From: Paenibacillus sabinae T27
Lineage (GTDB): Bacteria > Bacillota > Bacilli > Paenibacillales > Paenibacillaceae
Direction of reading: 5' to 3'
Assembly: GCF_000612505.1 (NCBI RefSeq)
Contig: NZ_CP004078.1
Coordinates: forward strand, 1,042,001-1,106,000
Length of the DNA: 64,000 nt
A model generated the notes under the pieces. It ran no database searches. It saw nothing but the letters and a program-made list of their open reading frames with translations, and was not told where the DNA came from. Position numbers and translations under genes: made by a program. Of the stretch, positions 1 to 64,000 are shown piece after piece; position 1 is the stretch's first letter; every line of letters starts with the position of its first letter.

Positions 1-1
1 T

Positions 2-3000
2 CAGGGAGTCGCCTCGTTCGGAACGGATCTGACGCCTGGAACGCAGGCGCTCCAAATTACCGGCTACCAGGACAATGCCGCGCCGACAGTCGTGCGTTAC
101 ACCGGGACGGTTACGGTTCTGCCGAAGGAAGTGCCGGTGTCTTTGGCAGTAGAAGGACCACAGGGAACGATTATGGAAGGCTCCATAAACGGGTCAGTAG
201 CGCTTGAGGCTCTTCAAAGACTGGCCGATGCGACTCATACCGCGCTCGATATCACGCAATCTTCATTTGGAAGCTTTATCAGCGGTATCGGCGGAATCAC
301 CGGCGACATGAACAACTGGTGGTCATTTGTCGTTCAACGCGGGGGCGAATGGATTTATCCGAGCGTCGGATTAGGCGACTTTGAGCTTCAGGCTTCGGAT
401 AAGGTGCTGGTCTATTATGGAGGCTACTCCACCCAGGTTGTCCACTCTGTGGAGCTGTCACCTTCGCAGCTGCAGCCGGGGCAGGCTTTTACGGTTAAAG
501 TCAATCGGGTTCAATGGGTATGGAGTGAAAAAACCTTCAGCTCCGAACCTGATATTTCATTGGCTGCCGGTGTGAAAGTAAGCATCGGAGGACAGACGGC
601 GATAACGAATGACCAGGGCGTCGCTTCCTTCGGCGGCCTGTCCGCCGGCAGCTATACAATCGAAGTGACCGGTTATCAGGCGGGCGCAGCGCCAAGCGTG
701 GTGCGGTATAAACAGCCGGCAGCCATTGCCGCCCCTCCGGCGGTTTCCAGGGCAACTCTTTCCGTTGTCGGCGACAGCGTAAAAGGAACGATTCTGCCAA
801 GCACCTCCTTTGCTTTAAGCGCCGGGGACAGTCCTTACAGTCTTCTTGTCCGCGCACTGGGCGGCAAAGTAGAATCGCGGCCAATTTCGGGAAGCGAATA
901 TGTCTATTCGATCGACGGTCTGGCCGAATTTGACCGGGGCGGTGAGAGCGGATGGAAATATTTTGTCAATGGAAACGAACCGCCGTTCGGCGCGGATAAG
1001 TATGTGCTGAAGGACGGAGACGATGTGCTGTGGAAGTATGTGACCTCTGTGACGGAAACATCTTCCGGCGGCCCTTCGGGTACAAAAGATCCGGCAGCTT
1101 CGGGTGTGTCGATCACTTCCGCCAATACTCTGCCGCTGAATCAGGTTGGCGCGACAACAGCGGTCAGCGGCACGCCGATGACTTCTGAGAAGTCCGCCGA
1201 GCTCGCCAAGACACTGACGGCGAACAGTGTATCCTTTGCGCAGCTGGCTACATCGGCGGGAGCTGCCTTGAAGGATGCGGCCGGAGAGGTGCAGCTGCAA
1301 ATTCCGGCGGGAGCGGTGGAAGGCATCGCGATTACCATCGGCGTGCAGGAGCAGCCTTCGTCCCGGCCGGAGCTGGTATCGGGCATGTACGAGTTCACGC
1401 CAAACGGAACGAAATTTGCCAAGCCTACGGATTTGTCCATCCAGTTTCCTGTAGGTACACGCAACCCGCAAAATCTGGCGCTGGCCTGGCTGGATGAAAA
1501 GACGAATCAATGGATTCCGGTTCCAGCCGCTCTGGATCTGTCGACGGGAACGATTACCGGCAAAGTAAGCCATTTTACCAAATATGCCGTAGTCGACCGC
1601 AGCAAATGGGAGGCTTCCGGAAATGAAGTGAAAGCCGACATTTCGGCGGCGGCCAAATGGATTCTGTCGACAGGAGAGCTTAGCGACTGGCAGGCCTTCG
1701 GCCTGGTCCGCTCCGGCAACGCGCTTCCGGCAGGTTATCTGGCAAGTGTGCTGAAGCAAATTGCGGAGAGCAAGGGCGAATTCCGCAAAGTGACCGATTA
1801 CGAACGGCTGGCGCTGTCCATTGCTGCCGCAGGCGGAGACCCGAGAAATGCGGCGGGCTATGACCTGACCGCCAAGATTTACAATAACGGAAATCTCACG
1901 AACCAGGGCAGCAACGGACCGATCTTTGCGCTTCTTGCGCTGGACAGCGGAAACTATTCCGTTCCGGCGAGCGTGGTCTGGACCAGAGCCAAGCTGGTGA
2001 AATGGATTACGGATATCCAGAACACGGATGGTGGATTCCCGCTTACGGACAACGGGGAGAGTAACGTGGATCTGACCGCGATGGCGGTCGCCGCGCTGTC
2101 CGCGCATAAGGAAGAAGCCGGAGTGCAGGCAGCCATTGACAAAGCGGTCGCCTGGCTGTCGGCGCAGCAGCTCGAAGACGGCGGCTATAAGCTGTCCGGC
2201 GAAGAGAACAGCGAGAGCGTGTCGCAGGTCATCATCGCCCTTTCCGCAGCGGATATCGGACCGGGGGATGCCCGGTTTGTCAAAGCGAAGGGAAGTCTGC
2301 TGAGCAATCTGGCAACGTTCAAGCGCAGCGACGGCGGGTATGCGCATACGGTGAGTGGCGGCAGCAGCGGACTGGCGACCGAGCAGGCGCTGCTGGCTCT
2401 GACGGCATACGATCTGTATCTGAACGGACAAGGCAAGCTCTACCGTCTGGCCGATGCCCCGGCTGTGGCTCCAGTCGTATTCGCTGACGAGAAGCAAATC
2501 TCGGCATGGGCGCTGTCGTCGGTGCATCAAGCCTTTGACCAAAAGCTGATGGAAGGCGTCGGCGGCTCGAAGCCCGCGTTCGCTCCGAAAGCGGCGATTA
2601 CCCGAGCTCAGCTTGCAGCTCTGCTTGTAAGGCTGACAGGCAACGCGCCTGGTGCCGCATCCGCCGTTTCCGGCTTTGGCGACGTCAAAGCCGAATCATG
2701 GTATTATGGATATGTTATGAAAGCGAAAGAGCTTGGCATCATCGGCGGGGTAACGGCAACCTCGTTCAAGCCGAACCAGCCGGTCAACCGTCAGGATATG
2801 GCGGTGATGATTGCGAGAGCCTATAAGCTGTCGCCTTCGTCCAAAGCCTTCTTCAATGACGGCGCCGCAATCGGCAGCTACGCGATTGACGCTGTGAACG
2901 CGGTAACCGAGAAGGGGTACATGACCGGATTTGGCGGCTCGTTTGATCCGTCTGGTGCCGTAACGCGGGAAATGGCGGCTGTTGTGGCCGTCCGGCTGCC

Positions 3001-3004
3001 TTAG
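2..3004 (+). CDS. SLH-anchored surface protein with DUF4430 domains and terpene-cyclase-like repeats (5' truncated)
   Basis: The frame is open from the first bases, so the N-terminus lies outside the window; 1000 residues are visible. Order seen: the end of an Ig/PEGA-like segment, a DUF4430 domain, a second PEGA-like segment matching the first, a second DUF4430 domain (SVVGDSVKGTIL, then DRGGESGWKYFVNG), a ZU5-like beta domain, an all-helical region with three DGG repeats (QNTDGGFPL, QLEDGGYKL, RSDGGYAHT) typical of prenyltransferase/squalene-cyclase barrels, and three C-terminal SLH motifs that bind secondary cell wall polymer. Animal transcobalamin and intrinsic factor combine an alpha6/alpha6 barrel with a DUF4430-type domain, so a ligand-capture role is a reasonable inference. 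The DUF4430 lipoprotein and ECF transporter genes follow. The ligand is not known from sequence. Confidence 0.85.
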   Translation, partial: QGVASFGTDLTPGTQALQITGYQDNAAPTVVRYTGTVTVLPKEVPVSLAVEGPQGTIMEGSINGSVALEALQRLADATHTALDITQSSFGSFISGIGGITGDMNNWWSFVVQRGGEWIYPSVGLGDFELQASDKVLVYYGGYSTQVVHSVELSPSQLQPGQAFTVKVNRVQWVWSEKTFSSEPDISLAAGVKVSIGGQTAITNDQGVASFGGLSAGSYTIEVTGYQAGAAPSVVRYKQPAAIAAPPAVSRATLSVVGDSVKGTILPSTSFALSAGDSPYSLLVRALGGKVESRPISGSEYVYSIDGLAEFDRGGESGWKYFVNGNEPPFGADKYVLKDGDDVLWKYVTSVTETSSGGPSGTKDPAASGVSITSANTLPLNQVGATTAVSGTPMTSEKSAELAKTLTANSVSFAQLATSAGAALKDAAGEVQLQIPAGAVEGIAITIGVQEQPSSRPELVSGMYEFTPNGTKFAKPTDLSIQFPVGTRNPQNLALAWLDEKTNQWIPVPAALDLSTGTITGKVSHFTKYAVVDRSKWEASGNEVKADISAAAKWILSTGELSDWQAFGLVRSGNALPAGYLASVLKQIAESKGEFRKVTDYERLALSIAAAGGDPRNAAGYDLTAKIYNNGNLTNQGSNGPIFALLALDSGNYSVPASVVWTRAKLVKWITDIQNTDGGFPLTDNGESNVDLTAMAVAALSAHKEEAGVQAAIDKAVAWLSAQQLEDGGYKLSGEENSESVSQVIIALSAADIGPGDARFVKAKGSLLSNLATFKRSDGGYAHTVSGGSSGLATEQALLALTAYDLYLNGQGKLYRLADAPAVAPVVFADEKQISAWALSSVHQAFDQKLMEGVGGSKPAFAPKAAITRAQLAALLVRLTGNAPGAASAVSGFGDVKAESWYYGYVMKAKELGIIGGVTATSFKPNQPVNRQDMAVMIARAYKLSPSSKAFFNDGAAIGSYAIDAVNAVTEKGYMTGFGGSFDPSGAVTREMAAVVAVRLP

Positions 3005-3015
3005 CCTTAGTCTGC

Positions 3016-3048
3016 TGGAGCGTTCGCTTTAAGCGGCAGGACGCTCCA
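3016..3048 (+). terminator. Hairpin after the SLH/DUF4430 gene
   Basis: The arms TGGAGCGT and ACGCTCCA are perfectly complementary and enclose a smaller CGCT/AGCG stem, 11 bases after the stop codon. The following run is only ATTGT, so termination may be weak. Confidence 0.5.
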
Positions 3049-3423
3049 ATTGTCTGCGGGAGCAGTACCTTGCGCTCGATCCGCAGCGTCGCTCGATCGG
3101 CAGCGTAAGAAAAGGGCCCGATCTCAGGTAACCCGATGGTACAAGCAGGAAAACGTCCCCTTTATTTTTGCTAAAAGGATGTTTACGGTTAATCGAACTG
3201 GAAAAACTCCGGTTAATCGGCCGGTTTTCCTTTGTTTCAGGCCAATCCCCCTGATTTAGATGGAGATTTTCCCGTTTGATCTTGCCGGCGGCCCTTATAC
3301 GGATGGATAAGCGGGAGAATTTCCGCTTTGCCCATTCCGAATGGAATCATAGAAGCTTTAATACAATGAACGGGGGCGCTCTGCTGCCCTCGTTCTTTCC
3401 CTTTAGACGGAGGTGTTCCCATC
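3049..3423. other. Non-coding gap before the lipoprotein gene
   Basis: I found no convincing gene here. A second hairpin-like stretch lies at about 3199-3236 (GGAAAA and TTTTCC arms around CCGG pairs, followed by a T-rich run). A TACAAT hexamer just upstream of the lipoprotein gene could be a -10 box, but it lacks a good -35. The Shine-Dalgarno of the next gene (GGAGGT) ends the gap. Confidence 0.4.
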
Positions 3424-4294
3424 TTGAAGTTCATCCGAACAGCGGGCGCCGGTTCCTTGGCGCCCCTTCTGCTCGCAGCCGCGCTGCTGCTGCCCGGCTG
3501 CGAGCCGGGCACAGACGAGGCGGCGGTGTCCCCGCCGCCAAGCACCGCCGGAGGCGGCGCAGCCCCGGCTTCGGCTTCGCCCGAAGCCGCCAAGGGCACG
3601 CCCGGCGCAAGTCCCGCGCCGGGCACGGCAGCAGCGGCGACTGCATCCGCCGCTGGGCCAAGCACGGCCGGGCTCGCCGGCACGGCCCGGCCACAGGCTC
3701 CCGGCGCTTCGCAGCCGCCGGGAGATCACGCCGCCGCGCCGTCGGGCGGCGGCCAAGACCGCCGGGGCCGCTGCGCCCGCCCCGGCGTCCACGGGCGCGC
3801 AGCCGCCGGGCCAAGCGGCTGCTACGCCCGCTTCGGCTGCGCCGAAGCCAAGTGCGGCCGCGAAATCGGCCGCCCCGGCGCAGCCGAAGCCCGCGGCGAC
3901 GGCGGCCAGCCCGTCGCCTTCATCCGGCGGCGATCGACCCGCCGCCGAGCAGGCCGCCGTCACCATGTCCATTGTCGGTGACGATGAGCTGGGGACCATT
4001 CTGCCGCCGACCACAGCCACGGTGGAGGAGGGCGACAGCGCGCTGGATGTGCTGAAGCGGATCACCCGCCAGCACAAAATCCAGATGGAGTACCGGGGCG
4101 CCAAAGCCGCCGGTTACGTGGAAGGCATCGCCAACCTGTACGAGATGGACCGGGGCGCCGAGAGCGGCTGGATGTACCGGGTGAACGGCAAGTTCCCGAG
4201 CGAGAGCGCCGGGGCTTACAAGCTGAAGCCCGGTGATACGGTGGAATGGCTGTATACGCTCGATATGGGCAAGGACCTGGGAGCCTCAAGGTGA
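3424..4294 (+). pseudogene. DUF4430 lipoprotein, interrupted by a one-base frameshift
   Basis: A TTG start follows GGAGGT at nine bases. The N-terminus is a lipoprotein signal ending in the lipobox LLPGC. An Ala/Pro/Ser-rich linker starts in one frame and continues in the next; removing one G from the GGG at 3744-3746 joins them into a single Ala/Pro linker. The total length (871 bases) is one more than a multiple of three, as expected. The C-terminal DUF4430 domain (SIVGDDELGTIL, then MDRGAESGWMYRVNG) closely matches the second DUF4430 domain of the upstream surface protein. It is probably the membrane-tethered binding protein of the ECF locus. The shift could be a real mutation or a sequencing error in GC-rich DNA. 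The 3' end overlaps the T-component start as GTGA. Confidence 0.75.
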
Positions 4295-5232
4295 GCGGCT
4301 TCCGGTCCATGCATCCGTCGGTGGCCGTCGTCTATTACGCCGGTCTGCTGCTGTTCACGCTGCTGCTGTTCCATCCGGTGTTCCTGCTGACCGAAATCCT
4401 GGCCCTGCTCGGCCTGATGCTGCTTCAGGGACAGGGGCGGCGGATCGCGGGAAGCCTGGGATTTGGCCTGATCGTCGCCGTTCCGGCGGCGCTGCTGAAC
4501 CCGCTGTTTTCGCACAGGGGAGCCGTTATCCTGTTTTATTTTCTGGATCAGCCGATCACCCTGGAAGCTGTGCTGTACGGGCTGATGATGATGGTCGTGC
4601 TGATTGCGGTGTTTGTTCTTTTTCTTTCGTACAACTATACGGTAACGCCGGACAAATTCATGTACCTGTTCGCGTCGGCCGCTCCCAAGAGCGCCCTGAT
4701 TACGCTCATGACGCTCCGCTTCGTTCCGCTGTTTCAGCGGCGGCTTCGCCGGATTGCGCAGATTCAGGCCGCGCGCGGCGTGTCGGTCCGCGAAGGCAGC
4801 CTGCGCTCCCGCATGTCGGACGGCATGACGCTGCTGAAGACGCTGCTTACCTGGTCGCTGGAGGAAGCGCTGCAGACCGCCGACTCCATGAAGGCCCGGG
4901 GATACGGCATTCACCGCCGAACCTCATATGCAGTGTACCGGCTGGAGCGGCGCGATATCCGCGTCTTGGCCGGGCTTGGAGCGGGCGCGCTGGGCACCCT
5001 GTGGGGCTGGTCTCAGGGATATGGCATGCTGATGCTGTATCCCCGGCTGAAGCCGCCGATGTTTACCTGGCAGGAAGCGGCGATGTACGCCGCCTTTTGC
5101 CTGTTCGCGGCGCTTCCTCTCTGGGTAGAAGGAAAGGAGAAATGGTTATGGAGATCGTCCGCGCGCATGAGCTGTCCTTCCTCTATCCGGGGGAAGAAAG
5201 GCCTTCACTGGACGGGCTATCATTCACAATAA
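4291..5232 (+). CDS. ecfT: ECF transporter transmembrane (T) component
   Basis: This 313-residue membrane protein is the energy-coupling scaffold linking the ATPases to the substrate-binding S protein. Several hydrophobic helices are followed by a cytoplasmic helical region carrying two Ala-Arg-Gly motifs (QAARGVSV and MKARGYGI), the hallmark coupling motifs of T proteins. I chose the GTG that overlaps the lipoprotein stop codon and follows a GGGAG; an ATG 45 bases upstream in the same frame is less likely. The C-terminus runs 85 bases into the ATPase gene. The last 25 or so residues look unlike the family and may result from loss of an earlier stop. Confidence 0.88.
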   Translation: MSGFRSMHPSVAVVYYAGLLLFTLLLFHPVFLLTEILALLGLMLLQGQGRRIAGSLGFGLIVAVPAALLNPLFSHRGAVILFYFLDQPITLEAVLYGLMMMVVLIAVFVLFLSYNYTVTPDKFMYLFASAAPKSALITLMTLRFVPLFQRRLRRIAQIQAARGVSVREGSLRSRMSDGMTLLKTLLTWSLEEALQTADSMKARGYGIHRRTSYAVYRLERRDIRVLAGLGAGALGTLWGWSQGYGMLMLYPRLKPPMFTWQEAAMYAAFCLFAALPLWVEGKEKWLWRSSARMSCPSSIRGKKGLHWTGYHSQ

Positions 5233-6818
5233 AAGAGGGCGAATTCGTCGTCCTCTGCGGTCCTTCGGGCAGCGGCAAAACGACGCTCCTCCGGCATTTG
5301 AAGCGGGAGCTGACGCCGGTTGGGGAAGGAAGCGGCACGATCTATTACAAAGGCACAGAGCTGCCGCTGCTGCCGCCGGAGACCGCCGCCGGGGAAATCG
5401 GGATGGTCTTCCAGAATCCCGAGGCGCAGATCGTAATGGAGACGGTATGGCAGGAGCTTGCCTTTTCCATGGAAAATCTGGGCCTTTCCCCGTCCGTCAT
5501 GCGCGGAAGGCTGGCCGAGATGGCCGGGCTGTTCGGGCTGGAGCCGCTGCTGTACAAGCCGGTGCATGAGCTGTCCGGCGGGCAGAAGCAGCTCGTCAAT
5601 CTGGCGTCCGTCCTGCTGCTGCATCCCCGGCTGCTGCTGCTGGACGAGCCGACCTCCCAGCTGGACCCCGTAGCGGCGCGCGAGTTCATGTACCTGCTCC
5701 GCCGTCTGAACGAGGAGCTGTCGATGACGGTTATCTTAAGCGAGCACCGGCTGGAAGAAGCGCTGCCGCTGGCGGACCGCGTCCTGCTCATGGAGAAGGG
5801 CAGAATTGCGGCGGACGGCAGCCCGCGCGGCATCGTGCGCGCCGCGGGGAGCGGGCTTGGAGAAGAACACCAAGCCTATTTGCCCGCCGCTTCGCGCCTG
5901 TTTCTGGCGCTGTCAGCCGCAGCCGCAGGGCCTCACGGTACGATTCCGCTGACTGTGCGGGAGGGCAAACGCTGGCTGGAGTCGGCGGCCGGAGCTTTAT
6001 CCTACTGGCCCGGTCCCGGCGCTTCCCCGCGGGCGCACAAGCCTTCCCGCGCCCGGGAGACGCTGCTGGAATGCCGAGAGGCAAGCTTCCGTTACGAGAA
6101 GGACGGGCCGGAGATATTGAAGAAGCTGGATTTCTCGCTGCACCGGGGGGAGCTGACCGCCATCCTTGGCGGCAACGGCGCGGGCAAGTCCACCCTGCTG
6201 CAGCTGATGGCCGGGCTGCTGAAGCCGCAGCGGGGCCGGGCGGCGATGCCGAAGGGCGTTACCGCCGGTTATCTGGCGCAAAATCCCTTGCTGTATTTCA
6301 GCCATGACACGGTGTCGGAAGAGCTGCGGCACATGGCGAAGCACGCCGGGTTGTCCGCTTCGGAGGGCGAGCGGGAGGTTGCTTCGCTCACGCGCGCCTT
6401 CGGGCTTGAAGGCGTGCTCGGCAGCCACCCGCATGACATCAGCGGAGGCGAGCAGCAGAAGACGGCGCTGGCGATGGTGCTGCTGCTGCGGCCGGATATT
6501 CTGCTGTTGGATGAGCCGACCAAGGGGCTTGACCCCGGCGCCAAGGAGCATTTGGCGGAGCTGCTGCAAGCCTTGACGGAGGACGGAAAAAGCGTGACAT
6601 TCGTTACGCACGACGTCGAGTTTGCGGCCCGGTACGCTTCCCGCTGCGCCTTGCTGTTTGACGGAAGCATCGCGGCGGAAGGGACGCCAGATGCTTTTTT
6701 CGGCGCGAATTATTTCTATACGACAGCCGTGAACCGGATGGTCCGCGACCGGCTGCCGCAAGCATTGACCGTAGAGGATGTGATAGCGGATTGGCAAAAC
6801 TTCGTTTCCCGCTCCTGA
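5148..6818 (+). CDS. ecfA: ECF transporter fused A-A' ATPase
   Basis: This 556-residue protein holds two complete ABC ATPase domains and so replaces the separate EcfA1 and EcfA2 of many Firmicutes. The first domain has GPSGSGKT (about residues 38-46), ELSGGQKQL and LLLLDEPTSQLDP. The second has GGNGAGKST (about residue 341), DISGGEQQK and ILLLDEPTKGLDP. The ATG at 5148 is eight bases from AGGAG; the ATG at 5142 is too close to it. The same frame stays open far upstream across the T-component gene, but that part is not coding. The gene overlaps the T gene at its start and the S gene by 28 bases at its end, so translation of all three is likely coupled. Confidence 0.92.
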   Translation: MEIVRAHELSFLYPGEERPSLDGLSFTIKEGEFVVLCGPSGSGKTTLLRHLKRELTPVGEGSGTIYYKGTELPLLPPETAAGEIGMVFQNPEAQIVMETVWQELAFSMENLGLSPSVMRGRLAEMAGLFGLEPLLYKPVHELSGGQKQLVNLASVLLLHPRLLLLDEPTSQLDPVAAREFMYLLRRLNEELSMTVILSEHRLEEALPLADRVLLMEKGRIAADGSPRGIVRAAGSGLGEEHQAYLPAASRLFLALSAAAAGPHGTIPLTVREGKRWLESAAGALSYWPGPGASPRAHKPSRARETLLECREASFRYEKDGPEILKKLDFSLHRGELTAILGGNGAGKSTLLQLMAGLLKPQRGRAAMPKGVTAGYLAQNPLLYFSHDTVSEELRHMAKHAGLSASEGEREVASLTRAFGLEGVLGSHPHDISGGEQQKTALAMVLLLRPDILLLDEPTKGLDPGAKEHLAELLQALTEDGKSVTFVTHDVEFAARYASRCALLFDGSIAAEGTPDAFFGANYFYTTAVNRMVRDRLPQALTVEDVIADWQNFVSRS

Positions 6819-7474
6819 TCGCACTGGGCCTGTTTATCGGCGCGCTGGCGCTGTCTTCCGCGCTCAAGGACCGGCATTACCTGCTGCTGAGCCTGGTGCT
6901 GCTCTGCGCCGCGCTCCTTCCGCTGTTTCTGAGGCTGGAACGCCGGAAGCTTGAGCCAAGAGAGCTGGTCCTGCTTGCCGTTCTGGCCGCGCTTGCCGCC
7001 GTCAGCCGGATTCCGTTCGCCGCGTTGCCTAGCGTCAAGCCGGTGTCGGCCATAGTTATTTTGTCCGCGTATGTATTCGGGGCGGAGGCAGGCTTCCTGA
7101 TCGGAGCGGTTGCGGCGCTCGTCTCGAATCTGTATTTCGGCCAGGGGCCGTGGACGCCGTGGCAGATGTTCGCCTGGGGGATGGTCGGCCTGACCGCCGG
7201 CTGGCTGCGAAACACGCGCTGGATGAGGACAAGACCCGGACTGCTGGTATTCGGCTTTATTTGGGGGTTTCTGTTTGGCTGGATCATGAATATTTGGCAC
7301 CTTATCGGCCTGCCCGACGCTTTCAGCTGGGGACTGGTGGCCGTAGTTTATGGGCAAAGCTTTTATTTCGATTTGGCGCATGCGCTGTCCAACGTCGTCT
7401 TTCTGTCCATTTTGGCGGGAGGCTGGATTAAGGTGCTCGAACGGTTTCGCAAAAAATACGGGCTGCTGCGGTAG
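6791..7474 (+). CDS. ECF transporter substrate-specific (S) component
   Basis: This 227-residue integral membrane protein has about six hydrophobic segments and the S-component features AAVSRIPFAALPSVKP, a small-residue helix GAVAALVSNLYFG, and FGQGPWTPWQMFAWG. S components bind a vitamin or related small molecule and topple in the membrane when driven by the T and A subunits. A TTG start lies inside the end of the ATPase gene. The substrate cannot be read from sequence. The two DUF4430 proteins upstream suggest a corrinoid or other large vitamin, but this is inference. A strong terminator follows, which closes the operon. Confidence 0.85.
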   Translation: MAKLRFPLLIALGLFIGALALSSALKDRHYLLLSLVLLCAALLPLFLRLERRKLEPRELVLLAVLAALAAVSRIPFAALPSVKPVSAIVILSAYVFGAEAGFLIGAVAALVSNLYFGQGPWTPWQMFAWGMVGLTAGWLRNTRWMRTRPGLLVFGFIWGFLFGWIMNIWHLIGLPDAFSWGLVAVVYGQSFYFDLAHALSNVVFLSILAGGWIKVLERFRKKYGLLR

Positions 7475-7496
7475 AACGCAAGCAGATCTGTCCATG

Positions 7497-7530
7497 AAAG
7501 CCGGCGGATAACAATCCGCACGGCTTTTTG
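7497..7530 (+). terminator. Rho-independent terminator of the ECF operon
   Basis: AAAGCCG and CGGCTTT arms, with an inner CGGAT/ATCCG stem, are followed by TTTTTG. The position is 22 bases after the S-component stop. Confidence 0.85.
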
Positions 7531-7634
7531 TTGTATTTTGTCGACTTTTTCAATCAAATCATTCAATTCACAAAGGAGTTTTGCCGATAAACAACTTGTA
7601 TATGTAAAAAGTCACCCGGAGAGTGAGGATTGCA

Positions 7635-9341
7635 ATGAAAGATTTGAAATTAAAGTTTAAAATGGGACTAATTGTGCTTATCGTCCTGTTTGCGCTGATC
7701 AGCGTGGGAGTCGTGGGGATCGTTACCGGGCAGCAGCTGGCGGACCGTTCCAAAGTCATGTACAACGAGAATCTGCTGCCTGTTCTGTGGTCCTCCCAAA
7801 TCCGGATCAACAACGGATCGATCGAATCCGATTTGCTGGAGCTTATGATGACGACTGACGCAGCCCAAAATGCGGAACTCGCCGAGGATGTCGAATCGAA
7901 GAAGGCGAGCAACGACGCCCTGTCCAAGAAGCTGGTTCAAGCTTCCAGCGGCAAGCCCGAAGCGGCAGCCAAGCTGAAAGAATACGAATTGCTGCTTGCG
8001 GATTACCGGAGCCAACGAGAGCGGATCATTACGCTGGCCAAGGCTAACCGCAATGCGGAGGCCTATGCCCTTTTTTCCGGAGAGTTCAGCACACTGCGCA
8101 TCAAGATGGTTAATCTCCTTGAAAATGCCGGAAGTCATCTTCAACAGGATGCAGAGAAGCAGTACAAGGACGCTATGGCCAAAGCAGAGAACACGCGGCA
8201 CCTGAATATCATCCTGATTCTTGTCTTTACCCTTCTTTCCCTGCTGGCCGCTTTCTTTATCGTTCGCATGATTACGATGCCTCTGGCCATCCTGCGCGAG
8301 AGCATGGGGAAAGCAGAGCAGGGAGACTTGACGTCTGAAGCGGCGTACAGCTCCAAGGACGAAATCGGTCAGATCAGCGGCTCGTTTAACAGCATGCTGG
8401 CAAGCCTGCGCCGTATGCTGCAGGGCGTGTCGGAGAGCGCGGAGACCTTGTCCGCTTCTTCCGAGGAAATGAGCGCAAGCGCCGAGCAGACTTCGCTGGC
8501 CTCCAATATGATTGCGTCCACCGCTTCGGAGCTTGCGACAGGGTTTGAAACACAGATATACAGTATCGCCGAGACGAACGCCTCCATCCAGGCGATGGCC
8601 GAGGATATCTCGTCGGTGGAGAGCGGGAGCGAGCAGATGTCGGTCCTGATGGCCAAAGCAGCGGATTCCGCCGACCACGGAGCCGACAAGGTCAACCGTA
8701 TTGCGGAGCAAATGACACAAATCAACGCAAACGTGACGGAAACACAGCGGATTATCGTTTCCTTGGCCGAACTGTCCGGGAGAATCAGCGATATTATTAC
8801 GACGATTAACGGAATTGCAGGGCAGACGAATCTCCTGTCTCTGAATGCCTCCATTGAGGCCGCCAGAGCCGGTGAGGTGGGACGTGGCTTCGCTGTCGTG
8901 GCGGGCGAGATCCGCAAGCTGTCCGAGGAGACGGCCAAGAGCTCGCTTCACATTACCGATATTATTACACAAATTCAGCAGCAGACCGGCGAAGCTGTCG
9001 AATCCATGGCTCAAGGGGCCAAGCTTGCGACAGAGGGCATGGCCGGAAGCGGCGAAATTTCCGAGGCGTTCTCCGAAATCGTCACATCCATACAGGATGC
9101 CATTCGGCAGACCGAATCGATCCGTAAATCGGTGAAGCATGTGGCCGAAGAATCCGGGGATTTGGTCGCCGTTATGGAAATGGTGAACGAAATTTCGCAA
9201 AAAGGCGGGGCGGGCGTCGAGGATGTCAGCGCGTCCAGCGAGGAGCAGATGTCGGCGATGGAAGAAATGTCGGGCTCGGCCCGCTATCTGGCCACGCTCG
9301 CGGAGGAGCTGCAGAAGAATCTTGCCGGGTTCAAGCTGTAA
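7635..9341 (+). CDS. Methyl-accepting chemotaxis protein
   Basis: A membrane chemoreceptor of 568 residues that feeds CheA/CheW. Seen in order: a first transmembrane helix near residues 10-30, an extracytoplasmic four-helix-bundle sensor domain of about 150 residues, a second membrane helix ([19 protein letters not shown]), a HAMP linker, and a cytoplasmic signalling coiled coil with the conserved tip [15 protein letters not shown] followed by [17 protein letters not shown]. Poorly conserved sensor domains of this type do not reveal their ligand. ATG at 7635 follows GTGAGGA; an in-frame GTG 12 bases upstream is part of that ribosome binding region. It is a single-gene unit between two terminators. 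Confidence 0.95.
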
Positions 9342-9373
9342 GGCTAGCAGAAGCTTTGCAGCCTCAAATGAAA

Positions 9374-9418
9374 AGGCGGCGATCAGGCCCACACAGGGCT
9401 ATGATCGCCGCTTTTTTT
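9374..9418 (+). terminator. Terminator of the chemoreceptor gene
   Basis: AGGCGGCGATCA and TGATCGCCGCTT arms are followed by seven T residues. Confidence 0.85.
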
Positions 9419-9476
9419 GGTCTTGCTCCGCTCCGCTTTGCTTTGCCGGAGGGTGGCAAAATATGCGGAAGCGAAT

Positions 9477-9519
9477 AAAAAACGCCTTAGTCCGCCGCAG
9501 CGGCCGAAGGCGTTTTTTT
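9477..9519. terminator. Terminator of the qox operon
   Basis: AAAACGCCTT and AAGGCGTTTTTTT arms bracket a GC-rich loop. The element has A and T runs on both sides. It lies just after the qoxD stop on the minus strand and could also serve the plus strand. Confidence 0.8.
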
Positions 9520-9532
9520 CATAAACCGGGTC

Positions 9533-9826
9533 TTAGCTGTACCAGCCCCAAACGAAGATGTAAAGTGTGCCGAAGATGGTGACCAGACCGACGAACAGCG
9601 CGTAGGCGATGTTGATGTACAGCTCTTTTTTCGTATCGGCCGATTCCCCGATGTGCATGAACAGGAACAGCTGCAGGGAAGCCTGAATCACAGCGGTGAT
9701 GCTCAAAATAATGATATTCGCGGTATGGGAGAAATCTCCGTAAATGACCGCCAGCGCCGCCGCGGAAAGGACCAGAGAGGCAATATAGCCGATTACATGG
9801 CGAATGGGAAACAGCTTCTTCATCAT
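9533..9826 (-). CDS. qoxD: Quinol oxidase subunit IV
   Basis: A small 97-residue membrane protein with three hydrophobic helices (HVIGYIASLVLSAAALAVIY; ANIIILSITAVIQASLQLFL; INIAYALFVGLVTIFGTLYI). It matches the size and pattern of CyoD/QoxD, which helps assembly of the aa3-type menaquinol oxidase and contains no cofactor. The start lies one base after the qoxC stop codon and its AAAGGA is inside qoxC, so it is translated as the last gene of qoxABCD. Confidence 0.92.
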   Translation of the reverse strand: MMKKLFPIRHVIGYIASLVLSAAALAVIYGDFSHTANIIILSITAVIQASLQLFLFMHIGESADTKKELYINIAYALFVGLVTIFGTLYIFVWGWYS

Positions 9827-9827
9827 G

Positions 9828-10424
9828 TCACATCAGTCCTTTCAGGTAGACGAAGCTGAAGATGAAAATCCAGACAACGTCCAGGAAGTGCCAGTACAGC
9901 GAGAAGATGAACGATTTATTGGCTGTAGCCGGGTTAATCCCTTCCCGCATGAGCTGGATCATAATCGCGGAGCCCCACAGGAAACCGAAGGTTACGTGGG
10001 CGCCGTGAGTGCCAAGCAGTACGAACAGACTGGACAGGAACGCGCTGGTCTGAAGCGTCGCGCCTTCATGCACATAGGTTACAAACTCCGAAATCTCGAT
10101 GCCAAGGAACCCGAGGCCCATCAGCAGCGTGATGCCGAAGAAGACGAGCGTGGCCCGCTTGTATTGATGGCGCATGGCGTGAACGGCCAGACCGATCGTG
10201 AAGGAGCTGGTGAGCAGCAGGAAGGTCTCAATCAGCACCGGGCCGATCTCGAACAGCTCGCTTCCGCTGGGACCTTCGGCGAAACGGTTCACCAGAACGA
10301 AGAATACGGTAAAGAGTGTGGCGAACAGCGCGATCTCCGCTCCCAGGAAGACCCAGAAGCCGAAGATGCGGTTGCTATTCTCGTGCGTGCTATATTCAAG
10401 CGGTTTGGAGGTATCTACTTTCAT
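9828..10424 (-). CDS. qoxC: Quinol oxidase subunit III
   Basis: 198 residues with five hydrophobic helices. Family-typical stretches include NRIFGFWVFLGAEIALFATL, the conserved acidic helix GLGFLGIEISEF, THGAHVTFGFLWG and YWHFLDVVWIFIFS. Subunit III stabilises the catalytic core and proton uptake of haem-copper oxidases. The start overlaps the qoxB stop as ATGA, which indicates translational coupling. Confidence 0.95.
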   Translation of the reverse strand: MKVDTSKPLEYSTHENSNRIFGFWVFLGAEIALFATLFTVFFVLVNRFAEGPSGSELFEIGPVLIETFLLLTSSFTIGLAVHAMRHQYKRATLVFFGITLLMGLGFLGIEISEFVTYVHEGATLQTSAFLSSLFVLLGTHGAHVTFGFLWGSAIMIQLMREGINPATANKSFIFSLYWHFLDVVWIFIFSFVYLKGLM

Positions 10425-12370
10425 ACCGTTCCACCCCCCAATTTCTTTTCTGTCTTGATCACTTTGTCAGCCGGAATATAGAAGCCGTGATCGCGTTCGA
10501 AGGACATCGCTGCCAGGACGATCAGAACGCCGACGCCAGCAACAATCGCCGGAATCCACATGCTGAAGACCAGGAAGAACCCGAGGAAGAAGAAAACAAC
10601 GCCAAGGACAAACGGCTTGCCGGTGTTGCTCGGCATATGAATCTTCGTGATCGGCTCTTCGAACAGCGGTTGCTTGTCGTGCTTCATGGCCCAAAAAGCA
10701 TCGCGGGATTTAACTTTTGGAACAACCGCGAAGTTGTATTCCGGGATCGGGCTATGGGTCGCCCACTCCAGCGTGCGTGCATCCCAAGGATCGCCGTTCT
10801 CGTCGCGCGGCATATAGCGCGTGCTCCAGTAAATGTTGTATACGAGAATAACGAAGCCGATCGCAAGTCCAAGCGCGCCGGCGAACGAAATCATGTTGAG
10901 CGGGCCGAAGCCTGTTTCCGCAGAATAGGTGTACATCCGGCGCGTCATGCCCATGAGGCCGAGAATGAACAGCGGGAAGAACGCCACGTTAAAGGAAATA
11001 ATAATCCACCAGAAGGCGTGCTTGCCGATCCGCTCGTTCAGGCGGAAGCCGAATACTTTCGGGAACCAGTAATGGAAGCCCGCGATAACGGCGAATACGG
11101 CGCCCGGAATGAGAACGTAGTGGAAATGCGCGACAAGGAACATCGTGTTATGGTACTGATAGTCGGCGCTGGCCATTGCCAGCATGACGCCGGTCACGCC
11201 GCCGATCGTGAAGATCGGAATAAAAGCGAGTGAATAGAGCATCGGCGTCGTAAAGCTGATCCGCCCTTTTCGCAGGGTGAACAGCCAGTTGAAGATTTTG
11301 ACCCCTGTCGGAACGGCAATGGCCATCGTCGAAATCGAGAAGAAGCCGTTGACCATAACGCCTTGACCCATCGTATAGAAGTGATGCGCCCATACGATAA
11401 AGGACAGTAGGGAAATAATCAGCATACTGGCCACCATCGAGGTGTACCCGTACAGATTTTTCTTGGAAAAGGTTGCGATAATTTCACTGTAAATACCGAA
11501 GGCCGGCAAAATAACGATATAAACCTCCGGATGGCCCCATACCCAGAACAGGTTGGCCCAGAGCATATCCATGCCTCCATTGGCCATGGTGAAGAACTGG
11601 GAGCCGAACAGGCGGTCGAACATCATCAGCGCCAGGGCCACGGTCAGAACCGGGAAGGCGAAGACGATGATAACGTTCGTGATCAGCACGGACCAGGTGA
11701 ACATCGGCATGCGCATCAGCTTCATGCCCGGAGCGCGCATTTTCAGAATCGTCACGATGAAGTTGACGCCTGTCATCAGTGTGCCGATACCCGAAATTTG
11801 CAGTGCCAGCGAGTAGTAGTTGTTGCCCACGGTCGGGCTGAACTGGTTACTGGCCAGCGGGAAGTAAGCGGACCAGCCTGCGTCAGGCGATCCGCCGACG
11901 ACGAAGGAAATGTTCAGCAGCATGGCCCCGAAGAAGAAGAGCCAGAAGCTGACCGCGTTAAGGCGCGGGAAGGCAACGTCGCGCGCGCCGATCTGCAGCG
12001 GCACGACGACGTTCATCAAGCCGATAATAAACGGCATCGCCATGAAGAGAATCATAATCAGGCCGTGGGTCGTAAAGACCTCGTTGTAGTGCTGCGCGTC
12101 GAGAAATTTCATCTCCGGCGCCGCCGTCTGCAGGCGCATCATCAAAGCGTCGATGCCTCCGCGGAACAGCATAAGCAGGGCGGCCAGGATGTACATGACG
12201 CCGATCCGCTTGTGGTCGACGGTCGTGAGCCATTCCCGCCACAGCCAGCCCCATTTTTTAAAAACGGTTAAACCGACGACAATCCCGATCGAGACGAGCG
12301 CGATGCTGATCATCGCCCCGTAGATCAGGGGTTCGCCGTGAACCTTGAATTTCTCCAAGTCAAAATTCAT
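10421..12370 (-). CDS. qoxB: Quinol oxidase subunit I (haem-copper catalytic subunit)
   Basis: 649 residues and more than a dozen membrane helices. It carries out four-electron reduction of O2 coupled to proton pumping. Metal ligands are visible: the low-spin haem His in FTTHGLIMI, the CuB/cross-linked His-Tyr motif WGHPEVYIVILPAFG, the CuB His pair in WAHHFYTMG, and the haem ligands in VAHFHYVLIPG. The length and N-terminal extension fit QoxB rather than CtaD. It sits 39 bases after qoxA, with a GGAGG-type ribosome binding site. Confidence 0.97.
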   Translation of the reverse strand: MNFDLEKFKVHGEPLIYGAMISIALVSIGIVVGLTVFKKWGWLWREWLTTVDHKRIGVMYILAALLMLFRGGIDALMMRLQTAAPEMKFLDAQHYNEVFTTHGLIMILFMAMPFIIGLMNVVVPLQIGARDVAFPRLNAVSFWLFFFGAMLLNISFVVGGSPDAGWSAYFPLASNQFSPTVGNNYYSLALQISGIGTLMTGVNFIVTILKMRAPGMKLMRMPMFTWSVLITNVIIVFAFPVLTVALALMMFDRLFGSQFFTMANGGMDMLWANLFWVWGHPEVYIVILPAFGIYSEIIATFSKKNLYGYTSMVASMLIISLLSFIVWAHHFYTMGQGVMVNGFFSISTMAIAVPTGVKIFNWLFTLRKGRISFTTPMLYSLAFIPIFTIGGVTGVMLAMASADYQYHNTMFLVAHFHYVLIPGAVFAVIAGFHYWFPKVFGFRLNERIGKHAFWWIIISFNVAFFPLFILGLMGMTRRMYTYSAETGFGPLNMISFAGALGLAIGFVILVYNIYWSTRYMPRDENGDPWDARTLEWATHSPIPEYNFAVVPKVKSRDAFWAMKHDKQPLFEEPITKIHMPSNTGKPFVLGVVFFFLGFFLVFSMWIPAIVAGVGVLIVLAAMSFERDHGFYIPADKVIKTEKKLGGGTV

Positions 12371-12409
12371 TGGGAGGACTCCTTTCAGATTGTTCGAGTA
12401 AGTCTACAA

Positions 12410-13426
12410 TTAATGGCTCTGGTGCGTAGCTTCAGCCGCAGGCGAGCTGGGCAGAGGAGAGTTCAGTTCAGGATTCGGCTGACTGTCGAATTCGCTCTGC
12501 TTCTCCGGAGCGGGAGACGGATGAATGTCCTTGTTCTCCTGGTGCTCCATGTTGCCGTTGTCCATCTCCATGTTGCTGTGGTCCATGTCCATATGCTCGC
12601 TATGCTCTCCCGGAGGAGGGCTGAACGACAGATGCGTGGACGAGAACGTTTCCTGTCCGACATGAGCCGTAGCCAGCAGCGATTTGAACTTGTCTTCGGT
12701 CAGCTTCGGAGCGGTAGCCTTGACGTCTTTTATCCATTGGTCATATTCTTCGGCGCTCATCGATCTAGCCGTGAACTCCATTTGGGCATAGCCCTTGCCG
12801 CTGAAGTTCGTATTTCTTCCAAGGAAATCGCCCTGGGTTTCCGAGACAAGATTCAGATAGGTCGTCATATCGCTCATCGCGTATTTCTGTCCGCCGAGCT
12901 GCGGAATCCAGAAGCTTGAAATCGGCCCGAAGGAATAGAGCCTGAACTCGACCGGACGATTGACGGGGAAGTTCACATAGTTAACGGTTTCAATGCCTTC
13001 CTCCGGATAGCTGAAATGCCATTTCCAGTTGGAGGACGAAGCATAAATGACCATCGGTTTCTGATCCTTGTAGCCCTCGGGAACATTCTCCACGGCATTT
13101 GTCGTCTTCACCGTGACAACCGAGAGGAAGGCGACGATGATGATCGGAATGGCGATCCAGGTGGTCTCCAGCCATATATTTCCTTCTTCATGCGGAGGAA
13201 TGTACCCTTCGTTGCTTTTTTTTGCACGGTACTTCACGAGCATGATAATGTAGAGGATGTAAACCACGGCCAGGACGCCGAGCATCGTCAGAATGGACAG
13301 GATGATCGTGTCGGACAGCGTTTTTGCGGCGGGTCCCTTCGGATTCAGAACGGTAATCGAACTGCATCCGGGCAGCAGCAGGAAAAGGCTGATAAACAAT
13401 GCGTATAAAGGCCCTTTTTTGTTCAT
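12410..13426 (-). CDS. qoxA: Quinol oxidase subunit II, lipoprotein
   Basis: 338 residues. It begins with a lipoprotein signal (FLLLPGCSS lipobox), then two membrane helices and an extracytoplasmic cupredoxin domain. The CuA ligand motif of cytochrome c oxidases (CxxxC plus His/Met) is absent and the region reads GKGYAQMEFTARSMS, so the electron donor is menaquinol, not cytochrome c. The last 70 or so residues are an unusual His/Met/Asp-rich tail (EHMDMDHSNMEMDNGNMEH), followed by a Pro/Ser-rich end. That tail could bind copper; see findings. First gene of qoxABCD. Confidence 0.95.
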   Translation of the reverse strand: MNKKGPLYALFISLFLLLPGCSSITVLNPKGPAAKTLSDTIILSILTMLGVLAVVYILYIIMLVKYRAKKSNEGYIPPHEEGNIWLETTWIAIPIIIVAFLSVVTVKTTNAVENVPEGYKDQKPMVIYASSSNWKWHFSYPEEGIETVNYVNFPVNRPVEFRLYSFGPISSFWIPQLGGQKYAMSDMTTYLNLVSETQGDFLGRNTNFSGKGYAQMEFTARSMSAEEYDQWIKDVKATAPKLTEDKFKSLLATAHVGQETFSSTHLSFSPPPGEHSEHMDMDHSNMEMDNGNMEHQENKDIHPSPAPEKQSEFDSQPNPELNSPLPSSPAAEATHQSH

Positions 13427-13843
13427 GATAAACTCCTTTCCTTAAATACTGGTTTTCATTAACCGGAAAACATTAACCTCTATCTATATTAGAAATTCCT
13501 TAAAGGGAATGCAAAATACACAATATAGTCGTAATACCATATAAATCCTATAAAGTGGCGGTTTATTTAACTTTCTGTGTAGAAACTGTTACAAAACTCG
13601 AGATGATGTGATATAAATCACTGTCACTACGCTGTTTTGTGCCCTTTTTTAATTGTTCATATTTTGTTCATGAATTCATTAATGTTGCTAAGTTTGTCAC
13701 AATTAAATGGCTGTTCCGTACGGTGTTTCGACGGCGGTAACAAGTTTTTTGCCTGGTGGTTACATTCTCTCAAATTCGTACAAGTCTATTTGTGGTAAGG
13801 TTTAGAGAGAATCCGAACTACACAGGATGGGAGACTTGCCGCT
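13427..13843. promoter_or_regulatory. Divergent control region between qoxA and the deacetylase gene
   Basis: 417 AT-rich bases without a convincing gene. Near the qoxA end, on the minus strand, TTGCAT and TAATAT lie 17 bases apart and may form a weak promoter. The Fnr/Crp-like palindrome is listed separately. The plus-strand gene starts from a GGGAG at the right edge. Confidence 0.5.
13607..13622. promoter_or_regulatory. Fnr/Crp-type operator
   Basis: TGTGATATAAATCACT matches the TGTGA-N6-TCACA consensus of the Fnr/Crp family with one mismatch. It is about 180 bases upstream of qoxA and 220 upstream of the deacetylase gene. Control of the oxidase operon by oxygen status would make sense, but this is inference. 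Confidence 0.5.
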
Positions 13844-15025
13844 TTGTCAATTAAAAATCTGTTGTTATGCGCCATTCTCTTTATCATCATCATCGCATGG
13901 GGGCCGGGAGCGATTGCTGCGGAAAGCGGCGGTATCAAGCTGGCAATCAATGATAGTGTTACGGATATACGCGCTGTGTCCGTGGAGTATTCGTTCTATG
14001 TGCCGGTTCGCGAGCTTGCGGAGAAGCTGAAGCTCAGCCTTACGGGCACGCCGGAGGATCTGAGTCTAGCTGGAGATGCTGGAAGTCTCAGAATCTTGCA
14101 AGAGGGCAAAGGAATCACGGGGGACGGGACGGAGATAAGCCTGACTGTCTTTAAACGCGGAGACAACCTGATGGTTCCCGTGAAAATCGCTTCGCTGCTG
14201 GGATATGCCGTGTCCTACCGGCCCGATCTGCATTTGCTGCGGATTACGGACGGGACGCAGACGCTGGACGACGATGCTTTTGCCGCGAAGTTCAAGAACG
14301 AGCTTGCGCCGGAGGAGCCGGCCGAGCCTGCCCCGGACCCGTCTCCGGCCGCGTCTGAATCTCCGGGATCTTCCGCGCCTCCACAGGATTCTTCCAAGCC
14401 AGTAGCCCAGGGGAAAATCGTCTATTTGACCTTCGACGACGGACCGTCGGCGACGACCGGGCAGCTGCTCGATATTTTGGATGAGCATGGCGCGAAGGCG
14501 ACCTTTTTCATGCTGGGACCGCGCATCGAGCGTTTCCCGAATCAAGTGAAGCGCATGGTCCAATCGGAGCAGGGCCTCGGCCTGCATGGCATGACCCATA
14601 TGAAGAGCAAATTTTACGCCTCGCCGTCAGCGGCGCTTGCCGAAATGAACCGGGACAATGCCTTGCTTAAGGCAGTCTCCGGAGAATTCACCAAGCTGAT
14701 CCGCACGCCTTACGGCAGCAAGCCGTATTTTACGAAAGCCTTCAGAGATGAGGTGCTGGGCAGCGGTTACCGTCTCTGGGACTGGAACGTCGATTCGCTG
14801 GACTGGAAGTATGGGAGCGAGGGTGATTCCGTCTATGCCAATGTGGTCAGCCAGGTGAACAAGCTGGAGAAGGGCGGCGCCGCCCCGATCATTCTGATGC
14901 ATGATCAAAAGGCGACGCTCAAGGTGCTGCCCCGTATTTTGGAGTATCTCCAAAAGAAAGGATACCGATACGAAATCATCACCTCCGGAATGAGGCCGGT
15001 GAATTTCTGGCATGATACGCGTTGA
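13844..15025 (+). CDS. Secreted polysaccharide deacetylase with copper-amine-oxidase-like N-domain
   Basis: 393 residues: signal peptide (about 1-26), a domain resembling the copper amine oxidase N-terminal repeat common in Paenibacillus surface proteins (FYVPVRELAEKL; NLMVPVKIASLLGY), a Pro/Ser/Glu linker (about 150-187), then a NodB deacetylase domain. Metal and catalytic motifs are present: TFDDGP (about 197-202), an HGMTH zinc-binding pair, RTPYGSKP, DWNVDSLDW and ILMHD. It should remove N-acetyl groups from peptidoglycan or another amino-sugar polymer outside the cell. The TTG start follows GGGAG at ten bases. A terminator follows directly. Confidence 0.9.
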   Translation: MSIKNLLLCAILFIIIIAWGPGAIAAESGGIKLAINDSVTDIRAVSVEYSFYVPVRELAEKLKLSLTGTPEDLSLAGDAGSLRILQEGKGITGDGTEISLTVFKRGDNLMVPVKIASLLGYAVSYRPDLHLLRITDGTQTLDDDAFAAKFKNELAPEEPAEPAPDPSPAASESPGSSAPPQDSSKPVAQGKIVYLTFDDGPSATTGQLLDILDEHGAKATFFMLGPRIERFPNQVKRMVQSEQGLGLHGMTHMKSKFYASPSAALAEMNRDNALLKAVSGEFTKLIRTPYGSKPYFTKAFRDEVLGSGYRLWDWNVDSLDWKYGSEGDSVYANVVSQVNKLEKGGAAPIILMHDQKATLKVLPRILEYLQKKGYRYEIITSGMRPVNFWHDTR

Positions 15026-15059
15026 ACTTGTGCGGGCTCCCAGATAGAATTTCAAACTT

Positions 15060-15107
15060 AAAAAGCGTCCCGAAGAGCTCTATAGGCTTTCGGTGACGCT
15101 TTTTTTG
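15060..15107. terminator. Bidirectional terminator between the deacetylase and tetR genes
   Basis: AAAAAGCGTC and GACGCTTTTTTT arms end both converging genes. The T run reaches the tetR stop region. Confidence 0.8.
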
Positions 15108-15743
15108 CTATTTTTCGCCGAATAGGTAAAGGCACAGCATGTCGGCCAGCTCCGCTTTAATGCGGTCTGCTGAAACGCTTCCGCCGAAGAAGACAATCCG
15201 GTCCACGACGCTGCTGACCGACTCGAAGACAACAACGGCCGCAGCTTCCAGATCGCCCACACGCAGCTCCTGCTCGCTCAGCTTCAGAAGCTCCACTGTT
15301 TTGCGCCGGCCTGCGTCGTATTGGCTTTCAAGCATCTCCTTGATCCCCTCGTCGGCCAGCCGCATAGCGGAAAGCTCCCGATGAAAGGTGATGTATGGAG
15401 CGTGGGATTGGATAAGGCTGTCGATCATATGGGAGATGACCGTACGTTTGTCAGACTGCCCGTCGCTTAGCTGCGCTACCTTGGCATCGATATGGTCCTG
15501 CATTACTTTACTGTGAATTTTAAGAACATCAAGAAACACATCGCGCTTGTCCGTGAAATAGGAATAGAAGCTTCCTGTGGAGACGCCCGCAGCGGCGGCG
15601 ATCTGCTTGGTGTTCGTTCGGTGATAGCCTTTTTCGGAAAAGAGTTCGGCTGCCGCCTGAACAATCGCTTCCTTGGTCTTGATGCTCCGGTCCTGCCGGG
15701 GCTTTCTTGTTTTGTCTGCCAGCTGTTCTTCAGTTTCGTTCAC
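15108..15743 (-). CDS. TetR-family repressor of the adjacent efflux gene
   Basis: 211 residues. The N-terminal helix-turn-helix is clear (TKEAIVQAAAELFSEKGYH, then TKQIAAAAGVSTGSFYSYF). The C-terminal ligand domain is variable, as usual. I chose the GTG at 15743, which follows GAGGAGG at seven bases; a longer reading to 15794 lacks a ribosome binding site. The gene diverges from the DHA2 efflux gene, and the gap holds three copies of one palindrome, so it very likely represses both itself and the pump until a drug-like ligand binds. Confidence 0.92.
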   Translation of the reverse strand: MNETEEQLADKTRKPRQDRSIKTKEAIVQAAAELFSEKGYHRTNTKQIAAAAGVSTGSFYSYFTDKRDVFLDVLKIHSKVMQDHIDAKVAQLSDGQSDKRTVISHMIDSLIQSHAPYITFHRELSAMRLADEGIKEMLESQYDAGRRKTVELLKLSEQELRVGDLEAAAVVVFESVSSVVDRIVFFGGSVSADRIKAELADMLCLYLFGEK

Positions 15744-15802
15744 GCGAAAACCCTCCTCAATCAAAATTGTAAGGAAGGTGGAATCGAGTGTCAAACAAAA
15801 GT

Positions 15803-15816
15803 TGAACTATAGTTCA
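15803..15816. promoter_or_regulatory. TetR operator 1
   Basis: TGAACTATAGTTCA is a perfect palindrome located on the tetR side of the divergent gap. Confidence 0.8.
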
Positions 15817-15825
15817 TTTTTTTCA

Positions 15826-15855
15826 TTGACAAACATGAACTAAAGTTCATATAAT
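15826..15855 (+). promoter_or_regulatory. Promoter of the efflux gene with TetR operator 2 in its spacer
   Basis: TTGACA (15826-15831) and TATAAT (15850-15855) are both consensus, 18 bases apart. The spacer is filled by the palindrome TGAACTAAAGTTCA (15836-15849), so repressor and RNA polymerase cannot bind together. Confidence 0.9.
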
Positions 15856-15863
15856 CTTGAACG

Positions 15864-15877
15864 CGAACTATAGTTCA
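15864..15877. promoter_or_regulatory. TetR operator 3
   Basis: CGAACTATAGTTCA repeats the GAACTATAGTTC core just after the -10 box, over the expected transcription start of the efflux gene. Confidence 0.8.
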
Positions 15878-15903
15878 TGTTTTAACGAGGGGAGAGTTTG
15901 TAG

Positions 15904-17601
15904 ATGAGTGAAAAGATGAAGAGGGCATTTGCGTTCACAGCCATCATTCTGGGATTTTTTATGGCGCTGCTGGATACGACGATCGTTAACATCGCCCTGC
16001 CGGAAATGAGAACGTATTTTGGGGGAGGCGTCGCGGAAATTTCGTGGGTCATGAACGGTTACAATTTGGCTTTTGCCGTCTTTATTTTGACGGCTTCCCG
16101 GCTGGCAGACCAGTTCGGGCGCAGAAAGGTGTTTCTCATCGGCATCACCTTATTCACCGTCTCCTCGCTGCTCGCCGGATTTGCGCCGAGTCTGGAAGTC
16201 TTAATCGGACTGCGGGTTATACAGGGTCTGGCTGGAGCGATCATCGTGCCGGTAACGATTCCGCTGACAACCACGACGTTTCCGAAGGAGATGCATGGCA
16301 TAATTATCGGGATATGGGGGGCCGTCTCGGGCCTTGCTGCGGCCAGCGGACCGGCGCTCGGGGGAGTGCTGACGGAGAATCTGGACTGGAAGTGGATCTT
16401 TTTTGTCAATGTGCCGCTTGGTGTGCTGAGCTTGATTCTGACGCCGATATTCATCAGAGAATCGAAAGATGTCTCTGCCGGACGGAGAGTGGATTTGGCG
16501 GGTACGCTGTTCATTACCGGGAGTATGTTCTGTTTCGTTTATGGCCTGATCCGGGTCGATGATTGGGGCTGGACCTCTTCGGCCGTTCTGCTGCTCTTCG
16601 CTGCCGGTTTGCTTTCCCTGCTTCTTTTTCTGTATGCGGAGCGTAAGGGTGCTGAACCGATGCTTCCGCTGGAGCTGATGAAGATCAAAGCCTTTAACGG
16701 AGCGGCTCTGACTTTGCTGATTGTCGGTGCCGGGCTGATGAATATTTCGCTGCTGACCACCTTTTTTATGACGCGTATTATGGGAATGACCGAACTTAAG
16801 GCGGGGTTGATTCTGTCGATGCTGGCAATCGGTTCGACCTTGACCTCGGCGGTTTCCGGACCGCTGTCCGGGAAGTTCGGAAGCCGGTGGTTCGCCGCAG
16901 GAGGAGTCGTGGTGATGGCAGGCGCCACCTATTCCCTTGGCGGGTTGACCTCCGCCTCGCCGGTGAGCGGCATTCTGCTGCGCCTGGCATTGGCCGGCAT
17001 CGGAATTGGCCTTACGATGGCTCCGGTCATGTCGGCGGCGGTCCGGAATGTACCCGAGGAGAAGGTCGGCATTTCCTCGGGTGTCATCAATATGACAAAG
17101 GCGCTTGGCAGTGTTCTTGGCGTAGCCATCATCGTCACTGCACTCCAGCAGAATCTTGACGATAAGGTCGGAGCCGCACGCAGCAGCGCCGTGCAGGTGG
17201 TCCGGAACGACGCAAAGCTGCTGCCGCCCGTGAAGGAAGCCCTGATGGCGTCGCTGCAAGGCGCCGGTTCCGGGGGTTCGGCCGAAGCGGCTTCGCTTCC
17301 TTCGCCGGAGAGCGCGGCGGCGGCAGTCGGCTCGCAGCTTCGGGCGGCCGCTTCGAAGCTTGCGCCGGAAGAACGGGCGGTGCTTGAGCAGTCGGCGCAA
17401 GGCCAGATGCGCGAGACGGAAGCCGTCGTAGATCGGATCGGCCGCGAAATGAAGGAGGCGGCGGTGAAGGGGTTCAGCCGCACCTTTGCGCTGGCCGGGC
17501 TTCTGCTGCTCCCCGGGATTCCCTTCGCCCTGATCAGCGACCGGGCCCGGCGGCGCAGCGAAGGAGGAATTCCGGCTGCGGAGAAAGGAACGCTGCTCTA
17601 A
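15904..17601 (+). CDS. DHA2-family (EmrB/QacA) drug:proton antiporter
   Basis: 565 residues, about 14 membrane helices. The family motif LLDTTIVNIALPEM is in helix 1, and RLADQFGRRKVFL forms the cytoplasmic loop 2-3 motif. It should export lipophilic drugs in exchange for protons. An Ala/Glu-rich hydrophilic insert of about 100 residues (roughly 420-520) lies before the last helix, larger than in most relatives. ATG follows GGGGAGAG. Divergent TetR and operators give ligand-induced control. Confidence 0.93.
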   Translation: MSEKMKRAFAFTAIILGFFMALLDTTIVNIALPEMRTYFGGGVAEISWVMNGYNLAFAVFILTASRLADQFGRRKVFLIGITLFTVSSLLAGFAPSLEVLIGLRVIQGLAGAIIVPVTIPLTTTTFPKEMHGIIIGIWGAVSGLAAASGPALGGVLTENLDWKWIFFVNVPLGVLSLILTPIFIRESKDVSAGRRVDLAGTLFITGSMFCFVYGLIRVDDWGWTSSAVLLLFAAGLLSLLLFLYAERKGAEPMLPLELMKIKAFNGAALTLLIVGAGLMNISLLTTFFMTRIMGMTELKAGLILSMLAIGSTLTSAVSGPLSGKFGSRWFAAGGVVVMAGATYSLGGLTSASPVSGILLRLALAGIGIGLTMAPVMSAAVRNVPEEKVGISSGVINMTKALGSVLGVAIIVTALQQNLDDKVGAARSSAVQVVRNDAKLLPPVKEALMASLQGAGSGGSAEAASLPSPESAAAAVGSQLRAAASKLAPEERAVLEQSAQGQMRETEAVVDRIGREMKEAAVKGFSRTFALAGLLLLPGIPFALISDRARRRSEGGIPAAEKGTLL

Positions 17602-17649
17602 ATAAATCAAATAGACGAATAGGCGGTATCCCTTTCGCCTCCGCTGATT

Positions 17650-17694
17650 CTGCCGTCCCCAAGGAGATGAGGAAATCTCCCGGGGGACGGCTTG
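17650..17694 (+). terminator. Terminator of the efflux gene
   Basis: GCCGTCCCC and GGGGGACGGC arms enclose a second small stem and are followed by TTGTT. Confidence 0.65.
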
Positions 17695-17715
17695 TTCCAT
17701 TTGGGTGAAAGTGTA

Positions 17716-17757
17716 TTGACAATGATTGCTAACTGTATTATTAATAATAGTACAGTT
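17716..17757 (+). promoter_or_regulatory. Promoter and palindromic operator of the GntR-ABC operon
   Basis: TTGACA (17716-17721) is followed at 17 bases by a weak -10 (TATTAA). The -10 region lies inside a near-perfect 27-base palindrome (17731-17757) with arms AACTGTA and TACAGTT around TATTA/TAATA. YtrA-type GntR regulators often repress their own operon, so this is the likely operator. Confidence 0.7.
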
Positions 17758-17818
17758 AACACACTTGCTCATTCAAAGGGAGCTATGAGCCCGTGAGCGG
17801 GGGAAGGGGGAGTCGCAT

Positions 17819-18205
17819 GTGTTCGAGCTGGACGTTCGCAGCCGCAGACCGATTTACGAGCAGTTAACGGATAAAATCAAGGAATTGATTTTGTACGGCA
17901 TTTTACGGTCCGATGAGCAGCTTCCGTCCGTACGGACGCTGTCGGCGCAGCTTACCGTGAATCCGAATACCATTCAGAAGGCTTACCGTGAACTGGAGCG
18001 GGAAGGCTATATTTATTCCCGGCCGGGAAAGGGCAGCTTCGTTTCGCCTGCGCAGCAGGGGACGAACGCAGCCAAGAAGGCTGAAGTGCGCGAGGAGCTG
18101 CTGCGACTGATGGCAGAGGCCGTATACCTCGGCTTTACCGAAGCGGAAATCGGCGAATTATTTAAACAGACGTCGGAGAAAAAAGGGGAGGAGGATCAGC
18201 CATGA
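17819..18205 (+). CDS. GntR-family regulator, YtrA subfamily
   Basis: 128 residues. It has a winged helix-turn-helix (PIYEQLTDKIKELILYG; LPSVRTLSAQLTVNPNTIQK; GYIYSRPGKGSFV) followed by only a short helical dimerisation tail, which defines the YtrA type that regulates ABC transporter operons. The GTG start follows GGGGGAG at six bases. Its stop overlaps the ATPase start as ATGA, so regulator and transporter are translationally coupled. Confidence 0.9.
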   Translation: MFELDVRSRRPIYEQLTDKIKELILYGILRSDEQLPSVRTLSAQLTVNPNTIQKAYRELEREGYIYSRPGKGSFVSPAQQGTNAAKKAEVREELLRLMAEAVYLGFTEAEIGELFKQTSEKKGEEDQP

Positions 18206-19104
18206 TCGAGATACGGGAGGTCAGCAAAATTTTTCAGGACCGGAAGGCGGTTCAGGGAATGTCCTTGACCATACATAAAGGGAACATATTCGGTCTGCTC
18301 GGCTCCAACGGGGCGGGCAAGACGACGCTGCTTAAGACGCTTGCGGGGATCTACATTCCCGATGGGGGAAGCGTACGGATTGACGGCAAGCCGGTGTTTG
18401 AGAACCCTGAAACCAAGGGGAGAATCGTATTTATGCCGGATTTTCCTTATTTCTTCCCTCAGGCTTCCATCCGGCAGATGGCCGATTTCTACAGCTCCGT
18501 CTACCCGCACTGGAGCCGGGAACGCTTTGAGGAGCTTGGCGGATTGTTCTCGCTGGACCCGAAGCGCAAGCTGAACCGGCTGTCCAAGGGGATGCGGCAG
18601 CAGGCCGCTTTTTGGCTGGCGCTCAGCTGCATGCCGGATGTGCTGATCATGGATGAGCCGCTCGACGGGCTCGATCCGGTAATGCGGCGGCTGATTAAAA
18701 ATGTGCTGTTCCAGGAGGTGGCCGAGCGCGGCCTTACCGCCGTCATCTCCTCGCATAATTTGCGCGAGATTGAAGACCTCTGCGACCATGTCGGCATTAT
18801 GCACGAAGGGGCGCTGCTGATCGACAAGGAGCTTGACGAGCTCAAATCCGACACGCATAAAGTGCAGGTCGCTTTCCGGGATGAACGGCATGAATCGGCG
18901 CTGTCTGGCAAGCTGAACATTCTGCACCACGAGCGGCGGGGGAGCGTCTCCCTCTTTATCGTAAAAGGAGACCGCGAGCGGATCGCGGACACCTTCCGGG
19001 TCTATAACCCGTACGTTCTGGATCTTCTGCCGCTGACCCTGGAAGAAATCTTTATTTACGAAATGGAGGGAGCGGGCTATGACATCGCGCCGATTCTACT
19101 TTAA
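18202..19104 (+). CDS. ABC transporter ATPase
   Basis: 300 residues with Walker A GSNGAGKTTLLK, the signature variant RLSKGMRQQ, Walker B VLIMDEPLDGLDP and the switch His in VISSHNLREIEDL. The C-terminal 80 residues are the accessory domain typical of ABC-2/YtrB-type exporters. It powers the membrane partner encoded next, overlapping by 26 bases. In related operons these transporters respond to cell-envelope stress; here the substrate is unknown. Confidence 0.92.
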   Translation: MIEIREVSKIFQDRKAVQGMSLTIHKGNIFGLLGSNGAGKTTLLKTLAGIYIPDGGSVRIDGKPVFENPETKGRIVFMPDFPYFFPQASIRQMADFYSSVYPHWSRERFEELGGLFSLDPKRKLNRLSKGMRQQAAFWLALSCMPDVLIMDEPLDGLDPVMRRLIKNVLFQEVAERGLTAVISSHNLREIEDLCDHVGIMHEGALLIDKELDELKSDTHKVQVAFRDERHESALSGKLNILHHERRGSVSLFIVKGDRERIADTFRVYNPYVLDLLPLTLEEIFIYEMEGAGYDIAPILL

Positions 19105-21121
19105 CCGGGGGATGCTCCGGCAAAACCTAAGGCAGCACTCCTGGATCGCCGTCGTGTACCTGCTCGGTCTGCTGTTCGCTCTTCCGCTGCAAATGTTTCT
19201 TGGCGGAAATCCTGACTCGCCGCCGCAGAAGGTGAAGGATCTGTTCTACATCAGCGGCTCACTGACCATGCTGTTCACGCTGTCGCTGCCTGTGGCAGCC
19301 GGTCTGCTGCTGTTCCGCTACCTTCAGCATAAAGGGGCGGCGGACATGGCGCACAGCCTTCCGCTCCGACGGAAGCATCTGCTGACGGTCCAACTGCTTA
19401 GCGGTTTCATTCTGCTGCTCGTTCCGGTGTGGCTTACGGCGCTGGCCGCCGGCGTGGTGCGGACCTGGGACGGGAACAGGTTTCTGTACGGCGGAGCGGA
19501 TGTATGGGCCTGGGGAGCCATAGTCAGCCTGCTCTCGCTGTTCCTGTTCACCTTGACTGCTTTCGCCGGCATATGCCTCGGTATTACCGTGCTGCAGGGC
19601 ATTGTGGTTTATATTTTGCTGATTCTGCCTGCTGTGCTCTCGCAAATGGCTCTTTTCCATTTATCTATGTACCTGTACGGGTTTCCGTACAATAATTTGC
19701 GAGGGATAGACTACTGGTCCCCGCTACTCCACATGATAAATATTAACGCGGTGCCTTATTCCTGGGGAGAACTCGGCATCTACGCGGCATTAATCGTTCT
19801 GTTCGTCCTGCTGTCGTATGTGCTGTACCGCAAGCGTCAGGTGGAGACGGCGGGACAGGCGATCGCATTCACCTACTTCAATCCGCTGTTTAAAGGCGGA
19901 GTCATGCTGTGCGCCATGCTGATCTCCGGAACCTATTTTGCCCAAATGCGTCCGGGAGGCATCGGGTGGGCCGTCGCCGGCTTCGCGATCGGGGCCGTTA
20001 TCGGCTATGCCGGAGCGGAAATGGTCATCCGGAAATCGTGGCAAATCCTGAACCGGAAGCTGCCCCTGCGTTTTGCGGGTTACGTGGTTGTTCTTGGACT
20101 GCTGCTGTACCTTCCCGTATCGCCCCTTACCGGCTTTGAGACGAGATTACCCGCTGCAGACAAGGTTGCCGGGGTATACGCCGGAAGCAATTATCAGGCT
20201 TATACGTATTCGGAACCGGTGCCTCTAAGTGACGTTGATTACAATTCGATCGGCAGTCCTTACAAGGGAGTAGACCCGTTTTCCTCAGACCCTGCTTATA
20301 TAACGTCCGTCCGCAAGCTCCATGAAGCGCTTGTTCAGGTTCGGCCGGGGGACGGAGAGGACCGGTACAAAGTTTACTCGGGACGAAAATTATTCAGCTA
20401 TACCTTGGTTTATGAGCTAAAGGACGGACACAAGATTACCAGACAGTACAATGTGCCGATAGAAGGCTTCGAGCCCGAACTTAAAGCGGTGATGGAGTCC
20501 CCTGCATTCAAACGGACCGAATATCTCCTGCCGCTGCTCGACAAGGAGGCCGCGAGCATTCAGGTAAGCTCAGGCATCAGATACGTAAACATCACGGATG
20601 CTGCGGATATCGCTACATTTAAAGAGCTTCTGAAGAAAGAGATTCTGAATATGTCCCTTGAAGATCAGACGGACGATGCGGTCACGCTGGCCAACATCCG
20701 TATCGCGACGGAAGAGTCGATGAACCATCCTTATTCGGGATACTTGTTCGAAGGCTATAAATGGAAACCTTCTTTCCACGAGCTGGGGGCTTGGCTTGAA
20801 CAGAAAGGCTATGCGGAAAAGGTCCGGATCAAACCCCAAGATCTCGTATCCGTCGAGGTGGCGAAGCAGAGCGGCGAGGATGTCCTTTCCAAAGAAATGA
20901 ATTATGATCCGTGGGCGCATCTTGGGGCTGCAAGGAAAGCGGGAAGGTCTGTCATTGTCAAAGACAAGGCGCGGGTTGACGAGATCTTAAAAATACGGCG
21001 GGAGTATTCAATCCAGAAGGGATCGTATATCGTTCTGCTGAAATTCAGGAACGGAAACAGCGACTTTAACAGGCTAAATGCTTCCGATCTGACGCCCGAA
21101 CTAAAAGCGCTGCTGCCCTAG
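19079..21121 (+). CDS. ABC-2-type permease with a large C-terminal extracytoplasmic domain
   Basis: 680 residues. The first 340 hold about nine hydrophobic helices with an ABC-2 permease pattern (RYLQHKGAADMAHSLPLRR is the typical cytoplasmic loop). The last 320 residues are soluble and polar, probably outside the membrane, and resemble the domain called DUF6449 in Firmicute permeases; that assignment is from memory of the family and not verified. The ATG at 19079 lies within the ATPase gene and follows GGGAG. Together with the ATPase it forms one exporter or envelope-stress module. Confidence 0.8.
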   Translation: MTSRRFYFNRGMLRQNLRQHSWIAVVYLLGLLFALPLQMFLGGNPDSPPQKVKDLFYISGSLTMLFTLSLPVAAGLLLFRYLQHKGAADMAHSLPLRRKHLLTVQLLSGFILLLVPVWLTALAAGVVRTWDGNRFLYGGADVWAWGAIVSLLSLFLFTLTAFAGICLGITVLQGIVVYILLILPAVLSQMALFHLSMYLYGFPYNNLRGIDYWSPLLHMININAVPYSWGELGIYAALIVLFVLLSYVLYRKRQVETAGQAIAFTYFNPLFKGGVMLCAMLISGTYFAQMRPGGIGWAVAGFAIGAVIGYAGAEMVIRKSWQILNRKLPLRFAGYVVVLGLLLYLPVSPLTGFETRLPAADKVAGVYAGSNYQAYTYSEPVPLSDVDYNSIGSPYKGVDPFSSDPAYITSVRKLHEALVQVRPGDGEDRYKVYSGRKLFSYTLVYELKDGHKITRQYNVPIEGFEPELKAVMESPAFKRTEYLLPLLDKEAASIQVSSGIRYVNITDAADIATFKELLKKEILNMSLEDQTDDAVTLANIRIATEESMNHPYSGYLFEGYKWKPSFHELGAWLEQKGYAEKVRIKPQDLVSVEVAKQSGEDVLSKEMNYDPWAHLGAARKAGRSVIVKDKARVDEILKIRREYSIQKGSYIVLLKFRNGNSDFNRLNASDLTPELKALLP

Positions 21122-21183
21122 TGTGCCGGGGAACAGAGAAGATTGAATGCGCAGGCGATGACTTATGAACGGAGGTGACGGTC

Positions 21184-21708
21184 ATGAATCCGGTGGAGGA
21201 TCATCTTGATTTCGGGCTGCAAATTGTATTCATCGGCTTCAACCCGAGCTTGCGCTCCGGAGAAGTCGGACATCATTATGCGAACCCGCGCAATAACTTC
21301 TGGAGAATTCTGTACCGCAGCGGACTTACACCCCGGCTGTACGAAGCTTCCGAGGACGGCGAACTGCTGAAGCTCGGCTACGGCTTCACCAATATCGTCG
21401 CCCGCCCCACGCGGGGAGCGGAGGACATTACCCGCGAGGAATATGATCAGGGGCGGGAAATGCTTCGCGCCAAGCTGATGAAGTACCGGCCGCAAATCGC
21501 CTGCTTTGTCGGCAAGGGCGTGTACACGGAATTCAGCCGCAGGGCGAAGGCCGATTGGGGCTTCCAGGAGGCGCTGGAGCCGGTGGTCGATGGCGTGCGC
21601 GAGTTCGTCGCGCCGTCCTCCAGCGGGCTGGTGCGTATGCCTATGGATGAAATTGTCGGCATTTACCGCAGGCTAAGCGAGGCGGTGCGGGAACGTACGG
21701 ATCTGTAG
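21184..21708 (+). CDS. mug: G/U mismatch-specific uracil-DNA glycosylase
   Basis: 174 residues of the uracil-DNA glycosylase superfamily. The Mug motif is clear: FIGFNPSLRSGE followed by GHHYANPRNNFWRIL, with Asn in the catalytic-water position, and a later SSSGLVRMP loop in place of the HPS motif. The enzyme removes U or T mispaired with G and ethenocytosine. I placed the start at ATG 21184, seven bases after GGAGGT; an upstream in-frame GTG lies inside that Shine-Dalgarno. Confidence 0.9.
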   Translation: MNPVEDHLDFGLQIVFIGFNPSLRSGEVGHHYANPRNNFWRILYRSGLTPRLYEASEDGELLKLGYGFTNIVARPTRGAEDITREEYDQGREMLRAKLMKYRPQIACFVGKGVYTEFSRRAKADWGFQEALEPVVDGVREFVAPSSSGLVRMPMDEIVGIYRRLSEAVRERTDL

Positions 21709-21856
21709 TTCATAAAACCTTCTCCCTGATGAGGCGGGGCGCAGCAGGAATGCACGGGTCGGAGGTTGAACTTACCTTAAGGAAGTTCACCTTGAAGAAC
21801 GATACCATCCAAGTATACGTCATTTCCATGCATGAAGTCGGGAGGTTAGACTGCAA

Positions 21857-22609
21857 GTGAAATATGAAGTCATTCTGTTTGACGCGGACGATACGCTGTT
21901 CGACTACGATCAAGCGGAGAGCTATGCGCTGCGGGAAGCTTTTAAGCAGTTCGGCATGCATTCCAGCTACGAGGTTTGCGCCCCTGCCTACAAAGAAATC
22001 AATAAAGCGCTGTGGCGGGATCTGGAACTGGGGCTGATTTCCTCCGCCGCGCTGCGTGTGGAACGGTTTACCCGGCTGTTTGCCGCGCATGGCCTTGAAC
22101 TGGACCCGGAGTCGTTCAGCGCCGCTTACTTGCTCCATCTGGGAGAGGGGATTTTCCTGGTCGAGGGGGCGGCGGAGCTGTGCAATGAGCTTGCGGATTG
22201 CCGTCTCGCGGTGATTACCAACGGGATCAAGGAGGTTCAGTACTCACGCATTCAAGGCTCGTCGCTTCGCGGTGCGTTCGCGCAGATTATCATCTCCGAG
22301 GAAGTCGGAAGCCAGAAGCCGGAGCGGGGCATCTTCGACCACGCTTTCGCCAGACTGGGACTCACCACCGAGGACAAGCGCAAAGTGCTGATCGTCGGCG
22401 ATACGCTAACCTCGGACATTCAGGGCGGCATTTCCTACGGCATCGACACCTGCTGGTTCAACCCCCTGGGAAAGCCCAAGGACCCGGAAATTGTTCCGAC
22501 CTATGAAATACGGGCGTTATCGGAGCTGCGGCTTATTATCGAAGGCAGAGAGCCGGGAGGACTTCTAGGCGTCGAAGGTGGACCGGGCAGGGAAGAGCCG
22601 ATATCTTGA
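21857..22609 (+). CDS. HAD-superfamily hydrolase, YjjG/YfnB-like nucleotidase
   Basis: 250 residues. HAD motif I is LFDADDTLFDYD (nucleophile Asp and acid Asp), motif II AVITNGIKEVQ, motif III Lys in SQKPERGIF, and motif IV IVGDTLTSDIQGG. A helical cap domain follows motif I. Relatives dephosphorylate (d)UMP/dTMP or non-canonical nucleotides. That would fit the neighbouring Mug repair gene, but substrate prediction in this family is weak. The GTG start is 12 bases from GGGAGG. The C-terminal 20 Gly-rich residues look non-conserved. Confidence 0.85.
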   Translation: MKYEVILFDADDTLFDYDQAESYALREAFKQFGMHSSYEVCAPAYKEINKALWRDLELGLISSAALRVERFTRLFAAHGLELDPESFSAAYLLHLGEGIFLVEGAAELCNELADCRLAVITNGIKEVQYSRIQGSSLRGAFAQIIISEEVGSQKPERGIFDHAFARLGLTTEDKRKVLIVGDTLTSDIQGGISYGIDTCWFNPLGKPKDPEIVPTYEIRALSELRLIIEGREPGGLLGVEGGPGREEPIS

Positions 22610-22628
22610 GCAACCGTATTTTTCGCGA

Positions 22629-22676
22629 AAAAAAGAGGATGACCTCGGGCCGCGCGCCCCGGGCATCCTCTTTTTT
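22629..22676. terminator. Bidirectional terminator between the HAD and dioxygenase genes
   Basis: AAAAAAGAGGATG and CATCCTCTTTTTT arms around a GC-rich loop serve both converging genes. Confidence 0.88.
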
Positions 22677-22689
22677 GAACAGTCTCAAG

Positions 22690-23661
22690 TTACTGCCGCG
22701 TATCCAGCGGCTTCAGCATTTCCTCGATCTGGCTGCGCTTTGGCTCCAGGAACGGAGGCAGCGCCAGCGATTCGCCAAGACGGTCGGCCGGCTCGTCCGT
22801 ATCGAAGCCCGGCCCGTCCGTAGCCAGCTCGAACAAAATGCCGCCAGGCTCCCGGAAGTACAGGGAACGGAAGTAGAAGCGGTCGACAAAGCCGGAATTG
22901 GGGAGATTCGCGGAACGGAGCTGCTCAATCCACTGCTTGAGCTCCTCTTCGTTGTCCACCCGGAAGGCGACATGATGCACGCCGCCCCGGCCCAGATGCT
23001 CGGGCGGCAGATCATTCCGCTCCTCGACATGCACCTCGGCGCCCGAGCCGCCTTCGCCGGTCTCAAACACGATGACGTCCGGCTGGCCCGGGACAGCCGA
23101 AGGATAGGCACCCCTGCGCCGGAATCCGAGGAGCTGCTCCAGCACGGCTGCGGTCGGTCCGGCGTTCTCCACCGTCAGATGCGCCGGCCCAAGTCCGGCG
23201 ATGGCGTATTCGGCCGGAACGGGGCCTTTGGTCCACGGGCGGCCGCCTGCGACGCCTTGATTGTTCTCATCCGAGACGAGGATGAGCCGCTGTCCTTCGG
23301 GGTCGCGGAAGAACAGCGTTAGCCGCCCGCCGCGGTCCGTAATCTCTCCGTGCTTGATCCCGTATTGTCCGAGCCGCACCTGCCAATAGTCCAAAGCGGC
23401 GTCGGTGGGAACCCGCAGCGACAGTGCGGAGATGCTGTTATTCCCGTCCCGGTTGCGTCCCGCCATTGGTATTTCGAAGAAGGTGACCTCGGTGCCGGGG
23501 CTTCCTTTTTCATCGCCGTAGAATAAGTGGTAGACGGAGATATCGTCCTGATTGACCGTTTTTTTGACCAGCCGCAGGCCCAGAACCTCGGTGTAAAACT
23601 TGAAGTTCTCCTGCGCATTGGCCGTAATGGCGGATACATGGTGAAGTCCTTTGAGTTCCAT
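22690..23661 (-). CDS. VOC-family ring-cleaving dioxygenase (MhqO/MhqE-like)
   Basis: 323 residues built from two pairs of beta-alpha-beta3 modules. Metal-ligand positions are visible as HHVSAITA near the N-terminus, HHVAFRV in the second half and FELATDGPGF near the C-terminus. The Bacillus relatives MhqO and MhqE are induced by hydroquinone/quinone stress and are thought to open thiol-quinone or catechol-like rings. It is a single-gene unit. A nitroreductase that resembles MhqN lies 2 kb away, which supports a quinone-stress role. The ATG follows a GGAGGTATT region. Confidence 0.88.
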   Translation of the reverse strand: MELKGLHHVSAITANAQENFKFYTEVLGLRLVKKTVNQDDISVYHLFYGDEKGSPGTEVTFFEIPMAGRNRDGNNSISALSLRVPTDAALDYWQVRLGQYGIKHGEITDRGGRLTLFFRDPEGQRLILVSDENNQGVAGGRPWTKGPVPAEYAIAGLGPAHLTVENAGPTAAVLEQLLGFRRRGAYPSAVPGQPDVIVFETGEGGSGAEVHVEERNDLPPEHLGRGGVHHVAFRVDNEEELKQWIEQLRSANLPNSGFVDRFYFRSLYFREPGGILFELATDGPGFDTDEPADRLGESLALPPFLEPKRSQIEEMLKPLDTRQ

Positions 23662-23961
23662 GTGAAATACCTCCTATATAATATTGTTAATTCATTCGTT
23701 AAAAATTTAGTTGCTTTAATTTTAATAGTTAACTAAGAAAATTTCAACTGCTTATTTTAAGAAAGTTAAATTCCGGAGAGTCGTATGCCTGGAAAAGGAA
23801 ACAGAAGCACTCTCACAAGCTCTGCAGTTGTCTGGGGCGGAGAGACCGGCGGGAGGCTAAAAAACGGGGGTTCCATTCTGGACTAGCGCCTTCCGCTTCT
23901 GGCGGCTTCCTATCAATCTGTGGTATATTAATGGAACAAAACCAAAGTAAGGAGCTTGGAA
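23662..23961. other. Divergent gap between the dioxygenase and ppaC genes
   Basis: About 300 bases. The dioxygenase side is very AT-rich with repeated TTAA/GTTAA words and may hold an operator. The ppaC side has a TATATT hexamer about 25 bases before the start region without a clear -35. No gene or structured RNA was recognised. Confidence 0.4.
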
Positions 23962-24894
23962 ATGGAAAAAACATTAATCTTTGGACACAAGAATCCCGAC
24001 ACTGATACGATTTGCTCCGCCATCGCCTACGCCGCGCTCAAAAAAGAGCTGGGCTGGAACGCTGAAGCCATCCGCCTCGGCGAAGTCGGCTCCGAAACGC
24101 AATACGCCCTGGACCATTTTGGAGTGGAAGCGCCGCGTCTGGTAGAGAATGTGGCCGGCGAAGCGAAACAGGTTATTCTCGTCGACCATAACGAGCGTCA
24201 GCAGAGCGCGAATGACATCGACCAGGTGCGCGTCGTCGAAGTTATCGACCATCACCGGATCGCCAACTTCGAAACGGCTCACCCGCTGTATTACCGCGCC
24301 GAGCCGGTAGGCTGCACGGCAACAATCCTGAAGAAGCTCTACAAGGAGAACGGAGTGGAGATTTCGAAGCCGGTAGCCGGACTTATGCTGTCCGCCATCG
24401 TGTCCGACTCCCTGCTGTTCAAATCCCCGACCTGTACTGAAGAAGATGTGGCCGCCGCCAAGGAACTGGCGCAAATCGCCGGCGTGGACGCGGATAGCTA
24501 CGGTCTGAGCATGCTGAAGGCCGGAGCGGACCTGAGCGACAAGAGCATCGATACGCTGCTGAATCTGGACGCGAAGGAATTCTCAATGGGCGACAAGAAA
24601 GTCGTTATCGCTCAGGTCAACGCCATTGATACGAACGATGTGCTGTCCCGCCAGGCCGAGCTTGAAGCCGCCCTGCAGGGCATTATCGACGAGAAAGGGC
24701 TGGACCTGTTCCTGTTCGTCGTTACGGACATCCTGAATAGCGATTCCATCGGCGTAGCACTGGGCAGTGCGGCAGGCGCCGTAGAGAAGGCTTACAATGT
24801 GAAGCTGGACGGCAACAAGGCCCTGCTTAAAGGCGTCGTTTCCCGCAAATCGCAAATCGTGCCGGTGCTTACCGAAACGATCTCCAAGCTGTAG
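23962..24894 (+). CDS. ppaC: Manganese-dependent inorganic pyrophosphatase (family II)
   Basis: 310 residues, the usual family length. The DHH-superfamily motifs are complete: [16 protein letters not shown] (Mn ligands), DHNERQQ, and [10 protein letters not shown], plus the C-terminal DHHA2 substrate loop ([10 protein letters not shown]). It hydrolyses pyrophosphate in the cytoplasm and pulls biosynthetic reactions forward. The ATG at 23962 is seven bases from AAGGAG; a TTG six bases upstream is too close to it. It is a single gene followed by a terminator. Confidence 0.97.
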
Positions 24895-24986
24895 GTTAAA
24901 GAGCGGAATTTATGATTTAGAACCCGCGGAGCTGCCGGACAGGCCTTGAGGCCGGTTCTCCGGTCAGCGGGAAAGATAGGCGCAGG

Positions 24987-25029
24987 GAATCCCTAAAGCC
25001 GCTAGCGGCAAGGGGTTCTCTTTTTTTTT
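24987..25029 (+). terminator. Terminator of ppaC
   Basis: A GCCGC-TA-GCGGC stem sits inside outer GAATCCCT/AGGGGTTC arms and ends in nine T residues. Confidence 0.85.
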
Positions 25030-25067
25030 GCCGGATATGCTCTTGATGAAAGCCGTTTTAAAACCGA

Positions 25068-25096
25068 TTGCTTGTTGGGTGTGCCATTGATACAAT
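25068..25096 (+). promoter_or_regulatory. Promoter of the Rrf2 gene
   Basis: TTGCTT and TACAAT are separated by 17 bases, 32 bases before the ATG. Confidence 0.7.
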
Positions 25097-25128
25097 TAGA
25101 GGGACTAAGGCGAAGGGAGGAGAAGGGG

Positions 25129-25563
25129 ATGACCAAACGCAATATAGGCTCCCTGCAATATAAATCATTCGGTCTGGCCCTTCAGGCGCTGGTCCTGCTT
25201 GCCAAGGACGGGGGGACCTGTCCCAGCTGCGAGATCGCCAAGATGATGTCGTCCGAGCCTACGCTGCTGCGCCGCATACTGGCCAAGCTGGCGAAGGCAT
25301 CCATCCTGGTCACCCGGGAAGGTCGGGATGGGGGATACACGCTGAACAAGGCGCCCGATCAGCTGACGCTGGATGAAGTGTACCGCGCGCTGGAAGTAGG
25401 GGAAGCCCGGCATGAAGCGGTCAGCGGCACGATGTGCGTGAACGATTTCGGGACTCAGATGAAGAAGGCGTTCTGCGGTATTTTGGAAGAGGTCGACCGC
25501 AGCGTTACCGACGTGCTGAAAAATTATACGGTTGCCGATGTTGTCCGAAAAGCGGGATATTGA
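25129..25563 (+). CDS. Rrf2-family transcriptional regulator
   Basis: 144 residues with the Rrf2 winged helix (SFGLALQALVLLAKDGG; LLRRILAKLAKASILVTREG; GGYTLNKAPDQLTL). Four cysteines are placed in pairs: CPSC near residue 33, and two more around residues 102 and 114. They are not spaced exactly like the three Fe-S ligands of IscR/NsrR, so a thiol-based redox switch is as likely as an iron-sulfur cluster. The nitroreductase gene follows 177 bases later with its own promoter, making it the likely target. ATG at 25129 follows GGGAGGAG. Confidence 0.88.
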   Translation: MTKRNIGSLQYKSFGLALQALVLLAKDGGTCPSCEIAKMMSSEPTLLRRILAKLAKASILVTREGRDGGYTLNKAPDQLTLDEVYRALEVGEARHEAVSGTMCVNDFGTQMKKAFCGILEEVDRSVTDVLKNYTVADVVRKAGY

Positions 25564-25589
25564 CAGTTTGCTTTTTGTTGCTTTATACT
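25560..25589 (+). promoter_or_regulatory. Promoter of the nitroreductase gene
   Basis: TTGACA (overlapping the Rrf2 stop codon) and TATACT are 18 bases apart. The word ACTGTGCT occurs at the -10 box and again about 70 bases downstream. Confidence 0.75.
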
Positions 25590-25655
25590 GTGCTTATTAA
25601 ACAACAGTTAAATGTTAAGACGGATTGCCGGAAGTGCTATTTTTTTTGGTTTTAA

Positions 25656-25675
25656 CTGTGCTGTTATACACACAG
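25656..25675. promoter_or_regulatory. Possible operator upstream of the nitroreductase gene
   Basis: CTGTG and CACAG arms lie around a 10-base centre, and the left arm is part of the repeated ACTGTGCT word. It could be the Rrf2-family binding site; this is inference. Confidence 0.35.
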
Positions 25676-25739
25676 AAATAGGGTAGGAGCAGCAACCGCA
25701 CGGCCCGGCCGGTCGAATGATTATTCAGGAGGAACCTCT

Positions 25740-26387
25740 ATGGAAACCCAAGTAAAGAACAGCCTGTCTTTCAGCCAAGTTATACGGGATCGCCACTCAG
25801 TAAGAAAATACGACCCTTCCCGGACAATGTCCGATGAAGAGATCCAGGACCTGCTAAGCGATGCCATCCTGGCCCCGTCCTCTTCGAATCTTCAGCCTTG
25901 GCGGTTTATCGTCATTACGGACCAGTCGCTTAAGGAGCAGCTGCTGCCGATCGCCTATAACCAGCAGCAGGTTGTGGAGGCATCCGCCATTATTGCCGTG
26001 CTTGGGGACCTCGAAGCCTACCGGAACGTGGATAGCATTTGGGACTCGGCGGTAGAAGCCGGTTATGCGACACCGGAAGTACGGAATACGATGGTGGAGA
26101 ACAGCTGGAACACCTACTCCGCGCTTAGCCGGGAGAAGCAGAAGGAAATCGCGCTCGTCGATGGCGGCCTGATCTCCATGCAGCTGATGCTGGCGGCCAA
26201 GGCGAAAGGCTACGACACGGTGCCTATGGGCGGCTACAATGCCGATCGGTTCCGCGAGATGTTCCAGATTCCGCAGCGCTATGCGACTGTTATGCTGATT
26301 GCCGTAGGCCATGCCGCGGCCGAAGGGCGCCAGACCACGCGCCTGCCGCTCGAAGATGTGGTTCAATTTAACGGATTCAAGGGCTGA
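25740..26387 (+). CDS. FMN-dependent NAD(P)H nitroreductase
   Basis: 215 residues of the nitro-FMN-reductase fold. FMN-contacting segments are RDRHSVRKYDP at the N-terminus and APSSSNLQPWRFIVI, and the C-terminal half has GLISMQLMLAAKAKGYDTVPMGGY. It should reduce quinones, nitroaromatics or similar electrophiles with NAD(P)H. It resembles Bacillus MhqN/YodC. The gene is preceded by CAGGAGGAA and lies downstream of the Rrf2 regulator, suggesting redox-inducible expression. Confidence 0.92.
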   Translation: METQVKNSLSFSQVIRDRHSVRKYDPSRTMSDEEIQDLLSDAILAPSSSNLQPWRFIVITDQSLKEQLLPIAYNQQQVVEASAIIAVLGDLEAYRNVDSIWDSAVEAGYATPEVRNTMVENSWNTYSALSREKQKEIALVDGGLISMQLMLAAKAKGYDTVPMGGYNADRFREMFQIPQRYATVMLIAVGHAAAEGRQTTRLPLEDVVQFNGFKG

Positions 26388-26440
26388 ATCCAAACCTAAC
26401 GCTAATCCCCGCTGTCTTCCGGAAGGCGGCGGTTAATTGC

Positions 26441-26467
26441 GAACCCCCGCCATCCCGGCGGGGGTTC
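26441..26467. terminator. Hairpin after the nitroreductase gene
   Basis: GAACCCCCGCC and GGCGGGGGTTC form a very strong 11-base stem. Only GTT follows, so termination relies on the stem. Confidence 0.6.
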
Positions 26468-26592
26468 GTTAGCGTCCGGGGATGTTTCGCTATTACCGCT
26501 TCTTTTTGCTACAATTTTGGTGAGACGGCAAAGGCCGTTTGGAATATGCAGTTTTGGCGGAAAGCATTCGAACAAAGGAGGCGAAAGCGCGA

Positions 26593-27291
26593 GTGATTAA
26601 GGTATATACGGAGGAATTGGTCCACCGCTTCGATCACGGCTGGCTGAAGGGAAGCCATATTTTTTCGTTCGGGGAATATTATGACCCGGCCAATACGGCT
26701 TTCGGGCCGATGCGTGTATGCAATGACGACATCATCGCTCCGGGAAAGGGCTTCGGAGCCCACCCGCATAGCGATATGGAGATTGTCTCCATCATTCTCT
26801 CCGGCGTGCTCCGCCATGAAGATAATCTGGGCAATGTCGCGGAGAGTTCATTTGGCGGTATCCAGCGGATGTCCGCCGGGACCGGGGTCATCCATACCGA
26901 GCATAATCCGTCGAAGGATGAGCCGGTGCGGCTGCTCCAGCTCTGGTTCATGCCCGCCGTCCGCGGTTCCAAGCCTTCGTACCGGGCGGGAAAATACCGG
27001 ACAGAGAAGCTCGATGGCGCTTTGGTGCCGGTCGTTTCCACCGAAGGCTCGGATGAAATCGTAGAGATCGGCCAGGACATGACGATTTATCTGGGGCGTC
27101 TCTTCGGCGGCCAGTCCCTTGCGTTTCATCAGGAGGCGGGGCGCCGCATTTTTGTATATGTTATCGAAGGAAGTCTTGAGGTCAGCGGCAGCAAGCTGAA
27201 TTCCGGCGATTCGGCGCGCATCGAAGAAGAGGAATCGGTCCGGCTTGCGACATCGGAGCCCGCTTTTGTGATGCTGATCGATCTGCCGTAA
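26593..27291 (+). CDS. Pirin-family protein (YhhW-like)
   Basis: 232 residues, two cupin domains. The N-terminal metal site is visible as GAHPHSDMEIVSIILSG with a further HTEHNP downstream, and PMRVCNDDIIAPGKGF is typical of the YhhW/pirin group, some of which oxidise quercetin. The C-terminal cupin (FVYVIEGSLEVSG) lacks metal ligands. The GTG start is 11 bases from AAAGGAGG; an upstream in-frame ATG would place the Shine-Dalgarno inside the gene. Role in the cell unknown; pirins often accompany redox-stress genes like those upstream. Confidence 0.88.
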   Translation: MIKVYTEELVHRFDHGWLKGSHIFSFGEYYDPANTAFGPMRVCNDDIIAPGKGFGAHPHSDMEIVSIILSGVLRHEDNLGNVAESSFGGIQRMSAGTGVIHTEHNPSKDEPVRLLQLWFMPAVRGSKPSYRAGKYRTEKLDGALVPVVSTEGSDEIVEIGQDMTIYLGRLFGGQSLAFHQEAGRRIFVYVIEGSLEVSGSKLNSGDSARIEEEESVRLATSEPAFVMLIDLP

Positions 27292-27324
27292 GCGGCGTAC
27301 CCTTAATTCAAGGAGGTCTTTATA

Positions 27325-27654
27325 ATGAGGGAGCGGGAAAGACTATTAGTCAAGCATGCCGTAACCGGACGTCTGCTGCTGAGCAGCACGGAAGGATTGA
27401 CTTACGCCTTCAGCCGGGAGGGCGAACTGACGCGGATTAGCGTCTACGGTGTGCCGGCCGGCAAGGGGCAGGAGGTTATGGCGCTGAAGGCGGAGCTGAA
27501 CGTCTTTCGCTTCGAGGAGCCCGGGGGCGGACCTGTCGTCAAACACTGGTATTATGTCGGCGACCATCCGGTTGATTACGACGAAGCTTCCGGCTGCCTG
27601 GTTATCACCGTCCAGTCGGAAATCGAATACCGGCCCGATCATTATTGGGAGTAA
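27325..27654 (+). CDS. Conserved hypothetical protein, 109 residues
   Basis: I do not recognise the family. The protein is soluble, without signal or membrane segment, mixed alpha/beta, and ends in IEYRPDHYWE. It follows the pirin gene by 33 bases with a strong AAGGAGG, so the two are likely co-transcribed. Start and codon use look normal. Confidence 0.75.
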   Translation: MRERERLLVKHAVTGRLLLSSTEGLTYAFSREGELTRISVYGVPAGKGQEVMALKAELNVFRFEEPGGGPVVKHWYYVGDHPVDYDEASGCLVITVQSEIEYRPDHYWE

Positions 27655-27838
27655 GGCGTGACGGCCTCCGAATTAACGTGAAAATAACAGGGGGAGTCAG
27701 CAGCTCCCCTTTGCTGCAAGGTAAAACGGGTTAATCGCCGGTTTTTCCGCTAAAGGAATTGACAACTGGTTAATTCTATACTAGTTTTGTTATGAAAACT
27801 AACATTGGCAATACAACAGAACAGGAGATAAGAAGAAC

Positions 27839-28939
27839 ATGGAATTATTCTCGGCATTGGAACGGGACGATTACGAACAGCTGCTGTTTTGTCAGGACAA
27901 AGCGTCCGGGCTGAAGGCAATCATTGCGATTCACGACACGACGCTTGGACCAGCCCTGGGGGGAACCCGCATGTGGACCTATGCTTCCGAGGAGGAAGCC
28001 ATCGTCGACGCGCTTCGCCTGGCAAAAGGCATGACCTACAAAAACGCCGTCTCCGGACTCAATCTGGGCGGGGGCAAGACCGTAATCATCGGCGATCCGA
28101 AAAAAGATAAGAACGAAGCGATGTTCCGCGCCTTCGGACGGTATATCCAGGGGCTGAACGGACGCTACATCACTGCCGAGGACGTAGGAACGACCGAGGA
28201 CGATATGGACATTATTCACCAGGAGACCGATTATGTGACCGGGATTTCCCAATCCTACGGCTCTTCGGGTAATCCTTCGCCGGTTACGGCTTTCGGCGTA
28301 TACCGCGGGATGAAGGCGGCGGCGAAGGCGGCATTCGGCACGGATTCGCTGGAGGGCCGGACGGTTGCCATTCAGGGCGTCGGCCACGTGGCCTTTGCCT
28401 TATGCGGACATCTTCATGAGGAGGGCGCCCGTCTTATCGTCACCGATATCAACAAGGAGGCCGTTCGCCGGGCCGTGGACGCATACGGCGCCCAAGCGGT
28501 CAATCCTGACGAGATCATTGGCGTTGACTGCGATATTTACGCGCCGTGCGCACTTGGTGCGACCATCAATGATCAGACGCTGCCGCTGCTCAAGGCCAAA
28601 GTCGTCGCGGGCGCGGCCAACAATCAGCTGAAGGAGTCCCGCCACGGCGACGCGCTGCATGCGAGGGGCATCGTCTACGCGCCGGATTATGTGATTAACG
28701 CGGGCGGCGTGATCAATATTGCCGATGAGCTGAATGGCTATAACAAGGAGCGGGCACTCAAGCAGGTGTCGAAGATTTACGACAGCATCACCCGTGTTCT
28801 TGAAATTTCGCGCGAAAAGGGCATACCGACCTACGCGGCAGCCGACCATTTGGCGGAGGAACGGATCGCTCTGCTCAAGAACAGCCGGAGTACCTTTCTC
28901 CGCGACGGCCATCATAACCTGAGCAGAAAGCGGCTGTAA
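27839..28939 (+). CDS. bcd: Leucine (branched-chain amino acid) dehydrogenase
   Basis: 366 residues, the family length. Catalytic Lys motifs are seen in [13 protein letters not shown] and [14 protein letters not shown], the NAD-binding Rossmann motif is [16 protein letters not shown], and GAANNQLKE and [15 protein letters not shown] are typical of the Leu/Val/Phe dehydrogenase family. It interconverts branched-chain amino acids and 2-keto acids with NAD, supplying precursors of iso/anteiso fatty acids. It is a single gene. Upstream, AGTTTT and AAAACT flank a six-base centre, a possible operator. Confidence 0.94.
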
Positions 28940-29065
28940 CTGACATTTCTCCAGCCCGGAATACCCGGGCTTGCAACCGGGCAGATTTTCTTGACAAAAG
29001 TGATAAATGATCTGGAAACAAATATCCACTTATAGGAAAATAAGACCAGGTGTGCGGATTCCGTG

Positions 29066-29128
29066 CAAAAAAAGCCTCCAAGCTCAGGTACCGATCTTGT
29101 GATCGGTAACGGCCAAGAGGCTCTTTTT
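29066..29128. terminator. Bidirectional terminator between bcd and the cyclophilin gene
   Basis: AAAAAAAGCCTC and GAGGCTCTTTTT outer arms enclose an ACCGATC/GATCGGT inner hairpin. Confidence 0.85.
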
Positions 29129-29149
29129 CTGGCGGATCAGCATATAAGG

Positions 29150-29842
29150 TTAGGTCATTTTGTCCGGTTCGGGGTAGTTGACGCCCAAGGTATCCACCGT
29201 TATCTGCTTGATTACGGGCGGATGATCGGGACGGTCGTTCGCGTCTCTCGGAAGATTGACAATAGCATCCACGACGTTCAGCCCTTCGGTGACCTTACCA
29301 AAGGCCGCATACTGTCCGTCCAGACTCGGAGCGTCCGCTGCCATAATGAAAAATTGCGAGCCCGCCGAATCGGGGGCATTCGTCCGGGCCATCGACAGCA
29401 CGCCCTTCGTATGCAGAAGCTTGTTGGGGAAGCCGTTCCCGGAGAACTCTCCGGCAATGCTGTACCCGGGCCCTCCCATGCCCGTGCCTTCCGGATCTCC
29501 GCCCTGAATCATGAATCCGGGAATGACACGGTGAAAGATCGTCCCGTTGTAGAACCCTTTGTGAATAAGCGAAATGAAATTGTTCACTGTATTCGGGGCA
29601 ATCTCAGGATACAGCTCGGCCTTGATGACCCCGCCGTCCTCCATCTCGATGGTAACGAGGGGGTGGCTGGCGCTGCCTTGGGGCGTTCCGGCCCCGGGCG
29701 CTCCGCTGGTCTGCGATCCCGTGGAGGGGGATGGGGACGGGGCCTCGCCGCCGGGTTTGCTGCCGCAGCCGGATGCCAGCATCAGCATCACAAGGCCAAG
29801 CAGAGCCCAAATGGCGAAGGAAGATTTGCTTGCAGCTCTCAC
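29150..29842 (-). CDS. Cyclophilin-type peptidyl-prolyl isomerase lipoprotein
   Basis: 230 residues. A lipoprotein signal (MLMLASGCGS) and a Gly/Ser/Pro linker precede a cyclophilin domain with FHRVIPGFMIQGGDPEGTG, the active-site Arg and GSQFFIM, and a truncated loop region as in bacterial enzymes. It should accelerate proline isomerisation of proteins folding outside the membrane. The GTG start has AAAGGAG upstream. It is a single gene convergent with bcd. Confidence 0.93.
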   Translation of the reverse strand: MRAASKSSFAIWALLGLVMLMLASGCGSKPGGEAPSPSPSTGSQTSGAPGAGTPQGSASHPLVTIEMEDGGVIKAELYPEIAPNTVNNFISLIHKGFYNGTIFHRVIPGFMIQGGDPEGTGMGGPGYSIAGEFSGNGFPNKLLHTKGVLSMARTNAPDSAGSQFFIMAADAPSLDGQYAAFGKVTEGLNVVDAIVNLPRDANDRPDHPPVIKQITVDTLGVNYPEPDKMT

Positions 29843-29937
29843 TGGTTAGTCGCTCCTTTACTTTAATAAATCCGCAACACCCTGCCATCATAACCCGGAG
29901 CCGATCCGCTTTGCAAAATTCACACAGCTATCCGGGA

Positions 29938-29966
29938 TTGGCACCGGAGTCAAACCGGTTTACAAT
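29938..29966 (+). promoter_or_regulatory. Promoter of the DHA1 efflux gene
   Basis: TTGGCA and TACAAT are 17 bases apart. The spacer contains CCGG at both ends, a possible operator half-site pair. Confidence 0.7.
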
Positions 29967-30004
29967 AATAGGATGCTTCCAAGAAGCTTGAAAGGATGTA
30001 CAGC

Positions 30005-31210
30005 ATGATGAACTTCTCATGGAAGCGAAACCTTGCCGTTCTTTGGTTGGGCGTATTTCTGTGCAGCACCTCGTACTCGATCTCGATTCCGTTTATGTCC
30101 ATTTTCCTAAGCGATGATCTGGGGGTAACCAGCCATCTGGAGGCTTGGTCCGGGTTCGCCTTCGGCATCTCGTTTTTGGCCAGCGCGCTGATTTCTCCCT
30201 TCTGGGGCTCTCTGGCCGACAAATACGGGCGCAAACCGATGCTGATCCGCTCGGGCTTCAGCCTGGCCGCTCTGTATTTGATCAATTATTTTGTCCATGA
30301 CCCTTATGTATTTCTTGTCGTTCGGGTGCTTCAGGGACTGCTGGCCGGGTTCGTGCCGTCCTCCATCGCGCTGGTAGCGACGAATACCCCGGAAGAGAAG
30401 ACCGGCTGGGCGCTTAGCGTCATGTCGACCTCGGGGGCTGCCGGCAGCATAATTGGCCCGCTTATCGGCGGCGTCATCAGCTATTATTACGGTAACCGCA
30501 GCGCCTTTCTGTTCTCTTCCGCGATCGTGCTGTTGTCGGCGCTGATCGCCACCTTGTTCGTCAAAGAGCGGAAGGTGGACCGGTCAGTTCCAAGATCCCG
30601 GGTTCGTGACGATATTCGGGAAGCCGGAGGCAACGGAGCTTTCGTTTCCCTGATGATCATGACGGGAATCAGCTATTTCTCCGTCATGCTTCTGGAACCC
30701 CTTATTCCGATATATATGCTCGATATGGGGATTTCAAAGGACAGCGCATCGCTTACTTCGGGAGTCGTCTTCTCGGCGGTGGGGATCGCTACAGTGCTCA
30801 TGGCTCCCCGGTGGGGGAAAATCGGGGGACGCAAGGGCTATGGAACGATTCTGTTTATCGGCCTTCTGGGCGGGGGAATCGGCAATATGTTGCAGTTCTT
30901 CGTGACTGGCTATGTCCAGTTCGCGATTGTGCGGTTTGTCTACGGGTTGTTCTACGCCGCAGTGCTTCCTTCCATTAATGCGCTGATTGTGCAGGTCACG
31001 GATCCGGGCTTCCGAGGGCGCGCTTTTGGCCTGAATCAGTCGGTCTCCCAGCTTGCGACCATGGCCGGACCTATTCTTGGCGGCCTCCTTGGAGCCATTC
31101 TTCCGATCCGGTGGGTGTTCGTAGTCAATGGACTGATGCTGCTGGCCGCGGCCCTGACGGTAAAGACGCGGAGGATCGAGGCACAGGTTTCCGCCCTCAA
31201 AGCGGAGTAG
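30005..31210 (+). CDS. MFS multidrug efflux transporter (DHA1)
   Basis: 401 residues with 12 hydrophobic helices. The loop 2-3 motif GSLADKYGRKPML and the helix 5 antiporter motif GAAGSIIGPLIGG identify a drug:proton antiporter of the MdtG/NorA type. The ATG at 30005 is nine bases after AAAGG; a closer ATG at 29996 has no spacing. No regulator gene is adjacent. Substrates unknown. Confidence 0.9.
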   Translation: MMNFSWKRNLAVLWLGVFLCSTSYSISIPFMSIFLSDDLGVTSHLEAWSGFAFGISFLASALISPFWGSLADKYGRKPMLIRSGFSLAALYLINYFVHDPYVFLVVRVLQGLLAGFVPSSIALVATNTPEEKTGWALSVMSTSGAAGSIIGPLIGGVISYYYGNRSAFLFSSAIVLLSALIATLFVKERKVDRSVPRSRVRDDIREAGGNGAFVSLMIMTGISYFSVMLLEPLIPIYMLDMGISKDSASLTSGVVFSAVGIATVLMAPRWGKIGGRKGYGTILFIGLLGGGIGNMLQFFVTGYVQFAIVRFVYGLFYAAVLPSINALIVQVTDPGFRGRAFGLNQSVSQLATMAGPILGGLLGAILPIRWVFVVNGLMLLAAALTVKTRRIEAQVSALKAE

Positions 31211-31251
31211 TCTTTAGCGGCCAAAAACCAATCGGGCGAGCCTGTCAGATC

Positions 31252-31292
31252 AAAGCGCCGCCGGACGCTTAGGTTATGATCCGGCGGCGTTT
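31252..31292. terminator. Terminator between the efflux gene and the acidic hypothetical operon
   Basis: CGCCGCCGGA and TCCGGCGGCG arms form a long stem. A short TTTAAGG follows. Confidence 0.7.
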
Positions 31293-31301
31293 AAGGGTTC
31301 T

Positions 31302-31901
31302 TTACTCGTCCTCGCCCGTTGATCCGTTCAGCACATCCGTGCCCGGCACGGCGTCAAGGGAAGGGGAAGCGGGATCGACCGGGCTGCCGGCCTGGATCTC
31401 ATCGGCGTCGGGAACATCCTCCAGCGGATCGTCCCAATCCTCGCCCGTCACTTCATCATCGGCGTAATCGATGGCGCCTTCACTGAGTCCGGCGGTGAAG
31501 GATGCCTTGGCCGCATCGGAATACAGGAGCTCGTCCCGCCTGAAAGCGGGTTCCGAGAGGATGCTCTCCTCCAGATCGGGAGGACCGCCTGGCCCAGATC
31601 TGGGAGCGTACAGCCCGACATCCGCCGCAAGCTCCGGGTCCCGGGCCAGCTCGTCATAATCTGCGGAATAGGCGAATCCGCCCGCTTCCGCGGAAACGGC
31701 GCCGACCGGTTCATGGCGGGTAAAGGGAGATTCGATGGGAACGCGCACACTGCCGGCAGCTTTTTCGCTTATGCTTTGCGCCGTTTCGGTTCCTACCGGC
31801 CGGAGGTCGTCCACAGGGATATCCTGCTCCGGAGAGATGCCTCTCATTTTGGCGTAGCGTTCGTATTCAAAATCGGCCTCCGTTTTATTGAAATCAGCCA
31901 T
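31302..31901 (-). CDS. Acidic hypothetical protein, 199 residues
   Basis: I do not recognise the family. The protein is rich in Asp, Glu, Pro, Ser and Ala, has no signal peptide or membrane helix, and looks largely disordered, with a strongly acidic C-terminal third (DDEVTGEDWDDPLEDVPDAD). It starts five bases after the stop of the next small gene, with AAAAGGAG, so the two form one operon. Such low-complexity acidic proteins in spore formers may be late or stress proteins, but nothing in the sequence proves this. Confidence 0.7.
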   Translation of the reverse strand: MADFNKTEADFEYERYAKMRGISPEQDIPVDDLRPVGTETAQSISEKAAGSVRVPIESPFTRHEPVGAVSAEAGGFAYSADYDELARDPELAADVGLYAPRSGPGGPPDLEESILSEPAFRRDELLYSDAAKASFTAGLSEGAIDYADDEVTGEDWDDPLEDVPDADEIQAGSPVDPASPSLDAVPGTDVLNGSTGEDE

Positions 31902-31906
31902 TTTAT

Positions 31907-32110
31907 TCAGCTCCTTTTGGGTGTATTATCTTGGGTGCCCGCTTCCTTGGGAAGCGCGTCCCGAACAGCTTCTATCTGATTCCGGTTAGGCAGGGCATCC
32001 GGAAAAGTTCCTTCCTGAAACAGGCCGAACTCTTGGTCAATATCCCGCTCGGTTACCAAATCTTCGTCTTCTTCCGAGCCGCTGCGCTTATTGTTCCGGT
32101 ATTCTTTCAA
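31907..32110 (-). CDS. Small charged hypothetical protein, 67 residues
   Basis: Family not recognised. It is very hydrophilic (KEYRNNKRSGSEEDEDL at the N-terminus) and probably disordered. It has a clear AAGGAGGG Shine-Dalgarno and is the first gene of a two-gene minus-strand operon with the 199-residue acidic protein. Confidence 0.65.
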   Translation of the reverse strand: MKEYRNNKRSGSEEDEDLVTERDIDQEFGLFQEGTFPDALPNRNQIEAVRDALPKEAGTQDNTPKRS

Positions 32111-32334
32111 TGGGCAGCCCTCCTTCTTGGTTATCGAAAGTCTGGTCTAACAAACGGTATATATTAATTGTATACCCCGATAGAGGCTTGCGAATCCGTT
32201 CGGGGCAGCTGTTTCCAGATCTTCAAGTGTATTCTTTCGTGAGAAGGTTGTTTTAATCCGCTTAAAGGGAAGAATTGAAAATTGCCGAAATGAATAGCGA
32301 CATATCTTTTTACGATAGCCGAGGTGCCACTGTT

Positions 32335-34230
32335 ATGAAATTGCCACTATACAAAATAGCGGCGGTAGCGTTTGTCATATTGCTGCTGGCTTCCATGATT
32401 GAAATCGGAATTTCTATGGAGCGGGGGAAACAGGAGAGCACGGAGCTTTCCCGGTGGAAGCTGAAATGGGTGACCGAAGCGGGAGCAGACCAAGGGACAA
32501 GCCCTCCCCTCGGGGATCAAGGATGGATTGACGTCTCGTCCTCCGATCTCAAGACCGGGGCGCCTGGGAAGATAGCGGCGGTATGGTTCCGCGCTTCATT
32601 GCCCCCGCTGGGCAGCCATTCGGCTGCGCTGGTGAATAAAGTATACGGCAGCAAAATCCGGGCCTATCTTGACGATACGCTTGTCTATAGCACAACAGGC
32701 AGCGAAGGACTGAATGGCAGCAAGATTCTGATTCCGCTGAACGCGCCCAAGGCTGGCAGCGAATTATACATATACAGCGAAGGGCTTGACGGCCACCCCG
32801 GCATAGAGGGAGAGATCAGGATTGGCAGCTACGAAAATCTGCTGAACCTGTACTTGAAGCAAGATTTGATGGACGTCATCATCGGCGGGGCGCTCATTTT
32901 TTTGGCCGTCGTCCTTGGCGTTTGCTCGATCTTTTTAAAAAAAGAACTGTTTCTCAGCGGATTTTTGCTCTTGCTGATCATGCTGTCGTCCGGCGTGCTG
33001 ATGATCTACTACTCTCCTTATTTTTCGCTTGTGCTGGGCAGCAAATCGAAATGGATGGAATTATTTTTTGATATTTCGCTATTTACGCTTCTGCCGTCGT
33101 TCACCTATTTTTTCGAGAAATTATTCGGTTCCGGCATGTATGGCGGCGTTTCCCGGCTGAGGAAATTCCAACTGGTGTATTCGCTGTTCTGCGTGGGACT
33201 CAGCGTGCTCAACATTGCCTGGTCTTACCGGATTGACGGTCTGTACCGGATGTTCACGGTGGATATTGCGGGCGTTCTGATGATCATTCAGTTTCTGTTT
33301 CTGCTGGGACATGCGCTCCGTTACGCCCTTCGCGGCAATGTGGAGGCGATTATCTTCACCTCGGGCTTCGCCGTGTTTGCGCTGACGGCGCTCAGTGAGC
33401 TGTGCCTGTTCTATATGTCGGGCGAGAATTACCACCTGTACTGGTGGAAATGGGGCATCGTTATTTTCCTTGTGTCCCTGATTGTGATCGTAGGAAGGAA
33501 GTTCGCCAAGAATCATGAGCAGGTGGTCGAATATTCGAAGGAGCTGGAGAAGTTCAACAACGATCTTCAGCGTTCGGAAAAAATGGAGATCATCAGCGAG
33601 CTGGCCGCTTCCGTCGCGCATGAGGTCCGTAATCCGCTTCAGGTCACCAGAGGCTTCTTGCAGATTATCGGCGAAGGCTCTGACAGCAAGGAGAAGGAAT
33701 ATTTGCAGCTGGCCATTTCGGAGCTGGACCGGGCGGCGCATATTATCAACGATTTTCTCACGTTCGCCAAGCCACAAACGGATACGGTGGAATGTCTCGA
33801 TGTCGGGGGAGAGCTCAGGCATGTCGCGGGAATTCTGCTTCCGCTGGCCAAAATGCAGGAAAGCACCATTGAAATCCAGCTTGAGGATGGGCTGTATGTG
33901 AAGTTCAGCTCCTCCAAATTCAAGCAGGCCTTGATCAATCTGATCAAGAACGGCATCGAAGCCCTTCAGGAGAACGGACTGGTGAGCATTTCGGCCTGGA
34001 AATCCGGCAGCCATGTCGTCATCAGCATCCGGGATTCGGGAGAGGGCATGACGGCCGGGGAGCTGGCCAGACTGGGGGAGCCGTATTTCTCCAACAAAAC
34101 GAAAGGCACCGGTCTAGGTCTTATGGTCACCTTCCGGATCATTGAGGCAATGAACGGCACCATCGAGTTCAAGAGCGTTAAGGGAAAAGGAACGGAAGCG
34201 ATCGTCAAACTGCCGGCTGTCAAACCGTAA
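32335..34230 (+). CDS. Sensor histidine kinase with 7TM-type membrane region
   Basis: 631 residues from ATG 32335, eight bases after GAGGTG; a TTG at 32275 is an alternative start. Layout: an N-terminal membrane anchor, an extracytoplasmic beta-rich domain (about 30-185), seven hydrophobic helices (about 190-400) as in 7TMR-DISM receptors, a short coiled coil, then HisKA (VAHEVRNPLQVTRGFLQ, phospho-His about residue 425) and HATPase (ALINLIKNGIEAL, RDSGEGM, GTGLGLMV). It probably senses a carbohydrate or envelope signal. There is no response regulator nearby, so its partner is elsewhere. Confidence 0.9.
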   Translation: MKLPLYKIAAVAFVILLLASMIEIGISMERGKQESTELSRWKLKWVTEAGADQGTSPPLGDQGWIDVSSSDLKTGAPGKIAAVWFRASLPPLGSHSAALVNKVYGSKIRAYLDDTLVYSTTGSEGLNGSKILIPLNAPKAGSELYIYSEGLDGHPGIEGEIRIGSYENLLNLYLKQDLMDVIIGGALIFLAVVLGVCSIFLKKELFLSGFLLLLIMLSSGVLMIYYSPYFSLVLGSKSKWMELFFDISLFTLLPSFTYFFEKLFGSGMYGGVSRLRKFQLVYSLFCVGLSVLNIAWSYRIDGLYRMFTVDIAGVLMIIQFLFLLGHALRYALRGNVEAIIFTSGFAVFALTALSELCLFYMSGENYHLYWWKWGIVIFLVSLIVIVGRKFAKNHEQVVEYSKELEKFNNDLQRSEKMEIISELAASVAHEVRNPLQVTRGFLQIIGEGSDSKEKEYLQLAISELDRAAHIINDFLTFAKPQTDTVECLDVGGELRHVAGILLPLAKMQESTIEIQLEDGLYVKFSSSKFKQALINLIKNGIEALQENGLVSISAWKSGSHVVISIRDSGEGMTAGELARLGEPYFSNKTKGTGLGLMVTFRIIEAMNGTIEFKSVKGKGTEAIVKLPAVKP

Positions 34231-34261
34231 GAAGCGAAGAATCGGGAAGGAGCATGACGAA

Positions 34262-35362
34262 ATGGAAGCAATCGCGTTCGGATTAATCGGTGGAGGCTGG
34301 AGAGCGGAGTTCTTTCTGCGGATCGCCAAGGCGCTGCCGGAACGTTTTGCCGTAAAGGCCGTCCTAGTCAGGGACCGGGGGAAAGCGGACAAACTGCAGG
34401 AACAATGGGGCGTTAAGACCTACACTTCATTTGGCGAGTTTGCCGTCGCATGCCGGAACGGCTGTTCCTTCGCAGTCGTCAGCGTAAAACGGCTGGCAAA
34501 CCCCGAATTCATCGAAAGACTGGCGGAAGCCGGCATTCCGGCACTGGTTGAAACGCCTCCCGCCGACGGTGTGGAAGGCCTGCTCCGTCTATGGGAACGG
34601 GTGGGACCTGCGGCCAAAGTCCAGATCGCGGAGCAGTATGCGTTCCAGCCGATGCACGCGGCACGGATCCGGCTTGCACGTTCCGGCAGGCTGGGCGAAG
34701 TCAGTCAGGCCCAGGTGTCCGCGGCGCATGATTACCACGGCATCAGCCTCATCCGCAGACTGCTTGGAATCGGCTTCGAGAATGCCGTCATCCGGGCCCA
34801 GACATTCACCTCGCCTATTGTGAAGAGCCCGGACCGAAGCGGTCCTCCGCTCTCGGAAGAGCTGACGGAGTCGCAGCAGATTATCGCCACGCTCGATTTT
34901 GGGAATAAACTAGGCGTGCTTGATTTCACTGGGGACCAGTATTTTTCATGGATTCGGGATAAGCGGATTCTGGTTCGCGGCGAACGCGGGGAGATCGTGA
35001 ACGATGAAGTGTCCTGGCTTCCGTCCTTCGACCGTCCGCTTTACGACAGGCTGCGCCGGATCGATACCGGACATGGCGGGAACCTGGAGGGCTTCCACCT
35101 GCAGGGAATTATGGGCTGCGGGGAATGGCTGTATGAGAATCCCCACGCTCCCGCCCGGCTGTCCGACGATGAAATCGCCGTCGCTGAAACCTTGGCCCGG
35201 ATGGGAGATTACGTCCGGGGCGGCCCGTCCTTTTATAGCCTGGCCGAAGGCTGCCAGGATCATTATCTGGCCCTGGAGATGCAGCGGGCCGCGGCGGACG
35301 GCGTTCCTATCGTTACAGAGACCCAGCCCTGGGCGAAGGCTTTGTCGCGAGGCAACGGTTAA
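34262..35362 (+). CDS. Gfo/Idh/MocA-family oxidoreductase
   Basis: 366 residues. The N-terminal Rossmann fold has GLIGGGWRAEFFLRIA, and the usual EKP motif near residue 100 reads VETPP, so the catalytic Lys of most family members is replaced. The C-terminal half is the family alpha/beta domain. Members oxidise or epimerise sugars using NAD(P). Loss of the EKP lysine suggests altered chemistry. It begins 32 bases after the sensor kinase stop with GGAAGGAG and may be co-transcribed. Confidence 0.82.
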   Translation: MEAIAFGLIGGGWRAEFFLRIAKALPERFAVKAVLVRDRGKADKLQEQWGVKTYTSFGEFAVACRNGCSFAVVSVKRLANPEFIERLAEAGIPALVETPPADGVEGLLRLWERVGPAAKVQIAEQYAFQPMHAARIRLARSGRLGEVSQAQVSAAHDYHGISLIRRLLGIGFENAVIRAQTFTSPIVKSPDRSGPPLSEELTESQQIIATLDFGNKLGVLDFTGDQYFSWIRDKRILVRGERGEIVNDEVSWLPSFDRPLYDRLRRIDTGHGGNLEGFHLQGIMGCGEWLYENPHAPARLSDDEIAVAETLARMGDYVRGGPSFYSLAEGCQDHYLALEMQRAAADGVPIVTETQPWAKALSRGNG

Positions 35363-35408
35363 GCTTGTCAGCGGATGGATCATAACGAAACCAAAAAGCG
35401 CTCTGGTC

Positions 35409-35453
35409 TGCATAAACCATCTCCGGTTATGCGGGACAGGGGGCTTTATTTTT
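35409..35453 (+). terminator. Terminator after the oxidoreductase gene
   Basis: GCATAAACC and GGTTATGC arms form a hairpin, with TTTATTTTTG downstream. Confidence 0.6.
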
Positions 35454-35477
35454 GAATTTGGACTACGGGGCCCTTGT

Positions 35478-35900
35478 TCAATGGAGAGAAGGATCGGAAG
35501 CATAAGGAGCCGCAACTCCTTCTATATAAAGCTGTAACTGGTTCAGCTTTAGGCTGGCCATCAGGTCCACAATCCGCCGCTGCGTCTTCATCTTCGAAAT
35601 ATTGCTGCGGCTGATATCGAGCACAGCCCCGGTCTCAGTGACGGACACTTCATAGGCCTGATCGCCCAAGTCAGGGCCATGGGCAAACAGGAAAGCGCAT
35701 TAAGAACCGGAACGCGCACCGACGGATAAGTGGAGATTGAGACCCAGATGCCTGACATGGCATCCTGTACGGACCGGGCCGCCGGGAGAGCCGGCTTGTC
35801 TTCGGGTCCGCTCAGTAGAACTTTGTCGCCTCGGGATACCCGGAAGCGAACCGGGACGAAAGGTCAATTTTTTGGGGACGGGGACCAGGTTTAAAGATTG
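35478..35900 (-). pseudogene. Remnant of a GH20-type beta-N-acetylhexosaminidase
   Basis: Three frames of the minus strand give pieces of one GH20 N-terminus in the right order. LNLVPVPKKLTFRPG (near 35880) is the usual opening, followed in a second frame by VSRGDKVLLSG, and in a third by GDQAYEVSVTETGAVLDISR and RRIVDLMASLKLNQLQLYIEG. The last piece is the strongly conserved strand 1/helix 1 region. It is joined directly to the preceding domain, so the intervening segment is deleted, and the whole catalytic barrel after it is gone. At least two frameshifts and two deletions make function impossible. It lies divergent to the AraC remnant. Confidence 0.7.
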
Positions 35901-35930
35901 GAACGGGTTGAGAGCGGAGGAATGCAAATT

Positions 35931-36438
35931 ATGTCCATACGCATGGATTGTATGATCAGTCTGTATCCGATCAGAATAATAGATCCGAAGATGGAGTCCT
36001 CCAAGCTGAGACTGAAATCCATCCGGGTAGGCCAGGTGGGCCATCTGCCCGGGAGAACGCTGTTCCGCATGGGCGTCACGTTTGCGCATTGGGCGTTCGT
36101 GTACATTGCTTCCGGCTCCGGGACAAATCTATGATTTCGGTCCCCTGCCGGGCGGCAGCTGGGACGAGTATTACATCAACTTTACAGGCAGCCGGGTGAA
36201 CGAGTGACGGGACTTTTGACGGAAGGGGCTGTATTTCGTCCGGAGGAACAGCGGGTACCCTCTGCATGATTACAATCACCGGCTGAAGATGGGCGAAGCC
36301 AAGAAGCTCCAGCTCAACACCTCGCTTCAGGTTCAGGAAATTTCCGGTATGCTCCGGTACAACGCCCCTTTTTACTTCTCGAGGCTGTTTAAGAAATATA
36401 TGGGAGTCTCTTCTGTGGAATGCCGGTGTAACGTATAA
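35931..36438 (+). pseudogene. Remnant of an AraC-family regulator
   Basis: An intact start (ATG after GGAGG at ten bases) opens a cupin sensor domain with GVTFAHWAFVYIASGSGT. A deletion with frameshift near 36125 joins this to DFGPLPGGSWDEYYINF, which ends at an in-frame TGA where family members have Trp. After a further deletion the C-terminal helix-turn-helix reads KMGEAKKLQLNTSLQVQEIS and YFSRLFKKYMGVSSVECR before a stop. The parts, order and direction are those of one AraC regulator divergent from a sugar hydrolase, so the pair decayed together. Confidence 0.75.
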
Positions 36439-36737
36439 AAGTTGAATGCGCTGCACCGACGGAAAATAAACGGAAATTTAGCTGACATTACTTTGACGCC
36501 CCAAGACACCAAAATAGAAAAATTTAGAAAAAAAACGGTTCACTATACCCCGTTTTGGTACGGAATAAACAGGGAAAAATAAAAAAAATATACTAAAATT
36601 TTAATCGTGTAACCGTTCACATTGAAAAAGGTAACTTGTTATTGTCATTTTTCTTTTGTATGATGCATTTAACACAGCAGTTCCCATGAAGGTAAAAAGC
36701 TCGCATTTTCCACAAATTTGGAGAATAGGGTGGTGGG
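36439..36737 (+). promoter_or_regulatory. AT-rich leader and promoter of the kinase/regulator pair
   Basis: Gap without a gene. TTGTTA (36636-36641) and TATGAT (36659-36664) are 17 bases apart and place transcription start about 65 bases before the kinase gene. Upstream, CGGTTCAC and CCGTTCAC occur about 70 bases apart in the same orientation and could be regulator half-sites. Confidence 0.6.
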
Positions 36738-38384
36738 ATGAATATCAAGTTATCTGCGGAAGATCGAATGATTACATTTTTCCGTTATTTTTCACTTTTT
36801 CTTACTTCACTGATGTTCTTAATTACGCGAACGGGTCCTTCACTGTTTTATAAAATTCCGATCATCATGATTCTGGCCTTGCTTGCCCCCGCGTTTACGA
36901 TTGCCTATCGGAGTTTGCGGCACAAACCGCATGCCGTTATGGCGTCGGTGAGCATCGAGATGTCGCTGATTCTTCTGCTGGCGATTTGTACAGGCGGTTA
37001 TAACAGCCCATTCAAGCTGTATTCGCTTAATCCCATTTTGATTGCCGCGGGTTCTTTGTCCTTTTATTTTTGCTGGAGTCTGCTGGTCGGCTATTTTGCG
37101 ATTTTCTTTGGATTCAGCTATTTTTTTTATAAATCGGCGGAAAGTACGTTGGTCTCGGTTTTGCTGGAGAACGGGAATCTGTTTCTGGCGCTTGCTTTAA
37201 CAGTGACCTTTATGCAGCTGCTGTCGAGGTTCAGGCGGCAGCGGGAGGAGGCGAACGCCCGAACGAACGAGATGCTCGAGCATATCAAGTCGCTGTATCA
37301 CATTGTGGAAACCTCAAGCGAGCATGATTTTATGAATATCGGTCAGGTCATTACCGAATATGCCGTCAAGCTGACGAAGCTGAACAAGGCGTTGTTCTGG
37401 TTTGCGAGCTATCCCGGGGGGCCGTCTCCCGTAAGCCGTCAGACCGGCTGGCTGCCCGAGGAGGAAGTCAATTTATTCGGGGAGCTTAAAGTTCACGAGC
37501 CGGAGTGGCGGCGCCAGAAGGAACCGATATTCAAGAGCTTTCCGGGTTCTGGGGATCTGCTGTTAATGCCGGTTAGGATGAGCACCCGCTTTGTGGGTGT
37601 GATCGGAGTTAAGCTGGAAGCGCACGAGGGGCTGGAGAACCGGAGATGGTACATTCAGCAGCTTATGTTTCTGGCCGAGCTCAGCGCCATCACGCTGGAA
37701 CGCCATGAACTGAGCGTTACCGAGAACCGGCTCATTGTCACGAATGAACAGAACCGGATTGCGGACGAAATGCACGACAGCGTCTCTCAGAGTCTGTTCG
37801 GCATTGTTTATGCGGCCCATTCACTCAAGCAGTCCTGCCGAAAAATGACGCCCTCCCAGTTGGAGGAGCAGATCGAGCTGATCCATGATTCGGCGACCAA
37901 GGCAGCCAAAGAGCTGCGGATTACAATCTACAGCCTGAGCTCCAAGAAAAGCGGAGGCCCGACCTGGCTTGGCATGGTAAGGTCGCATCTGCAGAGCTTG
38001 TCGAGGCTGAACGATGTTGAGATTGATTTCAAGGTAAAGGGCGACGATTTCAGTCTGCCATACACGTATCACAAGGCCCTCTTTCGGATCATCTCCGAAG
38101 CGACCGGCAATGCGATCCGCCACGGGGCTGCCCGTAAAATCGAGGTTGAGCTGACCTTGAAGCCGCGATGGGTTGGACTTGCCGTCCGCGATGACGGGGT
38201 AGGCTTTGATACCGATCTGCTATGGACCCGTTCAGAGGAAAACACCGGCGGATTGGGAATGAAAAATATGCAGCATTTGACCCGGACTCTTGGCGGGGAT
38301 TTTCAGTTGTCGAGCAGTGAAAATTCAGGTACCCAAATTCTAATTTCCATTCCGGTAGGCGTAATTGAACTAAAGAACGCATAA
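36738..38384 (+). CDS. NarL-type sensor histidine kinase
   Basis: 548 residues. Six or so N-terminal membrane helices (to about 165), a coiled coil, a GAF-like domain (about 185-330), then a HisKA_3 dimerisation domain with phospho-His in NRIADEMHDSVSQSLFG (about residue 344) and an HATPase with EATGNAIRHGAA, RDDGVGF and GGLGMKNM. The partner regulator follows 23 bases later. The pair sits directly before the exopolysaccharide cluster, reads the same way, and is the best candidate to control it. Confidence 0.93.
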   Translation: MNIKLSAEDRMITFFRYFSLFLTSLMFLITRTGPSLFYKIPIIMILALLAPAFTIAYRSLRHKPHAVMASVSIEMSLILLLAICTGGYNSPFKLYSLNPILIAAGSLSFYFCWSLLVGYFAIFFGFSYFFYKSAESTLVSVLLENGNLFLALALTVTFMQLLSRFRRQREEANARTNEMLEHIKSLYHIVETSSEHDFMNIGQVITEYAVKLTKLNKALFWFASYPGGPSPVSRQTGWLPEEEVNLFGELKVHEPEWRRQKEPIFKSFPGSGDLLLMPVRMSTRFVGVIGVKLEAHEGLENRRWYIQQLMFLAELSAITLERHELSVTENRLIVTNEQNRIADEMHDSVSQSLFGIVYAAHSLKQSCRKMTPSQLEEQIELIHDSATKAAKELRITIYSLSSKKSGGPTWLGMVRSHLQSLSRLNDVEIDFKVKGDDFSLPYTYHKALFRIISEATGNAIRHGAARKIEVELTLKPRWVGLAVRDDGVGFDTDLLWTRSEENTGGLGMKNMQHLTRTLGGDFQLSSSENSGTQILISIPVGVIELKNA

Positions 38385-38407
38385 AAGATAACAGGAGGTC
38401 TTTGCAT

Positions 38408-39043
38408 ATGGACATCGTCATAGTGGATGATCACCCCCTTGTGAGAAGAGGTTTGGCAGCGGTCATTTCCATGCAGCCCAATGTGAAATTCGCTGGCGAA
38501 GCGACAAACGGCGAAGAAGCTCTGCGCGTACTGGAAGAACTTCGTCCCGATATGGTGCTGATCGATTTGAAGCTTGCTGACGAATCAGGTCTTGACGTTA
38601 TCAAAGCGGCGCGGAGCCGCGGAATTGAGAGCAAGTTTATCCTTTTGACCTCATCGGCGAGCCGTGAAGATTTCCTCAAGGCAGAGGAGGTGCTCGTCGA
38701 TGGTTATGTGCTGAAGGAGGCGCTGCCTGAAGAGCTTCTGTTCGCTATTCAACTGGTCCACAAGGGCAGAAAATATTACGACCCCGGCCTAATGGAAGAC
38801 AAGATGAGAATGAGCGGCAAGAGCCCTACCGACGAATTGACGCCCAAAGAGCGCGAAGTATTGATCGAGCTCGGCCAGGGCGCCTGCAACCGGGAAATCG
38901 CGTCAAGGCTGTTCATCAGCGAGTTCACGGTCAAGAAGCATGTCAGCCAAATTTTGGCCAAGCTTCAGGTTGCGGACCGCACACAGGCGGCTCTTTATGC
39001 CAACGCCGTCGGATTGACCAAATACGAGATGTCTGTCGAATAA
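38408..39043 (+). CDS. NarL/LuxR-family response regulator
   Basis: 211 residues: receiver domain with acidic pocket VDDHP, phospho-Asp in MVLIDLKL (about residue 54) and Lys in YVLKEA, then a LuxR-type helix-turn-helix (LTPKEREVLIELGQGACNRE; IASRLFISEFTVKKHVSQIL). ATG at 38408 has AGGAGGT upstream; a TTG six bases earlier is less likely. The output should be transcription control by the preceding kinase. A terminator follows, so the EPS genes have their own promoter. Confidence 0.95.
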   Translation: MDIVIVDDHPLVRRGLAAVISMQPNVKFAGEATNGEEALRVLEELRPDMVLIDLKLADESGLDVIKAARSRGIESKFILLTSSASREDFLKAEEVLVDGYVLKEALPEELLFAIQLVHKGRKYYDPGLMEDKMRMSGKSPTDELTPKEREVLIELGQGACNREIASRLFISEFTVKKHVSQILAKLQVADRTQAALYANAVGLTKYEMSVE

Positions 39044-39070
39044 ACTCGGCCGGAATCATATGTTTTCAGG

Positions 39071-39100
39071 AACACGGACAAAATGTCCGTGTTTTTTTTG
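39071..39100 (+). terminator. Terminator of the two-component operon
   Basis: AACACGGACA and TGTCCGTGTT arms with an AAA loop, followed by a T run. Confidence 0.9.
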
Positions 39101-39279
39101 TAAATATAAGACTGTATAAGCTTCGCCTCTATCGTTTGGCCTTATATTTCAGCCGTTTCTTCTTGGCAAATTCATATATTCTGGGAGCCCCGGATACCGG
39201 ATTATGCTTTCGGGCTAATTCTTTAATTTTTGGTTATTAATTTTATCGGCAATTGTTCCTGAGCGAAACAGACTAATTT

Positions 39280-39298
39280 GTACCATATTCTATGGTAC
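39280..39298. promoter_or_regulatory. Palindrome 1 upstream of the EPS cluster
   Basis: GTACCATATTCTATGGTAC: perfect eight-base arms and a three-base centre. Directly abuts palindrome 2. There is no T run, so it is more likely an operator than a terminator. Confidence 0.7.
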
Positions 39299-39317
39299 CA
39301 AAGTATACCATACTTTG
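39299..39317. promoter_or_regulatory. Palindrome 2 upstream of the EPS cluster
   Basis: CAAAGTATACCATACTTTG: perfect eight-base arms and a three-base centre, the same size as palindrome 1, and sharing the word ACCATA. The centres are 19 bases apart. Confidence 0.7.
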
Positions 39318-39463
39318 TCCTAAAGCGGTAATTTTCTTTATTCAAAAGTGAAATCGAAAGTAATGGCAGGGACCATGCCGCGAAAAATGAGGATTGTTAG
39401 AATAAAAGCAAGTTATCTGAAATTTTCAGAAGTCTTTCAAAATCCTACGGAGGGAGGATCGCT

Positions 39464-40204
39464 GTGGAAAAGACGATTTTGGATTACCTGAATCTCATCA
39501 AGAAAAGGCTATGGCTCATCGTACTGTTCGTGCTGATCTCCTGCACTACCACCTATTACGTCAGCAAGAATTACGTGGTCCCCGTCTATTCCGCAACAGC
39601 GCAGCTGCTGGTGAACAACGCCGCAGATCTGTCGGAAGGCAATAACCTTAACAATCTGAATTTCAGTCTCAATCTGATCGGGAGTTACAAGGATGTCATC
39701 AAATCGCCGGCCATTATGGACCGCGTGGCCGCGGCGCATCCGGAGTTCGGACTGACCGGTGATCAGCTAAGCTCCAAGGTTAGCCTCAAATCATCGGAAG
39801 GAAGCCAGGTCATCAATCTCAGCGTAAACGACGAAAGTTATGTCAAGGCCGCAGGAATCGTCAATGCGGTATCCCAGACTTTCATTCGTTCCTTGCCGGA
39901 GCTGATGAATCTAAGCAACGTCACCTTCCTTACGCCGGCGGACCCGAAGGATGTACCTGGACCCGCAAACGGCGGCTACACGATGAATTTGGTTATCAGC
40001 TTCGTCGTCTCGCTGATGGCGGCGCTTGGGATTATCCTCCTGATGGAGACGCTGAGCGGAGCTCTTCGCTCCGAGAAGGAAGCGGAGCACGAGTTCGGCC
40101 TTCCGGTCATCGGCACCATACCGGTAATCCGCAATCGCGATCTTGGCAAGGACGGCGACAACAAAGCAAGGGTAGGGGAGGGAGCGTATGCTGCGGTTAA
40201 GTAA
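39464..40204 (+). CDS. Polysaccharide co-polymerase (Wzz/YveK/CapA type)
   Basis: 246 residues: two membrane helices (LWLIVLFVLISCTTTYYV near the N-terminus and VISFVVSLMAALGIILL near residue 190) flank an extracytoplasmic domain; a short cytoplasmic tail follows. This is the modulator half of a split Wzc system: it sets chain length and activates the CpsD-type kinase encoded next. The GTG start follows GGAGGGAGG. The 3' end overlaps the kinase gene by 17 bases. Confidence 0.93.
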   Translation: MEKTILDYLNLIKKRLWLIVLFVLISCTTTYYVSKNYVVPVYSATAQLLVNNAADLSEGNNLNNLNFSLNLIGSYKDVIKSPAIMDRVAAAHPEFGLTGDQLSSKVSLKSSEGSQVINLSVNDESYVKAAGIVNAVSQTFIRSLPELMNLSNVTFLTPADPKDVPGPANGGYTMNLVISFVVSLMAALGIILLMETLSGALRSEKEAEHEFGLPVIGTIPVIRNRDLGKDGDNKARVGEGAYAAVK

Positions 40205-40829
40205 CAGTCTCATTGCCGAGCGCAATCCGCAGTCGCATGTGTCCGAATCGTTCCGCTCGCTTCGCACCTACATCCGGCAGCTCGGGCTGCTGCAGGGCGG
40301 AGGAGGAAGAGCGCTGCTGTTCACCTCAGGCGAAGCGGGAGAAGGAAAGACGACGGTTCTGGCCAACCTCGCGGTTTCCTTCGTTCAGGACGGCAAGAAA
40401 GTGGCGGTTGTGGACGGCAACCTGCGCAGCCCCGGCATTCATACGGTGTTCGGGCTAGACAACGGAATAGGATTGGCCGACGGTCTGAGCGGCCAGAAGG
40501 AGCTGGGTAAGATCGGCGTATACGGAAATCTCGCCAATCTGACCATCGTTACGGCAGGCTCATCCTCCGTTAGTCCGCCCGACTTGCTGGGCAACACGGC
40601 AATGGCGGAGCTGCTGGAGGAGCTGAAAAGAACCCATGACCTGGTTCTCCTTGACTCGCCACCGGCGGTGGAATACAGCGATGCCCGCGTGCTCGCGCCG
40701 CTTACCGACGGCGTCGTCATCGTCGCCCGTTACGGCAAATCCAAGCGGGATTCGATCCGCCGGGTCAAGACTTTGATGGAACAAGCCGGGACTGCAATTC
40801 TCGGCATTGCCATAAATCAGGCCAAGTAA
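40188..40829 (+). CDS. CpsD/CapB-type tyrosine kinase (EPS regulator)
   Basis: 213 residues of the BY-kinase ATPase fold: Walker A GEAGEGKTT, Walker A' VAVVDGNLR and Walker B LVLLDSPP, plus the oligomer-interface region ESFRSLRTYIRQL. It should phosphorylate itself and EPS enzymes such as Ugd when paired with the membrane modulator. The usual C-terminal tyrosine cluster is missing: the protein ends GIAINQAK. Substrate recognition must differ or the tail is dispensable. Confidence 0.92.
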   Translation: MLRLSNSLIAERNPQSHVSESFRSLRTYIRQLGLLQGGGGRALLFTSGEAGEGKTTVLANLAVSFVQDGKKVAVVDGNLRSPGIHTVFGLDNGIGLADGLSGQKELGKIGVYGNLANLTIVTAGSSSVSPPDLLGNTAMAELLEELKRTHDLVLLDSPPAVEYSDARVLAPLTDGVVIVARYGKSKRDSIRRVKTLMEQAGTAILGIAINQAK

Positions 40830-40946
40830 GATCGTAGCCGGTAAGTGCGAGGTTGTTCGAGGAGTATACGGCGGATTTGCTTTCGAAGCTAGTTTTGCGA
40901 AGTTGCTCAAGGATGCTTATGCTAACAAAACTTTTAGGAGGCATGG

Positions 40947-41834
40947 ATGATGAAAAAAGTGAAAAAAGTGATTATTCCCGCAGCCGGCTTAGGAACCCGT
41001 TTTCTTCCTGCAACGAAGGCAATGCCTAAGGAAATGCTTCCCATCATCAACAAGCCTACTATTCAGTACATTGTGGAGGAAGCGATCGCTTCCGGCATCG
41101 AGGACATCATTATCGTAACCGGTAAAGGCAAACGGGCGATCGAAGATCACTTCGACAACGCCTTCGAGCTGGAATCGCGGCTGCTTGAGGACGGCAAGCT
41201 GGAGCTGCTGCAGGAGGTACAGCGTTCTTCCAAGGTTGAGATTCACTATATCCGGCAAAAAGAACCCAAAGGCCTGGGACATGCGGTATGGTGCGCCAGA
41301 CGGTTTATCGGCGACGAGCCGTTCGGCGTAATGCTCGGCGACGATATCGTTACCGGCAAGACGCCATGCTTGAAACAGCTGATCGACCAGTACGAAGAAA
41401 CGCAGAACTCGGTCATCGGCGTGCAGGAAATTCCCGACGAGTTCACCAACCGGTACGGTATTATCGAGCCGGATTTGCAGGAAGGCCGTCTGTACCGCGT
41501 CCATAACTTCGTCGAGAAGCCGAAGCTCGGAACCGCTCCTTCCAATCTGGCCATTATGGGCCGCTACGTGTTCACGCCGAAAATCTTTAAATATCTCGAT
41601 CTGCAGGAGAAAGGCGCCGGCGGCGAAATCCAGCTGACGGACGCGATCCAGAAGCTGAACCAAAGCGAACGGGTTTACGCCTACAATTTCGATGGCACGA
41701 GATACGATGTGGGCGAGCGCCTCGGCTACATTTTGACGACGCTGGAATTTGCCCTGCAAAGCAAGGATCTCCGGTATCCCGTTATGGACGCTATGGCCGA
41801 ATGGTTAAGCAAGGCGGAGCAAACTGCAGGTTAA
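40947..41834 (+). CDS. galU: UTP-glucose-1-phosphate uridylyltransferase
   Basis: 295 residues. Nucleotide-binding signature [19 protein letters not shown], sugar-phosphate residues in FVEKPK and [10 protein letters not shown], and metal Asp in VMLGDDIV. It makes UDP-glucose, the substrate for Ugd later in the cluster. ATG at 40947 or 40950 follows AGGAGG. It is separated from the kinase gene by 117 bases without a visible terminator. Confidence 0.97.
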
Positions 41835-41891
41835 TGACTAGATATTACATGTATTATAAGGGCCATTCTTTCAAGGAGGATTGAGAGGGAA

Positions 41892-42581
41892 ATGAGCATG
41901 CATAAAATGCCGGATGACGCTGAGCGGATTCTATCGAGCCTTTACGTGCTCCATGCTGAAGAAGCGCAGGAAAGCAATTCTTACCTGGTTATGAAACGGG
42001 TCATCGACATCCTTTTTTCCGCTCTGTGTCTCTTCTTGCTGCTGCCCCTGTTTGCCGTAGTCGCAATACTGATCAAGCTTGACGACCCGAAAGGGAAAGT
42101 GTTCTTCCGGCAGACCCGGATAGGCAAGGACGAGAAGCCGTTCGAGATGTACAAGTTCAGATCGATGATCTCGAACGCGGAGGAATTAAAAAAGAACCTG
42201 ATGGCCTACAACGAGGTCAGCGGAGCAATGTTCAAAATGAAGAACGACCCCCGCATCACGCGGATCGGCAAGTTTTTGCGCAAAACCAGCATCGATGAGC
42301 TGCCCCAGCTGTGGAACGTGCTGACCGGCAACATGAGCCTGGTCGGACCCCGGCCGCCTCTCCCCGATGAAGTGGCGCAGTATACGGAGTACGACAAGCA
42401 GCGGCTCACCGTTACCCCGGGTTGCACAGGCTACTGGCAGGTGCACGCGCGGAACAGCGTCGGATTCGAAGAGATGGTCCAACTGGACCTGACGTATATC
42501 CGGATGCGGAGCACGGCGCTCGATCTCAAGATTATTATTAAAACCGGTCTCATGCTGTTAGGATCGAAAAACGCTTATTAA
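41892..42581 (+). CDS. Initiating sugar-phosphate transferase (undecaprenyl-phosphate)
   Basis: 229 residues of the bacterial sugar transferase family. One membrane hairpin ([20 protein letters not shown]) is followed by the catalytic motifs [40 protein letters not shown] and [13 protein letters not shown]. It attaches the first sugar-1-phosphate, probably glucose or galactose, to the lipid carrier and starts repeat-unit assembly. The first 35 residues are a family-variable tail. Confidence 0.94.
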
Positions 42582-42603
42582 TTCAGAAATTAGGTGAATG
42601 CCC

Positions 42604-43548
42604 ATGTTAGAGCACGGAGACGTACCCCGGCTGTCCATCATCATCTGCACCTACAACCGTGCCGGGCTGTTATCCAAAACGCTGGATTCCCTGCTCGGGC
42701 TCGATATGCTGGATGAGGCGGAGGTCATTGTAGTCGATAACCGGTCGACCGACGATACCGCATCCGTCGTGAAGCGGTTCATGGACAAGTATGAGCAGCA
42801 GATTCAAATGAAATATTTGCTGGAGCCGGTACAAGGACTGTCGGCGGCCCGCAACTCGGGGATACTGGCGGCCAAAGCCAAGCTGATCGCCTTTCTCGAC
42901 GACGATGCGCTGCCGGTCCGGAATTGGATTTCGACCATTGTGAACACAATGGAAAGCAAACCGGCCGTGATGGCCATGGGCGGGAAGGTAGCTCCCATCT
43001 TTGAGAACGGGAGGCCGGAGTGGCTCATCAAGCCGTTCGAGTTCCCCTACACGATCATGGATCTGGGGAATCGGATCAAGGAATATCCGGGCAAGTTCCA
43101 CCCCTGCGGCGCCAATATGGCGATGAGACGCGAAGTCTTCAATCTAAGCCTGTTCCCGCTGGAGCTTGGCCGCAAAGGGGAATCGCTCTTGTCGGGCGAG
43201 GAGACCTGGCTGTTCGGGAGAATCCGGAAAGAAGGACAATCCATCCTTTATCATCCGCAGATGGCGGTGGACCATTTCGTTCCGGCAAGCCGCCTGACGC
43301 AGGCCTGGATCATGAAGCGGTATTACAGCCAGGGGCTGTCCAACGCCCTCGGAAGCGAAGGCCCGGTGGGCAATCTGCTTCTTTGGGGGAAGACGGGAGC
43401 CAAAATTCTGTATATCGCCGTGGATTCGGTTTTGTCGGCGGTATCCGGAAGCCAGGGAAGAAAGCTGCTGAACAAATGCAGGCTGGAGAGCGTCCGCGGA
43501 ACGCTCCATATGCTGCGGAATCGAAATCGGGAATCGGCGACGGGGTGA
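42604..43548 (+). CDS. Glycosyltransferase family 2
   Basis: 314 residues. GT-A fold with the N-terminal nucleotide-binding strand LSIIICTYNRAGLL, VVDNRSTDDT, and the DXD-type motif AFLDDDALP. CGANMAMRREVF and SGEETWLF are acceptor-side features of GT2 enzymes. It is an inverting transferase working on the lipid-linked repeat unit at the inner membrane face. ATG at 42604 is six bases from AGGTGA; the ATG at 42598 is too close. The next gene starts four bases after its stop. Confidence 0.92.
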   Translation: MLEHGDVPRLSIIICTYNRAGLLSKTLDSLLGLDMLDEAEVIVVDNRSTDDTASVVKRFMDKYEQQIQMKYLLEPVQGLSAARNSGILAAKAKLIAFLDDDALPVRNWISTIVNTMESKPAVMAMGGKVAPIFENGRPEWLIKPFEFPYTIMDLGNRIKEYPGKFHPCGANMAMRREVFNLSLFPLELGRKGESLLSGEETWLFGRIRKEGQSILYHPQMAVDHFVPASRLTQAWIMKRYYSQGLSNALGSEGPVGNLLLWGKTGAKILYIAVDSVLSAVSGSQGRKLLNKCRLESVRGTLHMLRNRNRESATG

Positions 43549-43552
43549 ATGG

Positions 43553-44902
43553 ATGATGATAAGCGGACACCGGGCTTCCAAATTGTATGCTCTGCCGTAT
43601 GGAATGCTCTTTCTCCTATCGGCCCTGTTTCTAGGCACGACAGTGATATACATGCCGGCTGTCGCGGTTGCCGCTGTAGGTTTTCTCCTGCTGCTCGTCG
43701 TATCCCTGACCCGGCCGGATTATATCAGCTATTTCGTCCTTCTGACGACGGCGATATCTATCAATTTTTTATACGGCGGCAGCCTTTTCGGGATGGAAAT
43801 CCTGTCGCTGTATAAGCTGGCCATGCTGGCGCTGCTCGTGCCCTGCATCCTCGTCAACGGCCTGCGCTTCAAGCTCAGCTATCCGCTGTGGGCCTTGGCG
43901 GCGATGGTGTTCATGACCTTTACGGCCTCCATATGGCTCCCCGAGATGACATCACAGATTGCGGTTAAGGCATTTATCGGACTGTCTCTGCCGTTCATGT
44001 TCCTGCTGATCAATTGGAAGAAAGAGGTGGCAGAGCGGCAGATCCGGCTGATCTGTCTGCTCCCGGTGGTAAGCCTTGTGGTCGGAGCGCTGCTGCAGGC
44101 GGCGCATCTTCACCCGATGCTGAATGTTGAATTCACCGGCGCGGTGAGGATTCAAGGAGCGAACATTCCGTCGCATCTGGCGATGCTCGCCTTCCTTGGA
44201 ACGGTGATTCCGTTCATTGAGCTGAAGCGGAATCCGGGCCATGAGCGGTTCTTTTACACCATGCTGGCCGTGAATTTCATGACGCTGATCGCTACGGGAA
44301 CGCGGGGGCCGTTGCTCGCGCTGATCCCTATGGCCCTCTATTACTTCTTCGACATCTTCCGGCGCTACCTGAAAGGCAAGACCCGTTATCTGATTCCGCT
44401 GCTGTGCTCGGTGGCCGTCATTGCCGGAGCCGTATTCATGCAGTGGGACAATATCAAGAAACGGTCCTTCGAAAGGCAGACCAGCGATGGAATCGACTTG
44501 TCGGGACGCTCGGAAGCATGGACATACTTTTTGGATAAAGCGTCGGGCTCCCCTTTATCGGGAAGAGGCCTGGGCGCCGTTACGGTAGCCAATGACGGTA
44601 CATTGTTTATAGGCTTTGTCGTTCCCCACAATGAATATATCCGGTTTTACTTCGACGGGGGGTACATCGGCTCGACTCTGCTGTGGCTGTCGTTAATGGC
44701 TGTGTTCCTTCTGGTTTACAGAGCTTTGGCGCCGCCGGTAAAAATGTATTACCTGCTCTTGATAGCAGCGTTTCTGATTTATTCCTTTTCTGATAATACG
44801 CTGTCGACGGTCCAATTTATTATTCCGTTCTGTTGGTACCTGAACTGCCTGTATCGGGCTTCGCAGCCAACCGATTCCCCACAAAAAGAAGTGATACGAT
44901 GA
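43553..44902 (+). CDS. Wzy/O-antigen-ligase-like polymerase 1
   Basis: 449 residues, 11-12 membrane helices. The large extracytoplasmic loop has the Wzy_C pattern SGRSEAWTYFL, GRGLGAV and VPHNEYIRFYFDGGYIG, including the conserved His. It should polymerise repeat units or ligate the chain on the outer face. Starts with overlapping ATG codons at 43553/43556. The stop overlaps the next gene as ATGA. Confidence 0.9.
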   Translation: MMISGHRASKLYALPYGMLFLLSALFLGTTVIYMPAVAVAAVGFLLLLVVSLTRPDYISYFVLLTTAISINFLYGGSLFGMEILSLYKLAMLALLVPCILVNGLRFKLSYPLWALAAMVFMTFTASIWLPEMTSQIAVKAFIGLSLPFMFLLINWKKEVAERQIRLICLLPVVSLVVGALLQAAHLHPMLNVEFTGAVRIQGANIPSHLAMLAFLGTVIPFIELKRNPGHERFFYTMLAVNFMTLIATGTRGPLLALIPMALYYFFDIFRRYLKGKTRYLIPLLCSVAVIAGAVFMQWDNIKKRSFERQTSDGIDLSGRSEAWTYFLDKASGSPLSGRGLGAVTVANDGTLFIGFVVPHNEYIRFYFDGGYIGSTLLWLSLMAVFLLVYRALAPPVKMYYLLLIAAFLIYSFSDNTLSTVQFIIPFCWYLNCLYRASQPTDSPQKEVIR

Positions 44903-45672
44903 ATCAAGTAAACATGTTCGATGTCAACTTTAACAATTATGATTTCATGGATCTGCTGGAGTATATCGATACTACGATCCGGGAAAGGAACCATTCCTAC
45001 ATTCTGACCTGCAATGTGGATCATGTGATCAAGCTGCGCAAGGATAAGGAATTCCGTACGGTCTACTCTGAAGCCGGTGCTGTCGTCGCGGACGGGATGC
45101 CTCTCATCTGGGCTTCCAAGATGCTGGGCAAGCCGCTCAAGCAGAAGGTGTCCGGAGCCGATCTGTTCAGCAGATTGGGGCATGCGTTCCAGCAGCGGAA
45201 ATATCGGCTGTTCTTCCTGGGCTCCGCCGAAGGCGTGCCGGAACGGGCGACGAAGAACCTCAAAGCGTCCTATCCGGATATCAACATCGTCGGCTGCTAC
45301 TCTCCATCCTACGGGTTCGAGAACAACGAGGAAGAGAACAAGCGGATTATCAGCATGCTGAATGAAACCCGGCCGGACATCGTGTTCGTGGGCGTCGGAG
45401 CTCCCAAGCAGGAGAAATGGATCTACCGTCATTATCTGTCCTACCGGGCGCCTATCTCGATCGGCGTCGGAGCCACCTTCGATTTTCTGTCCGGTTCGGT
45501 CAAGCGGGCACCGGATTTCATGCAAAAAACGGGGCTGGAATGGTTCTGGAGGCTAAGCCAGGAGCCGGGAAGGCTGTGGAAACGGTATTTGGTCGACGAT
45601 GCCCAGTTTCTGGTTCTTCTGCTGAAGGAACTGCGCAAACGGGAAAAAGCGAACGGACAGAGCTTCGAATAA
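44899..45672 (+). CDS. WecG/TagA/CpsF-family glycosyltransferase
   Basis: 257 residues, GT26. Family motifs: ILTCNVDHVIKL, VVADGMPLIWASK, SGADLF, FFLGSAEGVPERA and GVGAPKQEKWIYRH. Members add ManNAcA, ManNAc or glucose to the first lipid-linked sugar, so this enzyme probably performs the second step after the initiating transferase. The ATG overlaps the stop of the preceding polymerase gene; a longer in-frame reading lies inside that gene and was not used. Confidence 0.94.
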   Translation: MNQVNMFDVNFNNYDFMDLLEYIDTTIRERNHSYILTCNVDHVIKLRKDKEFRTVYSEAGAVVADGMPLIWASKMLGKPLKQKVSGADLFSRLGHAFQQRKYRLFFLGSAEGVPERATKNLKASYPDINIVGCYSPSYGFENNEEENKRIISMLNETRPDIVFVGVGAPKQEKWIYRHYLSYRAPISIGVGATFDFLSGSVKRAPDFMQKTGLEWFWRLSQEPGRLWKRYLVDDAQFLVLLLKELRKREKANGQSFE

Positions 45673-45708
45673 AAGCGTGTCCGCAAGGAACAGGAGGTGT
45701 ATGAGACG

Positions 45709-47241
45709 ATGACTAGCCGCCATTCGGGCAGTACCGGCCTTCCGCTGCCGGGAAATCTTCGCACTGTGGTGACTGCGGGCATTTTTGCAGCGGTTTGCGC
45801 GGTCGTGCCGCTGATGATCGGCTTTGTCAGCGCAAAGCTCAGCTCATCGAGCAGCCTGCAGCTGGCTATTGTGTCGGCGCTGCTGTTCCCGGCCTTCCTG
45901 CTCTCGCTGCTGAAGCCCCGGCTGCTCGTTTCGTACACGCTGCTGGTCTGGGCTGTCGCTCCCGAGCTTCGCCGGCTTGCCGACTGGAGTGAAGGCACCT
46001 ATCACTCCGTCTCGTTGCTCAGCTTGGCTCCGCTGCTCGCAGGAGCGACGGTCGCCATACCGGTCCTGCGCGAAATTCATACCCTCAAGCGGCCTCATAT
46101 GCGGCTGATGCTGCTGTTCGCGATTCCGCTCGGATACGCCACCCTGATCGGGCTGGCGAAGAATGGCGTAGGCTCGGTATACGATCTGCTGAACTACCTG
46201 GTTCCGCTTCTTCTTCTGCTGTATTTTGCAGTAACGCCGTTTACGGCCCGCGATATCGACAGGCTGCTTGGCACCTATGCCAATATCGCGGTTTTGGTAG
46301 CCGTGTACGGGATCATACAGTATTTGACGGTTCCGGCATGGGACGCTTTCTGGATGCAGAATTCGGGTATGAATTCCATCGGTACGCCGCATCCGCTGGA
46401 GGTCAGGGTCTTCTCCACCCTCAACTCGCCGGGACCCGCCGCAACCTTCCTCGTGTTCGCGCTGGTGCCGATGATCCTTGAGAAGCGCTGGCGGGGAGCC
46501 TTCAGCTGGATCGGCGTTCTGCTTGTGGTCGTCTGCCTGCTGACCACGCTCGTACGCGCCTCCTGGCTACTGATGCTGGTCATGCTTCTCGTCTATATCG
46601 CATCTTCTTCTTCTAAAGGCAAATGGAAGACTCTGATTCAGGTGGTCTTTGTAGCGCTTGCGCTGTTCTGGATCGTTCCGAAGCTTCCGGGAGCGGAGGG
46701 GCTGACGGCACGGATGGAGACCCTCTCGTCTATCCAAGAGGACCGCTCCTATAACGACCGGCTCAACCTCCTCGGAACGATGATCCCTGCGATTAAATCC
46801 AATCCGGTAGGCCAGGGAATCGGCAGCGTCGGACAGAGCACGAAGATTGGCAACAGCGGCGAGCTCGGCGAATACGGCATTATGGACAACGGGTTCATTG
46901 CCCTGATGCTCACCTTCGGCGCTCCGGGCGGCCTGCTGTTCTTTATCGCACTCGGAGCGGTAGCCAAGCAGATTTACGGCAGAGTGGTCGGCATGATCCG
47001 GCTCCAGCTGTATGGCAGGCTGGCTCTTGCGGCGTGGGTAGGCGCGGTGGTAGGGCTGGTGTCGGACAACGGATTCTCAGGGCTGAAAGCCTACCTGATC
47101 TGGATGCTGATCGGTCTTGGCCTCGGCGTAAGAGAGCTGATCGAGACCGGCAGGAAAGAAGCCGACCCGGCGGTGATCGAGCCGGAGACCGAAAGCGTAC
47201 TGGCCGAAGCTAAAGGCCAAGTGGCTACGGACAGCCGGTGA
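45709..47241 (+). CDS. Wzy/O-antigen-ligase-like membrane protein 2
   Basis: 510 residues with about 12 hydrophobic helices and the Wzy_C-type loop: STLNSPGPAATFL, TTLVRASWL, and a later NPVGQGIGSVGQS with DNGFIALMLTFGAPGGLLFF. It differs strongly from the 449-residue protein two genes upstream. One may polymerise and the other ligate or act on a second polymer. ATG at 45709 is ten bases from AGGAGGT. The acidic C-terminal 35 residues are cytoplasmic. Confidence 0.87.
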   Translation: MTSRHSGSTGLPLPGNLRTVVTAGIFAAVCAVVPLMIGFVSAKLSSSSSLQLAIVSALLFPAFLLSLLKPRLLVSYTLLVWAVAPELRRLADWSEGTYHSVSLLSLAPLLAGATVAIPVLREIHTLKRPHMRLMLLFAIPLGYATLIGLAKNGVGSVYDLLNYLVPLLLLLYFAVTPFTARDIDRLLGTYANIAVLVAVYGIIQYLTVPAWDAFWMQNSGMNSIGTPHPLEVRVFSTLNSPGPAATFLVFALVPMILEKRWRGAFSWIGVLLVVVCLLTTLVRASWLLMLVMLLVYIASSSSKGKWKTLIQVVFVALALFWIVPKLPGAEGLTARMETLSSIQEDRSYNDRLNLLGTMIPAIKSNPVGQGIGSVGQSTKIGNSGELGEYGIMDNGFIALMLTFGAPGGLLFFIALGAVAKQIYGRVVGMIRLQLYGRLALAAWVGAVVGLVSDNGFSGLKAYLIWMLIGLGLGVRELIETGRKEADPAVIEPETESVLAEAKGQVATDSR

Positions 47242-47343
47242 TTTCTTAAGAACCGCTCCCGGCTTAAGGCGAAGACGACAATGAATTCCTATATGGGCAA
47301 GAAAACAACGGATGCGAACGGTTAGATAAAGGAGGAAACCTGC

Positions 47344-47625
47344 ATGAATTCAGTTTCAAGCGTGTTTGCCGGCGTTGACCCGATGACCGGGGACAATGCT
47401 ATCCCAAATGACGAAATCCGGTTAGGGTGCCGGCCGTTCGCCGAAGAGATTGTATTGGGTGAGGGAAGCGGGGATGGGGCGATTGAGCTCGCGGACACCC
47501 CTGGCGTCCCTGATCATGTGAGAATTCATAGTCGGCTTCAAACCCTGAGGGCTTTAAAGGCTTTAAGGGCAAGCCAGGCGGAGAAAGAACAGAAGAAGGG
47601 AGGAAGAAGCTATGTCTTATCCTGA
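47344..47625 (+). CDS. Small hypothetical protein in the EPS cluster, 93 residues
   Basis: Family not recognised. It is soluble: an acidic, Gly-rich N-terminal two-thirds (EIVLGEGSGDGAIELAD), then a basic amphipathic helix (LQTLRALKALRASQAEKEQK). A strong AAGGAGGAA precedes the ATG, and the 3' end overlaps the next glycosyltransferase gene by 14 bases, so it is expressed and coupled to it. It could be a small adaptor of the transferase or an assembly regulator; no evidence decides. Confidence 0.7.
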   Translation: MNSVSSVFAGVDPMTGDNAIPNDEIRLGCRPFAEEIVLGEGSGDGAIELADTPGVPDHVRIHSRLQTLRALKALRASQAEKEQKKGGRSYVLS

Positions 47626-48832
47626 CGGATTGAACATTATGTCAACGGGCCTTAGCTGGCCTTCCGTGCAGCCTGGCGGGCTCAACACGTATTTCAAATC
47701 CGTCTGCGAGCAGCTCTCCTCCCGCAACCGGGTGCAGGCGCTGATTTGCACCAAGGAGATGCCGGCAACTCCCGAGGAACTGATTATCCATAACGCCGGC
47801 GATCCGAAAGAGTCGATCTGGAAGCGGAAGGACGCCTTTCAGAGAAAGGCGGCGGACATGTTTAACAGCGGGAAGGAAAGGATCGACATCCTGTACTCCC
47901 ATTTCGCTCCCTACGGGGTCGGCCCGGCCATCGAGGCGAAGAAGCGCGGCATTCCGGTTGTCATGACGTTCCACGGCCCCTGGAATGAAGAGATGAAGAT
48001 CGAAGGCCAGGGAATCAAGCATCAGGTGAAGACCGCGATTGCCAAGTCGATTGAACGGAAGGCTTACCGGCTCGCGGATAAGTTCATCGTCCTCAGCGAG
48101 ACCTTCCGCGACATTCTCCATTCGCTGCACGGTATTCCGCTTGACAAGATCGTCATCATTCCCGGAGCGGCCAACATCGACCGGTTCATTCCTTCAAGCA
48201 ACCGGCTTGCGGTCCGTCGAATGCTGAATCTGCCGGAAGGGGCCACCACGGTGCTGACGGTTCGCAGGCTCGTGAACCGGATGGGCCTCCTGCAGCTGCT
48301 GGAAGCCTGGCGGTCCGTGTCTGAGCGCTTCCCGAACGCTATCCTGCTGATCGGCGGCAAAGGCCCCTTGCGGGCGGAGCTCGAAGAGCGGATCGCCGAT
48401 TACGGGCTGACAAGCAAGGTCAGGCTGCTCGGCTATATCCCCGACCATGAGCTGGCCTCGTATTATCAGGCGGCTGACCTGTTCGTCGTTCCGTCGCAGG
48501 CTCTGGAGGGCTTCGGCCTGATCACAGCCGAAGCGCTGGCTAGCGGACTGCCGGTCATGGCAACGCCGATCGGCGGCAACCGGGAAATCCTGCAGAATTT
48601 CCGGCCGGAGCTGCTCTTCAAGAGCTCGTCCGCCGCGGATATGGCCGAGGGGATTTCCCACATGCTCGGCAACCGAAGGCTTCTTCCGAGCCGGGAGGAA
48701 TGCCGGGAGCATGTGCTGGAAAGGTACACCTGGGAGCATGTCGCGGATCAGGTGGAAGCCGTATTCAGAGAGGTTATGGGGAAAGGAGAGACGCTGAATG
48801 TTGAGAGTGGCATATATCGATCACACGGCTAG
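47612..48832 (+). CDS. Glycosyltransferase family 4 (first of three)
   Basis: 406 residues, GT-B fold. N-terminal acceptor domain with PGGLNTYFKSVCEQL; C-terminal donor domain with VLTVRRLVNRMGLLQLLEAW, LIGGKGPLR, and the EX7E motif EGFGLITAE followed by PVMATPIGGNRE. It retains configuration at a nucleotide-sugar donor. The last 20 residues (after GKGETLN) overlap the next gene by 35 bases and look non-conserved. Confidence 0.92.
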   Translation: MSYPDGLNIMSTGLSWPSVQPGGLNTYFKSVCEQLSSRNRVQALICTKEMPATPEELIIHNAGDPKESIWKRKDAFQRKAADMFNSGKERIDILYSHFAPYGVGPAIEAKKRGIPVVMTFHGPWNEEMKIEGQGIKHQVKTAIAKSIERKAYRLADKFIVLSETFRDILHSLHGIPLDKIVIIPGAANIDRFIPSSNRLAVRRMLNLPEGATTVLTVRRLVNRMGLLQLLEAWRSVSERFPNAILLIGGKGPLRAELEERIADYGLTSKVRLLGYIPDHELASYYQAADLFVVPSQALEGFGLITAEALASGLPVMATPIGGNREILQNFRPELLFKSSSAADMAEGISHMLGNRRLLPSREECREHVLERYTWEHVADQVEAVFREVMGKGETLNVESGIYRSHG

Positions 48833-49937
48833 ATGGAGCGGCGGCGAGGTAGCGTTGTTCAACATTCTGACCCATATCGGAGAACAGGTTGACCCGCTTG
48901 TGATCCTGGCGGAGGAAGGCGCGCTGGCCGACCGCTTGCGCGATAGAGGAATCGACGTCCGGATCGTGCCGATGGACGAGAGCGTCCGAAGCCGCGGCCG
49001 CAACACCGTCAACCTGGGCGCGCCGGCTGCTGCCATGAAGCTGCTGGCCTACGGCCGTAAAATCGCTCCGCTGCTGAAGAAGGAGCGGGTAGCCTGCGTG
49101 CATACCAACTCCCTTAAGTCTGCCCTGTACGGAACGGTTGCCGCCAAGATGGCAGGCGTACCGCTGATTTGGCATATTCGCGACCATATTGGCGCGCCTT
49201 ATCTGAAGCCGGTTGTCGCCAAAGCCATCCGGCTGCTCTCGCGTCTATTGCCGAACGGCGTCATCGCCAATTCGAAGTCCACGCTCAGCGCGCTGGAGCT
49301 GCCGAAGTCGAAGAAGACGCTGGTCGTCTATTCCGCTTTCGCCAAAGCGATCGGCGGCGTAGCCGGACGCGGGGACCAGAAGGACTTCAACGTTCTGCTG
49401 GTCGGGCGGCTGGCCGAATGGAAGGGTCAGCATATTCTGCTGGATGCGGCCAAGAAGCTTCAGGGTAACGGCCGAATCAAGTTCTGGCTGGCGGGCGACG
49501 CCCTCTTCGGCGAAGACGAATACAAGAAGAAGCTGCTTGCGACGATCGAGCGCGAGGGGCTTGACAATGTAAGCCTCCTGGGACATGTGGAGGACATTCA
49601 GGGATTGATGCAACAAGCGGATCTGCTCGTCCATACTTCGATCACACCGGAGCCGTTCGGCCAGGTGATCGTCGAAGGGATGGCGGCGGGTCTGCCGGTA
49701 ATCGCGTCCAATGAGGGAGGACCGGTTGAAATCGTCGTGCCGGGTGAGACAGGACTGCTCATTCAGCCTGGAGACCCGGCTATTCTTGCGGAATCGATCA
49801 ACTGGATGCTGGAGCATCCCGAAGAGCGGGAAAGAATGGCGGAAGCCGGGATCAAGCGGGTAAAGGAACATTTTGTGATCGAGAACACGGTCAAAGAGAT
49901 TGTCGCCTATTATAAAGGCCTGGTGGCGGGCACCTGA
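48798..49937 (+). CDS. Glycosyltransferase family 4 (second of three)
   Basis: 379 residues, GT-B fold. N-terminus YIDHTARWSGGEVALFNIL, donor domain LLVGRLAEWKGQHILLDAAK, EX7E as PEPFGQVIVEGMA and IASNEGGPVEIV. A retaining transferase for the repeat unit. It starts within the end of the previous gene (ATG after GGGAAAGGAG), which implies translational coupling. A 102-base gap with no clear terminator separates it from the third GT4 gene. Confidence 0.92.
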   Translation: MLRVAYIDHTARWSGGEVALFNILTHIGEQVDPLVILAEEGALADRLRDRGIDVRIVPMDESVRSRGRNTVNLGAPAAAMKLLAYGRKIAPLLKKERVACVHTNSLKSALYGTVAAKMAGVPLIWHIRDHIGAPYLKPVVAKAIRLLSRLLPNGVIANSKSTLSALELPKSKKTLVVYSAFAKAIGGVAGRGDQKDFNVLLVGRLAEWKGQHILLDAAKKLQGNGRIKFWLAGDALFGEDEYKKKLLATIEREGLDNVSLLGHVEDIQGLMQQADLLVHTSITPEPFGQVIVEGMAAGLPVIASNEGGPVEIVVPGETGLLIQPGDPAILAESINWMLEHPEERERMAEAGIKRVKEHFVIENTVKEIVAYYKGLVAGT

Positions 49938-50039
49938 CGAACAAAAGGAGAGCGGATATCACCTGTGAAGCAAGCAGCTGTCTCTTAAGCAGCCGCTTCT
50001 TGACACACATAGCTCCATCAAACGTTGAGGATGATTCAC

Positions 50040-51140
50040 ATGAAAATAGCGATAGCGCATGATTACTTAATCCAAATGGGCGGAGCGGAAAGGGTGGTGG
50101 AGGTTTTTCACCATATGTATCCGGAGGCTCCAATCTTCACGACGGTTTTTAACGGAAACCGCCTGACCGAGAATCTCAAGGACGCGGATATCCGGGCCTC
50201 CTGGCTGCAAAAAATTCCGGGAGTGAAGGACAATTTTAAAGGGGTGCTGCCGCTTTATCCCATGGCTATCCGCGATCTGGACTTCAGCGGGTTCGACATC
50301 GTACTGAGTTCCAGCAGCGCGTTCATGAAGAGCATCCAGGTTCCCAAGCGTACATTTCATCTCTGCTACTGCCACACCCCGATGAGATTTGCCTGGGATT
50401 ATGACACCTATATGGAACGGCAGTCGAATTCCGGTTTATTCAAAAGAGTGCTGAAGCTCTACATCCAGCAGCTCAAAATGTGGGATCAGCGGACCTCCAA
50501 AAACGTGAACCAGTTCGTTGCCAACTCATCCGTTGTCAAGAGCCGGATACGGAACTACTACCATCGGGATGCTGATGTCATCTTCCCGCCCATCAATACC
50601 TCCCGGTTCAAAAGCTCAAGCTCCATCGGCGATTATTATCTGATCGTCTCCAGACTGGTTTCCTACAAGCGGATCGATCTGGCGGTCGAAGCCTTCAACC
50701 GCAACGGTCTGAAGCTGCTCATCGTCGGCGACGGTCCCGACCGGAAGCGGCTGGAAGGAATGGCCAAGAGCAATGTTAAATTCCTCGGCCGTCTCGAAGA
50801 CGATGAGGTCAACGGACTGATGTCGCAGTGCCGGGCTTATATTTTTCCCGGGGAAGAGGATTTCGGCATAACGCCGCTGGAGGCGAACGCTGCGGGAAGA
50901 CCGGTTATCGCCTATCAGGCGGGCGGAGCGCTGGACACGATAGTGCCCTATGTAAACGGCGTATTTTTCAAGAAGCAGGAAGTCGACGATTTGCTAGGGG
51001 CTATTGCCGAAGTGGAATCGTATGCATGGGACGTCGGGAAAATTATGAAGCACGCGCAGAAATTCGATGAACGAACGTTTATGGTGCAGTTCAAGCAGTA
51101 TGTTGAACAGGCGTATGTGAACTTTCTAAAAGGAGGATGA
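50040..51140 (+). CDS. Glycosyltransferase family 4, mannosyltransferase-like (third of three)
   Basis: 366 residues. Motifs: AIAHDYLIQMGGAERVVEVF, HLCYCHTPMRFAWDYD, YYLIVSRLVSYKRIDLAVEA, VGDGPDRKRLEG, EX7E as EEDFGITPLEANAAG, and AYQAGGALDTIV. This pattern is typical of WbaZ-like mannosyltransferases that use GDP-mannose, matching ManC downstream, although donor prediction is uncertain. ATG at 50040 is nine bases from GAGG; TTG at 50025 is an unlikely alternative. Ugd follows four bases after the stop. Confidence 0.92.
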   Translation: MKIAIAHDYLIQMGGAERVVEVFHHMYPEAPIFTTVFNGNRLTENLKDADIRASWLQKIPGVKDNFKGVLPLYPMAIRDLDFSGFDIVLSSSSAFMKSIQVPKRTFHLCYCHTPMRFAWDYDTYMERQSNSGLFKRVLKLYIQQLKMWDQRTSKNVNQFVANSSVVKSRIRNYYHRDADVIFPPINTSRFKSSSSIGDYYLIVSRLVSYKRIDLAVEAFNRNGLKLLIVGDGPDRKRLEGMAKSNVKFLGRLEDDEVNGLMSQCRAYIFPGEEDFGITPLEANAAGRPVIAYQAGGALDTIVPYVNGVFFKKQEVDDLLGAIAEVESYAWDVGKIMKHAQKFDERTFMVQFKQYVEQAYVNFLKGG

Positions 51141-51144
51141 AGAT

Positions 51145-52485
51145 ATGAATCTGGCGGTAATCGGCACTGGCTATGTCGGCCTCGTATCGGGCGTATGCTT
51201 TACACTTGGGGGTAACCATGTTATTTGCGTCGATAAGGATGAGGAGAAGATCGCCCGGCTGGGCCAGATGAAGTCGCCCATCTACGAACCGGGTATCGAG
51301 GCGCTGATCGAAATGAACCTGAAAGAGGGAAGACTGAAGTTCTCCTCCGATCTCCGGGAGTCGGTTCGCCTCTCGGATATCGTTATCCTTGCTGTAGGCA
51401 CGCCTTCTCTCCCGAACGGGGAAGCGGATCTGCAGTACATCGAAAGCGCGGCTGCGGACATCGGCCGAGCCATGGAAGGCTATAAGATCATCATGACGAA
51501 GTCTACCGTTCCCGTAGGAACGAACGAGAAAATCCGCCAGATTATCGCTGCCCACACCGGCTATCCGTTCGATATCGTATCGGCGCCGGAATTCCTCCGG
51601 GAAGGCTCGGCCATCCAGGATACGCTGCATCCCGACCGGGTGATCATCGGTCTCGACAACCCGGCCCTTGAGCCCGTTATGCGGGAGCTTCATCAGGGCT
51701 TCACCGAAAATATTGTCGTCACCGACATCCGCAGCGCGGAAATGATCAAGTACGCCTCGAACGCATTTCTGGCAACCAAAATTTCGTTCATCAACGAAAT
51801 CGCCAATATCTGCGAAAAGGTAGGCGCGGATGTGACCGAGGTGGCCGAGGGAATGGGCCTCGACCGGCGGATCGGCTCTTCCTTCCTCCAGGCGGGAATC
51901 GGCTACGGCGGCTCCTGCTTCCCGAAAGATACGAAGGCGCTGATCCAGATCGCAGGGAACGTCGACTACGAATTCAAGCTGCTGAAATCGGTGGTCGAAG
52001 TCAATCAGGGCCAGCGGTTCATGATTCTTGCGAAGCTCCACGAGTCGATAGGCAGTCTGCAGGGTGCGACAATCGGAATCTGGGGACTGGCCTTCAAGCC
52101 GAACACCGACGATGTGCGCGAATCGCCTGCAAGGGAAATCATCGAGGCGCTTGTTAAGGAAGGCGCGCATGTGAAGGTGTACGATCCGATTGCCGCGGAC
52201 AATTTCCGGAAGCAATACGACCACCCGCTGATTCACTGGTGCGCCGTGCCGGAGGAAGCGGGAACCGGCAGCGACGCGGTCTGCCTGCTCACAGATTGGG
52301 CCGTGTTCAAGGATATCGATCTGCACCTTCTGGCAGCAGGAATGCGCAAGCCGATCCTGATCGACGGGCGCAACGTCTACTCCAAGGAACAAATCGAAGG
52401 AACCGGGCTGGAATATTATTCGGTGGGACGCCCGCGGATGGGCGGACTCAGCGGCTTGTCTCCAAGCGTGGCAGGAGCGGTATAA
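51145..52485 (+). CDS. ugd: UDP-glucose 6-dehydrogenase
   Basis: 446 residues. Rossmann motif VIGTGYVGLVSGVCF, VGTPSLPNGEADLQYI, TVPVGT, EFLREGSAI, catalytic Cys in GYGGSCFPKD, and GLAFKPNTDDVRESPA in the C-terminal domain. It oxidises UDP-glucose twice with NAD to UDP-glucuronate, so the polysaccharide likely contains glucuronic acid. Enzymes of this type are known targets of CpsD-type kinases such as the one earlier in the cluster. Confidence 0.97.
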   Translation: MNLAVIGTGYVGLVSGVCFTLGGNHVICVDKDEEKIARLGQMKSPIYEPGIEALIEMNLKEGRLKFSSDLRESVRLSDIVILAVGTPSLPNGEADLQYIESAAADIGRAMEGYKIIMTKSTVPVGTNEKIRQIIAAHTGYPFDIVSAPEFLREGSAIQDTLHPDRVIIGLDNPALEPVMRELHQGFTENIVVTDIRSAEMIKYASNAFLATKISFINEIANICEKVGADVTEVAEGMGLDRRIGSSFLQAGIGYGGSCFPKDTKALIQIAGNVDYEFKLLKSVVEVNQGQRFMILAKLHESIGSLQGATIGIWGLAFKPNTDDVRESPAREIIEALVKEGAHVKVYDPIAADNFRKQYDHPLIHWCAVPEEAGTGSDAVCLLTDWAVFKDIDLHLLAAGMRKPILIDGRNVYSKEQIEGTGLEYYSVGRPRMGGLSGLSPSVAGAV

Positions 52486-52636
52486 GCGGTATATATGGAT
52501 AAGTGACGAACCGGGTCAGGCGCCGCAGACTCAGGCGAAGCAGGTTCGCCGCGGCGGCGCCGCTACCTTAGGATATTCCGTTAAGAAGCAGGCTGTTCAC
52601 GGCTGTATCATGACCATTATGAGGGAGGGTATCATT

Positions 52637-54007
52637 ATGAAACTGGTATTATTGTCTGGCGGTTCGGGAAAACGGCTGTGGCCTCTGTCCAACGACTCTC
52701 GGTCGAAACAGTTTCTGAAGGTGCTGGAAAGCCCGCTCGGCGAGCCGGAATCGATGGTCCAGCGGGTATGGCGGCAGCTGGGAGAAGCGGGACTTGCGGA
52801 ATCGTCGTATTTGGCGACAGGGCGCGGGCAGGTGGAGATGATCCAAAGCCAGCTGGGCGGGGATGTCAAGATCATCGTCGAGCCCGAGCGCCGCGATACG
52901 TTTCCGGCCATTGCGCTGACGGCCGTCTACCTGTATTCGGTAGAAGGCGTTCGCCCGGATGAGACCGTCGCGATCCTCCCGGTCGATCCTTATGTGGAAG
53001 GCTCCTTCTTCGGCTCGATTTCACAGCTGGAGCAGGCGCTTGACGATACCGGCGCAAATCTGGCGCTGATCGGCGTCGTGCCGGAGCATCCCTCGGAGAA
53101 ATACGGCTACATTATTCCTTCGGGCGGCGCGACGGAGAAAGAGGTAAGACCGGTTAGCGGTTTCCTGGAGAAGCCGGATCGCCTGCGGGCCGAAGAGCTG
53201 ATCGGACAGGGCGCCTTGTGGAACTGCGGGGTGTTCGCCTTCCGGCTGGGATATCTGCTTAATATTTTACAGCAAAAAGGGCTGCCTTTGACTTACGAGG
53301 AGCTGCAGAAGCAGTATAAGCTGCTCTCTTCCATCAGCTTCGATTACGAAGTGGTTGAGAAGGAAGACAAGATCGTTGTCCAGCCGTATGACGGATTCTG
53401 GAAGGACTTAGGCACCTGGAATACCCTGACCGAGGAAATGGCGAGCAACCAATTAGGCAAGGGCGTGCTGACTGAGGATTCCTCTACAAGCTGCCTGGTC
53501 AACGAGCTTGATATTCCGATCACGGTAATTGGCGCCCAGGACCTGATCATCGCCGCGAGCCCGGATGGCATCCTCGTCACCCACAAATCGGAAAGCCCGC
53601 GCATCAAAGAGGTGCTGAAGGGCGCGGAGCAAAGACCGATGTACGAGGAACGCCGGTGGGGCCACTATAAGGTGATCGATTACGTCAAATACCAGGAAAG
53701 CAATGAAGTCCTGACCAAGCGGATTTTTATCGCAGAGGGAAAAAATATCAGCTACCAGTATCATCTTAAGCGCAGCGAAATCTGGACCTTTATCAGCGGG
53801 GAAGCCAGCATCATTCTTAACGAGAAATTGCACACGGTGAAAGCCGGAGATGTTGTGCGCATACCGGAAGGAACGAAGCACAGCATTCTCGCGTTGACCG
53901 ATGTGGAATTCATCGAGGTTCAGACCGGATCGGAGCTGGTGGAAGAGGATAATATCCGCATAACGCTGGATTGGAAGGATATTGAACTGCAGCAATTTAT
54001 CTCGTAA
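52637..54007 (+). CDS. manC: Mannose-1-phosphate guanylyltransferase (with C-terminal cupin)
   Basis: 456 residues. Pyrophosphorylase signature LLSGGSGKRLWPLSNDSRSK, zone FLEKPDR and WNCGVFAFR, then a C-terminal type II isomerase cupin domain (KNISYQYHLKRSEIWTFISG; AGDVVRIPEGTKHSI). It makes GDP-mannose. The cupin half may also isomerise fructose-6-phosphate to mannose-6-phosphate. ATG at 52637 follows GAGGGAGGGT; the frame is open 27 bases further upstream. It is the last biosynthetic gene of the cluster. Confidence 0.95.
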   Translation: MKLVLLSGGSGKRLWPLSNDSRSKQFLKVLESPLGEPESMVQRVWRQLGEAGLAESSYLATGRGQVEMIQSQLGGDVKIIVEPERRDTFPAIALTAVYLYSVEGVRPDETVAILPVDPYVEGSFFGSISQLEQALDDTGANLALIGVVPEHPSEKYGYIIPSGGATEKEVRPVSGFLEKPDRLRAEELIGQGALWNCGVFAFRLGYLLNILQQKGLPLTYEELQKQYKLLSSISFDYEVVEKEDKIVVQPYDGFWKDLGTWNTLTEEMASNQLGKGVLTEDSSTSCLVNELDIPITVIGAQDLIIAASPDGILVTHKSESPRIKEVLKGAEQRPMYEERRWGHYKVIDYVKYQESNEVLTKRIFIAEGKNISYQYHLKRSEIWTFISGEASIILNEKLHTVKAGDVVRIPEGTKHSILALTDVEFIEVQTGSELVEEDNIRITLDWKDIELQQFIS

Positions 54008-54087
54008 TAATGCCTGAATGAGGGATAACCTACTTATTAACCATATAACAAGGCTATTAAACGGGTCTTTTGGCTCATTTATTGAAG

Positions 54088-54113
54088 AATGATGAAAATC
54101 AGTCTTCATCATT
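54088..54113 (+). terminator. Inverted repeat after manC
   Basis: AATGATGAA and TTCATCATT form a perfect nine-base stem with an eight-base loop, about 80 bases after manC and just before the riboswitch. It lacks a T run, so it may be a weak terminator or an operator. Confidence 0.4.
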
Positions 54114-54135
54114 AATTGTACACCGTCGATATTTA

Positions 54136-54239
54136 CGGTAGAAGGTTAAGCCTTCCAATACGACAAAGGCAAACCTATCGCGAGGTAGGGACGCAAAGCC
54201 ATAGGGCCTCTCCATTTCAGAGAGGCAGCCTGGCTACCG
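54136..54239 (+). ncRNA. Cyclic di-GMP-I (GEMM) riboswitch
   Basis: The conserved GEMM-I core is present in order: GGCAAACC, a stem CCTATC/GGTAGG capped by a GCGA GNRA tetraloop, GGGACGCAAAGCC, a perfect stem GCCTCTC/GAGAGGC, and the closing GCCTGGCTACCG. CGGTAG (54136-54141) pairs with CTACCG (54234-54239) as the outer stem, and a small GAAGG/CCTTC hairpin sits just inside its 5' strand. Its 3' end directly touches the Shine-Dalgarno of the first GH26 gene, which suggests control of translation initiation by c-di-GMP. CTTCC at 54152-54156 is complementary to GGAAG of that Shine-Dalgarno. Whether the ligand turns the gene on or off cannot be told from sequence. Confidence 0.9.
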
Positions 54240-54247
54240 AAAGGAAG

Positions 54248-56011
54248 ATGAAATTGAAAGTTCACCGTACGTATCGATTGTTCTGCATGCTGGTAACTCT
54301 GTCTCTGCTCCTGTCATTTGTTCCGTTCATGGGCGGAGGAAGCGCATCGACCGTTTCCGCGGCGGCTGCGTCCACAGCGCCGGTGACCCCGGACGCTTCA
54401 CCCGAAGCGGTCAAGCTGCTGAGTTACCTGTATTCCATTTCCGGAACCCGAATTATCACCGGTCAGCATGACTATCTGGAAAGTCCGGACGAGTTCAACA
54501 ACAAGCTTCAAGTAACGAGCAGTAGATATGCAGCTCTCCATGGATATGAGCTTGGCGCGATCAACGGCCAAACGGACGGCGCCGTAACATGGCTCCGGCA
54601 AAATGTGGTGAACAGCGCCATCAAATGGTATAAGTCCGGAGGCATCGTCGCGATGACGTTCCACGAGAATCTGCCGGGAACATCATACAGCTGGTCCAAT
54701 GTGCAGATGTCGTTGTCCCAGGCCGACTTCGACAAGTATGTTACACCCGGAACCCCGGAGTACCAAAATCTGATCACTGAGCTGGACAAGGTGGCGGTTT
54801 CGCTGAAAACCCTGCGCGATGCCGGAGTGCCCGTTCTGTGGCGGCCCTATCACGAAATGAACGGGGGCTGGTTCTGGTGGGGCAAGAAGACGAATTTTAC
54901 TGCTCTCTGGAATATTATGTATGACCGTTTTGTCAATGTTCATAAATTGAACAACCTGATTTGGGTGTGGAGCCCGAATGCTCCGAACGACTGGGCCGAT
55001 CCTTACGCGAAGACTTATCCCGGTGCGGATAAAGTGGATATTCTGGCGGCGGACATTTACAACAAGGACTTCAGACAGAGCTATTATGACGATCTGTTGA
55101 GTTTGGCCGCAGGCAAGCCGATTGCCATTGGCGAGAATGGTGAAATGCCCGATCCTGCGATGCTGCCCAAATATCAGAGCAAATGGGTCTTTATGATGAC
55201 CTGGGGCAAAATGCTCTATGAAAACAACACCACGACTACAATCAAGAGTTTTCTAAACAACGGATTTACGTTAACCCGCGATGAAATTAGTACGGCTCTG
55301 GCTTCGTATACGGTGCCAATGCTGTCGGAAAGCCCGACGCCAAGTCCGTCGCCGACACCATCGCCGACACCGACGCCGAGCCCAACACCATCGCCGTCAC
55401 CGAGTCCAACACCGACACCTACGCCAAGTCCGACACCGACGCCGGTACCATCGCCAAGCCCGACACCAACACCAACACCAACATATACGCCGAACAATCA
55501 GCAGTCCGCTGCGGATTCTTCAACCGATAGCTCATCCTTGACCGCGCTGCTGCCTTCGGCCACGCCTGCGGAGCCACGCCATGGCCTGCTGGGCGAATAT
55601 TTTACCAACATGCAGTTAACCGGGACGCCCGCACTGGTGCGGGAAGAATCGGCCGTCGATTTCAACTGGGGACTCGGATCGCCGGACACCTCCATCGGCC
55701 CCGATAAGTTCTCCGCCCGCTGGAGCGGCAAAATCAAGCCTCTGTACAGCGAGAACTATTCCTTCTATACCAGTTCGGATGACGGTATTAAATTATGGGT
55801 CAACGGCGTTGCCGTTATTACCAGCTGGTCTACCCAATACGGTTTAGAGCGAAAGGGAAGAATCGACCTTGAAGCCGGGAAACTGTATGACATTAAAGTT
55901 GAATATTACGATAATACGGGGAGCGCCAAAGCGCGTCTGATGTGGGAGAGCAGTAGCCAGCTCAAGGAAACCGTTCCAGCCAGCGCGTTTTATCTTTCCG
56001 ATTCGCTTTGA
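54248..56011 (+). CDS. Secreted GH26 beta-mannanase with PA14 domain
   Basis: 587 residues: signal peptide (about 1-40), a GH26 barrel with acid/base Glu in [14 protein letters not shown] (about residue 202) and nucleophile Glu in IAIGENGE (about 294), a Pro-Thr-Ser linker of about 55 residues, and a C-terminal PA14 carbohydrate-binding domain. It should cut beta-mannosidic bonds outside the cell, plausibly in the polymer made by the preceding mannose-handling cluster. The ATG is only two bases from AAGGA; a TTG six bases on (54254) has ideal spacing and may be the real start. An upstream in-frame reading runs through the riboswitch and is rejected. Confidence 0.93.
55320..55495 (+). repeat. 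Pro-Thr-Ser linker repeats
   Basis: Short direct repeats of CCGACACC/CCAAGTCCG-type units encode alternating Pro and Thr/Ser between the GH26 and PA14 domains. Such tracts change length easily. Confidence 0.85.
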
Positions 56012-56084
56012 TATAGCTTTTACGGCTGCCCCTGAGGGTGGCCGCCGATACTTATAATTCATTCAGTTCATTTGAGCCTTGCGA

Positions 56085-56108
56085 GGCCCTGCTTAATACA
56101 GCAGGGCT
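56085..56108 (+). terminator. Hairpin between the two GH26 genes
   Basis: GCCCTGCT and AGCAGGGC arms with a six-base loop, followed by TTCT. It is a possible partial terminator that would reduce expression of the second mannanase. Confidence 0.5.
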
Positions 56109-56200
56109 TCTAAACTATAAGCCCCTCATGGGGAAGACTGTTTTCCCGGCATACGGGAGGCCGGCATTCTCTTAAAGGATTCCTGGCTTAAGAAAGGAAG
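56109..56200 (+). other. Structured leader of the second GH26 gene
   Basis: Two small hairpins (CCCCTCATGGGG; CCCGGCATACGGG) precede CCTGGCTTAAGAAAGGAAG. The last part repeats the 3' end of the riboswitch leader of the first GH26 gene (CCTGGCT, then AAAGGAAGATGAAATTGAA). The aptamer core is absent, so it looks like a leader that was duplicated with the gene and then diverged. Confidence 0.45.
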
Positions 56201-57700
56201 ATGAAATTGAACAAATCCTCCAAGTATCGGTTGTTCACTACGGTTTTACCTTTGATTCTGATCATGTCCCTGCTGCCGTGGATGCATTCGGAAACTCCGC
56301 CCAAGTCCGTAATCCAGACACCGCCCGCTCCGGTTAATCCGTCGGCCTCGCCTGAGGCGGGAGAACTGCTCGGGTTCCTGGCAGGCTTAAGCGGCAAGAG
56401 CCTGATATCCGGCCAGCATGATTATCTGGAAAGTCCGGATGAATTTAATAATAAGCTCGAAAAGGCTACAGGCAAATATGCCGCACTTCACGGTTACGAG
56501 CTTGGAGCCATTAACGGCCAGTCGCCGGACACGATCGACCGCCAGCGGAATGCCGTTGTACATAGCGCCATCAACTGGTATAGAAGCGGCGGGATCGTGG
56601 CCATGACTTTTCATGAGAACCTGCCCGGCACTGCTCCCATATGGTCCAATGTCTCCATGAGTCTGAGCCAAAGCGAGTTTGACGCCTACGTCACTCCAGG
56701 TACGGACCAGTACAACCATCTGATTGCCGACCTTGATCAGATCGCCGGGTATTTGAAGCAGCTGCAGAGCGCAGGAGTGCCCGTTCTGTGGAGACCCTAC
56801 CATGAAATGAATGGGGGCTGGTTCTGGTGGGGCAAGAAAAATAATTTTTCAGCTCTCTGGGATATTATGTATGAACGTTTTGTGGGTAAACATAAATTAA
56901 ACAATCTGCTCTGGGTATGGAATCCGAATGCGCCCAACGGGTATGCCGACGCCTATGCGACCTATTACCCGGGAGCGGACAAAGTTGATATCCTGGCAGC
57001 GGATATATACAACAATGATTTTCAGCAATGGTATTACGATAGTCTGCTGAAGCTTGCAGACGGCAAGCCGATCGCCATCGGCGAGAGCGGCGAGCTGCCA
57101 AATCCCCGGCTGCTGGCCAAGAGCCAGAGCAAATGGGTCTATGTGATGACCTGGGGGAAAATGCTGACCGAGAACAACAGCCAGCGCACAATCAATAGCT
57201 TCATGAACGCCGATTACACGTTATCCAGAGACGATTATATCCAATTGGTGGATAAGGAGGCGGTAGCCGCCGGCAACGGGCTACGGGGAGATTATTTCGC
57301 CAACAGGGAACTGGAAGGCAAGCCGGCTTTCAGCAAGACTGACGCGAATTTGGACTTAAGCTGGCAGGAGGGGACGCCCGGGGAAGCCGTGAACAGCAAC
57401 TTCTTCTCCGTGAGGTGGCAGGGCCGCCTTAAAGCTTCCGGCACCGGAACCTATACGATCAAAGCTGTAGCCGACGACGGTGTACGGGTATGGATCGGCG
57501 GCAAGCTTGTCATCGACAGCTGGGCGCTCCAGAACGATACAGCCCGGACAGGAACGATTAAATTGAAAGAGAATACTTTTTACGACATTAGAGTGGAGTA
57601 CTTCGAAAATAAAGGTAAAGCCGACATCAAGCTGCTCTGGCAAGGTCCGGGGCGGCCGGAAGAGGTCATTCCCCCCAAAGAGCTTTTTCTACCCGACTAA
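56201..57700 (+). CDS. Secreted GH26 beta-mannanase paralogue with PA14 domain
   Basis: 499 residues, clearly a duplicate of the upstream enzyme: [26 protein letters not shown] and [17 protein letters not shown] are shared. Acid/base Glu is near residue 201 and nucleophile Glu in IAIGESGE near 293. It lacks the Pro-Thr linker, so PA14 (about 360-496) follows the barrel directly. The signal region is shorter and less typical (VLPLILIMSLLPWMHSE), without an obvious cleavage site. As in the first gene, a TTG six bases after the ATG is better spaced from AAGGA. The next gene begins 25 bases after the stop. Confidence 0.92.
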   Translation: MKLNKSSKYRLFTTVLPLILIMSLLPWMHSETPPKSVIQTPPAPVNPSASPEAGELLGFLAGLSGKSLISGQHDYLESPDEFNNKLEKATGKYAALHGYELGAINGQSPDTIDRQRNAVVHSAINWYRSGGIVAMTFHENLPGTAPIWSNVSMSLSQSEFDAYVTPGTDQYNHLIADLDQIAGYLKQLQSAGVPVLWRPYHEMNGGWFWWGKKNNFSALWDIMYERFVGKHKLNNLLWVWNPNAPNGYADAYATYYPGADKVDILAADIYNNDFQQWYYDSLLKLADGKPIAIGESGELPNPRLLAKSQSKWVYVMTWGKMLTENNSQRTINSFMNADYTLSRDDYIQLVDKEAVAAGNGLRGDYFANRELEGKPAFSKTDANLDLSWQEGTPGEAVNSNFFSVRWQGRLKASGTGTYTIKAVADDGVRVWIGGKLVIDSWALQNDTARTGTIKLKENTFYDIRVEYFENKGKADIKLLWQGPGRPEEVIPPKELFLPD

Positions 57701-57725
57701 ACAATAGACCGGGAGGTCGGATTCC

Positions 57726-60413
57726 TTGAGAAAGCGAGGACAGGAAATGAGTATACCACGAAAAGCCCTATCTTTAACCGTACTTTTGAAGCTTGCAGGA
57801 TTTATCGTCTTATTTTTGCTGTCTGTCTCTTTTTTAGGGAATGAAGGAGCGGAAGAACCCGGGAATTCCAACTTTTCCACCGCGTATAAGACAGCGCCCG
57901 TATCCCCGCCGGGGAAAATCATCTGGCAGCTGGGCACACGGAATGAATCGTCCGGCGAGTTCGCGCCCAGGGATTCATCATCCGCGGGGAGCGCAGTAAG
58001 TATGGATACATCTGAACTTGACACGGGAGATCTCAAAAAAGTGCCTTCCGGTCTGAATGGCAAGAGCTTGCCCGAACTGCGAATCTCGTACAGCTTGACC
58101 CATATTCCCGACAACGGGGTATTGTTTCAGGTTAGCATTCTCGATGCCTATAAATCCGTCCCTCAGATGGCGGCCTTCTCCAACAGCCAGCTGTCGGGGA
58201 TTATTCAAATCGCGGGCGTTGCGGGAACAGGCAGCGGGTACGATTTCCGTAAAACATACGATTTGTATATTCCAAAGGAACAGCTGAAAATTGGCACAAA
58301 CGAGCTCAAGCTGAAAGTGGTCCGTTCCATGTATGCGTCGAGCGCGGAGGACCAATATTCATGGTGGACCTGGGACGATCTCAGCCTGCGTTCGCTGAAT
58401 TCGCCGATCAGCGAGCCGATTCATGGCAGCTATGTGCTTACGGGCACCATGGTTGCCAACAAGCAGTTTTATTTTGATACAGGCGCCACCGCTCATCTGC
58501 CGTACATTATCAAATGGCTCGGTTTGGCCTACAGCGGCAATATTATGCGGACGGGCGGCGCCAGCGATGTAGGCTTTTCCCGTTCCGACCTGGAGAATTA
58601 CTACAAGGTGCTTAAGGATTACAATATGCAGTCGGTCGCGCTGTATTTGTACACCGGGAATATCAAGCTGAATGCGGACGGCTCCCTGCCGGATAGCGCG
58701 AAGAAGAAGCTGACCGATTATTTCCGGCAGTACGGCTCATATTTTCAGTATTACGAGGTAGATAACGAACCCGGCTTGTTTAACCGCTCCAAGGCGGTCA
58801 ACCTGGCGATTGCCGACTGGCTGAACAAGGAGGGTAAACAAATCGCGCCTCATCTTAAGACGGTTGCTCCGGGCTGGGCGTATTGGCCGGCATACAAGGA
58901 GGATTCCTGCGGGAACCAGAGAGGGGACGTCAAGCAATGCGGCGACCCGGACGGCTGGGAACGCGATCCCGCGCAGCGGCTGGAGCTGGAGAAGATCACA
59001 GATCTTACGAACGGCCATTCATACGGGGATTCTTACGTCGCCAAGAACGGCGGCAGCTTTACCGAGAACCTGAAGACTTTCCAAGGCTCGAATGACGGGC
59101 TTCCCAAAAAAATGCTGGTTTCCGAGTTCGGCACCTCCGACACTCATGTGGACGATTATCATTACGGGGCGAAGGAGCGGACGTCGGCCGCGTTCGACCG
59201 GATTATGAGAGCTCATATCGGCTATGCGGATATGTTCGTGCAGCACGCTGCCTTTTTCTACAATTTCAGTCTGTTTCAGTTCAAAAACGTTAATCTGAAG
59301 ACGCATGATCCGGCCAAGACGGAGATTTACTATACCAAGGAAGGCGAGGATTCCCGCGTCAGAATCATGCGCAGACTGAGCTTGGCCTATGCGACCCACG
59401 GCGCCCCGCTCACCTATAATCTGCTGAACAAAAGCGCGCTTGCCGACAAACTGGTATACGTCCGGGCCGTGGATACCTCCAAGCTGGCTCCGCTGGCGGG
59501 AAGCGATGCGACATCGAACAAGGTGCTGGTGAACTTCGTCAATTTCGAGAACACACCGCAGACCGTAAGCGTCAAAGTCACCATGCCCAAGCAAACGATC
59601 TATGAGGGAGAGCGTTTCGGTGACGGCAATACGTATGAAGAAGCGCGCCGTTACGTGACCGGCCTGCAGGCGAAGCCTGAGCTTACCTTTACGGAAACGC
59701 TGGCTCCGGGAGAGGCTGTACAATATATTTTGCAGCCTTCCTCGGAAGTAGCGGATGAGGCGCCAAAGAGCCTGACGGCCACCGCCGTCAGAGGGACCTC
59801 CGTACAGCTGAATTGGCTCGAATCTCCCGGGACCGGCTATGATGTGTTCCGCGCGGAGGGCGCGGATAACCAACTGAGGCAGATCGCTTCTAAAGTTCAA
59901 GCTACGTCGTACACCGACCGTGCGCTTAAAGAGGGAGTTCTGTACACTTACGGGGTTCGGGTAACGGGCAAAACGCTGCTGTCGGCCAAGACGCAGATTA
60001 CGGCTACCGGCCTGGTGCCGCTGGATCGGACCGGCTGGAAGGTCTCGGACAATTTGAATATGAGCGAAAAAAAGCTTTCTTATATGATCGACGGAGATCT
60101 GAGCACCCGGTGGGATAGCGGTAAAAATATGACCTCCGGCGAAATGGTTCAGATCGACATGGGAAGCTCGCATTCCCTGGAGGCCATAGAGATGGACACC
60201 TCCAAATCTCCATACGATTATCCGAGGATCTACAACATTTATGTATCGGAGGACGGGCAGAACTGGCAGCAGATCACGTCGGGCAGGGGAAGGAAGGACG
60301 TCAGCATGTATCCTTTTGCCCAGACAAGGGGCAGGTATGTCCGAATCGTCCAGACCGGAACCGGCGGAAATTTCTGGTCCATCCACGAATTGCAAATTTA
60401 CTCAAGAGAGTAG
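57726..60413 (+). CDS. Large secreted TIM-barrel glycosidase with FN3 and F5/8-type domains
   Basis: 895 residues. N-terminal membrane/signal segment; a beta-sandwich domain (about 60-225) resembling the C-terminal carbohydrate-binding domain of rhamnogalacturonan lyases; a catalytic barrel (about 240-560) with likely acid/base Glu in YYEVDNEPGLFN (about 345) and nucleophile Glu in MLVSEFGTSDTH (about 465), as in clan GH-A; a beta-sandwich; an FN3 domain (about 680-760); and an F5/8 C (CBM32-like) domain at the C-terminus. I cannot assign a numbered family; GH39/GH5-like is the nearest look. The TTG start follows GGGAGGT; ATG at 57747 is an alternative. It probably acts on the local EPS with the two mannanases. 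Confidence 0.82.
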   Translation: MRKRGQEMSIPRKALSLTVLLKLAGFIVLFLLSVSFLGNEGAEEPGNSNFSTAYKTAPVSPPGKIIWQLGTRNESSGEFAPRDSSSAGSAVSMDTSELDTGDLKKVPSGLNGKSLPELRISYSLTHIPDNGVLFQVSILDAYKSVPQMAAFSNSQLSGIIQIAGVAGTGSGYDFRKTYDLYIPKEQLKIGTNELKLKVVRSMYASSAEDQYSWWTWDDLSLRSLNSPISEPIHGSYVLTGTMVANKQFYFDTGATAHLPYIIKWLGLAYSGNIMRTGGASDVGFSRSDLENYYKVLKDYNMQSVALYLYTGNIKLNADGSLPDSAKKKLTDYFRQYGSYFQYYEVDNEPGLFNRSKAVNLAIADWLNKEGKQIAPHLKTVAPGWAYWPAYKEDSCGNQRGDVKQCGDPDGWERDPAQRLELEKITDLTNGHSYGDSYVAKNGGSFTENLKTFQGSNDGLPKKMLVSEFGTSDTHVDDYHYGAKERTSAAFDRIMRAHIGYADMFVQHAAFFYNFSLFQFKNVNLKTHDPAKTEIYYTKEGEDSRVRIMRRLSLAYATHGAPLTYNLLNKSALADKLVYVRAVDTSKLAPLAGSDATSNKVLVNFVNFENTPQTVSVKVTMPKQTIYEGERFGDGNTYEEARRYVTGLQAKPELTFTETLAPGEAVQYILQPSSEVADEAPKSLTATAVRGTSVQLNWLESPGTGYDVFRAEGADNQLRQIASKVQATSYTDRALKEGVLYTYGVRVTGKTLLSAKTQITATGLVPLDRTGWKVSDNLNMSEKKLSYMIDGDLSTRWDSGKNMTSGEMVQIDMGSSHSLEAIEMDTSKSPYDYPRIYNIYVSEDGQNWQQITSGRGRKDVSMYPFAQTRGRYVRIVQTGTGGNFWSIHELQIYSRE

Positions 60414-60475
60414 GCGAAGTTGCGGAAGCTTAACCTGGCGGTCCCGATAACTTGAGAAAGGGCGTGATCGACAAG

Positions 60476-61663
60476 ATGACCCATCAAGCCGATTCCATCC
60501 TTATGCTGCTGGCCGCTCTTATGCTGGTAGGGGTACTGTCCACCAAATTTTCTTCGCGGTTTGGGCTGCCGTCGCTGGTCCTGTTTATCGCCGCGGGCAT
60601 GATTCTCAGCCGCTTTGTTTATTACAATAATGTGCCGCTCACTCAATTTGCGGGCCTGTTTGCTCTTGTCGTCATTTTGTTTGAGGGCGGCATGCAGACC
60701 CGTTTCAAGGATATCCGGCCGGTGATCGGCCCTTCGCTGGCGCTTTCCACCCTGGGGGTGCTGGTTACGACTGCCGTAGTGGGGCTGTTCGCCACATGGG
60801 TTCTAGATGTTTCCTGGGCGGAAGGGCTGCTGTTCGGAGCCATCGTCGGATCGACGGATGCCGCGGCGGTTTTCTCTGTACTGGGCGGCAAGAATATCAA
60901 TAAACGCCTGACTTCCACGCTGGAGGCGGAGTCGGGCAGCAACGACCCGATGGCGGTCTTTCTTACCGTGTCGTTGATCGAATGGATACACGATCCGGAT
61001 ACCGCGGTATGGCGTCTGCTGCTGTCTTTCATCTGGGAGATGGGAATTGGCCTGCTCATAGGCCTGGCAATGGGCAAAACTACTGTTCAGGTGATCAACC
61101 GGATCAACCTGGATTCCACCGGCCTTTATTCCGTTATGGCCTTCGGATTTGCCGTGCTGACCTACGGCTCGGCCGCTCTGCTGCACAGCAGCGGTCTGCT
61201 TGCGGTCTATACGATGGGGCTTGTTCTCGGCAATTCCGAGCTCACCTACTACCGCACCATTATGAGCTTCAATCACGGATTCGGCTGGATGATGCAGATC
61301 TTCATGTTCATTTTGCTCGGTCTGCTGGTCTTCCCCCAGGAACTGGTGAATATCGCCTGGGAGGGGCTGCTTCTGTCTTTCATATTAATGCTGGTGGCCC
61401 GGCCGATCGGCGTCTTTTTAAGCCTGCTCTTTTTTAAATACTCCATTCACGAAAAAACACTCATCTCCTGGGCGGGACTCCGGGGCGCCATTCCGATCGT
61501 TCTCGCCATGTACCCGCTCCTGGCCGGGCTGGAGCACGGCAGGATGTTCTTTAATGTTGTCTTTTTCGTCGTCCTGACCTCGGCCGTCATTCAGGGAACA
61601 ACCATCTCCCCGCTCGCGATGAAGCTTAAGCTGATTGGCTCACAAGCGGGCGGCTCCCGCTGA
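60476..61663 (+). CDS. CPA1-type cation:proton antiporter (NhaP/CvrA-like)
   Basis: 395 residues, 12 or so helices. Ion-path motifs: VILFEGGMQTRF, GSTDAAAVFSVL, ESGSNDPMAVFL and GLRGAIPIVLA. It exchanges K+ or Na+ for protons across the membrane. NhaP2/CvrA proteins usually carry a C-terminal TrkA_C regulatory domain; here it is absent. The start is uncertain: ATG 60476 has AAAGGG 13 bases away, while TTG 60452 and GTG 60464 are in frame upstream. It lies 60 bases after the glycosidase gene, so read-through from the riboswitch-controlled operon is possible. Confidence 0.88.
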   Translation: MTHQADSILMLLAALMLVGVLSTKFSSRFGLPSLVLFIAAGMILSRFVYYNNVPLTQFAGLFALVVILFEGGMQTRFKDIRPVIGPSLALSTLGVLVTTAVVGLFATWVLDVSWAEGLLFGAIVGSTDAAAVFSVLGGKNINKRLTSTLEAESGSNDPMAVFLTVSLIEWIHDPDTAVWRLLLSFIWEMGIGLLIGLAMGKTTVQVINRINLDSTGLYSVMAFGFAVLTYGSAALLHSSGLLAVYTMGLVLGNSELTYYRTIMSFNHGFGWMMQIFMFILLGLLVFPQELVNIAWEGLLLSFILMLVARPIGVFLSLLFFKYSIHEKTLISWAGLRGAIPIVLAMYPLLAGLEHGRMFFNVVFFVVLTSAVIQGTTISPLAMKLKLIGSQAGGSR

Positions 61664-61707
61664 CGACCTTACATTGATCGCGGGAATGAAATATAGTTGA
61701 ACGTTAG

Positions 61708-61734
61708 CGGGGGCTCTTCGGAGCCCCCTTTTTC
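61708..61734 (+). terminator. Terminator of the antiporter gene
   Basis: GGGGGCTC-TTCG-GAGCCCCC with a UUCG-type loop, followed by TTTTTCC. Confidence 0.92.
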
Positions 61735-61838
61735 CTATGCAGCCTCTTGTCAGGCCAACCGAGTGGGTGTGACGGAGATAACAGTTCTTTCCAAGAGGGA
61801 CATGGTAAAATATGCACCAATTAAATACAGTCAATGGA

Positions 61839-61894
61839 TTGCAAAGCAGCTAGATTTGTGCTAAATTAAATATAGATTTAGATTAAGTCTAAAT
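61839..61894 (+). promoter_or_regulatory. Promoter and operator of the Dps gene
   Basis: TTGCAA (61839-61844) and TAAATT (61862-61867) are 17 bases apart. ATTTAGA (61876-61882) and TCTAAAT (61888-61894) form a palindrome over the transcription start. Its inner 15 bases, TTAGATTAAGTCTAA, have the 7-1-7 layout of PerR/Fur boxes and match the PerR consensus at 10 of 14 arm positions. Confidence 0.65.
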
Positions 61895-61926
61895 ATTAAA
61901 AAATTTAAGACCGGAGGAATGAATCA

Positions 61927-62382
61927 ATGAGCACTGATCTGAAAACTCAAACCGAACTGCATGCCGTATTGAATCGTCAAACTGCCAACTGGACACTGCT
62001 GGGAATTAAGCTTCATCATTATCACTGGTTTGTTACCGGTACGGACTTCTTTACGCTTCACAGCCAATTCGAAGAATACTATAACGAAGCTGCGGGCTAT
62101 GTGGATGAGCTGGCTGAGCGTCTGCTGGCCATCGGCGGCAAGCCCGCTTCGACAATGAAAGAATACCTCGCTCTGTCCAGCCTGCAGGAAGCAACCGGCG
62201 GCGAGAGCGCCAAGGAAATGGTGGCCGCTTTGGCCAAGGATTACGCGCTTCTTGCGGAAGAACTGAGCGCCGGCATCAACCTGGCCGAGGCATCCGGCGA
62301 TCAGCCGACAGGCGATCTGTTCATCGGAATCCGGACAAATGTCGAGAAGCATGTATGGATGCTGAACGCTTACCTCGGCTAA
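61927..62382 (+). CDS. dps: Dps-family DNA-binding/iron-storage protein
   Basis: 151 residues, four-helix ferritin-like fold. The inter-subunit ferroxidase site is intact: His residues in LHHYHWFVTG and FFTLHSQFEEYYNEAAGYVDE with the following Asp/Glu. Dps dodecamers oxidise Fe(II) with peroxide, store iron and protect DNA. There is no Lys-rich N-terminal tail, so direct DNA binding may be weak. A palindrome at the promoter suggests PerR- or Fur-type control. GGAGGAA precedes the ATG. Confidence 0.95.
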   Translation: MSTDLKTQTELHAVLNRQTANWTLLGIKLHHYHWFVTGTDFFTLHSQFEEYYNEAAGYVDELAERLLAIGGKPASTMKEYLALSSLQEATGGESAKEMVAALAKDYALLAEELSAGINLAEASGDQPTGDLFIGIRTNVEKHVWMLNAYLG

Positions 62383-62444
62383 GAAGGGGATGCCTGCCGG
62401 CTGCACACAGGCGGCAAACGAACGGCGGCAGCTTAAGCAGCGCC

Positions 62445-62488
62445 AAATGGCCGGTTCCAGTCGGATTATGACTGGAACCGGCCATTTT
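62445..62488. terminator. Bidirectional terminator between dps and the AIM24 gene
   Basis: AAATGGCCGGTTCCAGT and ACTGGAACCGGCCATTT form a perfect 17-base stem with a nine-base loop. Confidence 0.9.
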
Positions 62489-62528
62489 GATTTTGGCATC
62501 CGTATATTAACCAGCGGGGGATGTTGGA

Positions 62529-63233
62529 TTACTTGATGAAGACGCCTCCGAAGGGCAGCACTTCCCTTAGGAATCGTTTGAGAATGCCGTCCTCCCGGTT
62601 CTCCCTTTCAAAACGGCGGTTCTGCCGGCCGGCCTGAAAGAGGACCGGGCCGCAGCCGGTCATTTTCCAGTGATAGCTCATATGCTGGCTGGCCAGATGG
62701 TTCCCGTAGACCGTCAGTTCCAGCCGGGCATTCTCGGGATAGGCGATCATGCTGCCAGCATCGACATACAGAGGCTCGACCGGGTCCAGAGCCGCCTCGC
62801 ACACGGTTCCTTCGGTCAGAATACCGATGCTTCCGCTGCCGGAGAACCTGACCTTGATGAGATCACGGGTCACAATCATATTTTTCACGCTCAGAATACG
62901 GGTCTGCATTTCAATGCCTTTGCTGTAATAGAACAAATGCCTGAAGTCATAGAGCAGGTCGTCTTTGCCTTCCAGCCGGACCGTTTTGATCCGGTAGCCC
63001 GGCGGCAGCGCCGCCGTGAACCTGCAGGGACCGGACATATCTGCCCGGATCAGCTTGCGCTTGCGGTACATTCCCTTAACATCCATCAGCCGGTCGGCCC
63101 GTCCCGAAGAAGGTCCCTGATACGCTATGATCTGCTGCGGATGCAGCACATGAATTTCCTCATTCTCCTCCAGCGTGAAGGTCAAGGCCTGGCCGCTTGA
63201 AGAATGTTCTTGATCCTGGACTTCCACGTTCAC
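62529..63233 (-). CDS. AIM24-family protein
   Basis: 234 residues, an all-beta protein of the AIM24 (TIGR00266-like) group. Features: LTFTLEENEEIHVLHPQQII, FSGSGSIGILTEGTV and the family motif LYVDAGSMIAYPENARLEL. Bacterial members have no settled function; the yeast homologue helps shape mitochondrial inner membrane. The GTG at 63233 follows GAGGTGAGGG; a GTG nine bases upstream is the alternative. It lies 50 bases after a coiled-coil membrane protein on the same strand and may be in its operon. Confidence 0.82.
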   Translation of the reverse strand: MNVEVQDQEHSSSGQALTFTLEENEEIHVLHPQQIIAYQGPSSGRADRLMDVKGMYRKRKLIRADMSGPCRFTAALPPGYRIKTVRLEGKDDLLYDFRHLFYYSKGIEMQTRILSVKNMIVTRDLIKVRFSGSGSIGILTEGTVCEAALDPVEPLYVDAGSMIAYPENARLELTVYGNHLASQHMSYHWKMTGCGPVLFQAGRQNRRFERENREDGILKRFLREVLPFGGVFIK

Positions 63234-63283
63234 CGCCCTCACCTCTTCCCGATAGTCCCAGGTATTCTGCGCCGTACTGTGTA

Positions 63284-63772
63284 TTAACGAAATCTGTCTC
63301 CTTTGCTTGAGCGGCTGCGCATGCCGAGGCGGATAACCCTGGTCAGCACAAAATAGCCCGCAATCAGTCCGAGTCCTGTAAATATAGTCACCTTCAGCCG
63401 GTGGACATAGCCTTCCCGGGCGGCTCGCTCGTCCCTCAGCTCATCGACCATCGCGGTAAGCATCCGGTTTTGTTCCTGCAGAGAGGTATTTTCGCTGCGG
63501 TAGGTTTCCAGTTGATGCTGGGTCTGGTCCAGCTGATCTATCGTCTGGCCAAGCTGATCCTTCGTCTGCTCCAGCTCGCTTACGGTCTGTTGATAGCTTT
63601 CCTGCAGTTCATTTACCTGATCCGGCAGCTCAGAGAACTGCTCCAGCCCGCGGTACAAATCGCCGAATACATTCGCCTGGGCGGCTGAAGCCGGCAGACT
63701 GTAAACCAGGGAAGCCATTAACACAATGGCGCCAAGCAGACGCGGGAGTGCAGGAAGAAATTTTGATTTCAT
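63284..63772 (-). CDS. Membrane protein with extracytoplasmic coiled coil
   Basis: 162 residues: signal peptide ending ASLVYSLPASAAQA, a continuous Gln/Glu/Leu-rich coiled coil (about 40-115; LEQTKDQLGQTIDQLDQTQH), one membrane helix (VTIFTGLGLIAGYFVLTRVI) and a short basic cytoplasmic tail. I do not recognise a family. It resembles small envelope-spacing or scaffold proteins. The ATG at 63772 follows GGCGGTGATC; a second ATG seven codons upstream lacks a good ribosome binding site. Likely co-transcribed with the AIM24 gene. Confidence 0.8.
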   Translation of the reverse strand: MKSKFLPALPRLLGAIVLMASLVYSLPASAAQANVFGDLYRGLEQFSELPDQVNELQESYQQTVSELEQTKDQLGQTIDQLDQTQHQLETYRSENTSLQEQNRMLTAMVDELRDERAAREGYVHRLKVTIFTGLGLIAGYFVLTRVIRLGMRSRSSKGDRFR

Positions 63773-64000
63773 AGGTTGATCACCGCCAGACATGAAGTTG
63801 GGTTTCTTTCATACTACTATACTGATTATAGCATGTCAGCATCCGGGCAGATTGCGGCAAAAGACGCCGCCCGATCCGCGTTTTATTGTAGGGTCTGGTC
63901 TTTTTTTTTAAATCCGCGCGTCCCGGGAGGAGAAAGAGAAAACTTTCGGTATAATTCGGTATAATGAAATAAATCATTGCAATATGCAAATTATAGCGGG
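63773..64000. other. Gap at the right edge
   Basis: No convincing gene. CGGTATAATTCGGTATAATG (63952-63971) repeats a perfect -10 hexamer twice ten bases apart in the same direction and probably belongs to a promoter of a gene beyond the window. Confidence 0.4.

Follow-up and report, generated by a model that had tools for sequence, protein, structure and literature searches.

The c-di-GMP riboswitch Vc2 of Vibrio cholerae is a translational OFF switch in which P1 is the switching element and the ribosome-binding site is masked when ligand is present, according to PMC9262584 (citing Inuzuka 2018). Masking by a helix that itself carries a promoter is described for phage T4 gene e (lysozyme) and for I-TevI, where short transcripts begin at a promoter within the helix's 5' strand and so are made without that strand, while long transcripts are masked (PMC3014915). 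In Paenibacillus polymyxa WLY78, read-through of manC-pepM-pepN was detected by RT-PCR and deletion of pepA-manC led to more motility (PMC7911366); the terms 'c-di-GMP' and 'promoter' are absent from the main text of that paper.

Hydrolases directed at a cluster's own polymer can be encoded within EPS clusters, and how such cutting enzymes are avoided during synthesis is an open question. For the locus of the soil bacterium Paenibacillus sabinae T27 described here, found in the window (the whole 64-kb stretch of DNA that was analysed), we propose, with a probability of roughly 0.5, that a c-di-GMP OFF riboswitch acting on translation of EPS-cluster hydrolases is nested within an RNA lock that overlaps a promoter.

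Genes and aptamer of the hydrolase locus

The hydrolase genes are preceded on the same strand by an EPS cluster, as the initial annotation had stated, with UDP-glucose dehydrogenase and ManC (Table 1) and, further upstream, Wzz, a ParA-type ATPase, a nucleotidyl transferase, sugar transferases and two Wzy_C proteins. An intrinsic terminator between ManC and GH26a was considered and rejected, the single weak plus-strand match (54063-54076) being unconvincing; terminator matches numbered 6 against 8.1 expected within the scanned region of this locus. For GH26a, the TTG at 54254 is the likelier start; the ATG at 54248 sits immediately on the Shine-Dalgarno.

Table 1. Coordinates of features at the hydrolase locus, numbered within the window
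Feature	Position	Strand	Basis
UDP-glucose 6-dehydrogenase (UGD), EPS cluster	51145-52485	+	TIGR03026, 465.6 bits
ManC, mannose-1-phosphate guanylyltransferase	52610-54007	+	Pfam-level annotation
SigD-type -10 element GTCGATAT	54125-54132	+	Sequence; TAAA -35 absent at this locus
P0 5' arm	54125-54143	+	Duplex with 54261-54278, -19.3 kcal/mol
Modelled SigD start (GG), within P0 5' arm	54137-54138	+	Modelled from -10 position
Hairpin H, GAAGG/CCUUC	54141-54155	+	Alignment A1, energies; anti-Shine-Dalgarno held, Shine-Dalgarno free
Anti-Shine-Dalgarno CUUCC	54152-54156	+	Can pair with 54243-54247, extending P1
c-di-GMP-I-GGC aptamer	54159-54242	+	Rfam RF03167, 70.2 bits, E 1.4e-14
Shine-Dalgarno GGAAG	54243-54247	+	Sequence; GG[AG]AG here in 46/46 distinct leaders
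GH26a, secreted GH26 + PA14	54254-56011 (TTG start); 54248-56011 from ATG	+	PF02156, 194.5 bits; PF07691, 98.4 bits
P0 3' arm in GH26a coding region, codons 3-9 from TTG 54254	54261-54278	+	
GH26b, GH26a paralogue, GH26 + PA14	56201-57700	+	PF02156, 191.5 bits
Third protein, 895 aa: CBM-like, clan GH-A-like catalytic region, Fn3, CBM32-like	57726-60413	+	
Na/H exchanger, next gene after third protein	60452-61663		

Two mannanases had been named initially, and both belong to GH26 by Pfam, sharing 65% identity over 346 aa. Each carries HEMNG and GEN/SGE motifs (HEMNG and GENGE in GH26a), which we take to be the two catalytic glutamate sites of the family. GH26 covers specificities besides beta-mannanase, and 'mannanase' is used here as a family-level name only. 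The third protein, described initially as a large glycosidase, contains F5/8C, CBM-like and Fn3 modules, the CBM-like match lying below cut-off and the Fn3 match just below it; it returned no GH match in the Pfam search. A DNEP motif with E348, together with E467, is invariant in 27 sequences, suggesting a clan GH-A-like catalytic region with the NEP glutamate as acid/base and the second glutamate as nucleophile. Structure models of the whole protein and of the catalytic domain folded alone (pLDDT 67 and 66) match GH39, GH30 and GH44 weakly, and a GH family name was rejected; the top Foldseek matches of the domain were to GH30 and GH44 (best E 5e-6, TM 0.25-0.38, rmsd 11.5-14), while VIA-align, applied to the complete protein model, gave a list taken up by CBM32.

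The aptamer is of the GEMM-I c-di-GMP riboswitch class, and is predicted to bind this ligand. RF03167 covers it over model positions 1-80 of 80 (cut-off 59 bits) and is the sole Rfam gathering-level match in the 64-kb window; RF01051 also matches, at 69.7 bits. The blocks AAAGGCAAACC, GACGCAAAG and ACCGAA are intact in the alignment, and position 20 is G rather than A, G20, A47 and C92 being presumably the ligand-contact bases of GEMM-I; A at position 20 is the cGAMP type. The GEMM-I assignment in the initial annotation thus holds, as does its statement that the aptamer touches the Shine-Dalgarno of GH26a, which begins right after the last paired base; the aptamer start that it placed at 54136 falls in the leader. 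The genome contains at least nine c-di-GMP aptamers, a lower bound because 150 of 475 first-look candidates were scored.

The gene order UGD-ManC-aptamer-GH26-GH26-third gene is kept among relatives, and the aptamer is found at the same place in 59 of the 63 loci L010-L072, this one included, among which are 46 distinct leaders; three of the four loci without it are contig ends. RF03167 was present in 9 of 10 re-scanned relatives, the tenth (L070) lacking the aptamer. The search patterns were loose, giving scattered false matches (L045 and L085, the latter without an aptamer by Rfam), and matches were counted only at the expected place; L056, L065, L068 and L178, in which the contig breaks off upstream of GH26, were left out. 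Among g2 genomes, which match the P. polymyxa arrangement, 15 of 18 aptamers have C at the G20 position. A tree of ManC and GH26 rooted on family f6 places g2 outside g1 and g4 (split support 0.90), so that aptamer loss in g4 is simpler; that the aptamer was gained twice was rejected on the same tree. The proposal that the aptamer is placed to control translation of the EPS-cluster hydrolases is borne out by its position, which is kept within the genus.

Putative promoter block and long-range helix

The initial annotation did not record the conserved anti-Shine-Dalgarno, the SigD-type block or the helix P0 formed with the coding region. TAAA-N14-16-GNCGATAT, which we take to be the SigD (sigma-28) promoter consensus, agrees with the site upstream of the strain's own flagellin gene (TAAA-N15-GACGATAT); here the -10 element matches the consensus and the -35 TAAA is missing. 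TAAA at 14-16 nt occurs in 28 of 34 distinct upstream sequences of other g1 and g2 loci, in 0/10 of the own clade and in 0/3 of g4. Because TAAA is missing here, the promoter is called SigD-type by its relatives only, and in the own clade it might be weak, or no SigD promoter at all. The genome codes for FliA/SigD and flagellin, and the SigD pattern matches it 16 times, versus 5 with the pattern reversed; within 250 nt of 13 of these matches lies a frame of at least 80 aa, flagellin being the only one recognized by eye, and a SigD regulon defined by the pattern was rejected. An antisense promoter in the P0 3' arm was also rejected, inspection of two sequences by eye having shown no suitably spaced TTTA.

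The -10 block overlaps the 5' arm of P0, and the Shine-Dalgarno and start codon sit in its loop. A -10-like block, which was also the selection criterion, lies within the 5' arm in 58 of 59 aptamer loci among L010-L072, in 18/18 g2 loci and in 3/4 g4 loci; the 60 distinct arm pairs picked for this block all give duplexes of -17 to -29 kcal/mol. Dinucleotide-shuffled coding starts equalled the real P0 energy in 0-6 of 200 cases, and in a sliding-window control across these loci 8 of 11740 alternative windows did so; at this locus one alternative window among 197 exceeds P0 slightly in pairing. Both arms have changed together in L200/L202 and in L191, and in a cross-group table the own coding start is the best partner of each group's arm (6/6 rows), while in the columns for the L191 and g2 coding starts the L200 arm fits slightly better. 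Complementarity with compensatory change is thereby established at the level of sequence. Outside the P0 counts are L057 (aptamer, different leader) and L070 and L216 (no G[AT]CGATA).

Calculated opening costs of the start region, for 65 distinct loci with a recognized Shine-Dalgarno, are higher for read-through than for SigD-start RNA in 63 (here 13.4 versus 8.9 kcal/mol); L191, a covariation case, is one of the two exceptions, its read-through RNA costing no more to open than the short form (9.8 versus 10.8). In four of six groups (the own included) pairing within P0 is clearly better on the side upstream of the modelled start than on the downstream side, and in two groups the sides are about equal. 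An RNA beginning at 54137 would lack the upstream part, and P0 would therefore matter only for longer RNA.

Were the locus a plain c-di-GMP riboswitch with no read-through lock, P0 could be a DNA-level site, an inverted repeat kept up by template switching, or an element of mRNA stability. Template switching can keep inverted repeats alike, and the 5' arm overlaps a -10 element, transcription of which is not required. We nevertheless consider such an arrangement unlikely. Within arm positions 1-15 of 33 distinct pairs, many shared by descent and with bulged registers excluded (most g2 rows, g4, L191 and three g1 rows), G-U outnumbers A-C mismatches 36 to 8, as a same-strand RNA helix predicts. 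When just the 12 nt preceding the modelled start are scrambled, the mean opening cost in g1 and g2 drops to the short-RNA level; at this locus the cost drops from 13.4 to 11.3, a partial loss only. P0 is also kept in full form in 3/4 loci of the aptamer-less genus g4 (L216 lacks the GTCGATA block); having outlived riboswitch loss in one genus, it would count as a layer of regulation in its own right. Together, the SigD-type block and P0 suggest that the hydrolases are controlled apart from the EPS operon.

Sign of the switch

The conserved CUUCC has two alternative pairings, in hairpin H or with the Shine-Dalgarno (S), where it extends P1. Of the 46 distinct leaders in alignment A1, 38 have CUUCC and 43 have either CUUCC or CCUUC. 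Folding energies were compared for the 46 distinct loci that combine CUUCC with a 5-bp hairpin and a P1 able to pair: ligand-free, H is better than S+P1 by a median of 2.4 kcal/mol; with P1 imposed, S is better than H in 33 loci and H+P1 is better in 13, and at this locus, opposite to most, H+P1 is better by 1.0 kcal/mol. As the conserved CUUCC extends P1, an OFF switch is predicted; the anti-Shine-Dalgarno points to repression of the hydrolases by c-di-GMP, while the locus's own folding energies leave the sign unsettled.

An ON switch, in which c-di-GMP would activate the hydrolases so that chains are trimmed or released while EPS is being made, would be in keeping with the free Shine-Dalgarno of H+P1 favoured here and in the 13 loci, and with GEMM-I aptamers acting in either sense (PMC9262584). 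We judge it distinctly unlikely, since no conserved Shine-Dalgarno partner displaced by ligand was seen by eye, ligand would help the conserved CUUCC to extend P1, as in the Vc2 OFF switch (PMC9262584), and the SigD-type promoter of many relatives fits low c-di-GMP. The initial annotation allowed either trimming during biofilm growth or release when the signal drops; c-di-GMP repression, as indicated by the anti-Shine-Dalgarno, favours release, and the energies of this locus lean the other way by the same 1.0 kcal/mol.

Proposed control and its relation to known systems

Under the OFF-switch reading, a SigD-type promoter would yield a short mRNA beginning inside the P0 5' arm. At low c-di-GMP, hairpin H would keep CUUCC and leave the Shine-Dalgarno free, so that GH26a could be translated; at high c-di-GMP, P1 would form and CUUCC:GGAAG would extend it, hiding the Shine-Dalgarno. 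Read-through mRNA from the EPS genes would carry the whole 5' arm and form P0 with codons 3-9, giving poor translation. Because the Shine-Dalgarno would be free at low ligand and read-through RNA silenced, motile, low-c-di-GMP cells are the likeliest makers of the hydrolases, which they would produce on leaving the matrix. More tentatively, and short of an even chance, we suggest a three-input gate on biofilm-matrix hydrolases, in which a motility-sigma promoter lies in the 5' strand of a covarying helix that silences read-through from the matrix operon and a c-di-GMP OFF riboswitch lies in its loop. The genome has 18 GGDEF matches.

Most GH26 relatives of solved structure bear the name beta-mannanase, plant matter is a habitat of Paenibacillus, and relatives carry GH26 genes away from EPS genes, where no c-di-GMP aptamer was found by Rfam scan in 10 such loci. 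That the enzymes serve mainly to feed on mannan of plants or on further glycans from outside the cell, with EPS placement and c-di-GMP control reflecting surface foraging, is nonetheless improbable, as the UGD-ManC-GH26-third gene linkage is kept across two families, even in aptamer-less loci, and the authors of PMC7911366 likewise propose hydrolysis of the polysaccharide made by the strain itself as the role of PepM and PepN.

If the nested OFF switch and lock are real, the leader RNA would hold the answer to how cutters are avoided while polymer is made, motility (SigD), c-di-GMP and matrix dispersal would meet in one leader, and a phage-type read-through lock would be at work in the chromosome of a bacterium. 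The EPS of P. polymyxa is industrially relevant, and control of PepM/PepN would be of practical value. Among the literature matches listed (titles and abstract starts, outside subscription papers), none concerned a c-di-GMP riboswitch on Paenibacillus EPS hydrolases or such a helix, and none of those listed described a read-through lock of the T4 gene e type acting on a biofilm gene in bacteria.

The gene order is that of P. polymyxa pep-2 (UgdH-ManC-GH26-glycoside hydrolase), for whose pepM-pepN EPS hydrolysis was proposed by the authors (PMC7911366); pep-2 has one GH26, whereas two are present here. Cd1 of Clostridioides difficile is likewise a GEMM-I OFF switch, but a transcriptional one, on flagellar genes, the opposite target class (PMC9262584). 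With Vc2 the locus has in common the GEMM-I aptamer, P1 as switching element and masking in the ligand state, the last two predicted here; it differs in that the anti-Shine-Dalgarno lies 5' of the aptamer and is shared with a small hairpin, the unit sitting inside the loop of a longer helix. T4 gene e resembles the proposed arrangement in that a promoter, here a putative one, lies in the 5' arm of a helix that masks translation of long RNA, a masking that is predicted here from the calculated opening costs. Unlike gene e, this is a chromosomal EPS hydrolase with a SigD-type promoter and a riboswitch in the loop, as read from sequence; and where the T4 helix masks the Shine-Dalgarno itself, P0 covers early codons and loops out the Shine-Dalgarno and start, a less direct form of masking.

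Aptamer and its distribution

The only match at Rfam gathering level in the 64-kb window was the c-di-GMP-I-GGC model RF03167 (70.2 bits, E 1.4e-14), and the element before GH26a, the first of two paralogous GH26+PA14 genes, is almost certainly a c-di-GMP-I aptamer. The initial annotation had placed a GEMM-I aptamer against the Shine-Dalgarno and named an Rfam search among its checks; the above-cut-off match bears it out, the last base of the basal stem P1 adjoining GGAAG. The host genome (5.27 Mb, one contig) held at least nine c-di-GMP-I matches, all above cut-off, and 18 GGDEF matches. A tandem c-di-GMP-I pair lies at C1:657465-657698, upstream of a probably secreted protein of ~300 aa.

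Coordinates of features in the window
Feature	Position	Location	Basis
P0, 5' arm	54125-54143	overlaps SigD-type -10	
Modelled SigD-type start	54137		
Hairpin H	54141-54155		
Leader element GAAGG-UUAAG-CCUUCC	54141-54156	5' of aptamer	sequence
Anti-Shine-Dalgarno	54152-54156		
c-di-GMP-I aptamer	54159-54242	5' of GH26a	RF03167
Shine-Dalgarno GGAAG	54243-54247		
Listed ATG; in-frame TTG	54248; 54254		
P0, 3' arm	54261-54278	in GH26a	
GH26a	54254/54248-56011		
Pro/Ser/Thr-rich linker repeat	55320-55490	in GH26a	
Apparent aptamer 3'-end remnant with Shine-Dalgarno/start stretch	56165-56211	upstream edge of GH26b	
GH26b	56201-57700		
Third gene	57726-60413		

GH26 relatives (E <= 1e-60) were present in 65 of 100 genomes of the window's genus (g1). 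Comparisons extended to two further genera of the family, g2 (treated as the P. polymyxa group on the strength of gene order and a homologue in P. polymyxa) and g4, and to another family of the order, f6. Within 63 loci including the window's (L010-L072, several species present twice), the aptamer directly preceded GH26a in 59, giving 46 distinct leaders; three of the other four are cut by contig edges (L056, L065, L068), and it is truly missing upstream of GH26a in L070 (P. caui), the one exception when ten named loci were re-scanned (RF03167 in 9/10). Further same-genus sets, partly overlapping in species, carried it in 13/13 (L132-L144) and 19/20 loci (L165-L184; the single miss cut by a contig end). 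The order UDP-glucose dehydrogenase (UGD)-ManC-aptamer-GH26a-GH26b-third gene was common to same-genus loci.

Loci of g2 combine a single GH26 gene with an aptamer, and RF01051 was reached by all ten scanned CGC-type g2 loci and by L191, and was not reached in L200 or L202. No aptamer was found in g4 or f6 loci with UGD-ManC-GH26-third gene (L145, L146, L148, L149; L154-L160), nor in any of ten scanned loci with GH26 genes outside the EPS cluster. In 15/18 g2 aptamers, from P. polymyxa-type pepM leaders (L185-L190, L192-L199, L201), AAACGCAGCCC replaces the consensus AAAGGCAAACC (aligned in L147), with C at the G20-equivalent position and neighbouring bases altered; ten scanned C20-type aptamers still scored 52-58 bits against RF01051. 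L153 (f6, g33) has an RF03167 aptamer with GH26 and the third gene on another expression platform, with no ManC/UGD match in the stretch examined. Some of L157-L160 (f6) show by eye a different inverted repeat 5' of the GH26 Shine-Dalgarno, where no Rfam match was found.

A tree built from ManC+GH26 of 33 loci, with f6 as root, had g2 branching outside g1+g4 (support 0.90). The simplest history would place an aptamer in the ancestor shared by these three genera and its loss in g4, where 3/4 loci, all without it, retain the promoter block and helix P0 described below. The L152, L200 and L202 leaders keep hairpin, anti-Shine-Dalgarno, P0 and, by eye, a P2/P3-like frame, with the GEMM core lost; no Rfam riboswitch was found in L152 (E<=1) or, at gathering level, in L200 and L202, and the element may be either a decayed aptamer or a new one.

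Encoded proteins and the GH26a start

Domain matches agree in gene order with what was first annotated, an EPS cluster followed by two mannanases, borne out at the level of family GH26, and a large glycosidase: UGD and ManC, with Wzz, sugar transferase and Wzy_C proteins upstream of them, are followed by GH26+PA14 twice (65% identity over 346 aa) and by a third product of 895 aa that combines CBM-like, Fn3 and F5/8C modules. The Pro/Ser/Thr-rich linker repeat between GH26 and PA14 in GH26a is absent from GH26b. GH26b has, along with the apparent aptamer remnant, the same Shine-Dalgarno/start stretch as GH26a, and the duplication giving GH26b may therefore have taken in part of the leader.

The third protein had no glycoside-hydrolase catalytic Pfam match. 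D346-N347-E348-P349 and E467 are invariant across 27 homologues, which fits clan GH-A catalysis, and middling models (pLDDT 67, 66) weakly match GH30/GH44 barrels; we call the protein GH-A-like and assign it to no family. Among the relatives matching residues 228-676 are proteins from P. rhizophilus (94%) and P. polymyxa (66%).

The listed ATG directly adjoins the Shine-Dalgarno and the TTG is normally spaced; TTG is the likelier start because P. riograndensis averages 7.8 bp spacing with 9% TTG starts (PMC5670726).

A putative shifting hairpin and the probable sign of the switch

In the leader, CCUUC:GAAGG forms hairpin H, and a one-base shift lets CUUCC pair with the Shine-Dalgarno (pairing S), a two-base bulge separating S from P1. 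CUUCC occurs in 38/46 distinct leaders of the alignment, and CUUCC or CCUUC in 43/46. Over 46 distinct g1 and g2 loci having CUUCC, in a fold model that excludes ligand and tertiary energies, the preference for H over S+P1 had a median of 2.4 kcal/mol; with P1 imposed to mimic ligand, S+P1 beat H+P1 in 33/46 (median 0.7 kcal/mol). The 13 opposite cases include the window, where H+P1 is better by 1.0 kcal/mol. On this comparison and the precedent of P1-driven masking in Vc2 (PMC9262584), c-di-GMP probably represses GH26a translation.

Helix P0, its promoter-like block and a possible read-through lock

The riboswitch class is ordinary and the gene pair already known; for the second RNA layer, P0, no earlier report was found among the open-access matches listed. 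It is strongly conserved and open to direct testing. The block G[AT]CGATA, 5' of H, and the bases following it are complementary to GH26a codons 3-9. Eighty loci were selected by having the block (58/59 aptamer loci of L010-L072, L163, 18/18 g2, 3/4 g4). Duplex energies ran from -17 to -29 kcal/mol across 60 distinct arm pairs (window -19.3), and were reached by 0 to 6 of 200 dinucleotide-shuffled coding starts per locus and by 8/11740 other 45-base windows from the same loci; the native pairing ranked best in 54/60, and at the locus studied here 1/197 other windows outpaired it. Covariation links the two arms: UACGGUAAG/CUUACCGUA in most g1, AGGGUAAG with UUUUAUUCCU or UUUUACCCCU in most g2, UAGGAUAAG/CUUAUUCUA in L191 and CAAAGGAUGAG/CUCAUCCUUUG in L200. 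Each group's arm paired best with its own coding start (6/6 rows of a cross-table), two columns having a slightly better foreign arm. Over 33 distinct pairs, with shared descent still in the counts, G-U against A-C stood at 45 vs 24 over 18 positions and 36 vs 8 over the first 15. We consider P0 very likely a selected structure (probability roughly 0.85); our confidence in this, the aptamer, the switch sign, SigD and the lock is judged, not computed.

The genome encodes FliA/SigD (above NCBIfam cut-off), and TAAA-N15-GACGATAT lies upstream of its flagellin gene. Outside the window's own clade, 19/25 distinct g1 upstream regions have TAAA 14-16 nt 5' of the block, against 2.1 expected from shuffling, as do 9/9 in g2 (0.8 expected); the window's clade has it in 0/10 and g4 in 0/3. 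SigD use is thus well supported for the family and about as likely as not at this locus.

Because P0 overlaps the -10 element, RNA from a SigD-type start at 54137 would lack most of the 5' arm, and RNA reading through from the UGD-ManC EPS genes would keep all of it. Opening the 33 bases counted from the Shine-Dalgarno was calculated to cost more in read-through than in SigD-start RNA in 46/46 g1, 14/16 g2 (L191 one exception) and 3/3 g4 distinct loci, with means of 14.9 vs 8.4, 12.8 vs 9.5 and 20.8 vs 9.9 kcal/mol, respectively (13.4 vs 8.9 in the window). When the 12 bases 5' of the modelled start were scrambled, the means fell to 8.5, 9.4 and 11.3 kcal/mol, and the window's value only from 13.4 to 11.3. 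On these models, P0 has about an even chance of acting as a read-through lock on GH26a translation, a weak point being that it spans early codons and leaves the start in a loop. Read-through does occur in a relative: for P. polymyxa WLY78, PMC7911366 reports co-transcription of manC, pepM and pepN by RT-PCR, and also increased motility on pepA-manC deletion. The proposed logic is that of T4 gene e (PMC3014915), in which the start is hidden in the long early RNA and late promoters within the 5' strand yield translatable RNA.
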